Source: Glutamicibacter ardleyensis (lineage in GTDB: Bacteria > Actinomycetota > Actinomycetes > Actinomycetales > Micrococcaceae). From it: a stretch of DNA of 47,327 bases. The position numbers were made by a program, and so were the translations under genes. The notes beneath the pieces are model-generated. The model ran no database searches, was not told the DNA's origin, and saw only the letters and a list, made by a program, of their open reading frames with translations. Shown here in pieces: positions 1-47,327 of the stretch (the stretch's first letter is position 1; every line of letters begins with the position of its first letter). The stretch spans positions 1-47,327 of the forward strand of contig NZ_BMKX01000015.1 in assembly GCF_014644555.1 (NCBI RefSeq), read 5' to 3'.

Positions 1-1
1 T

Positions 2-54
2 TGAAAAGCTCCCCAGATGTGGTTACTGATTTCTCAGTCCAACATTTGGGGAGC
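2..54 (-). terminator. Rho-independent terminator after the lysis genes
   Basis: Read on the minus strand, GCTCCCCAAATGT pairs with ACATCTGGGGAGC (13 bp, one wobble). An inner ACTGA-GAAA-TCAGT hairpin sits within the loop, and TTTT follows the outer stem. It lies just downstream of the holin-like gene, so it probably ends the late leftward transcript. Confidence 0.75.
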
Positions 55-82
55 AGTTCATTTGAGGGTGGGGCGGTTTCGT

Positions 83-325
83 TTACTTCGGCGGGTCTAC
101 GTTGGCTCGTGCCAGAGCACCAGCGATAAGCCCGACGAGGCTGCCGACGATGCCGACCACGACAACGAGCAGTGAGACAAACCCGTTGATCTGGTCAAGG
201 TTGATAATGCCCATCGTGACCAACGTGGTGAGCACCAACGCTGCTAGGACGATGATTGCGGTGTAGAGCTTCTTGCGAGTTGCCGGATCACTCAGCCCGG
301 AACCTTGTGCTTCGTACTTTCCCAT
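83..325 (-). CDS. Holin-like membrane protein (80 aa)
   Basis: A small protein with two strongly hydrophobic segments (about residues 22-42 and 48-70) separated by a short polar turn, a charged N-terminus and a short polar tail. This is the layout of class II holins, which open the membrane to release endolysin. It follows the endolysin gene by 12 nt and is the last gene of the leftward late unit, directly before a terminator. The holin assignment rests on topology and position. No specific family motif was recognised. One of the other two lysis-region membrane proteins could be the true holin. Confidence 0.7.
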   Translation of the reverse strand: MGKYEAQGSGLSDPATRKKLYTAIIVLAALVLTTLVTMGIINLDQINGFVSLLVVVVGIVGSLVGLIAGALARANVDPPK

Positions 326-337
326 GAGGGTTGCCTC

Positions 338-1276
338 CTAGTTGTTGTCGTTTAGCCATCGTTGGATGGCCTTACCGGTTTCCTTTTCAGGCTTGCCGTC
401 CAGGCGCCACTTGCGGGTGTCGTAGTAGACCTTGCCTCGGTGGCCCAGATCGTCGGCCAGCATGCGCTGGAATTCGACCCAGAACCAGTAACCGTCCTTG
501 CCGTCCTTCGCCAGTGGCACACCCTTGGCGACACCCTTAGCGGCGAACGGGGTCTTAACGTAGTAGCCGTTGCGCTGCATCAGCGTCATCGTGTCGGTGA
601 TGGTCAGCTTCTCGAACTTGCCATCCCAGCGTCCGTTCTTCCCGTCCACGACGTTCTCCAGCAGGATCTGCAAGGCGCCGATCTCCCAGGACAGGAAGTT
701 GCCGTTGACCTTCAGGTTGGCGTAGTTGTCCGGGAAGTTCGTGGATCCGTTCGGAACGTTGTCCGGCGACTGGTCCTTGACCTTCGGACGCGACTTCACC
801 GGGACAGGCTTGCCAGTCAGCTTCCCACCAAGCTCGCGTTCCCACAGCGCAATGGTGTCGTCCTTGTCGCGGCCTGCAGCAGACCAGGAGAATTCCACGT
901 GCAGGTGGTCGGTGTGCGGGTTCACGCCGGTGTAGTTGTACCAGCCCTTATTCTTGTACCCACCGGAGAAGATCTTCCGGTTGAAGATGATGCACTGGAT
1001 GCCGAGCTCCTTGGAGTTCAGGCGCAGCTGCTCGGCGAACTCTTCGAAAATCTCGATCTTGTCGTACCAGCGCAGACCGAAGTCCATCGCACGACCTTCA
1101 CCATGCAACGAAGTGGTGCGAGTGGATCCACGGACTGTCCGGCAGTTGTAGATTCCCGAGTTGCGGCCGCCTAGCTCCTTGTACTTGGCGAGGAACCACG
1201 CCATAGCGCCGAGAGCGCCCTCGGCTGGACCCTTGGTGCAGGACTTGGCTCCTGCATATCCGTTGAAGACTGCCAT
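338..1276 (-). CDS. Endolysin, M15-type peptidase with C-terminal wall-binding part (312 aa)
   Basis: Residues 57-65 match S-x-H-x2-G-x-A-x-D, with H58 and D65 as zinc ligands. H124-L-H126 supplies the second histidine motif of the M15 (VanY / L-Ala-D-Glu peptidase-like) family. The enzyme should cut peptidoglycan stem peptides at lysis. After a Pro/Lys-rich linker (about 150-180), residues 185-312 contain two similar halves of the 'LQ-x-LL ... DGK-x-G' kind, ending in an A-I-Q-R-W-L peptidoglycan-binding-like helix, so this part is probably the wall-binding region. It sits between a 44-aa protein and the holin-like gene. No signal peptide is seen, so export would depend on a holin. Confidence 0.88.
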   Translation of the reverse strand: MAVFNGYAGAKSCTKGPAEGALGAMAWFLAKYKELGGRNSGIYNCRTVRGSTRTTSLHGEGRAMDFGLRWYDKIEIFEEFAEQLRLNSKELGIQCIIFNRKIFSGGYKNKGWYNYTGVNPHTDHLHVEFSWSAAGRDKDDTIALWERELGGKLTGKPVPVKSRPKVKDQSPDNVPNGSTNFPDNYANLKVNGNFLSWEIGALQILLENVVDGKNGRWDGKFEKLTITDTMTLMQRNGYYVKTPFAAKGVAKGVPLAKDGKDGYWFWVEFQRMLADDLGHRGKVYYDTRKWRLDGKPEKETGKAIQRWLNDNN

Positions 1277-1278
1277 GG

Positions 1279-1413
1279 TTAGTTGCCTCCTAGTGGCTTG
1301 ATGCCCTTGGCCGGCGCAACGTAGTCCGGGTGCTCCGGGTCGGTGACTTCCTCAGGGTTCGGGTCGTCGTATTCCTCTTGGTCAATTGCTTCTAGCGGGT
1401 CAAGATCAGACAT
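1279..1413 (-). CDS. Small acidic protein of the lysis cassette (44 aa)
   Basis: Begins MSDLDPLEAIDQEEYDD and ends KGIKPLGGN. It is very acidic in the first 30 residues. A good ribosome site (GAAAGGA, 5 nt before ATG) supports translation. It starts just after a minus-strand terminator-like hairpin and ends 2 nt before the endolysin start codon, so it probably shares the endolysin ribosome-binding region. I do not recognise it. Its size, charge and position could suit a small lysis-timing or chaperone-like role, but that is a guess. Confidence 0.65.
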   Translation of the reverse strand: MSDLDPLEAIDQEEYDDPNPEEVTDPEHPDYVAPAKGIKPLGGN

Positions 1414-1431
1414 GGCGTTCCTTTCGAGGGC

Positions 1432-1461
1432 ATAAAAATAACCCTCACCGTTCGGTGAAGG
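1432..1461 (-). terminator. Intrinsic terminator or attenuator before the endolysin operon
   Basis: The minus strand reads CCTTCACC-GAAC-GGTGAGGG (8-bp stem, one wobble) followed by TTATTTTTAT. It separates the tail/membrane-protein genes from the 44-aa gene, endolysin and holin-like gene. It may lower lysis-gene expression relative to structural genes. Confidence 0.7.
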
Positions 1462-1479
1462 CTTGGAGTGTTTGGGGGG

Positions 1480-1890
1480 TTATTCGATATTGACGTGTGG
1501 TCTTGGTGGTGGGTGCTCAGCCTGCCGGTAGTGATCCCACCGGTTAGTTAGGTCATCCCACGCAGCGGTGAACAACCGGACCGCATCACGCAGACTGCGG
1601 ATCGTTCGGTCTTGCTCACGGATATGTGTTTCGAGCGAGTCCACACGGCCAGATAGTTTCGTGCGCTCTTCACGCTCAGCATTCAAGTCCGTACGCAATC
1701 GTGTGTAGTCCTCACGCAGATCATCAGCGATAGCCATCGCCATCTGCTGCGACTTCTCAGCTACGGCAATATCAGCGTCACGCTTCTTCACCGGCGCTTC
1801 TTTACTGAACTGTTTGTATCCCCAATAACCGCCGCCGCCAACTACCCCCAGTAGAGCTACGATGATCGCTATTATTGAGCCTTCACTCAT
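1480..1890 (-). CDS. Membrane-anchored coiled-coil protein (136 aa)
   Basis: The chosen ATG (MSEGS) overlaps the stop of the upstream membrane gene in ATGAGTGA. A longer reading starting 16 codons earlier would overlap that gene more and has no better ribosome site. Residues 4-24 form one transmembrane helix (glycine-rich GVVGGGGYWGY). Residues 30-115 are highly charged heptad-like sequence, and the end is Pro-rich. One N-terminal helix plus a coiled coil resembles DUF2746-type actinophage proteins and inner-membrane spanins. It may assist lysis, but this is inferred from topology only. Confidence 0.65.
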   Translation of the reverse strand: MSEGSIIAIIVALLGVVGGGGYWGYKQFSKEAPVKKRDADIAVAEKSQQMAMAIADDLREDYTRLRTDLNAEREERTKLSGRVDSLETHIREQDRTIRSLRDAVRLFTAAWDDLTNRWDHYRQAEHPPPRPHVNIE

Positions 1891-2365
1891 GGGTATGCTC
1901 CTCAACTTCGCGGAGTGTTCGTCGCACGCTACGTTCAATCATGACAATAGAGATAGCGCGGACAGTGGCACCGATACCGAGGAATAAGGGCACGCCCCAA
2001 GAGAATTGCGACTCAGGGTAATGCCACGAAACACTGATCGCATACGTAGCAAACCCGCCTGCTGCGAGCCACCAGCCGAATTGTTCTAACTTCCAGCCGG
2101 TGGATACGTTGTCGCCAAACCAGTTGAGGCCGGCAAGCGCCATGACACCGCCAGTACCGAGGAAACCAGACACGAGGATGACCACAGGCCACGGCATCCG
2201 GTCCATGCTCTTAGACGGCGTATATTCCGGTGCGATCAATGACAGCACCACGAGCACTCCGAAGAGAACCGCAATCACCGCCACCGTCGTATCCAAAGGG
2301 TGAACCAACAAACGATCCCACCACCTCGGCGGGTTACGTTTGGGCTGAAAAACATGGGTAGGCAT
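1883..2365 (-). CDS. Polytopic membrane protein of the lysis region (160 aa)
   Basis: Four hydrophobic segments are visible, at about residues 26-46, 60-82, 93-111 and 121-143. They are flanked by a basic N-terminus (QPKRNPPRWW) and a charged C-terminal helix (RSVRRTLREVEEHTHE). Similar multi-helix proteins sit in actinophage lysis cassettes. It could be a holin or a lysis regulator working with the neighbouring coiled-coil protein. The two genes overlap by 8 nt, which suggests coupled translation. The function is not established from sequence. Confidence 0.6.
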   Translation of the reverse strand: MPTHVFQPKRNPPRWWDRLLVHPLDTTVAVIAVLFGVLVVLSLIAPEYTPSKSMDRMPWPVVILVSGFLGTGGVMALAGLNWFGDNVSTGWKLEQFGWWLAAGGFATYAISVSWHYPESQFSWGVPLFLGIGATVRAISIVMIERSVRRTLREVEEHTHE

Positions 2366-2404
2366 TGTTACCTCAAATTTTGTGATGGTGCTGTGCGGAT
2401 GGCA

Positions 2405-2423
2405 TAAAAAATGCGCCCCCGCA
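2405..2423 (-). terminator. Possible weak terminator after the tail-fibre genes
   Basis: On the minus strand TGCG-GGGG-CGCA is followed at once by TTTTTTATG. The stem is short, although a shifted GCGC/GCGC pairing is possible. It lies directly after the 41-aa gene. Confidence 0.35.
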
Positions 2424-2431
2424 CAAGCGCT

Positions 2432-2557
2432 TCATCGTTCTTCCGGTGGCTCTGTTTCCTGCTCGACTCCTGCGCAAACCGCGCAGGTTCCTGTAGGGAT
2501 GAACGGGTCAATGTCGATGTGGATGATTTCGCTGTTTTCGTCTAACTCATGCATCAT
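2432..2557 (-). CDS. Small acidic protein with a CxxC pair (41 aa)
   Basis: Starts MMHELDENSEIIHIDIDPF, carries C25-A-V-C28, and ends in a Glu/Pro-rich tail. Its ATG overlaps the stop codon of the upstream collagen-like tail gene (ATGA), the coupling typical of this operon. That overlap is the main reason to believe it. Tiny genes of this kind often follow phage fibre genes. I do not recognise the family. Confidence 0.55.
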   Translation of the reverse strand: MMHELDENSEIIHIDIDPFIPTGTCAVCAGVEQETEPPEER

Positions 2558-3693
2558 GCTGCAACCCCCGGTAATGAACTAGGCCAAGGGTCGCTGGTCG
2601 CGAACGTTGCACTGAGCGTTGCCCCGGCACTTCCAGTCGTGATGAAGTTGACGACATTTCCATAAATACGCGCAGTTGCTGGCGTGCTGCTGGGTCGCGT
2701 ACCCACCAAACCTTCCAAGGCGAATACTGGCCTAAACCCGCTGGGAAGAGTCAAGAACCCCTCTGTTCCAACCCCTCCCGATGCGGGTAACCAGTTTCTG
2801 ACAATTAGGTGGACTAGGTTCCCTTCGCGCCGGAGGTAAACATTCGTTGCTGTTCCCACGGATAGTAGACCCGCAATCTCCCGAAGGCCTGTATCACCGT
2901 AGATCAGCTGGTACCGACTATTGAGGTAGTCCCAAACGGACACGGTGCGACCAGCAGTTTCGGAAACCTGATAGAACTGGTCGGTATTGGATACGCCAGA
3001 CGGGCCGGGGTCTCCCTTTGGGCCCGGAGGACCGGGGACGGTCGAATCCGCACCTGGAGGGCCCGGCACTGTTGAAACAGGCCCCGGAGGACCCGGCACG
3101 GTGGAGTCCGCACCCGGCGCGCCCCTCACATTCCCAGCAATAAACGTGCCACCATTACGGCGCGTCATCTGCAAATCATCACCAACGACCACAGCGCCAG
3201 TGATCGTCTCGTTCACCGCAGCTTCTGCCTGCGGCAAACCATATCCAGGCGACGACGGGACCTGCACGAGAGTAGTGAGATCCTGAGTACTTCCGGACGG
3301 TAACGCGAACGCATGCGATGCGATAGCCGGCTTCACGCCAGCAACCGGGTTGAACGCGTACGTCGCAGTCCACGTCCAATCCGTCACAGATATGTCCGGG
3401 TCATCCGTGGCGATAAGCTTCACGCCCCGATACATTGCTTCGCCAGTGACAGGGTGCGGGGTGGAAAGGTACCCTTCCTCGTCAAAGACACCCACAATAG
3501 GTGCAAAGAGGATCGTTACAGGCGATGGTGACGCGGTTTGGTCTGGTGCGTAAGTAAGTGGTGACGTGAAGGTGACAGTGCCCGATGCTGGGATAGCGTC
3601 AGGTTCCTGCGCAGCATCTGCACCGTCGATGGCAGCGATAACAAACCGCCCGGTAACCATTCCCGTACTCACGTTCAATGGCAAATCTGCCAT
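2554..3693 (-). CDS. Tail fibre / receptor-binding protein with collagen-like segment (379 aa)
   Basis: Residues 1-180 look like beta-rich head domains. Residues 191-233 are a collagen-like Gly-X-Y run built from repeats of GPPGADSTVP. Residues 240-379 form a C-terminal domain beginning after a Q-F-Y-Q-V-S segment. The layout (attachment domain, collagen-like trimeric stalk, beta-rich tip) is usual for siphophage minor tail or receptor-binding proteins. Start: ATG with GAAAGGAG 8 nt upstream. A strong hairpin lies in the gap before it. It is probably at the distal tail and involved in host recognition, but the receptor cannot be told. Confidence 0.75.
   Translation of the reverse strand: MADLPLNVSTGMVTGRFVIAAIDGADAAQEPDAIPASGTVTFTSPLTYAPDQTASPSPVTILFAPIVGVFDEEGYLSTPHPVTGEAMYRGVKLIATDDPDISVTDWTWTATYAFNPVAGVKPAIASHAFALPSGSTQDLTTLVQVPSSPGYGLPQAEAAVNETITGAVVVGDDLQMTRRNGGTFIAGNVRGAPGADSTVPGPPGPVSTVPGPPGADSTVPGPPGPKGDPGPSGVSNTDQFYQVSETAGRTVSVWDYLNSRYQLIYGDTGLREIAGLLSVGTATNVYLRREGNLVHLIVRNWLPASGGVGTEGFLTLPSGFRPVFALEGLVGTRPSSTPATARIYGNVVNFITTGSAGATLSATFATSDPWPSSLPGVAA
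2995..3123 (-). repeat. Collagen-like Gly-X-Y coding repeat
   Basis: Encodes about 43 residues of Gly-X-Y triplets in which a 10-residue unit (GPPG[A/P][D/V]STVP) recurs. The DNA is correspondingly repetitive and could expand or contract by slippage. Confidence 0.85.
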
Positions 3694-3714
3694 GGGAACT
3701 CCTTTCGGGTACGA

Positions 3715-3748
3715 CGAAGGCCCCCACCATGTTTGATGAGGGCCTTCG
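3715..3748 (-). other. Intercistronic hairpin, 9-bp stem
   Basis: CGAAGGCCC and GGGCCTTCG form a perfect stem around a 16-nt loop. No convincing U-run follows on the minus strand (TCGTACCC instead). It lies between the deacetylase-like and collagen-like tail genes, so it is more likely an RNA-processing, stability or pause element than a full terminator. The 13-mer GGGTACGACGAAG overlapping its edge recurs at the 20,834 hairpin. Confidence 0.6.
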
Positions 3749-3759
3749 AAAGTGTTTTG

Positions 3760-5448
3760 TTAGACTGCCAGCAGTTTGGCGTTGCTAGTGTTCGCGTTGA
3801 TGCTCACAGTGAGAGCCGTAGCATCCAGCGGGATGGTTGCGACGTGGCGGAGGTTTAGGGTTCCGCCTGACGGGATTGTGTGAGTTTTAGTTGACTCGCC
3901 AATCTTCGAAGTCACAGTGGCGCCCACGCCGCCGGTCACCGTTGCCGTCAACTCACGGGTAGAACCGGGAAGATTCTGCCGGTATTGCGGAAACGCGAAC
4001 ACCTCGGAGAACGACGATCCCGAATGCGTGGTGAGCGCGTCGTCCCGATACGAACTAGAAACGTCAGCGACACCAAGCCCAGACTTCGTAAGCACAATAA
4101 TATTACCCGCGTCACGTTGCGCCACAATGTAATCCAGCACTGCGATGAAGTTCGCGAGCGTCATATTCCCTGCTGTGCCAATGTTGTTTGAGTGCCACAT
4201 CATCACGACACCCTTTTTCCAGTCGCGTGCCCGATCCACAAGTTCTTGACAGCGCGCCGTGTCATAAGTATCCACGCTGTAATGGATCTGCCCATCGCGT
4301 AGCACGCCGTCCAATGGCCGGTAGTAGCTGTCCGCAAAATAGCCAGATGACAATGCGTGATGCCCCGCAATGAGCCGGCCAGCGTACGTGTCCGACCAGT
4401 TACTGACAGCCGTAGAAGGAAGGTGCCCGTCATAGGACATTGCCGGACCGCCCGGAGGCGCGAAGCAATCAATCGGCACTCTCGGCATCATCGTGCGGAG
4501 GTCTTCAAGACCGCCAATGACGTTCGCATAGATCGCACTATCCCCGGCAGCATCAGCATGATCACGGCCGTGATTCCACACCTCGCCGCCAGACTCGATG
4601 CTATACGTCTGCATGATAGGGAACTCGGAAGCGCTAATATTCACGCCAGCCACTGACTTGGAAGTAGTAACCCGAGTGAAAGGAAGGTTGCGCGCCTTTA
4701 GCAACGGGAGAACAGTAGTTCGGAACTCGACGGCAGCATCGTCGAACCGTAAAGCGATAACGCCCTTACCGTTCGTTCCAATCCGCCCACCCTTACGAGC
4801 AGTTAGCGCCCCAGTAAGCAGCTCATGGCGTACTGGCCCAGCATCACTACCGCCTGAGCCGCCTGAACCTCCCCCATCCGGCTCCCAAGGTTGAATGACA
4901 CCGCCAAGAGTACGCTGACGCTTATAACGCAACGATGGTTGCGCGCCGTCCTCTATCGACTCAAAGTAATGAATTCTCGCCGTGCCAAGAGCCTTGCTAG
5001 TGAAGAACCCTGGACGCTCACGAGGCAACCCAAGATCGCGAGCAATCACCACGTTAGTCACAGGGCGAGATACGTTCTCTAGCGCCCACAAATCATCGGT
5101 CCCCAAAAGCGGCGAAGGGTCCCAAGAAATATGATTTGCTAATTCAGTCCAAGAAGAAGTCACGCCGTTGATTCTATGCTGAATAAATTTGCGTGTCTTA
5201 GCCGTCTCAGCTTCGATACTAATAAATTCGTGATCACGTGCACCAGACGAACCTACAGGGTGAACGATCAGCGTACCCGGACGTGCACGAGGCAAGCCCA
5301 AAGACGTAGCCACAGCAGTGCTAACCACAGGGTGCGCACCCACAGGAAGGTTATTCACGGCGACAGTACCGTCTAGGCCACCAGGACCGCTCCAATAAGC
5401 TGTCGCACCAGCTGGCCCACGAAGGTTAGCTAAAACTATCCAAGCCAT
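3760..5448 (-). CDS. Tail protein: two knob-like domains fused to a polysaccharide-deacetylase domain (562 aa)
   Basis: Residues 25-105 and 115-190 are two related modules sharing L-G-L-P-R-x-R-P-G, like pyocin-knob fibre domains. A Gly/Ser linker (191-202) leads to a NodB-like domain: R-F-D236-D237 (motif 1), H293-x3-H297 (motif 2), F-A-P-P-G-G at 329-334 (motif 3), and H419 in MMWHS (motif 5). All three expected metal ligands (Asp, His, His) are present, so it could deacetylate or otherwise modify host surface glycans during adsorption. Residues 470-562 form a beta-rich C-terminal domain. It directly follows the 165-aa tail gene (TAAATG). Catalytic activity is inferred. Confidence 0.78.
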   Translation of the reverse strand: MAWIVLANLRGPAGATAYWSGPGGLDGTVAVNNLPVGAHPVVSTAVATSLGLPRARPGTLIVHPVGSSGARDHEFISIEAETAKTRKFIQHRINGVTSSWTELANHISWDPSPLLGTDDLWALENVSRPVTNVVIARDLGLPRERPGFFTSKALGTARIHYFESIEDGAQPSLRYKRQRTLGGVIQPWEPDGGGSGGSGGSDAGPVRHELLTGALTARKGGRIGTNGKGVIALRFDDAAVEFRTTVLPLLKARNLPFTRVTTSKSVAGVNISASEFPIMQTYSIESGGEVWNHGRDHADAAGDSAIYANVIGGLEDLRTMMPRVPIDCFAPPGGPAMSYDGHLPSTAVSNWSDTYAGRLIAGHHALSSGYFADSYYRPLDGVLRDGQIHYSVDTYDTARCQELVDRARDWKKGVVMMWHSNNIGTAGNMTLANFIAVLDYIVAQRDAGNIIVLTKSGLGVADVSSSYRDDALTTHSGSSFSEVFAFPQYRQNLPGSTRELTATVTGGVGATVTSKIGESTKTHTIPSGGTLNLRHVATIPLDATALTVSINANTSNAKLLAV

Positions 5449-5946
5449 TTATTGCCACTCCTTCAAAAGTCCTGTATTACGTGCGTCGTAGGGGTCGGGG
5501 TTTGCGCCTGGCTCTTGCTCAAGCCAGAGCATGAATTTCCGTGGGTTTTCCGGTGCCGTCTGGGATACCCAAACAATGCGACCGTTCGAACCGCCAGCGG
5601 TACCGTCCGGGCCTGTAACGAGCTCACCGAAGTTCCCGCCAGCCGAGGGCACTTGAAGCCGCCAATCCGGGAAATCAATCAGCCCGGAACCGTGCTGTTT
5701 ACTCAGCCAGCGAACCTGCACGTTATACCAGCCGACGTTCACCATCGAATCCGTGACAGCAAGGTTCACTGTAAAACTTCCATCAGAAGCAGGCTTCACC
5801 ACGGCCGGTTCGGTAGGGATGACCCGCCCAGCAGACGAACCAACCGAATAAGTATTTAGTGCGTTGAGCTGGAAAATAATCTCAACCTCACGATTGGCCA
5901 TGCTCTGCGCCGTAAGATCCAAGATGGAACCAGTAACTACTGCCAT
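5449..5946 (-). CDS. Minor tail protein (165 aa)
   Basis: A beta-rich protein beginning MAVVTGSILDLTAQSMANRE, a pattern seen in small baseplate or tail-tip proteins whose Ig-like N-terminal domain (residues 1-105) docks on the tail. The C-terminal part (G-P-D-G-T-A-G-G-S-N-G then a Trp-rich end) could link to the fibre encoded next. Start: ATG with AAGGAGG 5 nt upstream. It touches the following deacetylase-like gene with no gap, which suggests the two are made and assembled together. Confidence 0.6.
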   Translation of the reverse strand: MAVVTGSILDLTAQSMANREVEIIFQLNALNTYSVGSSAGRVIPTEPAVVKPASDGSFTVNLAVTDSMVNVGWYNVQVRWLSKQHGSGLIDFPDWRLQVPSAGGNFGELVTGPDGTAGGSNGRIVWVSQTAPENPRKFMLWLEQEPGANPDPYDARNTGLLKEWQ

Positions 5947-5970
5947 GCCGCCTCCTTGTTAAATGCGAAA

Positions 5971-5991
5971 CCCACCGTGTTATTCGGTGGG
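5971..5991 (-). terminator. Hairpin over the stop codon of the 58-aa gene
   Basis: CCCACCG and CGGTGGG pair around a 7-nt loop that contains the stop codon of the upstream gene. TTTCGCATTT follows on the minus strand. It could be a weak terminator or attenuator. Confidence 0.45.
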
Positions 5992-6156
5992 TTCAAGTTG
6001 TGTTTCAAGTTCTTTATTGCGCTCAACCAACAGTTGGTTCTTCGCGAGAGCCTCGGCGTACTTCAAGTGAAGTTCTGCCAAATCTTTTTGGTATATCGCC
6101 AGCATCCGTTGATGGATCAGCAACTTATTATGATTTTCAATCTGAATTTCTTCCAC
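5980..6156 (-). CDS. Short coiled-coil protein (58 aa)
   Basis: The start is taken as GTG at 6156, because GGAGG lies 6 nt upstream and follows the stop of the fibre gene. A longer in-frame ATG would sit inside that gene without a ribosome site. The whole protein is one charged amphipathic helix (residues 3-55; L-A-E-L-H-L-K-Y-A-E-A-L-A-K-N-Q-L). A small helical protein between fibre genes could be a trimerisation aid or fibre chaperone. I do not recognise it. Confidence 0.6.
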   Translation of the reverse strand: MEEIQIENHNKLLIHQRMLAIYQKDLAELHLKYAEALAKNQLLVERNKELETQLEPTE

Positions 6157-6166
6157 GCCATGCCTC

Positions 6167-7057
6167 CTAGGCCGCTGCCGGATCAAACGTTGACTTGTAC
6201 AAGTACCCCGTACCAGATATGTGCACGTTCGGTTTGTTAGCTGTCGTAGGTATACCGGTAAGTTGAACCTGCACTCCAGTGAAAAGTACCGAGTTGCCCA
6301 CAGTCAGCTTTCCGGAAACATCAAGCGAACCAGTGAGAGAAGCAGTTGAACCGATAGACATGAACGTTGTTCCAGAGCTCTGCATGAACCAGTCGCCAGC
6401 CGAGTCGATACCCATCACCGTGGACCCGACTTGGAACTGTGCAGCGTTCAAACTGGCCCGAATTTCCGCACCTGAACCAGCGCCAATCATGCGAACAACG
6501 CCACCGACGGACGTGACTTTCGAACCGTCCTGAAACAGGATCGAACCACCATCAGCAGATGGGGTAAGTGTCATGTTTGTGCCCACGTTGATCTCGCCAG
6601 AGTTCGTCACGTTCAAATCGTTGTTCAGCGTGGTCACACCGTCAATATCGAGCGTTCCCGAAATCGTGGTGGGACCGTCAACCGCGAGTAAACCTGTGAT
6701 CGTCGTGTCGCCAGTAATGATTAGTAGACCAGTGATCGACGTGTCACCGTTGATCGTGAGCACACCGTCAAGCGTTGTAGGACCGGTAACGTCCAGCGAA
6801 CCAGATATTTCGGTAGGGCCGGTCAGATTGTTATCGCCAGACAGGTTGTTCGTGCCGTCCAGGTTGTTCGTGCCGGAACCGTTGAATGTGCCTGTTACGT
6901 CGAGCAAGCCCTCGATAACAACGGTGGAACCGTTCAGCCAACGAGTTGAACCACGCTCCACCGCCGTCCGCGACAACGGAGTCTGCACGGCGAGCGCGCC
7001 TTGGTTCCTGACGAACTTCTTGAAGCTACCTGAGTTGAGGTTGGGCTTGCGTGCCAT
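6167..7057 (-). CDS. Repeat-stalk tail fibre protein (296 aa)
   Basis: Residues 1-45 form a basic N-terminal anchor. Residues 62-79 are three 6-residue units (G-[T/D]-N-N-L-x). Residues 80-151 are six 12-residue units of the type G-P-T-T-I-S-G-x-L-D-I-D. Residues 152-296 form a beta-rich C-terminal part. The regular 12-mer with Gly and Asp/Asn turns predicts a beta-helix or triple-beta stalk, as in long fibres. It precedes the 58-aa coiled-coil gene by 11 nt. It is probably a side or tip fibre used in adsorption, and the receptor is unknown. Confidence 0.72.
   Translation of the reverse strand: MARKPNLNSGSFKKFVRNQGALAVQTPLSRTAVERGSTRWLNGSTVVIEGLLDVTGTFNGSGTNNLDGTNNLSGDNNLTGPTEISGSLDVTGPTTLDGVLTINGDTSITGLLIITGDTTITGLLAVDGPTTISGTLDIDGVTTLNNDLNVTNSGEINVGTNMTLTPSADGGSILFQDGSKVTSVGGVVRMIGAGSGAEIRASLNAAQFQVGSTVMGIDSAGDWFMQSSGTTFMSIGSTASLTGSLDVSGKLTVGNSVLFTGVQVQLTGIPTTANKPNVHISGTGYLYKSTFDPAAA
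6605..6874 (-). repeat. Coding tandem repeats: 3 x 18 bp then 6 x 36 bp
   Basis: Positions 6821-6874 encode three 6-residue units (GTNNLD, GTNNLS, GDNNLT). Positions 6605-6820 encode six 12-residue units (GPTEISGSLDVT to GVTTLNNDLNVT). The 12-mer equals two 6-mers, which suggests growth by duplication. Confidence 0.85.
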
Positions 7058-7075
7058 GGGCGGTCACCTCACTTT

Positions 7076-8143
7076 TTATTGGAGTTCGAGTTTGATCCAG
7101 TCGCTTGTGACGTTGCCGGAGTATTTGATGATTTCTGAGAGGTGCCAGCCGTCGGGGATTCGGGGGTCACCGTTGCTGTACCAGCGGACGAGTGTTCCGG
7201 GTTTGAGATCCCACATGTTTCCGAAGCGTGGTGAGTCGGCTCGGATGTCGAAGTCGATCTGGCTGATCAGCTTGCGTGCGGTGAGCGCGGAGGTGGCGTT
7301 CTTCTGCAGCTGGGCGGCATCTTTGATGTTCTTGAACTGATCAATGACTTCCAGTGCGATCGGGCCGGTGCGGGATGCGGTGGCGACGAGCATGTCTATG
7401 CCGGATCCTTCGCCGATGGCTATCTGATGGGTGGCCATCGTTCGTCCCGAGCGTTTGTAGCTGATTCCTTTCAGGTCGGTTTTTGGTGCGGCGAGGTTGA
7501 CCTCGATGGTTTGTCCTTCGGGGCTGAGATCGCCGGTTCGCATGGTCCAACGCAGGGAGCCGTCGGGCGCCCATTCTGGCCGGAAGTCAATATCCGGACC
7601 GTCGTCAAGGTCCATGATCTCGGTGATCGCATCTAGGGCTGTATCGAGGTTGTACCCGTTGTAGGTTCGGGTTTCCCCTCCGGTGTAATCGTCCTCGTAT
7701 CGGATCGGTATGTTGCGTCCGATGCCGGTGGTGGCCAGCTGGATGAGTCGTTTGGCGATGGTGTCGTAGGAAAGGCCCGAGTATGTTTTCTTCCAGCTGG
7801 GGATGCTCGACGTGCGGTCTTCGGCGATGATACGAAGGTCGAATATTGACCAGATGTCATCGTGGGTGATGGTCAGTGACTGATCGTCTTTGGTGTAGTT
7901 GTCATCCCAGATGAGTCCGGCGTAGGTGACCACCCCGCCGTCTTCGACCACGATGAACCGCTCCATGGGTTCCAGGAGTCCGGCTTTCATGTGCGCTTTG
8001 GTGGCTTCGTCGTTGACGTTGAAGCTGGCGGTGTGGCTTGCCCCCGCGTTGGGTGCCCTCGACCAGGGGCAGTCCACGGTGCTGATGAGTGCTTTGTCTG
8101 CGAAGTTGGTGGCGGAGACACTCCAAACGCGTGATCCCTTCAT
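7076..8143 (-). CDS. Tail-tip / baseplate hub-like protein (355 aa)
   Basis: Follows the Dit-like gene, where siphophages keep the tail-associated (Tal/gp37-like) protein. Residues 1-120 contain W-S-R-A-P-N-A-G-A-S-H-T-A-S-F and a Y-A-G-L-I-W-D turn typical of hub-type domains that bind Dit. Residues 190-355 contain the W-x-L-K-P-G-T-L-V-R-W segment near the end. No lysin domain is fused. The start ATG has AAGGAG 7 nt upstream. Third codon positions favour C and A here, unlike the tape-measure gene. Confidence 0.7.
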   Translation of the reverse strand: MKGSRVWSVSATNFADKALISTVDCPWSRAPNAGASHTASFNVNDEATKAHMKAGLLEPMERFIVVEDGGVVTYAGLIWDDNYTKDDQSLTITHDDIWSIFDLRIIAEDRTSSIPSWKKTYSGLSYDTIAKRLIQLATTGIGRNIPIRYEDDYTGGETRTYNGYNLDTALDAITEIMDLDDGPDIDFRPEWAPDGSLRWTMRTGDLSPEGQTIEVNLAAPKTDLKGISYKRSGRTMATHQIAIGEGSGIDMLVATASRTGPIALEVIDQFKNIKDAAQLQKNATSALTARKLISQIDFDIRADSPRFGNMWDLKPGTLVRWYSNGDPRIPDGWHLSEIIKYSGNVTSDWIKLELQ

Positions 8144-8152
8144 CGGGTCTCC

Positions 8153-8920
8153 TTACATGTAGGTGTCGGTCACTTCGATCGCCAGTGCGCCGGTGCCTGT
8201 GGTTAGGGGAGCGAGTGCGACGTTCTGGGCGAGGCCCGGTGCGATGGTGTTCCACTGGTAGTCATTGAGACCACCCGTGGCCACAGCTCCGTCGATGCGG
8301 AGGATGCCGGTTGAGAGGTCCAGTGTGTGGATCTGCGAGGCGGTCAGCGGTGCGGTGACCGACACGGTTTTACCGCCCTTGGTGATCCGATACCCGCCGG
8401 GCATGGTTCCGCTGATCGTGAGGATCGGCGTAGCTGGGTAGGTGCCTCGCTGGAACACTCCGACCGAGGAACCGCCGGCCGTTGCGGTGAATACCTCGGC
8501 GCCACCGAACTTCCGGGGGTCAACCGCTTTCACCTGGATCGAATATTCGAGCAGCTTGTAGGCCGTCCAATCCATATCCGAGTTATCCACGAGCTTGACC
8601 CGCGCCCACTGGGCTTGGCCATCGGCTCGCACCGTCATGATCTCCGACCCACCCGAGAGCAGGGACGAGAGAATGTCTGCCCCTGCCCAACGGTCTCCCG
8701 GCGACTTCGCTGCAAACGCACCCTTGATCGTGACGAACCGGGATTCGAAGTGATCGACCGAATCAAAATCTCCGTCAGCATTAGGCCTTGACTCATCCCG
8801 CGTCTTGCGGGACGGGGCCTTCCACCATCCGTCAATATCGTCAACTTCGAAATACCCGTTGCGGTGGGATGGATTGTTCAGTTCCATCCCACCGATGATG
8901 AGGCTGAGATCATGCGCCAA
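8153..8920 (-). CDS. Distal tail (Dit-like) protein (255 aa)
   Basis: Immediately downstream of the tape measure gene and overlapping it by 11 nt, the standard place of Dit, which joins the tail tube to the tip. Residues 20-130 show the Dit N-terminal pattern (G-W-W-K-A-P, R-P-N-A-D-G-D-F-D, F-x-S-R-F-V-T-I-x-G) and residues 140-255 a galectin-like C-terminal beta domain. The start is read as TTG at 8920, because GGAAGG lies 8 nt upstream and no in-frame ATG is close. Confidence 0.78.
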   Translation of the reverse strand: MAHDLSLIIGGMELNNPSHRNGYFEVDDIDGWWKAPSRKTRDESRPNADGDFDSVDHFESRFVTIKGAFAAKSPGDRWAGADILSSLLSGGSEIMTVRADGQAQWARVKLVDNSDMDWTAYKLLEYSIQVKAVDPRKFGGAEVFTATAGGSSVGVFQRGTYPATPILTISGTMPGGYRITKGGKTVSVTAPLTASQIHTLDLSTGILRIDGAVATGGLNDYQWNTIAPGLAQNVALAPLTTGTGALAIEVTDTYM

Positions 8921-10901
8921 GGATCAGCCCTTCCTTTCGAGCTTCGTTCCGGAACTTCGGCCACAGCTTCTGGAACAACTCCTCGGAGTCACCACCTTGC
9001 ACCTGGTACACCGGCGCATAGGTCACCGATTTCGAACCGGTAGGCTGCGAGGCCTGAATCGGAGCGGTGACCGCGGCAAAGTTCACCGGGCCACCCTCAT
9101 CGGGCACATTGACCAAATTCGCCATCTGGTTATCAATCGCCGGAGCCACATCCTCAACACCGAGCAGTACGCCCTCGCCGATGTTCTCGCCGAAACCAGC
9201 GAAGACCCGGGACGGGGAATGAATGCCGAGTGCCGCTTTGAACGGGCCGACGATCCAACCAGGCAGCAGGTCGAGGAAGAAGTTACCGATCGTTCCTGCG
9301 AGAGACTGAATACCGTCGATCAGGCCTTGCACGATATTCTTGCCGGCGTTGAACAGCCAGTCTCCTGCGCCCTTGAGCACACCGAGGATCATGTCCGGCA
9401 AGCCGACGAAGAACGCGATCAGGTTGGCGCCCATTTCCTGAGCACCGGTCACGAAGCCCTGCCATAAGCCGACTAAGAACGCACCGATTGCGCCCCACAT
9501 GGCGTTCCACCCAGCGGCGAAGCCGGTGATCAGCTCCGTCAGCCAGTTGATGAAGCCGCCCCACACCTCGGTGCCCCAGGCGACGATGGTGTCCCAGTTT
9601 GCTACGAGTAGTGCGATCGCCGCGATCAGCAGGAGAATGCCTGCGATGATCCACGTGATCGGCGAAGCCCACATGACAGCGTTCACGATGCCCTGCACGA
9701 CGGCGAACGCACCCATGGCCAGCACGAGCGGACCAAGAATCGGTGCGAACTGCCTTAGACCTTCCAACAGCGGTTCGAGGATCGGCAGAGCGCCAGAGAC
9801 AATACCTCCGAAGGTTTCCTCCACGGTGCGTCCCAACTGCTTTAGCTGCGCGCCGGGCCCTTCACTGACTGCGTTACTCAGCTCTTCAGCCTTGCCAGCG
9901 GTCTGACCCATCCCACCATCTGCGGAAGTGAGCGCGTTAAGGAAGCCGGGGATCTCGTTCTTACCAATATCTTCCAGCGGGGTGCCAAACAGAGCGATCG
10001 CGGCCGACGCTTGCTGACCCGGATCCTTGATCCCTTGAAGCCCCGAGATGATCTCCTGCGAAGCCTGCTTGGCAGCCGCTCCACCGCCCAGCAGATCCTT
10101 GGCCGTTTGCTTACCAGACAGGCCGAGCGACTCAAGCGCGGACTGCGCTCCCTTGTCGTCCAGATCAGATGCGCGGATCATGAATTCCTTGAGCGCGTCA
10201 CCGGTCTTATCCATCTGGATCTTGCCGCCCTGGGCAGCATCAGCGATCAACCCCATGGCATTCGGACCGTCAATGCCGAGCGCTTGGAAGTCCTTGGCGT
10301 ATTCCTCCATGACCGGCAGCAGTTCACCACGCATGGCCTTGGGTACCTTCTGCGAGGCGGCCGCCATCAGGTCGAACGCTTCAGCGCTATCCTTGGCCAG
10401 CCCTGTGGAAACCATGACACCAGCAGACGCAGCGGTCTCGGTGACATCGGTACCGAGGGCCTTGGACAAAGCCATAGCCTGACCGGTGATATCTTCCAGT
10501 GCGGCCGAGCCAGCATCACGCATACCAGGGAAGGAAGACATCACGGTTTCCACCGCGTCGCCCACTTCCTGCAAGGATTCGCCGAAGGCATCAGAGTACA
10601 GTCCACCGGTCGCGGATGCTGCAGCTTCTGCCTGCCCCGCATCCAGCCCGAGGTTAGCAGTGAGCCCCTTGCTGACCGAACCCTTCTCAATCGCGAACTG
10701 GAAACCCTTGGCGAGGGCTGCACCTGACATTGCGCCGGCTGCCGCGCCCGCGCGAGGGTCCATCATGCCAGTGAAAGCCTTCTTGCCAGCGGACTTGAGC
10801 TTGCCACCCATGGTTTCTGCAGACTTCACTACGTCATCGAAGGCCTTATCGACCTTGTCAGCATTGCCAATAATGTCGAACATGAGCTTCTGGACAGCCA
10901 T
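8910..10901 (-). CDS. Tape measure protein (663 aa)
   Basis: The longest structural gene, placed between the tail chaperone pair and Dit. Residues 1-370 are Ala/Gly-rich helices of the TP901-type tape measure kind (phage tail tape measure with T-G-L-x-x-D and A-G-x-M-V-S-T-G-L segments). Residues about 370-435 are strongly hydrophobic. Residues 440-520 carry repeated W and G-F motifs. The C-terminal part has a G-I-H-S-P-S-R-V-F-x-G-F-G-E-N motif common in actinophage tape measures. Its helical length would set a fairly short tail (about 100 nm at 1.5 A per residue). Start: ATG with GGAGGG nearby. Confidence 0.92.
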   Translation of the reverse strand: MAVQKLMFDIIGNADKVDKAFDDVVKSAETMGGKLKSAGKKAFTGMMDPRAGAAAGAMSGAALAKGFQFAIEKGSVSKGLTANLGLDAGQAEAAASATGGLYSDAFGESLQEVGDAVETVMSSFPGMRDAGSAALEDITGQAMALSKALGTDVTETAASAGVMVSTGLAKDSAEAFDLMAAASQKVPKAMRGELLPVMEEYAKDFQALGIDGPNAMGLIADAAQGGKIQMDKTGDALKEFMIRASDLDDKGAQSALESLGLSGKQTAKDLLGGGAAAKQASQEIISGLQGIKDPGQQASAAIALFGTPLEDIGKNEIPGFLNALTSADGGMGQTAGKAEELSNAVSEGPGAQLKQLGRTVEETFGGIVSGALPILEPLLEGLRQFAPILGPLVLAMGAFAVVQGIVNAVMWASPITWIIAGILLLIAAIALLVANWDTIVAWGTEVWGGFINWLTELITGFAAGWNAMWGAIGAFLVGLWQGFVTGAQEMGANLIAFFVGLPDMILGVLKGAGDWLFNAGKNIVQGLIDGIQSLAGTIGNFFLDLLPGWIVGPFKAALGIHSPSRVFAGFGENIGEGVLLGVEDVAPAIDNQMANLVNVPDEGGPVNFAAVTAPIQASQPTGSKSVTYAPVYQVQGGDSEELFQKLWPKFRNEARKEGLILGA

Positions 10902-10919
10902 CAGCTACCCTCCTTCCAA

Positions 10920-11494
10920 TTACCGGCGACGAGCCGAACGAGGTGAACGCTTCTTCTCGCGAGCCTTCTTCTGCTGCTCGCTCCACTTTTCAGCGTTCTT
11001 TACGTACAGCACCCACATGTCGTAACGCATCTCCCACACGTTCAGCGGAGTGATGCCCGGCCACACATGGGAGATCGTGGGAATCCATTTGAAGACGCTC
11101 TGCTCGATGTCCTCGATATGGTCTAGGCCTCGGCCGGAATTCCTTCGTCCGGAGCGGAATCCGTCGGGGTTTCTTTTGGGTCTGCGCTCGACTTCTCTTC
11201 GTCATCGACGAGGAAACCCATCTCGCTCATCGGAAAGTCTGTGGCTTCGTCAAAGTCGAGGTACTCACCGGCAGCGCGACGGCACAAGAAGATCATGGCC
11301 CGCAACGCCTGGATGCCGTCCTCAGTCTCGATCAGATCGAAATGAGACTCGGCTTTCTCCATCCCACGGAAGACCTCCATGATGCCCTTGACACCCATGC
11401 CGGATTTGATCTTCAAGACATACAGATCGCCGAGGGTGGCCTTGGAGATGCCCTCGCGTAGTTCGTATTCTTTTCCTTGGATGACGAGTTTCAT
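10920..11494 (-). CDS. Tail assembly chaperone long form via programmed -1 frameshift (191 aa)
   Basis: The short-form frame contains the heptamer CCCAAAA (11,180 to 11,174) phased as GAC-CCA-AAA. A -1 slip there gives codon 108 AGA and an open frame of 84 more codons ending at TAA 10,920, eighteen nt before the tape measure start. The added part contains H-I-E-D-I-E-Q-S-V-F-K-W and W-E-M-R-Y-D-M-W-V-L-Y and ends in a basic tail. This matches the G/GT arrangement of lambda-like siphophages, whose two products chaperone tape measure and tube assembly. The alternate frame here was reconstructed by hand. Confidence 0.85.
11123..11494 (-). CDS. Tail assembly chaperone, short form (123 aa)
   Basis: The product of ordinary decoding of the same start as the frameshifted long form. 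It begins MKLVIQGKEYELREGISKAT, has a helical body with C-R-R-A-A-G-E-Y-L-D, and an acidic Ser/Pro tail in which the slippery site lies. It sits directly before the tape measure gene, which is diagnostic in siphophages. The start codon overlaps the stop of the upstream gene (TAATG). Confidence 0.88.
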   Translation of the reverse strand: MKLVIQGKEYELREGISKATLGDLYVLKIKSGMGVKGIMEVFRGMEKAESHFDLIETEDGIQALRAMIFLCRRAAGEYLDFDEATDFPMSEMGFLVDDEEKSSADPKETPTDSAPDEGIPAEA

Positions 11495-12075
11495 TAACCT
11501 TTTCCGTTCAATGCGTCGTTGATGGCCTTAGCGGCCTGCTCGTGCGCCAACTTGGCGCCCTTCTCAATTGGTTTCCACCAGTAGGGCATGCCGTACTGGG
11601 TCACGTACTGGCCCTCGCCAAACGTCGGGTGCCGGAACAATTTCTTGTTCCACACTTTCGACATGTTGTACTTGCTGCCGGATTTGTCCATCGTCTTATC
11701 GGCGACGATGCGAATACCGGAACGCTTCTTGCCAGCCACCACACGGGTCTTCAACTGAGCTTTAACCCGATCGCGAAGCTGCGTGGAACGCTGGCGAGAT
11801 GCTGCCTGCGCCTCGTACACGTTCACCGTGCGCAGATAGCCCTTGCGTCCATCGCGAGGCTTGACGCGGACGATCTTCTTGCCTGCACGCTTAGCCACAC
11901 CAGGCAACGGTCCGGAGAGTGCTTGGCGCTGATCGGCAATGATGCCATCGCCTACCGAGCGCAGGTTCCGGCGAAGGTTTCGAAGCATCGCCGGACCCTG
12001 CTCAGCACGGACCCGGTCAAGAGTCGCACGCAAGTTCTTCATGTCGAACTCAATGCCCGGGTCGTTGCCGCTCAT
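11494..12075 (-). CDS. HK97 gp10-like / minor capsid or tail-completion protein (193 aa)
   Basis: A very basic protein with helical N-terminus and a C-terminal G-x-P-Y-W-W-x-P-x-I-E-K-G pattern followed by an Ala-rich helix (A-A-K-A-I-N-D-A-L). That pattern resembles HK97 gp10-family proteins, which complete the head-tail joint. Those usually lie before the tail tube gene, whereas here it lies after it, between tube and chaperone. It shares TAATG overlaps with both neighbours. The family call is moderate. It could instead be a tail protein with a similar fold. Confidence 0.55.
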   Translation of the reverse strand: MSGNDPGIEFDMKNLRATLDRVRAEQGPAMLRNLRRNLRSVGDGIIADQRQALSGPLPGVAKRAGKKIVRVKPRDGRKGYLRTVNVYEAQAASRQRSTQLRDRVKAQLKTRVVAGKKRSGIRIVADKTMDKSGSKYNMSKVWNKKLFRHPTFGEGQYVTQYGMPYWWKPIEKGAKLAHEQAAKAINDALNGKG

Positions 12076-13100
12076 TAGAACGAAGTGTCGGTGGAACGGT
12101 AAACCGCGTAGATCGGCTCCACACCGGCCAGCAGGCCATCGAGCGAGGTGAAGTCCACTGACTGCGTGATCGGCTCCCCACCGTTGGATGCTGGGATCTG
12201 ACCGTCCAATTTCACAGAGGACAAGAAGATCTGCAACGTCGGACGAACACCGACAGAAATTTCCGCACCAGCTTCGAAGGTCAGCACGATCTGCAACGTC
12301 TCCTGATTCAGGAACGCGTCACGCAGCATATTGCTGTCATACTCCGCCACCATCGAACCAGTAGCTTCCACAAGTCCAACTTCTGGGCGACGGCCACGCT
12401 TGCCCTCGGACCCGAAGGTGAAACCACCCTCATCAATCCCGTTACCCACCGACAGGGAGAACTCGGTGATATTAGCCGCCGGAGTACCACCCACGGCGAG
12501 CGCGGTGCTGGTTGGTGGTGTGACTGAGCCGCCGATGTTGATGGAGCCGTGCACGAAGGTGAACAGTTCCATGTCGGCTGGGTAGACGGTGGGGACGTAG
12601 GCGGTGTCGGTGACGAGTTCGCGTGCGTTCCAGGTGGTGGTGAGTTTGACGATTTCGCCTTGGGCGGCGCTGAATTCGGAGGATTCGACGACTGCGCCGT
12701 GGAAGGTGTGAGGCTGGATCGCTCCGCCCCCGATAAGCGGTACGCCCTTCTGGATGGTGAAGGACGGCAATGCGTCCTTGGTCAGCGTGTGTACCTGCTG
12801 GTTTGCTGGTCCAGCGTCTACTTGTGCGCTGGTGCTGGCACCGAAGATTGCGTGCAGGAACAGGCCGAGGCCTTTGGTGGTGGCTTCGATCTCGATGTCT
12901 CCGCCGGACATTTCCTTGCCCAGGGCACGGCGTGCGGTGCGTGGGGTACGTGACCCTACACGTAGTCCTTCGCCTTGGACGAATTCTGGATTCCATGCGA
13001 GGGATTCGGAAATGAATTCCGGGAACTGCTGTGGTGTTGCTGGTACACCGTAGGCGGACTCTAGGCCGAAGCCGAGTGAGCAGTCTAGCTGTGTGGTCAT
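12075..13100 (-). CDS. Major tail (tube) protein (341 aa)
   Basis: Residues 5-60 (G-F-G-L-E-S-A-Y-G-V-P-A-T-P then G-S-R-T-P-R-T-A-R-R) match the start of actinophage tail tube proteins. A beta-rich body follows with an E-F-S-L-S-V-G-N-G-I-D segment around residues 215-225. It lies between head-tail joining genes and the tail chaperone, as expected for the tube subunit that polymerises around the tape measure. Codon third-position usage changes within the gene near 12,490: the 5' part favours C/A and the 3' part T/G. Confidence 0.8.
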   Translation of the reverse strand: MTTQLDCSLGFGLESAYGVPATPQQFPEFISESLAWNPEFVQGEGLRVGSRTPRTARRALGKEMSGGDIEIEATTKGLGLFLHAIFGASTSAQVDAGPANQQVHTLTKDALPSFTIQKGVPLIGGGAIQPHTFHGAVVESSEFSAAQGEIVKLTTTWNARELVTDTAYVPTVYPADMELFTFVHGSINIGGSVTPPTSTALAVGGTPAANITEFSLSVGNGIDEGGFTFGSEGKRGRRPEVGLVEATGSMVAEYDSNMLRDAFLNQETLQIVLTFEAGAEISVGVRPTLQIFLSSVKLDGQIPASNGGEPITQSVDFTSLDGLLAGVEPIYAVYRSTDTSF

Positions 13101-13102
13101 GG

Positions 13103-13267
13103 TCAGTTACCTCCAACCTGTTCGAAGTTTCGATCTTGCGCTAGGAGCTTGTCTGCCGCTGCTTTGGGGAGGCTGACTGTTTCGCCGTATTTGACGATCT
13201 GCCCGAGCAGGGGCACGTCGAGATCACCCAGTGGTGAGATGTTGCGGATCTTGATGTTCTGAGCCAT
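13103..13267 (-). CDS. Small head-tail joining-region protein (54 aa)
   Basis: Begins MAQNIKIRNISPLGDLDVP. AGGAG lies 6 nt before the ATG. The core K-Y-G-E-T-V-S-L-P-K-A-A-A-D-K-L-L-A-Q resembles the first 50 residues of the 124-aa protein at 14,520-14,894 (K-P-G-E-T-L-D-V-P-A-A-E-A-K-Q-L-I-D-Q). Both may be the same small beta/helix module. It ends 2 nt before the tail tube start. Probably structural or an assembly factor. Confidence 0.7.
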   Translation of the reverse strand: MAQNIKIRNISPLGDLDVPLLGQIVKYGETVSLPKAAADKLLAQDRNFEQVGGN

Positions 13268-13276
13268 GGGTTTCTC

Positions 13277-13750
13277 CTAGCCTCGGACTCGGTTGCGTGC
13301 TGTAAAGGTGGCGGTCACGTCTACGCCGCGGCCGGCTTGCAGGTACTCGTCGGGGGTTTGCCCGTCGGTTTGCACTCCGGTGAGCAGGCAGTGGCGGACG
13401 GTGCCGTTCAGGGTGGTGTCTTCCATGCGGACGTGGCGTTCGATGATGCCGAGCAGCTCGAACGCCCGTTCCTGCGAGGGAAGCTCTTGGGTGCCGTCGC
13501 CGCCGAAGAGGCAGGAAAACACTACGTCTACGGTGAGAGTCTCTTCGCGGCTTCGGTTGGTGCCCATGGTCGCGAAGTCCTGCTGTATTTCTAGCCGGGT
13601 TACTGCGACAATCTCGTCGGGCTCGAAGCTGCCGGGAGCACCAGGACAGACCAGCACGTCTTGTGTGGATGCCTCGGCGGCGAACAACTCGCTGATCTTC
13701 TCGTAGAGCGCCTTCTTGTACGCCATGCCGGCGGTAAAGGTGGAACTCAC
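13277..13750 (-). CDS. Tail terminator-like protein (157 aa)
   Basis: The start is placed at GTG 13,750, because GGAGG lies 6 nt upstream and the GTGA overlaps the upstream stop. A longer reading would run into the connector gene. The alpha/beta pattern (helix A-Y-K-K-A-L-Y-E-K-I, then strand-rich sequence ending T-A-T-F-T-A-R-N-R) and place between connector and tube genes fit the tail terminator (gpU / DUF3168-like), which caps the tube. The call is mainly by position. Confidence 0.6.
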   Translation of the reverse strand: MSSTFTAGMAYKKALYEKISELFAAEASTQDVLVCPGAPGSFEPDEIVAVTRLEIQQDFATMGTNRSREETLTVDVVFSCLFGGDGTQELPSQERAFELLGIIERHVRMEDTTLNGTVRHCLLTGVQTDGQTPDEYLQAGRGVDVTATFTARNRVRG

Positions 13751-14520
13751 GCGAACCCTCCGATCTGCTCGTGTGGAGTGCACAGCTCCACAACGCGGCG
13801 AGGAACGGCGAAACCGGACGGCGTGAACACATCATCGGTGGGATCTTGGCGAACGGTCGAACCGCCACCGCCCTGCTTGCCTATCTGCACCCAGTGCCGG
13901 ACCAGCTCACGAGCAGCTAGCCGAACGTTTGGCGGGATGCTCCGGCGCCCGGCCTGCACCGTCGCTGTCAGCAGACCCTGAGGGAAGACCCCCGACGATT
14001 GCCGTGTGCCCGCGTAGAGGATTGAATGCTCGATGTACCAGTCAGTGACGGGCACGCCGTCTACCTGCACCTGAGTCACTTCCTGAGTTGCCCAGGACAA
14101 GACCACCGAGGCGCTGCCACCGTTGGCTTCAAACGTGTAAGTCGAGAGCACCATCGGGCCAGTGATGTCTTCGATCACCGGAGTCGCTGCGGCGATGTAC
14201 AAACGCAGATCGTCCATGTAGACCTTGTTAGCGCGCTGTGCGCTCAGACCCTCTACTGCGTCTTCAACGCTGATGATGAAACGTGGATCTTCGGGCCACA
14301 CGTCAAACACATCGGTGTAGAGCAGGCCTGTGTCGGTTCCCCACGAGATGCGCCATCGGCCGGCCATGTCAGCCAGCAAGGTGGCCTTGCCGGTCGCTTG
14401 GTCTACCGTCGCAGTGCCGGGAGTGCCATCGGGGCGGATGACCTCGACCGTCAGCGTTGCACCGTCGGGGCGGGTCGTCCATTCGATGGTGTGCATTGAG
14501 CCGAGGTCAACCGAGGACAT
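13747..14520 (-). CDS. Head-tail connector / adaptor (gp6-like) (257 aa)
   Basis: Residues 1-85 form a beta-sandwich-like N-terminal domain. Residues about 85-130 contain S-V-E-D-A-V-E-G-L and L-R-L-Y-I-A-A-A-T-P-V-I-E-D-I-T-G, the helical signature of HK97 gp6-like connectors. A further beta segment and an R-L-A-A-R-E-L-V-R-H-W helix follow near 210. It sits just after the capsid genes and should join portal to tail. It is fused to an extra N-terminal domain, which makes it longer than the usual 100-200 aa adaptor. Confidence 0.75.
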   Translation of the reverse strand: MSSVDLGSMHTIEWTTRPDGATLTVEVIRPDGTPGTATVDQATGKATLLADMAGRWRISWGTDTGLLYTDVFDVWPEDPRFIISVEDAVEGLSAQRANKVYMDDLRLYIAAATPVIEDITGPMVLSTYTFEANGGSASVVLSWATQEVTQVQVDGVPVTDWYIEHSILYAGTRQSSGVFPQGLLTATVQAGRRSIPPNVRLAARELVRHWVQIGKQGGGGSTVRQDPTDDVFTPSGFAVPRRVVELCTPHEQIGGFA

Positions 14521-14894
14521 TAGTCAGCCTTACCCTTCGGCGCAGGCTTAGCCTTGGCTTCCGCGTCGGCCTTCGCCTTAGCATCTGCGGCTTCCTGCTC
14601 CTTGGCTTCCGCGTCGGCCTTCGCCTTCTCGTCCGCTTCCTTCTGGGCCTCGGCAGCATCAACCTTGGACTGACGCAACGCCGCCAGCGAGCTATTGCCA
14701 GCTGGAACAGTGGCCGTCTCAACGGTGCCCGTGTCCGTCGCCGTCTGAACATCATCAAGCGACACTGCAATGCCCTGATCGATCAGCTGCTTCGCCTCGG
14801 CCGCGGGCACATCGAGAGTCTCGCCGGGCTTAGGCCACTTCTTGCCGTTACGAGATCCGGAGATCAACGAACGCATGCGAATGGTGGGTGCCAT
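14520..14894 (-). CDS. Small capsid-region protein with Ala/Lys/Glu repeat tail (124 aa)
   Basis: Residues 1-48 form a small module (K-P-G-E-T-L-D-V-P-A-A-E-A-K-Q-L-I) similar to the 54-aa protein at 13,103. Residues 70-124 are a low-complexity helix rich in Ala, Lys and Glu with a 16-residue near-repeat (K-A-K-A-D-A-E-A-K). A comparable head-fibre or connector-binding protein is common after HK97-type capsid genes. The role is not established. Confidence 0.68.
   Translation of the reverse strand: MAPTIRMRSLISGSRNGKKWPKPGETLDVPAAEAKQLIDQGIAVSLDDVQTATDTGTVETATVPAGNSSLAALRQSKVDAAEAQKEADEKAKADAEAKEQEAADAKAKADAEAKAKPAPKGKAD
14552..14627 (-). repeat. Direct repeat of 28 bp, period 48 bp
   Basis: CTTGGCTTCCGCGTCGGCCT recurs at about 14,552 and 14,600 with the following bases also shared. 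It encodes the 16-residue near-repeat of the Ala/Lys/Glu tail, evidence of recent duplication. Confidence 0.75.
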
Positions 14895-14925
14895 GATCTT
14901 TCCTAACTGAAGTTGTGGGTCGGTA

Positions 14926-14960
14926 CTCTGGCGGCCGCGATGGGGGCGCGACCGCCAGAG
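14926..14960 (-). other. Strong hairpin after the capsid gene
   Basis: CTCTGGCGG and CCGCCAGAG, then CGCG/CGCG after one mismatch, give a 14-position stem around a 7-nt loop. No U-run follows. Its place directly 3' of the capsid gene suggests it protects or limits the capsid transcript. Confidence 0.65.
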
Positions 14961-14972
14961 AAACCGGGCTTA

Positions 14973-16184
14973 CTAGACTGCTGGCAACAGCAGGTGCTTC
15001 ACGGCACCGGACTGGTCCATCAGCAAACCGTCACCTCGTACCAGGGCACGGAAGGTCACGACATCGCGGTTGAAGGCGAAGTGCTCCGAGGACTCGAAGC
15101 GCACGCCGTTGATCAGACGCACCACGTAGGAAGCCAGATCACCGAACAGCAGCGGTTTGGCGTTTGCACCCATGGCCGGCATGAACGGATCAGTACGAAC
15201 CGGCTTACCCTCGATGGTGTCCGGAGTGCCGGCAATCACCGACGCCTGCCAGATGTAGTTGCCGTTTCCGTCCTTCAGCTTGCGCAGGTAACCGGCGGTG
15301 GTGTCTTCCATGACCCATGATGCCGACGGGCGGTTGCGGTACGGGCCAATGACCGAGTAATACAGGTCAATCACGTCATCGAAGGTCGGGGTCAAGGATC
15401 CCGCGGTTTTGCCCAGAGTCGAGCTGCCCACGATGCCAGCAGGTTCGCTGGTACCGGAGCCAGCGATCAGCTTCTCGCCCAGCGCGTTGCCGACCGCCCA
15501 GCCTGCAATGCGGGCCAAGTAGCCTTCCAGATCCACACCGGTGTCGGTCAGCAGCTCCTTCGGAACCTCTACCAGGTCACCGTACTTGTAGCCACCGAGG
15601 GTGCGCTTACCGAAGGCCGGATCGGACTGCGGAATCACGCCACCTTCGGAGACCTGGGCACCCTGCGGGTGACTCACGGTCACCGGCACGTCGATGCTCT
15701 CGCCGCTGGTGGTATTCCAGGTGGTGGCACCGCCGGCAAGCAACGTGGCCACCTCAACGGCGTGCTCCATGAGCTTTCCGTAGAAGGTGGTCGGTACGGT
15801 CGCGCCGCCAGCCGACAAGGTGCCGGTCCCTAGGGCACGGCACTCTTCCTTTGTGCCCAGGGCGTTGAACTCATTGGTCTTTCCGGTGAGGAAGGAACGC
15901 AGTTGCGCTTCGGTGTCTAGGTCACCGCCGCGCTGCTCTGGGTTGCCCCGTACGCCCGCCTTCTCCAGCGCTTCGCCGGCAGCCCGGGAACGCTCTTCGG
16001 CCTGCACTAGGGAGTCGGCCTGCTTGCGCAGAGAGTCCATGTCGGAGCTCATCTTCTCGAACTTCTCGACTTCCTCGCCGGAGAGATTGCGCTCCTCCGT
16101 CTCGGCAAAGTCCAGCAGTGCACGCATCTGCGCTTCAGTGTTTTTGCGCTGCTCCATGAGCAACTGAGCCATAGTCTTGGCCAT
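14973..16184 (-). CDS. Major capsid protein, HK97 fold (403 aa)
   Basis: Residues 1-95 form a charged coiled-coil scaffold-like delta region (L-M-E-Q-R-K-N-T-E-A-Q-M-R-A-L-L), expected to be cut by the prohead protease encoded just upstream. Residues 100-403 carry HK97 capsid features: G-G-x-x-V-P-T-T-F-Y-G near 128, the S-E-G-G-x-I-P-Q-S-D-P-A-F segment near 182, and R-x-D-x-F-M-P-A near 335. The ATG has AAGGAA about 9 nt upstream. Hairpins flank the gene on both sides, unlike most genes in this operon. Confidence 0.93.
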   Translation of the reverse strand: MAKTMAQLLMEQRKNTEAQMRALLDFAETEERNLSGEEVEKFEKMSSDMDSLRKQADSLVQAEERSRAAGEALEKAGVRGNPEQRGGDLDTEAQLRSFLTGKTNEFNALGTKEECRALGTGTLSAGGATVPTTFYGKLMEHAVEVATLLAGGATTWNTTSGESIDVPVTVSHPQGAQVSEGGVIPQSDPAFGKRTLGGYKYGDLVEVPKELLTDTGVDLEGYLARIAGWAVGNALGEKLIAGSGTSEPAGIVGSSTLGKTAGSLTPTFDDVIDLYYSVIGPYRNRPSASWVMEDTTAGYLRKLKDGNGNYIWQASVIAGTPDTIEGKPVRTDPFMPAMGANAKPLLFGDLASYVVRLINGVRFESSEHFAFNRDVVTFRALVRGDGLLMDQSGAVKHLLLPAV

Positions 16185-16212
16185 TGGGGTTCATTCCTTT
16201 CTAGAAATGACG

Positions 16213-16236
16213 AAGACCCGGCATGTGCCAGGTCTT
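16213..16236 (-). other. Hairpin upstream of the capsid gene
   Basis: On the minus strand AAGACCTGGC-ACAT-GCCGGGTCTT forms a 10-bp stem (one wobble) about 30 nt before the capsid start codon. CGTCATTTC follows, so a classical terminator is unlikely. A processing or 5'-end stabilising element for capsid mRNA is possible. Confidence 0.65.
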
Positions 16237-16263
16237 GGTTAGATTCGGAATGCGGGTGGTTTG

Positions 16264-16998
16264 CTACCTGCCCACGGTTTTGAGCCGAAGCTCGCCGGAC
16301 TCAGCTCGACGCACACCGGCGTCGACCTTTGCCCTAAGTTCGCTGATCGAAGGGTGAGTTTCTCTCTGCCCCTCAACCAGCCGTTCCTCGTGCCCGTGGG
16401 CGCGGGAAGATTCTTTGTCGTGCAAGAGGGTGGCCAGCTTGTTCTGCTCGGCCGCCTTGCGCGTCTCGTCCAGATCCAAATCGAATCGGTCAGCCAGCGA
16501 GCGCAGGCCCGTCGAGGTGTCCCGGTAAGCGGGGGATACCACCGGAGCCACGTCGACCAGCTGAACAGCCTTGAGCGTGCGCAGCGGGAAGTCCTCGTTG
16601 GTGTAACCCCAGTCATCCTCCATCGTTCGGAACGCGAAGGAGCTAAACCGGAGATCCCCACGCTCGGCGAGCGCCTTGACATCGCGACCGTGAGTTGTGT
16701 CCGGAAGGTCAATTTCATACCAGAGGCCGGTGCCGTCTACGCCGAGGCGTACGGTCTCGGCGACACTGGTTCCGAGCAGAGCGCCATCGGAGTGGTTGAA
16801 CCGGGCCAGGACTTCGGCGCCGTCTGCGAGTGACTTGTTGAATGCTGCCGGATCGACCTGCTCAACGAATCCACCAAGGTTCTGCGAGTAGCGGTTGAAG
16901 ACTGCGGCGTAGCCGAATAGCACGCCGATCCCATTGGTCGATGCGCGTAGTTCGATTGTTGAGGTATGGAACCGACGTTCGATTTCCTTGACTTTCAC
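16264..16998 (-). CDS. HK97-type prohead protease (244 aa)
   Basis: Residues 20-180 hold the S78/U35-type protease pattern: F-G-Y-A-A-V-F-N-R near 28, F-N-H69-S-D-G with the likely catalytic His, and L-R-F-S-S120-F-A-F with the likely catalytic Ser. Residues 180-244 are a charged tail. The enzyme matures the capsid protein by removing its delta domain. The gene lies between portal and capsid and overlaps the portal stop by ATGA. Confidence 0.88.
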   Translation of the reverse strand: MKVKEIERRFHTSTIELRASTNGIGVLFGYAAVFNRYSQNLGGFVEQVDPAAFNKSLADGAEVLARFNHSDGALLGTSVAETVRLGVDGTGLWYEIDLPDTTHGRDVKALAERGDLRFSSFAFRTMEDDWGYTNEDFPLRTLKAVQLVDVAPVVSPAYRDTSTGLRSLADRFDLDLDETRKAAEQNKLATLLHDKESSRAHGHEERLVEGQRETHPSISELRAKVDAGVRRAESGELRLKTVGR

Positions 16999-18152
16999 GA
17001 TGTTTCCTCCTTCGGCCCAGTTGCCGGCTTCTTGCCGTAATACTTCTGCCAGTCCTGCTTCTGTTTATCGGTCAGTGCCGGGCGCTCTTCCTGCTCGCGT
17101 CCTTCTTCTTGAAGGAGCATGCCGGTCTCAAGCCCGATCTTGGTTACTTCCATGCGGGTCTTGATGTCCGTGCGGACCAGCGCATCCGGGTTGAACTTCA
17201 TGTAGTGGAAGTCTGGGAGCAGCCGCGAGATGTGGTGCTCCAAGCGAGTGAAGATTGGTTGCAGGGCGCGAGTCTGGAATTTGATCTGGTTCATTTCAAG
17301 CGTGCTGTAGGTCAGCGAGTTTCCGGCTTCACCGCCGATGTCCGACGGGTCAACCCTGTAGATCGCGGCGACCTGATTGGCGGTCGCCTTGATCGTTTGA
17401 AGGAACTGAGCTTCATCCGGATTTACGGACAACGCCGCCCATTCCCAGTCGCTGCCGGAGACGAACAGATCGTTGCCGGCCACAGCTGCTTTGAACCTGC
17501 TCTTCACCTTCGCTGCGTCGGAGCCTTCCAACGAACCCTTGTTGTACTTCAAATGGCCAGATGGAGTGGAACCGTTGTCGAACCAGTCTTTGCCGTACTG
17601 TTCCGCCGCGTACCCGGTCTCAAGCATCTGCCGGAACTGAGAGATCGGAGAGAGGCCAACACTCGTTCCTGGCAACGGGTACCAAGGAATGTGGATCACG
17701 GTGCTCGGATCTAGCTTCGCGCCCTTGTAGCTGTACACCGGCAACGAGCCGGATTCGTCTACCTGGACGTGGTCAGGATGCAACCACATGATCTTCGAAG
17801 GCGTGCCGGCCGTGTCCACTGCCGTGATCAAGCCATATGCGTTCCCACGTAGCAGGAAGCTCGAAGTGAACTGGTGCAGCCACTCGACGCGGGTCATAGT
17901 CGGCCACGGGTGCGGGTCGATCATGAGCTGCGACTGCTGCTTGGCCTTCTGCTTCGAACCACCTGTGGATTCGTACTCACTGACCGGCATAATCGCTATT
18001 GAGTCAGCGATCAAGCTGGTGGCCGCGTATACGGGGATCAGCCGGAGCGTTGATTCCATGGAGTTGTTCAGGCCACCGCCTGTGCCAAAGACGCTGGACC
18101 AGCCTCCCGAGGAAGAGCGCGTTTCAGTATCGGACCGTCGGAACAGGCTCAT
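16995..18152 (-). CDS. Portal protein, HK97 family (385 aa)
   Basis: Begins near an R-R-S-D-T-E-T-R segment, then A-A-T-S-L-I-A-D-S-I-A and L-L-R-G-N-A-Y-G around residues 90-105, which are hallmarks of phage_portal proteins. I-Y-R-V-D-P-S-D-I-G at about 260 and the T-Y-S-T-L-E-M-N-Q-I segment also fit. It forms the dodecameric vertex through which terminase packages DNA. It overlaps both the small membrane gene and the protease gene by ATGA. The last 40 residues are disordered and charged. Confidence 0.9.
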   Translation of the reverse strand: MSLFRRSDTETRSSSGGWSSVFGTGGGLNNSMESTLRLIPVYAATSLIADSIAIMPVSEYESTGGSKQKAKQQSQLMIDPHPWPTMTRVEWLHQFTSSFLLRGNAYGLITAVDTAGTPSKIMWLHPDHVQVDESGSLPVYSYKGAKLDPSTVIHIPWYPLPGTSVGLSPISQFRQMLETGYAAEQYGKDWFDNGSTPSGHLKYNKGSLEGSDAAKVKSRFKAAVAGNDLFVSGSDWEWAALSVNPDEAQFLQTIKATANQVAAIYRVDPSDIGGEAGNSLTYSTLEMNQIKFQTRALQPIFTRLEHHISRLLPDFHYMKFNPDALVRTDIKTRMEVTKIGLETGMLLQEEGREQEERPALTDKQKQDWQKYYGKKPATGPKEETS

Positions 18153-18340
18153 TTGCGTGACCTCCGATCAACCAACCAGGAGAGAAGCAAGAGCAGCACC
18201 CCGGCCGCGCCGATGGCACCAGGCACAGTGAACACGGCCACGGCGAGCGCAATTGCGATGATGACTAGCAGTGATCCGAGCAGGTCAAGGATTGATGTAA
18301 GCCCTACAGATGGTAGGTCAGAGGATCGTTTGGTCTGCAC
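18149..18340 (-). CDS. Small two-helix membrane protein between terminase and portal (63 aa)
   Basis: Read from GTG at 18,340, with GGAGG upstream and a 23-nt overlap with the terminase end. A longer reading to 18,382 is possible. Two hydrophobic helices (about residues 13-37 and 38-54), then a basic end R-R-S-R-K. Its stop overlaps the portal start (ATGA). A membrane protein inside the packaging block is uncommon in textbook HK97-like maps. No function is recognised. Confidence 0.65.
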   Translation of the reverse strand: MQTKRSSDLPSVGLTSILDLLGSLLVIIAIALAVAVFTVPGAIGAAGVLLLLLSWLVDRRSRK

Positions 18341-19763
18341 CGTATACTTCCTCCCGTTTCTCGATATAGAGCCAGCGGGCAAATGTCGCCGCGTACATCG
18401 CGGTGATGTCTTTCAGTTCGCGTCCTCGTGCGAAGACGAACGCTTTGTCGGCGACGATGCGCTTGACCGCGTTTCCCATTGAATCGTTGAGCAGCGGGTC
18501 ATCAGGGAAGCGCAGGTCACCGACGAGTGCTTTGTCGTAGAAGTCGCCACATGCAGCGACGCGATTCGCGCCGGACACCTTGATGACTTCGAAGCCTTCA
18601 TTTTCTAGCTCTTGCACAAGCGACAGAGCCGAGCCAGAACCGTCGATCGCGACGAACTTACCGCCAAGCTCATCGCGTAGCATGCGCATCTCAGAGACAA
18701 CGTTCCTCGTTCCTTCCAGCCGATCGAACACTTCGACATAGGCGTTGGCCTTGCTGTCGACTGGTCGGCCGGCCATGGCGATCGAAGCGTAATCACGCTC
18801 TGGTGACACGTCGATACTCCAAAACGGCACGCCCGTCCACGGACCCTCATCAGTCGAGACGAAGTTCTTCTTCCAAGCACCCTCCGGAATGAGCTTCGGC
18901 GGACCTTTAGCAGCTGGCCACCAGCCCAACCAGGCACGCTCCCAGCCGGTCTTGTCTGTGGTGTTCGCCCGCTGGCTCATCACACGGTCCGCGGGGATCG
19001 TGTACCCCAGCGCTGGATGTGTGCCAAGCAAGGTTTCCGGGTCTTCTGGGTCGGCATCTGTCGGCGCCGAGTACTCGATGTAGCAAGTACGGGATTCAAC
19101 TTCGGCTTCGATCAGCGCACGGCCGATGTCCACCTTGTCTCGCAAGTAAGTCGAGGTGGTGTCACCTGCAGCTGACAAGATCCACATCTGTGAACCCATG
19201 ATCGTGATCATGGTTGGCTGCACGCCGTCTTCCAGCATGCTGTCCCGGTGCACGTAGGCTTCATCGATATGCGCTTCGTGGTTCGCGTCGCCGTGACCTG
19301 ATTCGCGCTTCACCGCATCGATGGCCAGCTCGGCGCCATTGATGAAACGTAATGCTTCCTCACCCCCGCGCCACCGCGGCTTGTTGAGGAACATCTCCAA
19401 CGGCGAGCGCTTCAACGGAAGGTAGTAATCGTCCTTCAATCGCTTGAGCGCCTTGAGGCGGTTCTGAGCGGTGTAAATCATGCGAGCGTCCTGAGTGAGC
19501 AACGCACGGTGTGTGAGCTTGCCACGGCTGATTGTGGTCTTCCCAGCACGGCGTAGAACGACGATGATCACCGTGTCATACCAGTAGTCGCCGGTTCGTG
19601 AATCAATTTCGCAGGCAACGTCCAGCGCTTCCTGCTGCCAGGGCATGGGAGTGTTTCCCATGGCCTTCATGATCTTGCCAACCTGTCCGCCGCGAGTACC
19701 GCGTGAATAGTTCCGCTTCGTTCCGTATAGCGGAGGTGGATTGCGTGGCGCTGTGTCGAGCAT
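18318..19763 (-). CDS. Terminase large subunit (481 aa)
   Basis: Residues 71-77 R-R-A-G-K-T-T form the Walker A motif, and H-E-A-H-I-D166-E167-A-Y provides Walker B plus the catalytic Glu. After about 300, S-I-D317-V-S-P-E-R-D-Y and A-I-D-G-S-G-S-A (near 395) fit the RNase H-like nuclease domain. The enzyme cuts and translocates phage DNA into the prohead. The length is normal for the HK97-like group. It lies 17 nt after the small subunit gene. The start is ATG (MLDTAPRN). Confidence 0.92.
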   Translation of the reverse strand: MLDTAPRNPPPLYGTKRNYSRGTRGGQVGKIMKAMGNTPMPWQQEALDVACEIDSRTGDYWYDTVIIVVLRRAGKTTISRGKLTHRALLTQDARMIYTAQNRLKALKRLKDDYYLPLKRSPLEMFLNKPRWRGGEEALRFINGAELAIDAVKRESGHGDANHEAHIDEAYVHRDSMLEDGVQPTMITIMGSQMWILSAAGDTTSTYLRDKVDIGRALIEAEVESRTCYIEYSAPTDADPEDPETLLGTHPALGYTIPADRVMSQRANTTDKTGWERAWLGWWPAAKGPPKLIPEGAWKKNFVSTDEGPWTGVPFWSIDVSPERDYASIAMAGRPVDSKANAYVEVFDRLEGTRNVVSEMRMLRDELGGKFVAIDGSGSALSLVQELENEGFEVIKVSGANRVAACGDFYDKALVGDLRFPDDPLLNDSMGNAVKRIVADKAFVFARGRELKDITAMYAATFARWLYIEKREEVYGADQTIL

Positions 19764-19780
19764 TCAGCACCTCCGATGAA

Positions 19781-20311
19781 CTACTGTGCAGAAGGTTCCG
19801 GGCCGGCTGGATCGTCGCTCAGTAGTCCAGCGAGGAACTCCTCTGGTGTGACTACCTGACCGCCTGCACCATCGGTCACCTTGCGCAGGCGATCGAATAC
19901 GTTGAACAGACGCGACTCCATGCCCGAGATCAGGTCGGGGCGCTCGATGCGCGGGATCTGATCCAGCACCCGGGCGTTGTACTTGGCCAGCACCAGCAGA
20001 GTCTTCTTGAATGGAGGCTCACCAACGAGCTTTCCCAGCTCCTCGGTAAGTACTTCCTCGATCTGCCCTGGCTCCGCCTGCCAATCCAGAGACATGCTCG
20101 ACGGGTCGATAGCGGGAGGAAGCTCTGGTAGCTCGTCTAGCGCCACCTCACCGCCCTGCTCGCGTAGCTTACGGCGAGCGCGGTATGCCGCCATGTCATC
20201 ACGCTTGGACTTCTTACACCCCGCGCAACGGCAACCCTTACGGTATCCACCCAAGCCCGGACCGACGCCACCGTGACGGTAAGGAATCTGAGGAATCTCA
20301 GCGTCTTCCAT
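19781..20311 (-). CDS. Terminase small subunit-like protein (176 aa)
   Basis: Lies just before the large subunit. The start is placed at ATG 20,311 with a GAGGCGG-like site. A TTG 42 nt earlier has poor ribosome spacing. Residues 8-45 contain G-L-G-G-Y-R-K-G-C-R-C-A-G-C-K-K-S, a Cys-rich segment seen in actinophage DNA-binding proteins, then an R-A-R-R-K-L helix. The C-terminal two thirds is helical. Packaging-site recognition is inferred from position. Confidence 0.7.
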   Translation of the reverse strand: MEDAEIPQIPYRHGGVGPGLGGYRKGCRCAGCKKSKRDDMAAYRARRKLREQGGEVALDELPELPPAIDPSSMSLDWQAEPGQIEEVLTEELGKLVGEPPFKKTLLVLAKYNARVLDQIPRIERPDLISGMESRLFNVFDRLRKVTDGAGGQVVTPEEFLAGLLSDDPAGPEPSAQ

Positions 20312-20486
20312 GCTCTTACCGCCTCTCTGATCAACTCGTAAAAAATCGGCCAATTCCTCGGCTGACCTGCCTACACGTGTAGGGCGCTACCCAGAAAATC
20401 GGGGAGAGAGAAAAAATGGAACACGCGCGGGTCTCCCGTACGCAGGTTCTCTAAAAAAACCGGGCTTCATTTGGCACGAAGCAGGG
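20312..20486. other. HNH-TerS intergenic region, possible packaging site
   Basis: About 175 bases without a supported gene. It has the perfect 12-bp palindrome CTACACGTGTAG at 20,371-20,382, followed by purine-rich tracts (GGGGAGAGAGAAAAAATGG and CTCTAAAAAAACC). The gap between an HNH gene and TerS is a plausible place for a cos or pac site. No end sequence can be recognised by eye. Confidence 0.35.
20371..20382. repeat. 12-bp perfect palindrome CTACACGTGTAG
   Basis: Lies in the gap between HNH and TerS genes. It could be a binding site for the terminase or the HNH protein. No other evidence. Confidence 0.5.
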
Positions 20487-20804
20487 TCATCGGCGGCGCA
20501 ATGAAGATAATTTCGTGACCGGTCGCGGTACTGGTTTAATTTTTTGTCGACGTCGAGCTGCTTCCTTCTTGCTGTTGCACCCGAGGTGCATGGGCTGAAG
20601 GTTCCATGGTGCGGTGGGATGACCACCATCAGTCAAGGCAATGATGTGATCGAGTGATGGACCGAGTGAATGCCGAGGCCGAAGACCGAAGACGATCTCT
20701 TGATTGCACCAGGCGCAGATGGAACCGGGTGGACAATGCTGAGCCACCAGCCTGCGCCACGGTCTACCCTGCCTGCCCCGCTTTGGGTCCCACTCGCTGA
20801 GCAT
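20487..20804 (-). CDS. HNH endonuclease next to terminase (105 aa)
   Basis: C-A-W-C-N-Q (first zinc pair), S-L-D-H-I-I-A-L-T-D-G-G (HNH His), W-N-L-Q-P-M-H-L-G-C-N-S-K-K (Asn and second zinc site) make a full HNH nuclease. Start chosen at ATG (MLSEWD) with GAGGTG upstream, because the longer reading runs through a strong hairpin. HNH genes beside terminase are linked in known phages to cohesive-end cutting, so it probably helps TerL in packaging. Confidence 0.85.
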   Translation of the reverse strand: MLSEWDPKRGRQGRPWRRLVAQHCPPGSICAWCNQEIVFGLRPRHSLGPSLDHIIALTDGGHPTAPWNLQPMHLGCNSKKEAARRRQKIKPVPRPVTKLSSLRRR

Positions 20805-20833
20805 GATCACCTCATTGCATCTGGGTACGACGA

Positions 20834-20863
20834 AGCCCCGAACCACTGTTGTGATTCGGGGCT
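20834..20863 (-). other. Strong hairpin upstream of the packaging genes
   Basis: AGCCCCGAATCAC-AACA-GTGGTTCGGGGCT gives a 13-bp stem with one wobble. TTCGTCGTACCC follows on the minus strand rather than a U-run. It sits about 30 nt before the HNH start and separates the early genes from the late genes. It shares the 13-mer GGGTACGACGAAG with the hairpin near 3,715. Confidence 0.65.
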
Positions 20864-20921
20864 ATCGCTTGAGCCAGTAAGGCCATTCAATCAGTAAATT
20901 TACGCCACTATGTCAAGTCCG

Positions 20922-21686
20922 TCAAACCCGACTCGCACGGGGCAATCGCGCACCCCTTCGCTGTGGTCTGCTCGCTCGCAATGCCTGCGACCAGATGTCC
21001 CACGGAACAGCATGCGACACGTCCTCATTGCACCGCACAGTCTTCACACCATCAGGCCGCTCGGCCAACATCAGCTGAGCGCCACACACCGAGGTCTTCA
21101 TATCAACGTGGGTCTTGTGCTTGCAGAACATGGCCGGCATATCCACCCGGGTCTCCACGCCATGAGTCACCGCCGTGATCTGATCAGCTGCCGAAGCTAT
21201 CAACCAGTACGCCTCACGACTCCACCCCTTGTCCGCGGACCCAGCGATCTTGATCAGCTGCCACTTAGCCATCCACTCCGCCAAGCTCGGCGTCGTCTGA
21301 TCAGCCGGCAACGCCAACCCATCATGATCATCAACCAGGCGCAGAGCCACAGACCACACATCATCACGCACGATCCTCAGCGCATCAGACACCGAAACGT
21401 CCAACGGCAACGGCGGCTCAACTCGGCCGGCATGACGCTCACTGTCACCACCACCAGAGCTAGGATGCAGTGCGTCCTGAGCTTCTTCCCACCGATCAGC
21501 AATCAACCGAAGATCAGCACGCATCCGATCATCACAGCCAACGCAGACATTCAGACCAGGCGCGGCCACCGGTGGAACCTGATCCTGCTCAGCAACCAGG
21601 TGCACCACGCATACTCCGGAACCTTCACGGGCAATCGACTGGCAACCCCAGCACCCACAAGCTGGCGAGTTCTTATGCTCTGGCAC
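20922..21686 (-). CDS. Cys-rich phage protein, unknown function (254 aa)
   Basis: Starts GTG (MPEHKNSPACGCWGCQ) and overlaps the VRR-NUC stop by 14 nt. Cys pairs at C10-G-C12-W-G-C15 and C-V-G-C near 48-51 suggest a zinc-binding N-terminus. The middle (about 90-175) is helical with several Trp. A second group (C-K-H-K-T-H-V-D-M-K near 188 to C-N-E-D) may be another metal site. It lies before the packaging block. I do not know its function. Actinophages carry similar proteins. Confidence 0.7.
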   Translation of the reverse strand: MPEHKNSPACGCWGCQSIAREGSGVCVVHLVAEQDQVPPVAAPGLNVCVGCDDRMRADLRLIADRWEEAQDALHPSSGGGDSERHAGRVEPPLPLDVSVSDALRIVRDDVWSVALRLVDDHDGLALPADQTTPSLAEWMAKWQLIKIAGSADKGWSREAYWLIASAADQITAVTHGVETRVDMPAMFCKHKTHVDMKTSVCGAQLMLAERPDGVKTVRCNEDVSHAVPWDIWSQALRASRPQRRGARLPRASRV

Positions 21687-22017
21687 GACGCATCTCCATT
21701 CCTGACAACGTGCTCATGACCAAACCTGCAATCCAATCCGACGGGCGCCACACCATCGCAGTCTGACCAGCCACCCGCAACGCATCGAGCCACACCTCCT
21801 GATCCGGAGACACCCGACCGCTCTGCGCTTTCAACTCCACAAACAAAGTCCGACGAGTCCGAGGGTTCACCATGACCAAATCAGGGAAGCCAGGATTAGA
21901 CCGGCGCGAATCTGCTGTGTGGTAAATCTGCTTGAATCCGTACTGCTTCGCCAACGTGATCACATGAGACTGAAACTCAGACTCAGACCAGAGCAAAGCA
22001 GGATGCTTGATATTCAT
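21673..22017 (-). CDS. VRR-NUC domain nuclease (114 aa)
   Basis: E12/E14 near the start, then G-F-P-D46-L-V, F-V-E61-L-K63-A-Q and Q73 give the PD-(D/E)xK site of the VRR-NUC family. The protein is the size of the stand-alone phage Holliday-junction resolvase-like members, so it may resolve branched DNA before packaging or act in recombination. Its ATG overlaps the stop of the upstream gene (TAATG). Confidence 0.85.
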   Translation of the reverse strand: MNIKHPALLWSESEFQSHVITLAKQYGFKQIYHTADSRRSNPGFPDLVMVNPRTRRTLFVELKAQSGRVSPDQEVWLDALRVAGQTAMVWRPSDWIAGLVMSTLSGMEMRRARA

Positions 22018-23285
22018 TAGTTCTTTCTCCTACGAGGTCTTCTACGTCTTGAACGGGGCTTAGCAGGATCAACAGGTTTAGCAGGCACAGGTACAGAAGA
22101 ACGAGCTTCCAGACCAGACCCAACCCGGCCAGACCCTTCCCGACCCGACCCGGCAAATCCAGATCTGTCACCCTCGTCGTCGTTGATCTTCAATTGATGA
22201 TCGGTTGATTTATTTTTGATTTGCGTTTGATCGCGTGGCGAAGGTTTCGGCGACGAGTGCTGCACGTTGGGGCCGGAGTTGTCCGTTGCCTGCTTCGTGG
22301 CTTCCGGAGTCTCACCTAGTGTGGGAGTCTCTACGGTCTCGTCATCGTGGACTGCAGGGAACGAGGCCAGATCCGAGTGGGATCGTGGCTTCGCATGGGC
22401 CGGAGTGTCCGTCGCCGCATGTCGTTCAACCTTGCCTGTTGCCGTAGCTACCGGGACGATGCTGGATGCGCCGGAGTTTTCCGTTGCGTCATCACTGACC
22501 GGGCGTGCCCATTCGGGCATGCTGGCCGTCGTACCCTCGATAGCCGGAACTGGCTGGGGATCGAATAGTTCTCTGCGTTCCTCGGATACCTTCACGCGGT
22601 AACCGCACTTATCGAGCAACCAATCGGCTGTCGTCTTGCTGTAGTAAGGCGTTTCCGGGGCTGGCCGTAGTGGCTTGTCCCAGCTTGCACCGTCCTTTCT
22701 TGATGAGTTGCACTGCTTGCACGCGACAACCAGGCGCTCAAACGGGGTTGGCTCCGAGCTATCCAGATCACGCGGATCTAGATGGTCGATAGTTCCCACG
22801 CGAGCGGACTTCTGATCGCCGCCGGCACCGTTGCCGAATCTCACGATGACACCGCACCAACGGCACTCGTCGCCGTCACGCTTACGCACCGGTCCGGAAC
22901 GCTCAGGCTTGCGATTATCTGCTTGCCTGTTCTTCTCGCGTTCCTTCTCGGACTTCAAGATCATGTGGAACAGGTCTTCCTCTTCCACGAGTTTGAGGAC
23001 CGGGCGCATACTGCCCTGCTCCTGAATCTCCTTGATCTCGAATATCCCGCAGTACAAGGCCGCTTTCAGCAGTTCCTGGTACCGGGACAGGCCGGCCAGC
23101 ATCCTTGCGGTGCCGACCTCCACGATGTAGTCGCGGTCAAACGCTGCCGACGAGGTTGCGCACCGGTTGATCCAGCCGTACATCTCGTTCAGCAGGCGTT
23201 CGTCCACCCAGTCCAGCTCCATCACGCGCAGCACTAATGGGTGATTCGCCGATACGTCCGACTGCTTCAACCAAGACATTGCCAC
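22017..23285 (-). CDS. Replication-region protein with HNH domain and disordered tail (422 aa)
   Basis: Residues 1-115 are helical (M-S-W-L-K-Q-S-D-V-S, then helices including L-L-N-E-M-Y-G-W-I-N), like the N-terminal DNA-binding part of some phage replication proteins. Residues 120-200 hold an HNH nuclease core: C-R-W-C, T-I-D-H-L-D and C-K-Q-C-N-S-S-R. From about 245 on it is low-complexity (Ser/Thr/Pro), with G-S-G-R-E / G-S-G-R-V / G-S-G-L-E repeats and a highly basic end (R-S-R-R-R-R-P-R-R-R-K-N). GTG is the first codon, with an in-frame ATG at 23,279. Replication initiation or a homing-type nuclease are both possible. Confidence 0.6.
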   Translation of the reverse strand: MAMSWLKQSDVSANHPLVLRVMELDWVDERLLNEMYGWINRCATSSAAFDRDYIVEVGTARMLAGLSRYQELLKAALYCGIFEIKEIQEQGSMRPVLKLVEEEDLFHMILKSEKEREKNRQADNRKPERSGPVRKRDGDECRWCGVIVRFGNGAGGDQKSARVGTIDHLDPRDLDSSEPTPFERLVVACKQCNSSRKDGASWDKPLRPAPETPYYSKTTADWLLDKCGYRVKVSEERRELFDPQPVPAIEGTTASMPEWARPVSDDATENSGASSIVPVATATGKVERHAATDTPAHAKPRSHSDLASFPAVHDDETVETPTLGETPEATKQATDNSGPNVQHSSPKPSPRDQTQIKNKSTDHQLKINDDEGDRSGFAGSGREGSGRVGSGLEARSSVPVPAKPVDPAKPRSRRRRPRRRKN

Positions 23286-23469
23286 TCGCTTCTTCTACTG
23301 GATGCTTACTCGTCTGCTGCGCCATGGCCCGAGCCACGGCGAGCGCCCATTCGTATTCTTTGGCTACGCAGATGCTTTTTTGGTGCTGGATGGTGTGCCA
23401 TCGGTCTGGGCCTCGGCAGACTCGGATCTTTGAGTCTGTTGCGGTGAGGGCTGTGACGATCATTCTCAT
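23137..23469 (-). CDS. Small protein overlapping the next gene by 149 nt (110 aa)
   Basis: The ATG overlaps the stop of the upstream gene (ATGA). Residues 1-60 read as an ordinary small alpha/beta phage protein (T-A-L-T-A-T-D-S-K-I-R-V-C-R-G). The last 50 residues are encoded in DNA that also encodes the start of the 422-aa gene in another frame. The overlap is long for this operon, where 1-14 nt is typical, so the end of the protein may be non-conserved. Confidence 0.55.
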   Translation of the reverse strand: MRMIVTALTATDSKIRVCRGPDRWHTIQHQKSICVAKEYEWALAVARAMAQQTSKHPVEEASGNVLVEAVGRIGESPISAARDGAGLGGRTPAERDVRLDQPVRNLVGSV

Positions 23470-23750
23470 GGCGTCATCTCGATGCGGATGATCTGGTCGG
23501 GGTGGCCGTGGCGTTCTTCGTAGTCACCGTTCCAGCGGACGCCGATCTTGGTGACGTTGTCGTGGTGTGAGGTGAAGACGATCTGGCCGTAGGCTTTCTT
23601 GGATTTGTTGGCCATGTTCATTTCGACGTGCAGGCCTCGGTGGAAGTAGTTGATTTCACCCATGCGGATTGGTTCCATGTCTCGGAAGGAGTCCAGGCGT
23701 TGGGGTGCTCCGGTGTAGCTGGCTGGTTCGGCTTTAGGCTGCTCGGTCAT
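23466..23750 (-). CDS. Conserved-looking phage protein (94 aa)
   Basis: A basic/polar N-terminus is followed by a beta-rich C-terminal part (Q-I-V-F-T-S-H-H-D-N-V-T-K-I-G-V-R-W, then H-P-D-Q-I-I-R-I). It overlaps the 47-aa membrane gene upstream by 17 nt and is ATGA-coupled to the next gene. It sits among early genes. Function unknown. Confidence 0.6.
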   Translation of the reverse strand: MTEQPKAEPASYTGAPQRLDSFRDMEPIRMGEINYFHRGLHVEMNMANKSKKAYGQIVFTSHHDNVTKIGVRWNGDYEERHGHPDQIIRIEMTP

Positions 23751-23877
23751 GGTTCCTCATCATTTCTTCGTGCTTGACTTCGGTGTAGCGGAATAGGCGG
23801 CCGAGGCCGAGGGTGAAGAGGACGATGATCACGCAGTAGGCAGCGACGATGAGCGTGACGATAGCTAGGGGGCTCAT
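23734..23877 (-). CDS. Small single-helix membrane protein (47 aa)
   Basis: MSPLAIVTLIVAAYCVIIVL forms one transmembrane helix at the N-terminus. A charged tail with H-E-E-M-M-R-N-H-D-R follows. The ATG overlaps the upstream stop (ATGA). Missed by size cut-offs but well supported by coupling. It could modulate host membrane functions or superinfection. No family is recognised. Confidence 0.65.
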   Translation of the reverse strand: MSPLAIVTLIVAAYCVIIVLFTLGLGRLFRYTEVKHEEMMRNHDRAA

Positions 23878-24464
23878 GGTTTCGCTTCCGGGCGGTAGGG
23901 GCTAACGGGCTTCACGAAAGGTTCGCCTTCGAGAGATTCGTTGCATGCCCTGATTCCGGCGCTCAAGCCTTCATTGAATGACGCGTTAGCCAGCGCTCGG
24001 CCTGCCGGCGTGGTTACGAGCTCTTCCACGCTGTTCACCTCCGGGCGGTATCGGATGGTAAATGGCCCGTAGCGCTTGGCGACGCGTTCGATGCTCAGAG
24101 GGTTGGTTTCCGGGTACCAAATGTGACCGTTGAAGATGATTCCAACGTCGCCCACGTTGTCCTCAATGACCGTGTTATCCGGCAGCCCATCCACGCTGTT
24201 CACTACCGACGGGGCTGGTGCTGGTGGTTCGCATCCGTCGCATACGAGATCAGGAGAATGGCGCTCTTTGCAACGAGCTACTGACTGGGCTGCGGTGAGG
24301 TACGCGGACACGCCAACTGCAAATTGCTTGGATATGTATGCCCGCGTTGGCTCACCCATATCGCCCCACGGTGCTTTCCAAGGGGAGCCTTGATGCTGAA
24401 ATTCGACGATGGCAGCTGCGCCTTCACGGAGCGCCTTCGGGTTTAGCGGGGTCTGGTCAGGCAT
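23874..24464 (-). CDS. Early phage protein, unknown (196 aa)
   Basis: Residues 1-70 are helical (A-L-R-E-G-A-A-A-I-V-E-F-Q). A C-K-E-R-H-S-P-D-L-V-C-D-G-C segment near 65-78 could bind zinc. Residues 90-160 are beta-rich (V-G-I-I-F-N-G-H-I-W-Y-P-E-T). The end is helical, with S-A-G-I-R-A-C-N. The start overlaps the upstream stop (ATGCCTGA). No function assigned. Confidence 0.6.
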   Translation of the reverse strand: MPDQTPLNPKALREGAAAIVEFQHQGSPWKAPWGDMGEPTRAYISKQFAVGVSAYLTAAQSVARCKERHSPDLVCDGCEPPAPAPSVVNSVDGLPDNTVIEDNVGDVGIIFNGHIWYPETNPLSIERVAKRYGPFTIRYRPEVNSVEELVTTPAGRALANASFNEGLSAGIRACNESLEGEPFVKPVSPYRPEAKP

Positions 24465-24684
24465 CTGGTTTCACTTTCCTTCCGGTGATGGTGATCTTGT
24501 CGCTTGGACGGAATACGTGTGGTGTTCCGTCGATGTTGATCTGCACGAAGGGGACTAGCTTGTTGTCTGCGTCCCGGAATACTGCGTGGGAGACTGCGCA
24601 GAGTGTGCCTTTGACTCCCTGTGCTTCAACTGTTTTCTTGAGATCGGTTCCGTTTAGCCGGCGGGCTTCAATCACGGTGCTCAC
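24457..24684 (-). CDS. Small beta-rich early protein (75 aa)
   Basis: Begins at GTG 24,684 (GTGA overlap with the redoxin stop). The pattern of short strands (G-T-L-C-A-V-S-H-A-V-F, V-P-F-V-Q-I-N-I-D, D-K-I-T-I-T-G-R-K-V) fits a small barrel-like fold. Single Cys. No recognised family. Confidence 0.55.
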   Translation of the reverse strand: MSTVIEARRLNGTDLKKTVEAQGVKGTLCAVSHAVFRDADNKLVPFVQINIDGTPHVFRPSDKITITGRKVKPDA

Positions 24685-25133
24685 GGTTTAGCCTTCCGCG
24701 AGTTGGTGATCTTGCCTTTGAGTTCGCGGATCTTGTCCGGCTGGAAACCGAACCAGGTGTCGGTGTCCTCGGTCGTCGAGTCGTAGACCACGACGCACGG
24801 CATCTCAGCTGGCACGTTCAGGGCCGCGGCTTCACGCTTGAGTTCATCGATGAGGATCTTCTCGTTGTCCTGCACGAGGATCTTCGTATACGGGATCTCA
24901 ATGCGGTCCATTGCACGTGCGGTGTTGATGCACTGTCCGCAACCGGAAGGCTTGGAATACACGGTGACGCGGATCGTGTCCGCTGGCGCTGGTGCTTCCT
25001 CCGGGACTTCGTCTGGAAGGTGGCAGTTGCACTGGCATTCGCCCTCGGAGTCCGTGGCGTCGTTCCAGGCGCGGCCGTAGCAGGTCTGGTGTTTCATTTC
25101 CCGGCAGTCCGCCGAAGTTTCGAAGCTGCTCAT
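24681..25133 (-). CDS. NrdH-like glutaredoxin with Cys-rich N-terminal extension (150 aa)
   Basis: Residues 53-140 are a thioredoxin-fold redoxin: V-T-V-Y-S-K then C65-G-Q-C68 as the redox pair, and M-P-C-V-V-V-Y-D in the cis-Pro region. This matches NrdH/glutaredoxin-like phage proteins that reduce ribonucleotide reductase or protein disulfides. Residues 1-40 add a C-x4-H-x2-C ... C-x-C-x-C-H cluster (C10, H15, C18, C33, C35, C37, H38), a likely zinc site common in actinobacterial small proteins. No phage ribonucleotide reductase is in this window, so it may use the host enzyme. Confidence 0.75.
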   Translation of the reverse strand: MSSFETSADCREMKHQTCYGRAWNDATDSEGECQCNCHLPDEVPEEAPAPADTIRVTVYSKPSGCGQCINTARAMDRIEIPYTKILVQDNEKILIDELKREAAALNVPAEMPCVVVYDSTTEDTDTWFGFQPDKIRELKGKITNSRKAKP

Positions 25134-25942
25134 GCTGTTGGCCCCTTTGCGCTCTGAATTGCGTTCATGCCTCTTCTGATGCCACCGACCAGGCGGGTGA
25201 TGGCCACGGCGCCCTGGGGAGTGATCTTGAGGGTGTGCATTACCTCGCCCTTGAAGCGGGGAGCGTCATGCGCGAGTACTGCGTGGAAGTAGTTCTTCTT
25301 GTCCGCGGTGGCGCTGTACCGGTAGATCGGCACCTTGCGGCCCTTCTTCTCGGAGTAGCGGGAAGATTCCTGCTTATAGATCCACTTCTTATCCACGAGC
25401 AGTGCGCGCAGCTCGTTCTCGCCGATCTTCAAATCAGATGCGAGCGTGCGCAGCGTGATCAGATCCTCGTCAGCCACGAAGGTATCGACGTAATCGACCT
25501 TCGGAGCGTCCTGCTCCACCTTCGACTCCAAAGCCTTGACCCGCGCGCTGGTGATCTGCAGAGCCTGCGCAACAATGTCATCCTCGGACATCGGCGAGCG
25601 CTGGTCTTTGAGCTGTTGGGCCATCTCGTAGAAAGCCTTGACGAGTGCCATTTTGAAGGTGCGCACTGTGTCGTTGTTGCGCAGGTAAGTGATAAGCAAA
25701 GTTGCGTGGCGTTCGCTGAGATGCGCGATCTCTCGGCTTTGCACCCCACCTGCCGTTTGCAAGGGTGCGTTTTCAAAACGCACCCTTCCGAACTCCGAGA
25801 GATCGGCCAGGTTGTCTCGGATCAGACGGATGATGCTCTTGTGCTGGTTTTCGGTCTGCTCGGCAATGGTCACTGAGTTGACCGTTGCGCTCCAACCGTC
25901 GTAATCGACGAGTTGTCTTCTGGTTTCAAGGTTGGTGTTCAT
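25130..25942 (-). CDS. Rha-family antirepressor with C-terminal ANT/KilA-C-like domain (270 aa)
   Basis: Start at ATG 25,942 with GGAGG 4 nt upstream. The first residues of a longer reading are not needed. Residues 5-105 match Rha/pRha proteins (V-A-E-Q-T-E-N-Q-H-K-S-I-I, F-G-R-V-R-F-E-N-A-P-L, R-E-I-A-H-L-S-E-R-H-A-T-L-L). Residues about 150-265 resemble the C-terminal ANT domain (L-R-T-L-A-S-D-L-K-I-G-E-N-E-L). Rha interferes with lysogeny or host functions on infection, and its ANT half binds DNA. A perfect 13-bp palindrome lies inside the gene. Confidence 0.8.
   Translation of the reverse strand: MNTNLETRRQLVDYDGWSATVNSVTIAEQTENQHKSIIRLIRDNLADLSEFGRVRFENAPLQTAGGVQSREIAHLSERHATLLITYLRNNDTVRTFKMALVKAFYEMAQQLKDQRSPMSEDDIVAQALQITSARVKALESKVEQDAPKVDYVDTFVADEDLITLRTLASDLKIGENELRALLVDKKWIYKQESSRYSEKKGRKVPIYRYSATADKKNYFHAVLAHDAPRFKGEVMHTLKITPQGAVAITRLVGGIRRGMNAIQSAKGPTA
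25762..25788. repeat. Perfect inverted repeat inside the antirepressor gene
   Basis: AAGGGTGCGTTTT and AAAACGCACCCTT flank one C, so 13 bp match exactly in a 27-bp block. In mRNA it would fold into a very stable stem. It encodes the conserved-looking G-R-V-R-F-E-N-A-P-L segment, so the coding constraint alone could give part of it. Confidence 0.8.
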
Positions 25943-25988
25943 ATTTCCTCCTACAAGGTGGTGGGTTTGTTTTGGGATTAACAAGGGT

Positions 25989-26729
25989 TTAGCTGACGAA
26001 CGCGATGGGCGATGGGAGTTCGTTGGCCCAGTGCTCTTTCAGGTCCTCGTAGTTGTCTTTGTCTTTGTTTTCGAGCTCGACGCGGTCGGCGGTAACGATT
26101 CCGACGAAGTTGTGCCCGCAGAAGACGATCAAGGATCCGAAGTCATGCACGAGCGCGGCAATGGTGAGTGGTTCACCGTAGGTGGTTTGTGCCGCACGGA
26201 ACGCGCTTAGACGTTTCAGGTCAAACCTGGTCGGTGGGAGCATTGCCCGGCTGCGCTGTGCTGAGCGGGCAACAGTGGCCCAAAGACGTTCCCGATCGCC
26301 GCGCACCTGGACAGGTGTTGTGACGCTCAACTGGTCACCACCGAACAGCTGGCCGAGTCGTCGAACTTTGATCGTTGCTACGGTGATGTCTTCTTCACCG
26401 ATGCGTTGTTCCTGAACGAAGGTGACTGTCACTTCCAGCTGGACGTTCCAGTCCTCTTTGCCAGGTGCGAACATGTCGATGATGGTTCCGGCGATTTCCG
26501 GGGTCATAGAGAACTGGCCCAGTTCGCCATTGAATCCTGCTTCGTCGATGGACGCGCGAGCGATACCTACGGTCAGGCCGTTGGATGCGGTGACGAGTAG
26601 TTCCCGGTTGGGACGAATAGTGCAGTCGAGGCTGCGCCCGATCTCGTCATCCCTGTCGCTGGAAACGTGGGTCTTGGTGGACGCCAAAGCGGAGCGGAAA
26701 TCGTGGAGGTCTACAGTGAATTGCAGCAT
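25989..26729 (-). CDS. DNA sliding-clamp-like protein (246 aa)
   Basis: The opening F-T-V-D-L-H-D-F-R-S-A-L then L-L-V-T-A-S-N-G-L-T-V-G-I-A-R-A and Q-F-S-M-T-P-E-I-A-G-T-I-I resemble the DnaN fold (helix, then strands ending in a F-x-I/M-x-P turn). Later, R-F-D-L-K-R-L-S-A-F matches the inter-domain pattern. At 246 aa it is shorter than bacterial clamps (about 365), like some phage homologues with two domains. No polymerase is seen in this window, so the host enzyme would be used. The call is by pattern only. Confidence 0.5.
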   Translation of the reverse strand: MLQFTVDLHDFRSALASTKTHVSSDRDDEIGRSLDCTIRPNRELLVTASNGLTVGIARASIDEAGFNGELGQFSMTPEIAGTIIDMFAPGKEDWNVQLEVTVTFVQEQRIGEEDITVATIKVRRLGQLFGGDQLSVTTPVQVRGDRERLWATVARSAQRSRAMLPPTRFDLKRLSAFRAAQTTYGEPLTIAALVHDFGSLIVFCGHNFVGIVTADRVELENKDKDNYEDLKEHWANELPSPIAFVS

Positions 26730-26738
26730 TGTTGATTC

Positions 26739-27071
26739 CTAACTTTGTGCTTCTTGGGCTTGTCTTCTTTTACGGCTGGTACGACGTGCGTGGCTGATCC
26801 GCGCCTTGGGGATAGTGCCGCCGAACACTCCGTGCTGCCGGGTGATCTCTTTATCCATGGAGTACTCCTGGCAAGCCAAGATCACCGGGCAGTCCGCGCA
26901 AACTGCTAAGGCATCAGCAGCAGCCTTTTCATCCGAGGAAACCGGGAAGAACGGGTCACCGTTCTTCTTGAAATCCCAGTCCTTGCACTTGGCCTGGTCC
27001 ATCCAATGCCCCGAGTCGGAGGTCTTACCCTCGGACTGCTTGGTTATGCTTCGCCAGCCTCGCTCTACCAT
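26739..27071 (-). CDS. WhiB-family transcription factor (110 aa)
   Basis: C29, C58, C61 and C67 give the four-Cys cluster with C-x2-C-x5-C spacing, and G-V-F-G-G (81-85) is the WhiB turn. Arg/Lys-rich sequence follows (R-R-T-S-R-K-R-R). The ATG at 27,071 overlaps the upstream stop by 7 nt. A GTG 12 nt earlier is less likely. WhiB proteins bind [4Fe-4S] and sigma factors. Phage members such as TM4 WhiBTM4 repress host whiB genes and help exclusion. Confidence 0.88.
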   Translation of the reverse strand: MVERGWRSITKQSEGKTSDSGHWMDQAKCKDWDFKKNGDPFFPVSSDEKAAADALAVCADCPVILACQEYSMDKEITRQHGVFGGTIPKARISHARRTSRKRRQAQEAQS

Positions 27072-27526
27072 TCCGGCGCCCACCTTCGCTTGTGCGATCC
27101 CAGAGCACCGGTCTGATGAAAAACCGCCATTTCACGGAACTCCCGGACGGTCTTCTGCGCCCACCAGAACACTTCCGATGCATTGGTACTCGCTCTAGTA
27201 ACCCAGACACCGTTCACCCGGGCTTCCTTACCAGGAGCAACCCAGATCTTCGCGGACCAGATCAACTTGCCAGCATGCAGACCAGTAGTCGGGCGAACCG
27301 TGGCGCGCGGCCACACTGCGTCGGCCGGCGTGCTATCGAATCTTCTGTACGCATTAGGCAGATCCACCAACAGAGGAACCGGAGCAGTCCCCATCGTCGA
27401 AGGATGAGCACCCATCGAACGGAAACGCTCGTGGTTCGATGGAATCTCCAACTCGAAACTGCCCATCTCGTCCAGCGCGACAATGTGAGGCATCAAATTT
27501 GACTGAACTAAGACCTCGGCACTCAT
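27065..27526 (-). CDS. Unknown phage early protein (153 aa)
   Basis: Residues 1-120 contain a mix of short strands and a helix-rich end with several Trp (W-W-A-Q-K-T-V-R-E-F). A P-R-A-T-V-R-P-T-T-G-L-H-A-G segment lies near 75. It is coupled on both sides (TGA/ATG overlaps with the ParB-like and WhiB genes). No family is recognised. Confidence 0.6.
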   Translation of the reverse strand: MSAEVLVQSNLMPHIVALDEMGSFELEIPSNHERFRSMGAHPSTMGTAPVPLLVDLPNAYRRFDSTPADAVWPRATVRPTTGLHAGKLIWSAKIWVAPGKEARVNGVWVTRASTNASEVFWWAQKTVREFREMAVFHQTGALGSHKRRWAPEW

Positions 27527-29034
27527 TCTGAGACCGCCGCATCATCGATGCAGTTCACGCAGAAGCCAGCCCACTCGGAATCCGCAACGACCTCCTGCGA
27601 GCATTCCTGGCAAGTCGCGGTCACCTCGTCCGGGTTCTCGACGAGATCCATTTCTCGGTTGCGCTTTGGCTCAGCCTTCGCCGAGTACTGCATCGCTTCA
27701 ACCTCATCGATATCCAGCTCATACCCCAGCTGGTCAGCGAGTAGCTCGTAGTACTCTCGGACGCCATTCCAGCCACCGTGGAAGCCGTCTCTCTCGTACG
27801 ACGTGCGCTCAAATCCCTTGAGCTTTGCGAGCTTTTCCTCGGTCTGACTGGAACTGACCAATTTCAAGACCAATGCCAGCTTGGCCAGAGGCCACCGGGC
27901 CAAGAACTTGCCCACGTTTTCCCGCCAAGACTCACGAGAATCAAAGTCCTGTTCAGTCGGGTATTCGTTGCTGACGATCTTGCCCAACAGCATCTGCGGA
28001 GTATCTTCGTACCTCGAAGCGAACATGATCTGCTCGACCATGACCTTCTTGGCGAAATCCTCGTCAGCCTTCTTGTTCTGCACTGCGTCAACGATGTAAG
28101 CCACACGCTGTCGGGCAACGATGGCCAGCATTCCGTTCAGCTTGGCCTGAACTTGCTTGTCGAGCTTCTCCGCCTCGGACAGCTCCTGCTTCTCCTTGGC
28201 TGCCTTCGCATACCAGGTGGGCTCGGTCGCGTAGTACTCCATGCGCCAAACATGGCCAGCCTCGATATGCCCGTCATAGGACAATTCGTTCTCACTGTTG
28301 ATACGATCCCACTTCGACGAATAGGACGCGTCGTCTGGCGCCTGCTCGGCACCTAGCTCATCCAGATCAGCCCGAACCTTCTCCTTGGCAACCTCGCGCT
28401 CCACCTCAGCGATGGTGCGTTCCACGTTCTCCACGGACGCACCATGCGCCAAGTTTTCGATGCGAGAAACCGTGCGCTCGTACAGTGTTGGGTCCTCTGA
28501 AGAATCCTCAAGTTCCTGTAAGCGTTGAACTGCATCTAGGCCTAGCCTGCCGGCCGAGAACGCTTTGGACACGCCATCGTCCTGCCGTGCTACCTTGGCG
28601 CGAGCCTGAACCTCCTTGCGGGACATCTTGAACTTCTTACCCACAGTGGTGATATCCATGCCGAGATCCAGCAAGCCCTGGATACCCTTCGACACCTCAT
28701 GCTCGGACAAAGGCCGGTGATTACGGCCAGTACTCAGCATCGTCTCGATATCAGCGCGAGGGCCACGCTCCGCCGTTGGTGCTGGGAATACTACGCACGG
28801 CACCTCGGTCAGGCCTGCTTCGGCGGCGGCGGCACGTCTACGGTTGCCGTCCTGCACCACGAAGTCACCAGCGCGGTCAGGATGCGGGTAAACCAACAGT
28901 GGGCTCATCACACCCATCGACTTGATCTCCGACGCGAGCTGGGTTAGATCGCCGAGGTCATCACGAATGTTATCTGGGTGCTGATGCACCGAGGACAAAG
29001 CCAAAACTTTTAGTGTGGCATCAAATTTAGCCAT
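27523..29034 (-). CDS. ParB-like protein with C-terminal zinc finger (503 aa)
   Basis: Residues 8-80 match the ParB/Sulfiredoxin N-domain (V-Q-D-G-N-R-R-R-A-A-A-A-E-A-G, the G-x-R-R nucleotide-binding patch at 62-67). A helix-turn-helix-like region (about 110-180; M-S-R-K-E-V-Q-A-R-A-K-V) follows, then a long helical part. The last 35 residues hold C-Q-E-C ... C-V-N-C, a zinc ribbon. Phage ParB-like proteins may act as CTPase clamps or nucleases. No ParA partner is nearby, so partition is unlikely and a role in early replication or host takeover is more plausible. Confidence 0.75.
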   Translation of the reverse strand: MAKFDATLKVLALSSVHQHPDNIRDDLGDLTQLASEIKSMGVMSPLLVYPHPDRAGDFVVQDGNRRRAAAAEAGLTEVPCVVFPAPTAERGPRADIETMLSTGRNHRPLSEHEVSKGIQGLLDLGMDITTVGKKFKMSRKEVQARAKVARQDDGVSKAFSAGRLGLDAVQRLQELEDSSEDPTLYERTVSRIENLAHGASVENVERTIAEVEREVAKEKVRADLDELGAEQAPDDASYSSKWDRINSENELSYDGHIEAGHVWRMEYYATEPTWYAKAAKEKQELSEAEKLDKQVQAKLNGMLAIVARQRVAYIVDAVQNKKADEDFAKKVMVEQIMFASRYEDTPQMLLGKIVSNEYPTEQDFDSRESWRENVGKFLARWPLAKLALVLKLVSSSQTEEKLAKLKGFERTSYERDGFHGGWNGVREYYELLADQLGYELDIDEVEAMQYSAKAEPKRNREMDLVENPDEVTATCQECSQEVVADSEWAGFCVNCIDDAAVSE

Positions 29035-29070
29035 GAAAATATGCCCCTCTCAGGGAAAGTAAAAAGGAAG

Positions 29071-29292
29071 TTAGAGTGAAATGTGTTCAGCGTTATAAGC
29101 TGCGCGCTCGGCGGTGAACCAGTCACCACACGCGGTAGTGACCAGCATCAAGGCGACCAGGGCAGCGAGCCCAGAAATGCCGTTGCTGAGCTGAGCGGTG
29201 AGTCCGCAGAACACCAGCAGGAAACTAATCAGTGGCGCCCAGAACCGCCACATGCGGCGGGAAGCCATCCGTAGAATCGTCTCGGCGCTCAT
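29071..29292 (-). CDS. Small membrane protein with two helices (73 aa)
   Basis: Hydrophobic segments at about residues 17-36 and 40-57, then the acidic/polar tail F-T-A-E-R-A-A-Y-N-A-E-H. TGA/ATG overlap with the next gene at 29,292. No function recognised. Confidence 0.55.
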   Translation of the reverse strand: MSAETILRMASRRMWRFWAPLISFLLVFCGLTAQLSNGISGLAALVALMLVTTACGDWFTAERAAYNAEHISL

Positions 29293-29600
29293 CAGCGTCC
29301 GCCCCCAAAGAAGGACGCTGCAGGAACTGGAACCGGAACAACCACTGCTGAGAAGTCAGCGATCTCATGACCGTTCACGTGAAGGTGGCCAACGCCCTGA
29401 TCCCCATCAACAGCGATCGACCCAGCCTCCACAACCACGGTGTCCCCGCGGTACTTTGCGCGAGCCCATCGGCCCACAACTTCTACCGCCTGCTTCGCAC
29501 GGTCCTTCTTCGGATATTCCAACCAGGACACATCGAAAGTTGCGGACGGTTTGCCAGAGCCCTTCGGGTGCAAGATGACCCGGCCATCCATGCGGCTCAT
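29292..29600 (-). CDS. Unknown early protein (102 aa)
   Basis: A beta-rich fold (V-I-L-H-P-K-G-S-G-K-P-S-A-T-F-D-V-S-W-L) with one helix (D-R-A-K-Q-A-V-E-V-V-G-R-W). The end is Pro/Val-rich. It overlaps its neighbours by 1-4 nt. Confidence 0.55.
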   Translation of the reverse strand: MSRMDGRVILHPKGSGKPSATFDVSWLEYPKKDRAKQAVEVVGRWARAKYRGDTVVVEAGSIAVDGDQGVGHLHVNGHEIADFSAVVVPVPVPAASFFGGGR

Positions 29601-29887
29601 ATCCGGTCGCCCTTGCCACGGAACTTCACGATCTGTGCGTAGAGCGCGTCCAGATCATCGTGTAGGTCATCGATGTTCGTGAGAGTGTGCTCGATTGCGC
29701 CGCTAATATTTCCGGTCGCATCAAATCCCTGCCACACCTTGAGCGACGAGAGCAGGTGGTAAGCCTTCGTCTTAGCCTGCTCGTAAGCAGCGACACGAGC
29801 TTCCAACGCTGACGCTTCGGCCACAGCGGCCGGAGTAACCTTCGAGCCGGTGTTGGCCCGGAAGTATCTTCTGCTTACATCGCCCAT
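29597..29887 (-). CDS. Helical early protein (96 aa)
   Basis: Almost entirely helical, with charged heptads (A-L-E-A-R-V-A-A-Y-E-Q-A-K-T-K-A-Y-H-L-L) and a second helix (L-D-D-L-H-D-D-L-D-A-L-Y-A-Q-I). It overlaps the excisionase-like gene by 13 nt. Unknown function. Confidence 0.5.
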   Translation of the reverse strand: MGDVSRRYFRANTGSKVTPAAVAEASALEARVAAYEQAKTKAYHLLSSLKVWQGFDATGNISGAIEHTLTNIDDLHDDLDALYAQIVKFRGKGDRI

Positions 29888-30162
29888 GATGGAGCCACCT
29901 CTACACGCTGGTTATCGATGTACGCCTGCAGGTCAGTTGCAGCGATACGGATGGTCTTGCCGGTCCGGCCGATCATGACCTTGGGCAGTTCGCCCAAATC
30001 GATGAGGTTGTACACGGTCTGCTTCCCGACCGACAAAAGCTCAGCAGCTTCGATCACCGTGTACAGCCAACGGACCGGCCGTGTGGCCATCGGAACGCCT
30101 GGATGCACATCGATCTCCCGCTCATCCCTGCGAGTCTGGGGAAAACTGACTACACTAGACAT
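29875..30162 (-). CDS. Excisionase-type helix-turn-helix protein (95 aa)
   Basis: The start is placed at ATG 30,162. GGAAGTG lies upstream, and the longer reading would overlap the 89-aa gene completely. Residues about 33-90 carry the HTH_17/MerR-like excisionase core (L-Y-T-V-I-E-A-A-E-L-L-S-V-G-K-Q-T-V-Y-N-L-I, then G-R-T-G-K-T-I-R-I). Such proteins bind DNA near attachment sites to direct excision, and here it lies in the early unit opposite the integrase. Confidence 0.72.
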   Translation of the reverse strand: MSSVVSFPQTRRDEREIDVHPGVPMATRPVRWLYTVIEAAELLSVGKQTVYNLIDLGELPKVMIGRTGKTIRIAATDLQAYIDNQRVEVAPSWAM

Positions 30163-30424
30163 TGAAATCACTTCCTTGCTTACCGTTAGTTTTGGTTTCA
30201 TAGCCCTCAGCAGTTGCACCTGCTGGGGGCTTTTCCGTTTCCGCGTACCAGGCTTCCCACGCTTGGGTGTAAACCTCGTTAGCTGTCCAGCGCGCTTCGT
30301 AGACCGCCCCGTACTGGTCAGCGTCACGCGGTGTCGCTTTCAACTTCCTGACCGCCGCATCAAGCTCGACGGTCCGCTGGTCAAGCTCGTCACGTAGGTC
30401 GGCGAGCGCTGGTTTCTCGCTCAT
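30155..30424 (-). CDS. Small early protein, coiled-coil (89 aa)
   Basis: Helical and charged (L-A-D-L-R-D-E-L-D-Q-R-T-V-E-L-D-A-A-V-R-K-L-K), with a Trp-rich middle (A-R-W-T-A-N-E-V-Y-T-Q-A-W-E-A-W). It is coupled to the Cro-like gene by an ATGA overlap. No family recognised. Confidence 0.55.
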   Translation of the reverse strand: MSEKPALADLRDELDQRTVELDAAVRKLKATPRDADQYGAVYEARWTANEVYTQAWEAWYAETEKPPAGATAEGYETKTNGKQGSDFNV

Positions 30425-30675
30425 GCCGTCTTCTTTCGCTCTACATCTTGTTCAGCAAAATCTGACACATGAGTCAAAAAAAGATCTTCGACACCGACCC
30501 CCAGGAACTTCGCAATGCGAAGGGCAGGTTCAGGTTCCAAAGTCTTCACTTCTCCGTTTACTAGCCGATTCATGTAGCTATGGGACTTCCATCCGGCGGC
30601 CTTTGCTAGGCCTCGGTTTGATATGTCCTGAACGATCATGAGTCGCTGGAGCATCTTTCTGTCTCGGAGTTCCAT
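30421..30675 (-). CDS. Cro-like HTH repressor, first gene of the leftward unit (84 aa)
   Basis: ATG 30,675 has GGAGG 7 nt upstream. A further in-frame start 14 codons earlier lacks one. Residues 10-60 are an XRE-type HTH (L-A-K-A-A-G-W-K-S-H-S-Y-M-N-R-L-V-N-G, then E-P-A-L-R-I-A-K-F-L-G-V). It is the first gene leftward from the switch region and faces the repressor, so it is the natural Cro counterpart. Confidence 0.75.
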   Translation of the reverse strand: MELRDRKMLQRLMIVQDISNRGLAKAAGWKSHSYMNRLVNGEVKTLEPEPALRIAKFLGVGVEDLFLTHVSDFAEQDVERKKTA

Positions 30676-30738
30676 CCAGAGACCTCCAATTGCTCGGGGG
30701 TGTTTGACAATGTTCACTGTACCGCCTCTCGTTACGTC

Positions 30739-30882
30739 GTGTCCAGTGAAACGGTACTAGACTTTTAGTTCAGTGTCCACTCCTAGAATGGCCTTTTTGC
30801 CCGTATCCGCTTACTTACGGGCATCCATCGCCTAAAAATGGTAAATTTCTAGTGTCCAGCATGGCGTTACACATGGTGTCCG
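30739..30882. repeat. Four GTGTCC(A/G) direct repeats, candidate operators
   Basis: Starts at 30,739, 30,773, 30,852 and 30,876 (gaps 34, 79 and 24). Repeats of one short site across a divergent control region usually mark repressor or Cro binding. Which protein binds is not known. Confidence 0.55.
30798..30823. promoter_or_regulatory. Perfect 8-bp inverted repeat, candidate operator
   Basis: TGCCCGTA / TACGGGCA around a 10-nt spacer near the middle of the switch region. The symmetrical form suits a dimeric repressor. Confidence 0.5.
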
Positions 30883-30924
30883 CATTGCTTGATTTGCCAC
30901 TTACATCTAGTCCAAGGTTGCTCT

Positions 30925-31542
30925 GTGAACGAAATCCACCCACTTGGGGAGTTGCTCCAAGAAGTCATGGACCGCAATAGCTGGTCACTGAGGGCACTGT
31001 CCTCACGAGCAGATAGCTTGGGATTCAAGATGAGCCATTCAAATTTTGGCCGGCTCAAAGACGAACCTGTTTCGAGCATGAAAGGCGAGACAATCAAGAT
31101 GCTCGCCCGAGTGCTCAAGGTTTCAGAAACTCGAGTAGCTTCCGCTGTTCTAGCTTCAATGGGGATCACTCCCGGCTCAGACGATGACCAACAGGGCCTG
31201 GTTGATTTCGTTCGCACTTCCAGTGAAGTGAGCGCTCGTGATCAACGGATACTACTATCCGTGATCGACGCGATGCGCGAGGACGAAAGCGAAACCAATG
31301 GACAGCAAGGCAACTACGATGCTCACCCACCTCGGCCACTCCGATCGGTGGCGCCCACGAGTGACACTAGCCAGGGACAGAAGACCGACCCCGATGACAG
31401 CATCATCGAATTCCACGGTGCCGAAGCTAAGAAGTACCCGGCGCCACCTATTGAATCTTTAGCAGCACACCCGAAGGTGAAGACTGTACGAGAGCAGCTC
31501 GACGAGCACGATGAGAATCAAGCTCCGGAGAGTGATGCGTAA
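30925..31542 (+). CDS. Immunity repressor, HTH type (205 aa)
   Basis: The start is taken as GTG 30,925 with AAGG 7 nt upstream. A TTG 36 nt earlier has no ribosome site. Residues 1-75 form an XRE-like HTH (L-R-A-L-S-S-R-A-D-S-L, then S-N-F-G-R-L-K, then I-K-M-L-A-R-V-L-K-V). Residues 90-205 are polar, low-complexity and acidic. No LexA-type self-cleavage Ser/Lys pair is seen, which fits removal by the ImmA-like protease encoded downstream. The stop overlaps the next start (TAATG). Confidence 0.78.
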   Translation: MNEIHPLGELLQEVMDRNSWSLRALSSRADSLGFKMSHSNFGRLKDEPVSSMKGETIKMLARVLKVSETRVASAVLASMGITPGSDDDQQGLVDFVRTSSEVSARDQRILLSVIDAMREDESETNGQQGNYDAHPPRPLRSVAPTSDTSQGQKTDPDDSIIEFHGAEAKKYPAPPIESLAAHPKVKTVREQLDEHDENQAPESDA

Positions 31543-32462
31543 TGGCTGACATTGAGATTTTCCCAGAGGTCATGGAGGCGCATGTATTTCGCGCCGAACT
31601 CGTCAAAGGTAATGGCCGAATCACTCCAAAGCCTGCGGATTGGGACGCGCTACTTTCCGGATTGAAATCAGAGCTTACGCTCAAGGAGCGAACTGTCGAC
31701 GGATACATTTTCGACCCAATCGAAATTTCGGGAAGAATGCTCCTGGGCGTGCATAAACCACTGTCGATTGATTTCATGACCAAAATTGATGATGAGAGCC
31801 AGGACGTCGGGAACTACCTTAGTGAAAATACCGACTCCACTATTCGCTTCGCTTTTTCAAGCTTAGTAATGTTCTCCGACATAGATCATGTGTTCGCTAT
31901 GGCTCGCGGGTCCCGCGAGTCACCCCATCACACAGCGGTCGCCAAGTTTTTTCGGTCATTCATTCATACTCCTGACAAGTACCGGTGGGTGGTAGAACCT
32001 TACATGGCCCCCGACCAGATACATGAGCTTGAGAAAGCCAAGGGGCTCAAGAAATTCCAAAGCAGCTTCACGACCCCTAGAACGCTCACCGACATGAAGG
32101 AAGGGCAAAACGGTATTATGACGTTCGCTCAACAGGTAGCGAATTCAGTCGGTGTCGAGTTGAAGTTTGACCTGAAAGTGCAGATCGCAAAAGGCCACTC
32201 TTCCAGTAACGCCACCCGAGCGCTTCTTGATCTGTTCAATCGAGATCGACGCGAACTCACGCGCCCCGACTCGCGGGCTAAAGCTCAAGCGGTTCTCCCT
32301 GGCGGACTAGAGGAGGAACTAAACTTAGTAATGCACAACATGGCCTTCTCTTTCGAACTCCCAATGCTGAGCGACGAACAGAAAAACTTTACTCAGTTAG
32401 GACAGGGGCTTCTCGACGGCAGGGAAGAGCTGAATAATGAATTACGACAGGGTTCAGAATAG
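31542..32462 (+). CDS. Unrecognised 306-aa protein coupled to the repressor
   Basis: Soluble, mixed alpha/beta. Residues 10-110 contain F-R-A-E-L-V-K-G-N-G-R and a strand-rich R-T-V-D-G-Y-I-F-D-P-I-E-I. Residues 105-135 hold V-M-F-S-D-I-D-H-V-F-A-M-A-R-G, and Y-R-W-V-V-E-P-Y-M-A-P-D-Q-I follows near 160. The C-terminal half is helical. No known motif or catalytic triad was identified. Its ATG shares the A of the repressor stop, so it is probably expressed in the lysogen. It is followed by a four-helix membrane protein. A superinfection-exclusion or defence role is inferred from context only. Confidence 0.75.
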   Translation: MADIEIFPEVMEAHVFRAELVKGNGRITPKPADWDALLSGLKSELTLKERTVDGYIFDPIEISGRMLLGVHKPLSIDFMTKIDDESQDVGNYLSENTDSTIRFAFSSLVMFSDIDHVFAMARGSRESPHHTAVAKFFRSFIHTPDKYRWVVEPYMAPDQIHELEKAKGLKKFQSSFTTPRTLTDMKEGQNGIMTFAQQVANSVGVELKFDLKVQIAKGHSSSNATRALLDLFNRDRRELTRPDSRAKAQAVLPGGLEEELNLVMHNMAFSFELPMLSDEQKNFTQLGQGLLDGREELNNELRQGSE

Positions 32463-32489
32463 TAAGACCCAATTGGAGGTGACCGAAGA

Positions 32490-32993
32490 ATGAAGAAAAC
32501 TATTTTTCAAGACTTTATTCTCCGGCGCCCACTAGTCGATCAGTTGGTTCCGATCCTTGCGCTGGGAGTGTGGCATTTCGTGTTCCACGGACAGGTCCCT
32601 GGTACACCCGCAGCTCAATCGGCAGCTTATGTTGGCCTTTCGGCTGTAGCCGGAATCGTATTGGCAGCTGCCACATTTGTCTGCACCATGCTGTACCAGT
32701 CAAGCTCAACGTCCGTAAAAACGCTTCGAGATAAATTTACCGGCGAATTAGCAAAGAACTGGACCTCAATATTCGCGTTCATTTTCGTTGCTGCCATACT
32801 ACCTATCATCGCCACGCTCCTGCAGGACACTCACAATGCGCTCGCGTTCGGCTTAGCCTTATACTCTGGCGCAATTCTATTTAGCCGGAGTTTCCGCACA
32901 TACCTCTGGCTCATAGTCTCGTTCCGCCTAGAATCCTCTCCGGAACCTCCGACAAGAAGTGCATACGAAACTAGATTGAAGCACCGAGCCTAA
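32490..32993 (+). CDS. Four-helix membrane protein of the accessory module (167 aa)
   Basis: Hydrophobic helices at about residues 18-35, 45-68, 91-111 and 116-146. The loop between helices 2 and 3 is basic and polar (S-S-T-S-V-K-T-L-R-D-K-F-T-G-E-L-A-K-N-W), and the tail is short and basic. Start: ATG with GGAGGTGA upstream, 27 nt after the preceding stop. It pairs with the unrecognised 306-aa protein, an arrangement found in several two-gene exclusion systems (for example the four-helix KwaA plus cytosolic KwaB of Kiwa). No sequence match to KwaA is claimed. Confidence 0.75.
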   Translation: MKKTIFQDFILRRPLVDQLVPILALGVWHFVFHGQVPGTPAAQSAAYVGLSAVAGIVLAAATFVCTMLYQSSSTSVKTLRDKFTGELAKNWTSIFAFIFVAAILPIIATLLQDTHNALAFGLALYSGAILFSRSFRTYLWLIVSFRLESSPEPPTRSAYETRLKHRA

Positions 32994-33026
32994 TAGCAGG
33001 TCACTCCGACCGTTTAGTTATCGAGA

Positions 33027-33054
33027 TTGTCACATTAACTTCACACTTTAGTTC
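33027..33054 (+). promoter_or_regulatory. Possible promoter of the ImmA-like gene
   Basis: TTGTCA at 33,027-33,032 and TAGTTC at 33,049-33,054 with a 16-bp spacer. The -10 match is weak. It abuts the SOS-box-like palindrome. Confidence 0.35.
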
Positions 33055-33068
33055 GAACATATGTTCTA
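33053..33068. promoter_or_regulatory. SOS / LexA-box-like palindrome
   Basis: TCGAACATATGTTCTA contains the perfect palindrome GAAC-N4-GTTC and matches 14 of 16 positions of the actinobacterial SOS consensus TCGAAC-N4-GTTCGA. It lies just 5' of the ImmA-like gene and overlaps the plausible promoter, so LexA could repress that gene until DNA damage. Confidence 0.65.
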
Positions 33069-33089
33069 AGAATGCAGAAGGTATGGGGC

Positions 33090-33473
33090 ATGCTGCGCTC
33101 ACTCGCGCACGTCATAATAATTTGGAATAGACCACACCCGGAAGTAGTAGCAGCGACGGACGGACGGCGGATCTGGATCGATCCTTCACTGACGGCCGTT
33201 GAACAGCACTGCTTCCTGGCACACGAAGCGATCCATATTCAGCACGGGCACACTTCGTGTCAGACACCCGCCGTCGAACGGCAGGTTCGCCTAGAGGTTG
33301 CGCGTTTTTTGATCAGCTTCGAGGATCTGCAAACGGTAGCAGGCTGGTCACGCTGCCCTACGATCATGGCCGAGGAACTGAACGTCACCGAGCAAGTGCT
33401 CCTTGACCGCCTCGTTACGCTTGACGGCCAGCAGATCCAAACACTCTGGCCACCAGGTGAACATATCGCCTAA
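33090..33473 (+). CDS. ImmA/IrrE-type metallopeptidase (127 aa)
   Basis: H45-E46-A-I-H49 is the zinc motif of the ImmA/IrrE family, and E63 or E69 in the following helix is the expected third ligand. Start at ATG 33,090, with AGAAGG 8 nt upstream. An ATG at 33,072 lacks a site. ImmA proteins cut the immunity repressor on induction. Here the repressor gene is separated from it by two accessory genes, and a SOS-box-like palindrome precedes it. Confidence 0.82.
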   Translation: MLRSLAHVIIIWNRPHPEVVAATDGRRIWIDPSLTAVEQHCFLAHEAIHIQHGHTSCQTPAVERQVRLEVARFLISFEDLQTVAGWSRCPTIMAEELNVTEQVLLDRLVTLDGQQIQTLWPPGEHIA

Positions 33474-33552
33474 CCCGGTTATCCACAATTCGTATTTACC
33501 TCGCGCCAAGGGGCCTATTTTGCGCGCACAATTTCCCCAAGGAGGGAAGCCG

Positions 33553-34908
33553 ATGAACACCTCTAGCAAGACCAGGCGCAACAACAACGAAGGCACAGTT
33601 CCACGCCAACGCAAAGACGGCCAATGGCAGTCCAACTACATCGCAGGATACCTACCCAGTGGAAAAGCAATCAGGAAATCTGTCTACGGATCCACACGTG
33701 CGAAATGCGCTGCCAATCTCAAAGCCGCGCTGCTCGAAGTCTCCGACGGCACTATCACGCTCACACAATCACCCCGACTCATTGAATGGCTAGACCATTA
33801 CCTGAACGTGATCGCACCAAACAGCATCAAAGAACGCACCATCAACGCACACCGCTCAAAAGTGGACAACTACATTCGTGGCCATCGCCTTGCCGGCAAA
33901 CGTCTAGACAAGATCACCCCGTCAGACATCGACGTGCTGTACCAGGACGCGCGGGGGAGTAGGAAACGAGCGAACAAAAGCTCCAAAGTCACCGACCCGT
34001 TATCACCAAGTACCATCCAGGGACTTCACCGCATCCTCCGGCGAGCGCTGAATGTTGCTGTGAATCGTGGCGTGTTGGTGAGGAATCCTGTGCTTCGGGT
34101 GGAGGTCTCCGGGAAGTCTGATTTTGAGCCGCAGGTTTATATGACTGATGAGGTTCGCCAGATGTTGGCTTTGGCTGTGGATATGGATGACGGAGCACGG
34201 TGGATCTTGAATCTTACTCTGGGCCCGAGGCAGGGTGAGGCGTTGGGTTTTGCGTGGCCTGACATTGATTTCGAGAAAAGTACTATCAAGCTTTCGCGTG
34301 AGGTCTACAGTCTGCCGTGGAAGCACGGTTGCGGGGGAGTGGCGGGAAGTGCTGGGGCTTGTGTCTATAAGTCCGCGTGGCGGTGCCCTGAGCGCCATGG
34401 TGGTGGTTTCTTCACCGGTCCACCGAAGAGCGCGGCCGGTTATCGCACGTTGCCGATACCTACTCAGTTGTCGGCAGCGTTGAAAGAGCACCGTGAAGTG
34501 CAACGTCTGCAGCGCTCACGAGATTGGGCGCCATATGTAGACCAAGCAGGGAAGTCTCACGAGCTGGTGTTCTGCAAACCGAACGGGCAACCAACGGACC
34601 ACCGTGCGGACTGGCAAGCGTGGAAAGACTTCTTGGCGGCGGCGAACGTTCCAGACGGCCGAGTGCACGACGGCCGGCACACCGCTGCCACCACACTCCT
34701 GTTGCTCGGAGTTGAGCAGCGCGTAGTCATGGACATTCTCGGTTGGTCTCAAAGCTCCATGCTCACCAGGTACCAACACGTCCTCGACGAGATGCGAGAT
34801 GATGTGGCCACGAAACTTTCAAACCATTGGACCCCGGAACCTGAGCCGGAAAGTAACGTCATCTCGCTTGCAGACGTCCGCAAACAACGCCTTAGTGGCG
34901 GTGCCTAA
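33553..34908 (+). CDS. int: Tyrosine integrase (451 aa)
   Basis: Start at ATG 33,553 with AAGGAGG 7 nt upstream. The longer in-frame reading covers the previous gene. Residues 1-50 form an N-terminal arm-binding part. Residues 75-175 are the core-binding (SAM-like) domain. The catalytic domain has R226 (G-P-R-Q-G-E), H372-D-G-R375, and the nucleophile Y407 in L-T-R-Y-Q-H-V. A Cys/Gly insertion, C260, C270 and C278 with H258/H282, may bind zinc. Third-position composition changes at about 34,030 (C/A-rich before, T/G-rich after) and again at about 34,500. It catalyses integration at the neighbouring tRNA-Arg. Confidence 0.93.
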   Translation: MNTSSKTRRNNNEGTVPRQRKDGQWQSNYIAGYLPSGKAIRKSVYGSTRAKCAANLKAALLEVSDGTITLTQSPRLIEWLDHYLNVIAPNSIKERTINAHRSKVDNYIRGHRLAGKRLDKITPSDIDVLYQDARGSRKRANKSSKVTDPLSPSTIQGLHRILRRALNVAVNRGVLVRNPVLRVEVSGKSDFEPQVYMTDEVRQMLALAVDMDDGARWILNLTLGPRQGEALGFAWPDIDFEKSTIKLSREVYSLPWKHGCGGVAGSAGACVYKSAWRCPERHGGGFFTGPPKSAAGYRTLPIPTQLSAALKEHREVQRLQRSRDWAPYVDQAGKSHELVFCKPNGQPTDHRADWQAWKDFLAAANVPDGRVHDGRHTAATTLLLLGVEQRVVMDILGWSQSSMLTRYQHVLDEMRDDVATKLSNHWTPEPEPESNVISLADVRKQRLSGGA

Positions 34909-34910
34909 AA

Positions 34911-34933
34911 GTAAAACTGTGGTAAAACTGTGG
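34911..34933. repeat. Two abutting copies of GTAAAACTGTGG
   Basis: 34,911-34,922 and 34,922-34,933 share one base. They lie between the integrase stop and the tRNA, where arm-type integrase or excisionase sites are expected. Confidence 0.6.
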
Positions 34934-34973
34934 TGTTTTCACCTGAAAGCCCCGGTTTCCGTCATAAAAAAAG

Positions 34974-35011
34974 AACCGCCGTTCACTTGTTTGACCAAGT
35001 GAACGGCGGTT
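34974..35011. terminator. Bidirectional terminator between integrase and tRNA-Arg
   Basis: AACCGCCGTTCACTTG and CAAGTGAACGGCGGTT form a perfect 16-bp stem with a 6-nt loop. TTTT follows on the plus strand and TTCTTTTTTTAT on the minus strand. It ends integrase transcription rightward and tRNA-Arg transcription leftward. Confidence 0.85.
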
Positions 35012-35060
35012 TTGGATTTAGTACCCCCGGCCGGATTCGAACCGGCGACCTAGAGATTAG
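35000..35060. other. Candidate attachment-site region at the tRNA-Arg 3' end
   Basis: The integrase gene is next to the 3' half of the tRNA, the usual target. The exact core cannot be set without the other attachment site, which lies outside the window. The terminator on the phage side of the tRNA is consistent with a core that extends past the tRNA or with a phage-supplied terminator. Confidence 0.4.
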
Positions 35061-35095
35061 AAGGCTCTTGCTCTATCCAGCTGAGCTACGGAGGC
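35022..35095 (-). tRNA. tRNA-Arg (anticodon TCT)
   Basis: Minus-strand cloverleaf of 74 nt without encoded CCA. The acceptor GCCTCCG pairs with CGGGGGT (two G-U pairs, at 1-72 and 4-69). D arm GCTC/GAGC, anticodon loop CTTCTAA, T arm CCGG-TTCGAAT-CCGG. The anticodon stem AGAGC/TCTCT has one C-U mismatch at 31-39. The weak pairs could mean that the phage supplies a slightly different 3' half, or that this tRNA is normally so built. Confidence 0.9.
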
Positions 35096-35200
35096 GTAAC
35101 CGAAAATTAGTTTAGCCCATTCGCAAGCAAGATCTCCAACTGAAAACGCTAGTCTTGTATGAGGTCAAGTTCATGAGCGGTTGAGTAGGAGAATATTTGT

Positions 35201-36112
35201 ATGCAGCACTGGAGAATTGATGGTCTGAAAAGTATCTCCTGCTTTACGGTTCTCAGTTTTGCTTTGGCATGGTTAGTGGCCCTCCCACTGTGGCAAGGAG
35301 GTGGCTTACACCACCCGCAATTCACCTGGATAGCCATGGCAATGATGGTAACGCCGACTATCGCAGCAGTGGCCGTTAGTTTGCTTCAGCGCCGAGGAAA
35401 ACAGTTCATTAAGGAATCAGGTCTCGCTCCGATCCGTAAGCCCAAGCGATTTCTCCTCGCTGTCCTCCTTGCGTACCTAATTCCCATTCTGCTTATCGTT
35501 CAAGCACCATTTATCGGCACGTGGCTCGGGGTCTTTCCGGGCGACTTTGATCAGTTCATGATCCTTAAATTTGTGTCGGGAACCGACGGGCCTGTGAGGT
35601 ATTTGCTTGGACAAGCCGGGCTCATTCTTGTCGCCGGATTGCTGAATTTGATCCCGGCGCTCGGTGAAGAAATTGGTTGGCGTGGGTGGCTCTGGCCAAA
35701 ATTGCAGCCATTGGGTCAGGTGCCAGCACTGCTGATTTCGGGCGTGATTTGGGGACTATGGCACTCCCCGCTGATCTTGTTGGGTTATAACTACCCCTTT
35801 GCCAAGGACGGTTGGGGAGTAGTGATGATGTGTGGAATGTGCATCGTTGTCGGAGCGTTTTTTGCCTGGTTAAGGACTCTGAGTAATTCCGTTTGGCCTG
35901 CAGCCTTTGCTCATGGAATCTTCAATGCCAGCGTCGGGCTGGTATCCCTATTCATGATCATGGGATCCATGCTCGACACAACGAAGGCCTCTATTCTCGG
36001 TTGGTCGGGTTGGATACTGCCAGTTGTAGTCATCGTGTTGATGGTATTAGCCGGCGCTTTCAGAGCCACCAAGAGTTATCCACAAATGGAATCGAACGAA
36101 CCGAGCAACTAA
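35201..36112 (+). CDS. CPBP-family intramembrane protease (303 aa)
   Basis: About eight hydrophobic segments. The motifs E-E-I-G-W-R-G (residue about 165), G-L-W-H-S-P-L (about 190) and H-G-I-F-N-A-S (about 240) are the conserved active-site elements of the CPBP (Abi/CAAX protease-like) family. Members process prenylated or other membrane proteins, or give bacteriocin self-immunity. Start ATG 35,201 with AGGAG nearby. It is the first host gene after the prophage and does not look phage-borne. Confidence 0.85.
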   Translation: MQHWRIDGLKSISCFTVLSFALAWLVALPLWQGGGLHHPQFTWIAMAMMVTPTIAAVAVSLLQRRGKQFIKESGLAPIRKPKRFLLAVLLAYLIPILLIVQAPFIGTWLGVFPGDFDQFMILKFVSGTDGPVRYLLGQAGLILVAGLLNLIPALGEEIGWRGWLWPKLQPLGQVPALLISGVIWGLWHSPLILLGYNYPFAKDGWGVVMMCGMCIVVGAFFAWLRTLSNSVWPAAFAHGIFNASVGLVSLFMIMGSMLDTTKASILGWSGWILPVVVIVLMVLAGAFRATKSYPQMESNEPSN

Positions 36113-36179
36113 GCTTCGAGGTTCAGCATGGATTGAAACCCGGTAACCGTACCGGTCAGATCCAAAGGAGAACAACGTC

Positions 36180-36653
36180 ATGAGTGACCTTGTGACTATT
36201 CGTGCCGTTATAGGCACCGAGCCTAAGCTGAGCATCACACCGCAAGGACTGGCAGTGCTGAAGTTTCGCGCAGTTACCCACGAGCGCAAACGAGACCCTG
36301 AAACCGGGCAGTGGGTCGACGTGGGAACCAACTGGTATTCGATTAGCGCCTTCAGGTCCTTGGCCGAAAATGGCATGGAATCTTTTGAGCAAGGTGACCA
36401 CATAGTGGTGACTGGCAAGCTTCAAGTTCGGCAATTTGAACGAAACGATGGAACGCGCGGGACCAGCGTAGATATCGAAGCATTCTCATTTGGGCACGAT
36501 CTCAAATATGGAACTTCGACCTATACGAAGGTGCGCAATGGCGGCGGCGAATTTGAACGATCAACTCGTGGCTCCCAGTCCGATGAGACGGAACAAGTAG
36601 ATGATAAGAACTCCACTGCACCATGGCCTGAAAGGGACACAGAAGCCGCCTAA
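36180..36653 (+). CDS. ssb: Single-stranded DNA-binding protein (157 aa)
   Basis: Residues 1-105 form an OB-fold SSB core (V-T-I-R-A-V-I-G-T-E-P, L-K-F-R-A-V-T-H-E-R-K-R, V-G-T-N-W-Y-S-I-S-A-F, and D-H-I-V-V-T-G-K-L-Q-V). The C-terminal tail is polar and acidic but lacks the D-D-I/L-P-F end of the main SSB, which fits the paralogous actinobacterial SsbB type used in competence or other roles. Start with AGGAG 9 nt upstream. It precedes the EttA gene. Confidence 0.82.
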   Translation: MSDLVTIRAVIGTEPKLSITPQGLAVLKFRAVTHERKRDPETGQWVDVGTNWYSISAFRSLAENGMESFEQGDHIVVTGKLQVRQFERNDGTRGTSVDIEAFSFGHDLKYGTSTYTKVRNGGGEFERSTRGSQSDETEQVDDKNSTAPWPERDTEAA

Positions 36654-36766
36654 AAGTTCCACATTCGGTGGTGTCACGGACAAACGTGTGAAACCGGGCA
36701 CCACTGAGGCGAATTAGTGGTGTGTGGATTCGGAATTGCGGCTACTGAGCGACTAGCCTTAACCCC

Positions 36767-38449
36767 ATGGCGGAATTCATTTATACGATGACCAAGGCTC
36801 GCAAAGCCGTTGGTGACAAAGTCATCCTTGATGATGTCAGCATGTCGTTTTTCCCGGGCGCCAAAATTGGTGTGGTGGGCCCTAACGGCGCTGGTAAATC
36901 AACGATCCTAAAGATTATGGCGGGCATCGATACCCCGTCCAATGGTGAGGCGCGTCTATCACCCGGTTACTCTGTAGGCATCTTGCTGCAGGAACCACCC
37001 TTGAATGAAGAAAAGACCGTCCTGGGTAACGTCCAGGAAGGTGTTGGTGAGATCTACCAAAAGATCACCCGCTTCAACGAGATCTCCGAGGAGATGGCTC
37101 AAGAAGGTGCCGATTTCGACACCTTGCTCGACGAGATGGGCAAGCTGCAGGAGGCTATTGACGCCGCCGATGCTTGGGACATCGACAACCAGCTAGAGCA
37201 GGCTATGGATGCCTTGCGTTGCCCACCAGGCGACGAGATGGTCACCCACCTCTCCGGTGGCGAGCGCCGACGTGTAGCACTGTGTAAGTTGCTGCTACAG
37301 AAGCCAGACCTGTTGCTCCTCGATGAGCCTACTAACCACTTGGATGCTGAGTCTGTACTGTGGCTAGAGCAGCACCTGTCGGCTTATCCAGGCGCAGTAT
37401 TGGCCGTGACTCACGACCGTTACTTCCTGGACCACGTCGCTGAATGGATCTGTGAGGTTGACCGTGGTCGACTGCACCCATACGAGGGCAACTACTCCAC
37501 TTACTTGGAGAAGAAGCGCGAGCGCATGGAATTCCAAGGCAAAAAGGATCAGAAGCTTGCAAAGCGTCTGACCGAAGAGCTCGAATGGGTCCGCTCCAAC
37601 GCGAAGGGGCGTCAGACCAAGTCGAAGGCTCGTCTGGCTCGCTACGAAGAAATGGCAGCGGAAGCCGAGCGCACTCGCAAGCTTGACTTCGAAGAAATTC
37701 AGATTCCACCAGGCCCTCGTCTGGGACAGGTTGTTATTGAAGCTGAGAATCTCAAGAAGGGCTTCGGAGAGCGTGTGCTCATCGACGGACTTTCCTTCTC
37801 GCTTCCACGTAACGGCATTGTCGGCGTGATTGGTCCCAACGGTGTCGGTAAGTCGACGCTGTTCAAGACCATCGTGGGCATGGAAGAAATTGACGGAGGA
37901 TCGCTGAAGATTGGCGAGACCGTCAAGATTTCCTATGTCGACCAGAACCGCGAAAATATTGACCCGGAAAAGTCCCTTTGGGAAGTTGTCTCTGAAGGCA
38001 ACGACTACATCCAGGTCGGTCAGGTCGAAATGCCTTCGCGTGCATACGTCTCGGCTTTCGGTTTCAAGGGTCCTGACCAGCAGAAGAAGGCAGGTGTGCT
38101 CTCCGGTGGTGAGCGTAACCGTCTGAACCTGGCGTTGACCTTGAAGCAGGGTGGCAACCTGTTGCTGCTCGATGAGCCTACTAACGACTTGGACGTTGAG
38201 ACTCTTTCGTCCTTGGAAAACGCGCTGCTCGACTTCCCAGGTTGCGCAGTGGTCGTCTCGCACGATCGCTGGTTCCTGGACCGAGTGGCCACTCACATTT
38301 TGGCTTACGAGGGCACCGAAGAAAATCCTTCGAGCTGGTACTGGTTCGAAGGTAACTTCCAGTCTTACGAAGACAATAAGGTTGAGCGTTTGGGAGCCGA
38401 TGCAGCTAAGCCGCACCGCGTGACCCACCGTCGACTAACTCGCGACTAA
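36767..38449 (+). CDS. ettA: Energy-dependent translational throttle protein EttA (560 aa)
   Basis: Two ABC-F ATPase domains: G-P-N-G-A-G-K-S-T (about 39-47) and L-S-G-G-E-R-R-R-V-A-L-C-K with L-L-L-L-D-E-P-T-N-H-L-D in the first, and G-P-N-G-V-G-K-S-T, L-S-G-G-E-R-N-R and L-L-L-D-E-P-T-N-D-L-D in the second. The linker (about 235-310) has the charged arm found in EttA, and the length is typical. It binds the ribosomal E site and gates translation by ATP/ADP. No clear ribosome site precedes the ATG. A TAGCCT element 7 nt upstream could yield a leaderless mRNA. Confidence 0.95.
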   Translation: MAEFIYTMTKARKAVGDKVILDDVSMSFFPGAKIGVVGPNGAGKSTILKIMAGIDTPSNGEARLSPGYSVGILLQEPPLNEEKTVLGNVQEGVGEIYQKITRFNEISEEMAQEGADFDTLLDEMGKLQEAIDAADAWDIDNQLEQAMDALRCPPGDEMVTHLSGGERRRVALCKLLLQKPDLLLLDEPTNHLDAESVLWLEQHLSAYPGAVLAVTHDRYFLDHVAEWICEVDRGRLHPYEGNYSTYLEKKRERMEFQGKKDQKLAKRLTEELEWVRSNAKGRQTKSKARLARYEEMAAEAERTRKLDFEEIQIPPGPRLGQVVIEAENLKKGFGERVLIDGLSFSLPRNGIVGVIGPNGVGKSTLFKTIVGMEEIDGGSLKIGETVKISYVDQNRENIDPEKSLWEVVSEGNDYIQVGQVEMPSRAYVSAFGFKGPDQQKKAGVLSGGERNRLNLALTLKQGGNLLLLDEPTNDLDVETLSSLENALLDFPGCAVVVSHDRWFLDRVATHILAYEGTEENPSSWYWFEGNFQSYEDNKVERLGADAAKPHRVTHRRLTRD

Positions 38450-38464
38450 GAATAAAGCGAAGCT

Positions 38465-38507
38465 CCGAGGCCACCACGAAATATTCGTGGTGGCCTCGGC
38501 GTTTTTT
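38465..38507 (+). terminator. Strong terminator after ettA
   Basis: CCGAGGCCACCACGAA and TTCGTGGTGGCCTCGG form a perfect 16-bp stem around ATA, followed by CGTTTTTT. Confidence 0.92.
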
Positions 38508-38536
38508 ACTGCTTAAAAGTCAGCGTAGTCTAGCTA

Positions 38537-39040
38537 CTATCCTTGGGCTGCGCCGGGGAGAAGAGCTGGTAGCTTCAGATATTTACGGTTCTGGTGCACC
38601 AAATGCTGTACGGGTTCTCCCTTGATGACTTCGAGAATTTCAGCCGCTATGAGACGCGACCCACCGACGCTAATTGACGAATGAATTTGTGCGCGCAACG
38701 CCGCCGGCGCCTTATCAAAATACGGTTCCCCTGTCGACAGGAAGGTCCACCCCTGATCTGTGGTGAACCGTGGAGCTCCAGGACGGGCGAAATTATCTGC
38801 CAATTCTTCATGATCTTCGCCGAGCATATGGATCATGAAAGTACTGGCAGCTAGCACCGCTCCAGCGGCCCCGGATTCTTTAGTCAGCGAAAAGGAAACG
38901 GCCACGGGATCGATCGATAGCGAAGCAAGACTTGAGATCGTCAGTCCGTAAGGGCTGCCATCAACAGTGGCGGTAATAAGCGCTACACCCGCGGGGTGAG
39001 TGCGAAATGCATCGCGGAAATCCGCGGACAAGCTCTGCAT
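38537..39040 (-). CDS. Flavin reductase-like FMN-binding protein (167 aa)
   Basis: Start at ATG 39,040. The predicted SoxR-type promoter puts the transcript start near 39,117, so a longer TTG-start reading at 39,115 would leave almost no leader. Residues 8-160 have the flavin_reduct domain pattern (F-R-T-H-P-A-G-V-A-L-I-T-A-T, S-S-L-A-S-L-S-I-D-P-V-A-V-S-F, then H-M-L-G-E-D-H). It probably transfers electrons from NAD(P)H to flavin in redox-stress or monooxygenase chemistry. SoxR control suits this. Confidence 0.85.
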   Translation of the reverse strand: MQSLSADFRDAFRTHPAGVALITATVDGSPYGLTISSLASLSIDPVAVSFSLTKESGAAGAVLAASTFMIHMLGEDHEELADNFARPGAPRFTTDQGWTFLSTGEPYFDKAPAALRAQIHSSISVGGSRLIAAEILEVIKGEPVQHLVHQNRKYLKLPALLPGAAQG

Positions 39041-39123
39041 ACGTGAATCGTCCTTTGCTTTTGAGTCACTGAGATTCAATCTCCCGCACCGAAATCCCTT
39101 GGTGTCGGGCGCCAACTATGTTC

Positions 39124-39154
39124 AGCCTAGAACCTCAAGTAAGCTTGAGGTCAA
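39124..39154 (-). promoter_or_regulatory. SoxR box within a 19-bp-spacer promoter for the flavin reductase
   Basis: Minus strand: -35 TTGACC, 19-bp spacer, -10 TAGGCT. CCTCAAGTAAGCTTGAGG (39,133-39,150) matches the enterobacterial SoxR box CCTCAAGTTAACTTGAGG at 16 of 18 bases. Over-long 19-20 bp spacers are the mark of MerR-family activated promoters. The soxR gene lies beside it on the plus strand. Confidence 0.88.
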
Positions 39155-39173
39155 TTTGCTGATCGGTGATACT
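39145..39173 (+). promoter_or_regulatory. Possible soxR promoter
   Basis: TTGAGG at 39,145-39,150 and TGATAC about 16 bp later (39,167-39,172) could drive soxR. The -35 lies in the SoxR box, which would allow autoregulation. Weak match. Confidence 0.4.
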
Positions 39174-39190
39174 TCACACAAGGAGAAAGT

Positions 39191-39661
39191 TTGAGCGACA
39201 ATAACAGTCCTGGACAAGAGCTTCTAGGCATCGGACAAGTCAGTGAGCGCACAGGGGTAGCGAAGTCGGCTCTTCATTATTATGAAGACATTGGATTGAT
39301 CCATTCAACACGTAGTACAGGTAACCAGCGGCGCTATCCACGGCATATGTTGCGGCGGATCTCGCTCATCTCCGTCGGCAGTAAACTCGGAATTCCACTG
39401 GCGGACATCGGTCATGCGCTCGAACCAGTGCCGATGGATACTATTCCTTCTGAAGCTGATTGGAAACGCGCGTCTACCGAATGGAAGCGTGTACTAGAGC
39501 ATCGTCGTCGGGCCATCGAAGAACTCGAAGACCGGCTGATGGGATGCATCGGATGCGGTTGCCTATCGATGGAGGCGTGTTCATTGCTGAATCCGGAGGA
39601 TGCCCTTGCAAGCCAAGGCGCGGGAGCCCGACGCCTAGAATCTGGAGACAGTGTCAGCTAG
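39191..39661 (+). CDS. soxR: Redox-sensitive transcription activator SoxR (156 aa)
   Basis: Starts at TTG 39,191, with GGAGAAAG directly upstream. Residues 10-80 are a MerR-type HTH (I-G-Q-V-S-E-R-T-G-V-A-K, then L-H-Y-Y-E-D-I-G-L-I). C119, C122, C124 and C130 in C-I-G-C-G-C-L-S-M-E-A-C are the [2Fe-2S] ligands at the same numbers as E. coli SoxR. Oxidation of the cluster by redox-cycling compounds activates target promoters. The adjacent flavin reductase promoter is the evident target. Confidence 0.93.
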   Translation: MSDNNSPGQELLGIGQVSERTGVAKSALHYYEDIGLIHSTRSTGNQRRYPRHMLRRISLISVGSKLGIPLADIGHALEPVPMDTIPSEADWKRASTEWKRVLEHRRRAIEELEDRLMGCIGCGCLSMEACSLLNPEDALASQGAGARRLESGDSVS

Positions 39662-39717
39662 GCACGAAGTCCTGTGACCTGCTTCCGTGCGCTGTAACTT
39701 CTTGCAGAAAAGCAGAA

Positions 39718-39762
39718 CAAGCGACAATCTCCGCCATAATAATTGGCGCAAATTGTCGCTTG
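39718..39762. terminator. Long inverted repeat between convergent soxR and tesB
   Basis: CAAGCGACAAT and ATTGTCGCTTG (perfect 11 bp) enclose an inner CGCCA/TGGCG stem. It could terminate both genes although no long U-run follows. Confidence 0.6.
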
Positions 39763-39807
39763 GCATGCTTAGCTGACCTTACTCAGGGTTCGGATCCAGT
39801 CTTAGAC

Positions 39808-40704
39808 TTACTCTAGATCCGCATCAAACTCTGGAAGTCGGACCATTCCTTCTTGGGCTACGGTAGCTACCAGCTCACCCGCCGCATTGAAGATTTGACC
39901 TGTTCCCAGACCGCGAGCAGAAGATGCGCTGGGGGAGCGCAGTACATAGAGCAACCATTCATCGGCGCGGAATTCTCGGTGCCACCACATTGCATGGTCC
40001 AAACTGGCGATACTCAAACCTCGATGAATCCAGCTGATGCCGTGGCGGCGGATGACTGGTTCGAGCAGCATATAGTCGCTGGCGTAGGCCAACGCGGCGC
40101 GGTGGAGTACCGGATCATCTGGCATCGGAGCGGTGGTGCGCATCCAGACGGCAGCCATCGCTTCGTTTTTCTCGTAGCCGGGAAGGTAAACCGGCTCGGT
40201 GATATGGCGCATGTCGAACGGTCGTTCGTAGGCCCATTCGTGGGCTACCGGGTGGTCGAAGTGACCGATGATGTCAGCCGTCTTGAGCAGAGTTTCTGGA
40301 GCTGGGACGTCAAAAGGTACAGCATCCGAGTGGTCAAGCCCTTTGGCCGGTTCTTGGAAGGAAGCGATCATCGAAAGAATCGGCACGCCATTTTGGTAGG
40401 CATGGACTCTGCGAGCAGAGAATGAACGACCATCACGCAACCGTTGAACCCCAAAGGTGATATTTTGTGTGGGGTCACCCGGGCGAAGGAAATAGCCATG
40501 CATGGAGTGGATCGCACGCCCCTCAGGGACCGTGCGTGAACCAGCAATGACAGACTGAGCCAATACTTGACCGCCAAAAACCCTCGTTCGGGATTGGCGA
40601 GGAGTTTTGCCGATAAAAATATCTTCATCGGTGCGAGCTTGCTCGGCTCCATCCAGATCCAGCAAATCCAGCAGGATTTGTGTAGTGCCCAGTTCCTCGG
40701 TCAC
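39808..40704 (-). CDS. tesB: Acyl-CoA thioesterase II (298 aa)
   Basis: Double hot-dog fold: the first half has G-G-Q-V-L-A-Q-S-V-I-A-G and H-S-M-H-G-Y-F-L-R-P-G-D (about 44-75), the second A-S-D-Y-M-L-L-E-P (about 207), A-S-L-D-H-A-M-W-W-H (about 230) and V-A-Q-E-G (about 283). These provide the Asp, Ser/Thr and Gln of the TesB site that hydrolyses acyl-CoA to fatty acid and CoA. Length is as usual for the family. Confidence 0.92.
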   Translation of the reverse strand: MTEELGTTQILLDLLDLDGAEQARTDEDIFIGKTPRQSRTRVFGGQVLAQSVIAGSRTVPEGRAIHSMHGYFLRPGDPTQNITFGVQRLRDGRSFSARRVHAYQNGVPILSMIASFQEPAKGLDHSDAVPFDVPAPETLLKTADIIGHFDHPVAHEWAYERPFDMRHITEPVYLPGYEKNEAMAAVWMRTTAPMPDDPVLHRAALAYASDYMLLEPVIRRHGISWIHRGLSIASLDHAMWWHREFRADEWLLYVLRSPSASSARGLGTGQIFNAAGELVATVAQEGMVRLPEFDADLE

Positions 40705-40860
40705 GATATTGAACTCCTTGACGTGCTGACGATGACTTTGAAAACTCTATCGTGACAAGTTCGAATATTCACGTGACGGCACCGGGCAGGAACTGTCATA
40801 TGTGACGAAAACCGATGAATGCGCCGGAAAGTTAGGCCCAAGCCATGAGAACATTAGGCT

Positions 40861-41520
40861 ATGGCCAGTGATTCACTTGTTTTTGAAGACTCCAATTCAG
40901 TCAGCGATTTAGCTAACTTCCTCAGTCGAGCCAAAGCTATCGAAGACGATGGAGCATTGCTCACCGTCCGTGGAACTGCGCTGGCAGTTTATGTCCCGGT
41001 GCTGGTTCCTGCACAACTTGGACAAGGCGACTACACCATTCTAGGAATGCGGGTGCATCGCCTGGCGAAAGAAGCCCAGAGCAATGCCTGCTACTCCATT
41101 GCGGCTATTCAAGATCGTCTGGCGCGAATGGGGCAAACAAACACCGAGTTTATTTTCCCTCCGGTGGAAGAAAATCCGGTATGGGCCGGCATTACCGTGC
41201 CGATGTCCGGCTGGGTAGAAGCCGGAAGTGTTGCAGATACTGAGCTGGCCGCAGCAGCGCAGTCGGGAATCGATGCGGTCGCTAAGGCTTTGCCGGAAAA
41301 TCCAGGCAAACCCGTTGTTGCTCAAATACGCCAGCGCATCTGGTCTGCCGAGATGGAAAACACGAAAGTCAGCCTCCCATTGGGAGCCGCCTTCGCTATG
41401 CACGCACTAGGTTTCTTGTCGTCAGATGGACAAAGTAGAATCCTGCTTCAGGGAAACTGGATCCGTGTCAGCAATGGCCTAGGCCATGTTCTCTTGCGCC
41501 GTTCGGCGTCACTGCTCTGA
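40861..41520 (+). CDS. Conserved-looking actinobacterial protein, unknown (219 aa)
   Basis: Mixed alpha/beta with no recognised motif. Residues 28-60 (L-T-V-R-G-T-A-L-A-V-Y-V-P-V-L) and 165-185 (R-Q-R-I-W-S) recur in a pattern like two related halves, but I could not assign a domain. TAGGCT stands directly before the ATG, so a leaderless or very short leader is possible. No ribosome site is seen. It is convergent with the globin gene. Confidence 0.6.
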   Translation: MASDSLVFEDSNSVSDLANFLSRAKAIEDDGALLTVRGTALAVYVPVLVPAQLGQGDYTILGMRVHRLAKEAQSNACYSIAAIQDRLARMGQTNTEFIFPPVEENPVWAGITVPMSGWVEAGSVADTELAAAAQSGIDAVAKALPENPGKPVVAQIRQRIWSAEMENTKVSLPLGAAFAMHALGFLSSDGQSRILLQGNWIRVSNGLGHVLLRRSASLL

Positions 41521-41521
41521 T

Positions 41522-41566
41522 AACAGAAAGCTCCGCACCGGCTAGACCAGTGCGGAGCTTTCTGTT
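41522..41566. terminator. Bidirectional terminator (17-bp stem)
   Basis: AACAGAAAGCTCCGCAC and GTGCGGAGCTTTCTGTT pair perfectly around an 11-nt loop. The A- and T-containing outer stem provides a short run on either strand. It serves the convergent genes on both sides. Confidence 0.8.
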
Positions 41567-41574
41567 GGTGGTGT

Positions 41575-42075
41575 TTAGCTTGACGCGTTGAGCAGAGAAT
41601 GCGCAGCGCGGTCGAAGTATTCCCGTAGCGTTTCGGCATGAAGCATCGGCAGTTCCAACTGGTCGATTGCCTTGTTCATATGTGCCAACCAGACATCGCG
41701 GTTATGTGGGTTAACTACATACGGCATATGGCGCATGCGTAGGCGAGGGTGTCCTCGATGCTCCGAATAAGAAGTGGGGCCACCCCAATATTGTTCTAGA
41801 AACAGTTGCAGGCGGATCTGAGCGGGGAACAGATCCTTTTCTGGGTACATGGCCTTAAATTCTTCATCTTCGGTAACGGATGCATAAAAATTCTCACTCA
41901 ATCGGGCGAAGACCTCGCGGCCACCCACTTCTTCATAGAAAGTCCCCGCGTAATCGGAAACATCTACTGGTTCCTGAGCTAGCTTAAGGAACTCAACGGA
42001 AGATGGGCCGGTGACTACTGGGTTACTCATCGGATCGCGTTTCACGGTGTGAGGCAGCGGGTTTATTTCACTCAT
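41575..42075 (-). CDS. glbO: Group II truncated hemoglobin (166 aa)
   Basis: F-Y-E-E-V-G-G near residue 46, Q-I-R-L-Q-L-F-L-E-Q-Y-W-G-G-P-T-S-Y near 86-103, and R-G-H-P-R-L-R-M-R-H with the proximal His near 115 match GlbO-type trHbs. A Trp in W-L-A-H-M near 129 fits the G8 Trp that shapes the oxygen pocket. The first 30 residues are a polar extension. It probably handles oxygen or nitric oxide or protects the membrane from them. Confidence 0.9.
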   Translation of the reverse strand: MSEINPLPHTVKRDPMSNPVVTGPSSVEFLKLAQEPVDVSDYAGTFYEEVGGREVFARLSENFYASVTEDEEFKAMYPEKDLFPAQIRLQLFLEQYWGGPTSYSEHRGHPRLRMRHMPYVVNPHNRDVWLAHMNKAIDQLELPMLHAETLREYFDRAAHSLLNASS

Positions 42076-42090
42076 TAATAGATTCCTAAA

Positions 42091-42558
42091 TTACGCGGTG
42101 ACAGGTTCGTGGAGAACCGGAAAATTCACGGACCTGGCGATGAAGCAGACCCTATTGGCTTGTTGATGCAATGAATCTGCGAGTTCTCGTTGAGAATCGT
42201 CGGCTAAAGAAACCTGCGGACGGAGAACCACCTGGGTGAACTCTCCGCTATTGTCTCGGTTTAATCTTAAGGTGCCCGAAGCCTGATCTTGATAGCCGGT
42301 GACCACTACGCCGTGGGTCACCGCTACGTGGAGATAAGAGAGCATATGGCATTGGCTTAAGGCAGCGAGCATAAGTTGCTCAGGGTTCCAGCGATCTTTA
42401 TCACCGTGAAAGGTTGGATCTGCAGTGCCGGCGATGTCCGGCAACCCATCCGCACGGATGATGTGGTCCCGGCCATAACCACGGTAGGTGTCGGTACCAG
42501 TCCCACGATTACCGGTCCACTCGATGGCGATCTGATAGTTGTGCTGCGAGAGGTCCAT
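42091..42558 (-). CDS. OsmC-family peroxiredoxin (155 aa)
   Basis: The OsmC/Ohr fold with two conserved Cys: C69 in L-S-Q-C-H-M-L-S-Y-L and C137 in R-V-C-F-I-A-R-S-V-N-F-P-V. R-W-N-P-E-Q-L-M-L-A-A lies before the first. Such enzymes reduce organic hydroperoxides. Most organisms have several, and this is of the general OsmC subgroup. It follows pepN by about 125 nt on the same strand and precedes the globin gene by 15 nt, so the two are likely one redox-stress unit. Confidence 0.85.
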   Translation of the reverse strand: MDLSQHNYQIAIEWTGNRGTGTDTYRGYGRDHIIRADGLPDIAGTADPTFHGDKDRWNPEQLMLAALSQCHMLSYLHVAVTHGVVVTGYQDQASGTLRLNRDNSGEFTQVVLRPQVSLADDSQRELADSLHQQANRVCFIARSVNFPVLHEPVTA

Positions 42559-42683
42559 ACTGCTATTCTTCCACCCTTTAAGAAGCTTATGGTGTGCGTT
42601 GAAGCACGAAACCTACGTTCCCTAGCTATTAGGTACCGTACCGATATCGAACAACAACGCACACCATGGGTGCAAACTAAATA

Positions 42684-45230
42684 TTAGGCCTTAGCATCCG
42701 TGGACTGGGCAGCCAAGGCCCTCAGCACATCGGCACGACATTCAATCAATAGGCGGCGCATCGCGGGATGCTTCTCGCCGAGACCCGACAAAAACTCATC
42801 AGTGAGATCAACAGTCTTCTGAGAAACTGCCGAACTTGGGTAGAAGCCCAAAACGATCTGCTTCGCCATCTCATGCGAGTAGCTCTCCCATGCCTTGACC
42901 AGCAGACCAAAGTAAGGCTCCGTGAAACCATTAAGAAGCGACTGGTCATGAGAAATATTGAAGCCCGAAATGACTGCGCCTTGCTGTACGTTGGACAGCG
43001 TTGCTGACGTGGCAGCCGTAAATGCTTCATTTTTCGCTTCGGCAGAGGGACGCGCGGCCCGGGCAGTGTGCCAGCTGGCTTTACCCTTGGCGGTGTCATC
43101 CTTGGCGAGCATCTCATCTAGCTGGGCAGCATCCATTCGCGCCCCGGCGGTCAATGCGATCGCCAATGACCAGCGCAGGTCGGTGTCTAGCATCAGATTA
43201 TCTAAGACCACGGAACCATCGAGCAGCCCTGAAACCTGATCAAACTGCTCAGTGGTCCGCGAACGGTGAGCAAATGCTTTAGCGAACTGCAGCTGAGCAT
43301 CGGAACCTGCATCTGCTTGCTGTGCCAATTCCCAGAGGCGATCGGCTGCCCGTACCGAAAGTTCACTGCTGTGCTTGGGAGTCACATAGTAGTCCAGGGC
43401 GGTATTGAGCTGACGCAAGAGAACCATGATGACCGAGGAATCAACTTCGTGACCGATGTTATTTAGCAATAGCTGGACATAGTCACTGGCTGGACTCTCG
43501 GCATCGCGTACCGCATCCCAGGCCGCACTCCATACCAAGGTGCGTGGCAGTGATTCGACGAAGTCTTTCAAATGTTCGGTGGCGGTAGCCAAGGATTGCT
43601 TATCAAGACGGATCTTGGTGTAGGTCAGGTCATCATCGTTGAGCAGGACCAAATCTGGACGCTGCATACCGATGAGTACTGGAACATCGGTGCTGGCACC
43701 CTCGACGTCTAGCTCCTCGCGGTGTACTCGCACTAGCTTGTTCTGTTCATCGAGGCTGTAGAAGCCCACTGCTAGGCGGTGCTTGCGCAATGTAGGGAAT
43801 TCTTCGATAGCACTCTGGTTGATCGTGAATCCGGTGATAATCCCGGTCTCATCGCTCGCTATTTCAGCCTTGAGTGTGTTGACACCCGCGGTTTCCAACC
43901 AGGAGGCGCCCCAGTCGCTCAAATCCCGGCCGCTAGCTGCTTCCAGCTCGGTGAGGAGGTCTGGTAGTTCGGTATTGGACCATGCGTGTTTCTTGAAGTA
44001 TTCGCGTACTCCTGCCATGAACTCTTCTTGACCAACAAAGGCAACCAGCTGGCGGAGCACTGAAGCGCCCTTGGCATAGGTAATCCCGTCGAAGTTCACC
44101 TCAACATCTTCGAGATCATTAATCTCGGCAACAATGGGGTGGGTACTTGGAAGTTGGTCTTGGCGGTAGGCCCAGTTCTTTTCCAAGGTATTAAAAGTGG
44201 TCCATGAGCTAGTGAATTCGGTGTTCTGCGCCGCAGCCAAGGTAGACATGAACTCGGCAAATGATTCATTGAGCCATAGGTCGTTCCACCACTTCATGGT
44301 GACTAGGTCGCCGAACCACATATGTGCCAACTCGTGCAGGATTGTGATCGCGCGGCGTTCGACCATTGCATGGGTTGGACGGGAACGGAACACGTACTCT
44401 TCTAGGAAGGTAACGGCCCCGGCATTTTCCATGGCTCCGGCGTTAAATTCTGGAACGAAAAGCTGATCATACTTTTCAAACGGGTAGGGGGTACCAAAGT
44501 TCTTTTCATAGAATTCGAAGCCTTGACGGGTGACCGTGACGATATTCTCCACGTCTAAGTACTGCATCATGGAAGCGCGCGCGAAGACTCCCAATTCGAC
44601 GGTTCGACCGCTGGAGGAAACCAGTGAATCGCGAACTACCTGATAGGGGCCAGCGATCAGTGCAGTGATGTAGCAGGAGATGCGCTGGGTAGGTACGAAG
44701 TCCCAAGTGGCCGCTTCGCCTTGCTCAACAGGTGCTGGTGTTGGCGCATTCGAAACCACATTCCAGTATTTCGGTGCGGTCACCGAGAATTGGAATGTGG
44801 CTTTAAGGTCTGGCTGCTCGAAGACGGCAAACATACGTCGGCAATCAGCGACCTCGAACTGCGAGTAAAGGTAGACTTCTTGATCCACCGGATCCACGAA
44901 GCGGTGCAGGCCTTCGCCGGTATTCATGTAAAGCGCATCGGCGTCGATGATTAAGACGTTCTCGGCTGCCAGTGCAGGCAGCTGGATGCGGATGCCGTCG
45001 GAGTGCTGGGCCGGATCAAGTTCGACACCGTTGAGGTTGATGGACCGGACAGAGTCGGTAACGGCATCTATGAAGGTTGATGCGCCTTCGGTGGCAGTGA
45101 AACGCACAGTGGTGCGGGAAGTTAACACACGCTCGCCACGTGTTAGGTCCAGGCTCACCTCGTAACCATCGACGTTGATCAAGTTCGCGCGATCGGCTGC
45201 CTCAGCGCGCGTGAGGTTCATTCCTGGCAT
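42684..45230 (-). CDS. pepN: Aminopeptidase N (848 aa)
   Basis: M1-family zinc aminopeptidase. G-A-M-E-N (about 255) binds substrate, H-E-L-A-H-M-W-F-G-D (about 290) supplies two His ligands and the catalytic Glu, and W-L-N-E-S-F-A-E gives the third ligand Glu. The C-terminal half is the long helical ERAP1-like domain, full length for the family. The start is set at ATG 45,230, which has GGAGAG 4 nt upstream. An earlier in-frame start lacks one. It removes N-terminal residues from peptides in the cytosol. Confidence 0.94.
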   Translation of the reverse strand: MPGMNLTRAEAADRANLINVDGYEVSLDLTRGERVLTSRTTVRFTATEGASTFIDAVTDSVRSINLNGVELDPAQHSDGIRIQLPALAAENVLIIDADALYMNTGEGLHRFVDPVDQEVYLYSQFEVADCRRMFAVFEQPDLKATFQFSVTAPKYWNVVSNAPTPAPVEQGEAATWDFVPTQRISCYITALIAGPYQVVRDSLVSSSGRTVELGVFARASMMQYLDVENIVTVTRQGFEFYEKNFGTPYPFEKYDQLFVPEFNAGAMENAGAVTFLEEYVFRSRPTHAMVERRAITILHELAHMWFGDLVTMKWWNDLWLNESFAEFMSTLAAAQNTEFTSSWTTFNTLEKNWAYRQDQLPSTHPIVAEINDLEDVEVNFDGITYAKGASVLRQLVAFVGQEEFMAGVREYFKKHAWSNTELPDLLTELEAASGRDLSDWGASWLETAGVNTLKAEIASDETGIITGFTINQSAIEEFPTLRKHRLAVGFYSLDEQNKLVRVHREELDVEGASTDVPVLIGMQRPDLVLLNDDDLTYTKIRLDKQSLATATEHLKDFVESLPRTLVWSAAWDAVRDAESPASDYVQLLLNNIGHEVDSSVIMVLLRQLNTALDYYVTPKHSSELSVRAADRLWELAQQADAGSDAQLQFAKAFAHRSRTTEQFDQVSGLLDGSVVLDNLMLDTDLRWSLAIALTAGARMDAAQLDEMLAKDDTAKGKASWHTARAARPSAEAKNEAFTAATSATLSNVQQGAVISGFNISHDQSLLNGFTEPYFGLLVKAWESYSHEMAKQIVLGFYPSSAVSQKTVDLTDEFLSGLGEKHPAMRRLLIECRADVLRALAAQSTDAKA

Positions 45231-45497
45231 AGTGCTCTCCGTTTTAAGGTGCTGAAAGATTATCGCCACAGATTCTGAAACGATTATTGAATAACTTCTC
45301 CCATTGTGTCACCGACACCGGGGGAGCATGCAAGCCCTAAGCCACAAAATCTTTATTTCTTGCCCAAACCTTATCCTCTCGGCCGAGACGTCACGGACAC
45401 TGCCAAAGGTTATAGAGTTCGATTCTGAAGGTAGTTGGTCGCTAAGCTAAGAAGAGCATCAACCGTTCTTTCCTCCTAATGAATGAGGCAATAAAGC
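45231..45497. other. Divergent intergenic region pepN / rpiB
   Basis: About 267 bases with no supported gene. Presumably holds both promoters. No confident -35/-10 pair, terminator or riboswitch was identified by eye. Confidence 0.5.
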
Positions 45498-45971
45498 ATG
45501 CGCGTACACATCGCCACCGATCACGCAGGTCTGGAACTCAGCGACTACTTGGTAAAGCACTTAACAGCCAAGGGATACGAAATGGTCAACCATGGCCCTA
45601 AATCGTATGACCCGCAAGATGATTACCCCGCATTCTGTATCAATGCTGCCAAGGCAGTGATCGACGATCAGCGCGCCGGCGTAGATGCTCTGGGGATTGT
45701 TCTTGGAGGATCCGGTAATGGTGAACAGATCGCAGCGAACAAGGTCGAAGGAATTCGTGCGGCTTTGGCATGGAACTTGGACACCGCCAAACTAGCTCGT
45801 GAACACAACAACGCAAATGTTATTGCCGTTGGTGGGCGTCAGCATTCGGTAGAAGAGGCAGCGCAACTGATCGAGGCATTCCTTGCGGAACCATTTAGCG
45901 ACGACGAACGTCACGTGCGTAGAATCGGCAAAATAGCGTCATACGAAACTACCGGCGAGGTCATCGACTAA
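45498..45971 (+). CDS. rpiB: Ribose-5-phosphate isomerase B (157 aa)
   Basis: D-H-A-G-L-E-L (residues 8-14) and G-S-G-N-G-E-Q-I-A-A-N-K (about 72-83) are RpiB motifs. The Glu in G-N-G-E is the catalytic base used by actinobacterial enzymes, which lack the Cys of the E. coli type. The enzyme interconverts ribose 5-phosphate and ribulose 5-phosphate in the pentose phosphate pathway. The start has GAGG about 9 nt upstream. The stop is 2 nt before the next start. Confidence 0.94.
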   Translation: MRVHIATDHAGLELSDYLVKHLTAKGYEMVNHGPKSYDPQDDYPAFCINAAKAVIDDQRAGVDALGIVLGGSGNGEQIAANKVEGIRAALAWNLDTAKLAREHNNANVIAVGGRQHSVEEAAQLIEAFLAEPFSDDERHVRRIGKIASYETTGEVID

Positions 45972-45973
45972 CT

Positions 45974-46948
45974 GTGCCCGAAGGACATTCCCTTCACCGT
46001 CTGGCTCGCCAATTTGATGATGTTTTTGGTGGGCAGACGGTTCAGATTACTTCGCCGCAAGGCCGCTTTGTCGCAGATGCCGAACGTATCAGTGGCAATG
46101 AGCTGGAGCATGCCTTCGCTAAGGGGAAGCAGCTATTCTGCCGCTTTTCCAATGACCTATACCTGCGAGTGCACCTAGGGCTTTACGGCGCCTTCGAGTT
46201 TGGCGGCGACGATAAGTTCATTGGCGCATCCTCAATCGGTGCGCCGCGTCGCATAGGTGAACGCGAAGGCAACATGCAGGAGCCTGGCGAATATTCCGGC
46301 CCACCGGAACCTGTCGGTGCCGTACGTGCCCGTATTGTTTCCGAGCATGGATGGGCTGACCTGCGAGGGCCGACAGCGTGCGAAGTCTTGGACTATGAGC
46401 AGGTGCAAGCAAAGCTCGATAAGTTAGGTCCGGATCCCTTGGTTGGTGCCGCTGCGCGATTCCAGGCTGCTAAGGGACAGGTACGCGCTGGTGAAGACCT
46501 TGAGCTCTTAGAGCTAGGACGCAAGGAGTTCCGGGCGAATCTTGCGCGCACTAGTACCGCGATTGGCGTGGTGTTGATGAACCAAGACTTTATTAGCGGG
46601 GTCGGGAATATCTACCGAGCCGAAGCGCTTTTTAGAAATCGTATTTCCCCGGATCTTCCTGCCAATCAGCTTTCCGGACGTAGTGCGAATAAATTGTGGT
46701 GGGACATCGTGGCCATTATGGAAGATGGCGTCCGTGACGGAAAGATCATCACTACTCGTGTTGAGGACAGGGATCCGCTGGGGGTGGTGTGGCCTGATAA
46801 CGCTTACTACGTGTACCAGCGTCAAGGGATGGGATGTCGTCGTTGCACCGGGACGGTCTCTCTGGCGGAAGTTGCTGGAAGGAAACTGTACTGGTGCCCT
46901 CGGTGCCAGAAGTTGCCGCGCAAAAAGGCTTTGCAAGTCGGCGTGTAG
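45974..46948 (+). CDS. Fpg/Nei-family DNA glycosylase (324 aa)
   Basis: Starts at GTG 45,974, so mature P-E-G-H has the catalytic N-terminal Pro and Glu. K in G-K-G-K-Q-L-F near 55 fits the family, then I-S-G-V-G-N-I-Y-R-A near 212 and the C-terminal zinc finger (C-R-R-C near 285 to C-P-R-C near 306). Such enzymes remove oxidised bases and cut at the lesion. It is coupled to rpiB (2-nt gap). At 324 aa it is somewhat longer than usual, with an insertion around 90-115. Nei or Nei2-like is more likely than MutM because of the P-E-G-H start. Confidence 0.9.
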   Translation: MPEGHSLHRLARQFDDVFGGQTVQITSPQGRFVADAERISGNELEHAFAKGKQLFCRFSNDLYLRVHLGLYGAFEFGGDDKFIGASSIGAPRRIGEREGNMQEPGEYSGPPEPVGAVRARIVSEHGWADLRGPTACEVLDYEQVQAKLDKLGPDPLVGAAARFQAAKGQVRAGEDLELLELGRKEFRANLARTSTAIGVVLMNQDFISGVGNIYRAEALFRNRISPDLPANQLSGRSANKLWWDIVAIMEDGVRDGKIITTRVEDRDPLGVVWPDNAYYVYQRQGMGCRRCTGTVSLAEVAGRKLYWCPRCQKLPRKKALQVGV

Positions 46949-47065
46949 GGCGTTTGGGCCCAAGATCACTTTCCCGACCTTCGCGAAACCGCGTGTTTTG
47001 TAACGGCAGCAGAACAAAGTGATGCTATATGAGATGTGTCCAAGTCGGAACGGGAATCACCCGAT

Positions 47066-47095
47066 TTGCATCGACCTAGATTTATGGTCTAGACT
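47066..47095 (+). promoter_or_regulatory. Likely promoter of tRNA-Gly
   Basis: TTGCAT (-35) and TAGACT (-10) with an 18-bp spacer, 35 nt before the tRNA start. Confidence 0.55.
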
Positions 47096-47129
47096 AAATT
47101 CTGTTCGCGGCAATGAAGTCACGAATCGT

Positions 47130-47203
47130 GGGGATGTAGCTTAGTGGTAAAGCCTTAGTCTTCCAAACTAATGATGCGGGTTCGATTCCCGTCATCCCCT
47201 CCA
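47130..47203 (+). tRNA. tRNA-Gly (anticodon TCC)
   Basis: Acceptor GGGGATG/CATCCCC, D arm GCTT/AAGC, anticodon stem TTAGT/ACTAA with loop CTTCCAA, T arm with TTCGATT. CCA is encoded at the end. Confidence 0.95.
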
Positions 47204-47206
47204 CGA

Positions 47207-47234
47207 AAAAGGCCTCGCTGATGCGGGGCCTTTT
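47207..47234 (+). terminator. Terminator after tRNA-Gly
   Basis: AAAGGCCTCG and CGGGGCCTTT pair with one wobble around CTGATG, and the T-run continues. Confidence 0.8.
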
Positions 47235-47327
47235 GCATATCCAAAATAAGTTTGCGAACGAGCAAGCTATGGCTCTGATTTTTCAAAAACGGTCACCAGC
47301 CAGTCAGATCTTGTAGTCAAACACCCG

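Follow-up and report, generated by a model that had tools for sequence, protein, structure and literature searches.

Directly downstream of an immunity repressor gene, Glutamicibacter ardleyensis carries two genes, here called X and Y, for a soluble and a small membrane protein, and the question raised by this locus is whether the two form a phage exclusion or defence system, and of which kind. The window, meaning the whole stretch of DNA analysed, is contig NZ_BMKX01000015.1, with 47,327 bases, from a parent genome of 3.94 Mb. As set out below, X and Y are assigned, with a probability of about 0.88, to a distant actinobacterial branch of RexA/RexB-type phage exclusion.

Anatomy of the locus

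The repressor and the tyrosine integrase suggest that the region is a prophage (Table 1), in which the divergent small HTH protein would be Cro-like by its position. As for the repressor, the mechanical ORF begins at the TTG at 30889, and the GTG at 30925 is the likelier start, as suggested by comparison by eye with the repressor of locus L017; a PADLOC capH match of the same protein (0.0024) was read as an HTH match. The repressor stop and the ATG of X, on the same strand, overlap by one A (TAATG) at 31542, Y begins 27 nt past the X stop, and the ImmA-like ORF comes next, 78 nt after Y; this overlap, the sizes of the two proteins and the order of the genes are as given in a preliminary description of the DNA. 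Beside its PHROG match, the ImmA-like ORF has a similarity to Peptidase_M78 (0.0015) below the Pfam cut-off. The tRNA-Arg gene is possibly the prophage attachment site, in which case a Rce1-like ORF, found at 35201-36112 by the Pfam scan, would be chromosomal. A scan for promoter- and terminator-like sites gave none above chance.

Table 1. Features of the repressor-X-Y region, with positions in the window
Feature	Position	Strand	Evidence
Divergent small HTH protein	30421..30717	-	HTH_26 (9e-7); phrog_3 transcriptional repressor (3.5e-7)
HTH immunity repressor	30889..31542	+	phrog_12831 'transcriptional repressor' (2.2e-8)
X, putative RexA-like soluble protein, 306 aa	31542..32462	+	Fold and profile comparison
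Y, membrane protein in rexB position, 167 aa	32490..32993	+	Alignment, hydropathy
ImmA-like metallopeptidase, 133 aa	33072..33473	+	phrog_87 metallo-protease (3.6e-13)
Tyrosine integrase	33553..34908	+	Phage_integrase (2.1e-17)
tRNA-Arg (tct)	35021-35095	-	Directly after integrase

Regarding the two central proteins, window X gave zero matches up to E 10 in Pfam, PHROGs and PADLOC, in agreement with the earlier remark that it has no recognisable motif; the PADLOC scan covered the window proteins, and the PHROGs scan covered the X proteins of the window and of Gordonia phage RavenCo17. The four hydrophobic helices first ascribed to Y are recovered when the hydropathy cut is 1.2 (windows 14, 50, 93 and 117), and are reduced to three at 1.5 and to two at 1.8; the segment that links helices 2 and 3 contains, in most Y proteins, the conserved stretch (R/K)NW. 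The Pfam matches of Y to DUF2776 (1.1e-4) and ABC2_membrane_4 (0.028) were below the cut-off and were set aside as general membrane-helix similarity, and its PADLOC match to RTasSLATT (0.96) was regarded as noise.

Relatives of X and their similarity to RexA

X is rare: with its own genome counted, relatives occur in 4 of 147 related genomes, in 10 of 396 genomes of the order (four-row profile) and in 7 of 394 genomes of the class (ten-row profile), and the three sets overlap, giving 17 distinct genomes. Identity to window X is 14-28% in a 16-row alignment, so that the pairing with Y, described below, outlasted most of the sequence. The matches in G120 (E 6e-4, query positions 119-162) and G671 (E 7e-4, positions 140-241) are marginal and partial and may not be X at all; the short loci examined there held no pair. 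Plasmid and phage records gave zero matches to window X, and viral contigs gave zero relatives when scanned with X alone, Y alone or the X set of the 8.5-9.9-Mb genomes; the scan with the set of viral contig L035 recovered L035 itself.

By sequence profile, X appears to be related to RexA of phage lambda. The profile of ten X proteins matched lambda RexA alone with E 0.0051 and a RexA family of eight rows with E 1.2e-5; with 16 X proteins, the match to this family had E 3.4e-7 and a probability of 93, spanning 206 columns and starting near both N-termini. When the RexA columns were shuffled 200 times, the best score was 24.6 against the real 55.7, and the reversed profile scored 13.2. The eight rows of the family are lambda, a Hafnia phage, a Salmonella phage and five plasmid relatives; nine records besides lambda were taken from the 19 phage and 39 plasmid records that matched (at least 15 plasmid rows being listed), and two sequences did not enter the family, one of a Klebsiella phage (76% to lambda) and one a short gene of an E. 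coli plasmid. The Pfam RexA model itself matched 0 of the 16 X proteins.

The soluble component X is also predicted to have a RexA-like fold: in Foldseek, its model gave TM values of 0.43/0.47 and 0.34/0.38 to RexA, all below 0.5, with rmsd of 12.3 and 4.0, and the model is poor over positions 156-266 (mean pLDDT 59). A fold comparison was among the checks named in the preliminary description, and its outcome, a match to an immunity protein at TM below 0.5, is on the side of that reading. In a sequence search of the PDB with X, RexA ranked fourth (E 0.35); the entries above it, a fusion glycoprotein, PepE and MamB, were discarded, since the matches were short and the proteins belong to unrelated kinds. 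RdgC, reported for RexA in PMC11077077, is absent among the best 50 VIA rows, a result that carries no weight.

The Pfam family DUF6731 (PF20505), of unknown function, was matched by two of the 16 X relatives, L022 with E 1e-8, above the cut-off, and L027 with E 0.0055, below it, and not by window X; from these matches, part of DUF6731 may be Rex-like. The same model had 0 matches among 396 genomes of the phylum, so the family could not be widened by this route.

Two further observations concern RexA records. A RexA identical to that of lambda is carried, among the matches listed, by 'Campylobacter phage CJLB-4' (48,361 bp) and by the Salmonella plasmid NZ_CP082339.1 (48,502 bp, the length of lambda); these records may be mislabelled, or the samples may have contained DNA of lambda. 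On the tiny plasmids pLAO57 of E. coli (L051, 3.3 kb) and pYR5 of Yersinia ruckeri (L053, 5.2 kb), the gene next to a RexA homologue, on its downstream side, shows 27% identity to lambda RexB when aligned, so RexAB-like pairs also occur outside prophages.

Pairing of X with a membrane protein

In 15 of the 17 genomes, X is directly followed, on the same strand, by the gene of a small membrane protein, and the co-occurrence that the preliminary description had put forward as support was thereby found. The helices of these Y proteins, counted by script, range from two (L020) to four; for L025-L027, the membrane character was derived from sequence and alignment. One of the 15 paired X genes, that of G421, has an in-frame stop. 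This broken X is that of Bifidobacterium catenulatum subsp. kashiwanohense (L019/L033), where Y is open and a C5-methyltransferase-like ORF is near; the gene may be decaying, or the stop may come from a sequencing error.

As for the search from the other side, a five-row Y profile found four loci on genome contigs (Cellulosimicrobium cellulans, Bifidobacterium moraviense, B. catenulatum subsp. kashiwanohense and Brachybacterium endophyticum) and two on viral contigs (L035 and L036), with X before Y in 6 of 6. These loci are not independent of the 17 genomes: three correspond to G437, G421 and G318, the Y proteins of which had gone into the query profile, the L036 pair is the same as that of L034, and the X of B. 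catenulatum is that with the in-frame stop; Cellulosimicrobium (L031) and viral contig L035 are the new ones. The base rate of such neighbours was taken from the window and ten 20-kb loci, which hold 11 X: among 113 ORFs of 200-420 aa, eight are closely followed by an ORF of 130-220 aa with at least three helices, and all eight are X; at two helices or more, 10 of the 113 pass. The strict test misses L017, L019 and L020.

The similarity of Y to RexB is weak, with E 0.0081 and a score of 21.8, where the best of 100 shuffles reached 17.8, and that to the membrane partners of the actinophages Butters, Toast and CarolAnn is hardly above shuffles (24.7 against 23.4); Y is thus RexB-like by position, size and helices, and not by proven descent.

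The order repressor, X, Y and ImmA-like gene is found in the window and, with neighbours judged by eye, in L004, L017 and L025, where an HExxH ORF takes the ImmA-like place. A recombinase lies downstream in the window (the tyrosine integrase) and in L017 (a serine-recombinase-like ORF), and in L031 the pair is followed by a tyrosine-integrase-like ORF. Other settings, also by eye, are those of viral contig L035, with the pair downstream of amidase- and holin-like ORFs, of L018, with an Abi_2-like ORF near, and of L019, with the C5-methyltransferase-like ORF; in L026 and L027, whose genomes measure 8.9 and 9.9 Mb, the short stretch examined has no repressor beside the pair.

A cultured phage offers a further case. 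In Gordonia phage RavenCo17 (OP434446), gene 42, annotated as 'hypothetical protein', overlaps the end of the immunity repressor gene 43; its product aligned with the L031 protein (E 9e-5, 20.6% over 86% of the query) and with phrog_10865, of unknown function (E 1.8e-5). After gp42 an ORF of 332 aa begins; its first 200 residues aligned with Y, and it extends into the integrase gene of the opposite strand. The start of this Y-like membrane ORF falls in an unannotated gap of about 690 bp between gp42 and the integrase (5452-6142 in OP434446.1, L041), and the record probably misses a gene.

Assignment and comparison with known systems

The assignment of X and Y to the RexA/RexB type is based on the fold and profile of X, on the membrane neighbour in 15 of 17 genomes and on the cI-rexA-rexB order. 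The preliminary description had read the pair as a repressor-coupled exclusion or defence module, and this part is favoured by the co-occurrence and the RexA fold match; its analogy with Kiwa did not stand, and the term 'new system' was too strong, the closest known kind being lambda RexAB and the Rex-like pairs of actinophages.

As inferred from published relatives, X would be made in the lysogen and would detect certain foreign phages when they infect the cell, the cue being either their DNA or one of their early proteins; X would then target Y, probably at the central loop of the latter, and Y would depolarise or permeabilise the membrane, with arrest of cell growth and abortion of the infection. 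That X acts on Y in the membrane, and so activates it, is probable by analogy. Among the actinophages, CarolAnn 43/44, Sbash 30/31 and Butters 30/31 are reported to provide prophage-mediated defence (PMC6426606, PMC6426596, PMC7542560), and the CarolAnn and Sbash authors proposed that a sensor switches on a channel of four helices (PMC6426606, PMC6426596); activation by DNA was considered unlikely by the Sbash authors for their own pair (PMC6426606/PMC6426596). For Pseudomonas putida, RexA overexpression is reported to stimulate RexB and to lead to membrane damage (PMC12894663). According to Adams et al., Toast gp42, whose DNA binding is reported as non-specific, is among three purified RexA homologues, which are dimers and bind DNA, and RexA exclusion does not strictly need DNA binding (PMC11077077).

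Kiwa, with X as a KwaB-like protein and Y as a KwaA-like membrane sensor, has in its favour that the parts are alike, with four helices in the membrane protein and about 300 aa in the soluble one, and that KwaB occurs in 3 of the 147 relatives of the window's genome (L038-L040). However, the X profile reached no better than E 0.43, over 28 columns, against that of these three actinobacterial KwaB proteins, and Y no better than E 0.42 against one KwaA-like protein; in L038-L040 each KwaB is preceded by a membrane-protein ORF (KwaA by position), whereas here the membrane gene is second. The preliminary description had itself noticed the reversed order and the lack of a DUF4868 pattern; besides the empty Pfam and PADLOC scans of window X, PF16162 (KwaB) is matched by 0 of the 16 X proteins, and it has zero matches in the window's own genome. 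A Kiwa-like system is very improbable. Even less credible, and scarcely conceivable, is that X and Y are two neighbouring accessory genes with no joint function: the difficulty of relating Y to RexB by sequence would agree with it, but pairing in 15 of 17 genomes and in all six Y-side loci argues against it, as does the base-rate test, in which no ORF other than X has such a neighbour at three helices.

Another reading keeps the RexA fold and changes its job, X and Y mainly tuning the prophage switch and giving no protection. RexA is reported to be able to act, without RexB, on the bistable switch of lambda (PMC11077077), and here the pair is inside the immunity cassette; however, pairs are also found away from a repressor in L035, L018, L019, L026 and L027 (neighbours by eye), and a membrane partner is not obviously required for a switch, so that this reading is improbable. 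Exclusion through the membrane protein remains the preferred reading. The role of the ImmA-like neighbour is more likely to lie in the control of the repressor than in exclusion. A bolder proposal joins the two functions: an immunity cassette of repressor, X, Y and ImmA-like protease would move among prophages with differing integrases and would couple two decisions, since X, on reading the DNA of a phage or one of its early proteins, would both activate the membrane protein, if the phage is foreign, and tip the repressor/ImmA switch of its own prophage. This is conceivable, if rather improbable; if true, RavenCo17 gp42 and part of DUF6731 would belong to one and the same machine, and the RexAB system would be widespread in actinobacteria.

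Most of what is known about RexAB comes from lambda, and opinion on its trigger is still unsettled. A diverged branch that keeps the gene order, present in prophages of actinobacteria and in one cultured phage of Gordonia, would offer new test systems; it also suggests that a plain family scan misses RexA relatives among the 'hypothetical' proteins and within part of DUF6731. Among the open-licence papers listed on RexA/RexAB (12 of 21 and 10 of 22), on Butters-type defence (10 of 23) and on Kiwa (20 of 120), none deals with this branch, and one may exist elsewhere.

In conclusion, the kind of system is already known, and window X lies outside the Pfam, PHROG and PADLOC models as scanned here. 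With Kiwa, X-Y shares kinds of parts only. Lambda RexAB resembles it in the order repressor-rexA-rexB and in the small membrane partner (144 aa in RexB, 167 aa in Y), and differs in several points: a 112-nt gap separates cI from rexA, whereas X overlaps the repressor stop; an ImmA-like gene follows Y; and X is unmatched by the Pfam RexA model and, in the window, by PHROGs, with Y only weakly RexB-like. The RexAB of P. putida prophage P1 (PP_5643/PP_5644), a RexA-type DNA-binding protein with a membrane effector in a prophage (PMC12894663), is likened by description. The actinophage pairs, CarolAnn gp44/gp43, Sbash gp30/gp31, Butters gp30/gp31 and Toast gp42/gp41, consist like X-Y of a soluble and then a membrane protein. 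The X profile had no match to that of Butters gp30, Toast gp42 and CarolAnn gp44 (403, 337 and 370 aa; E 0.16), of which Toast gp42 is related to Butters gp30 (25.1%, E 8e-21), and by sequence X is nearer to lambda RexA than to these proteins. In their setting, the CarolAnn and Toast pairs are behind a repressor, like X-Y, and that of Toast is followed by a metallo-protease (gp40, as annotated).
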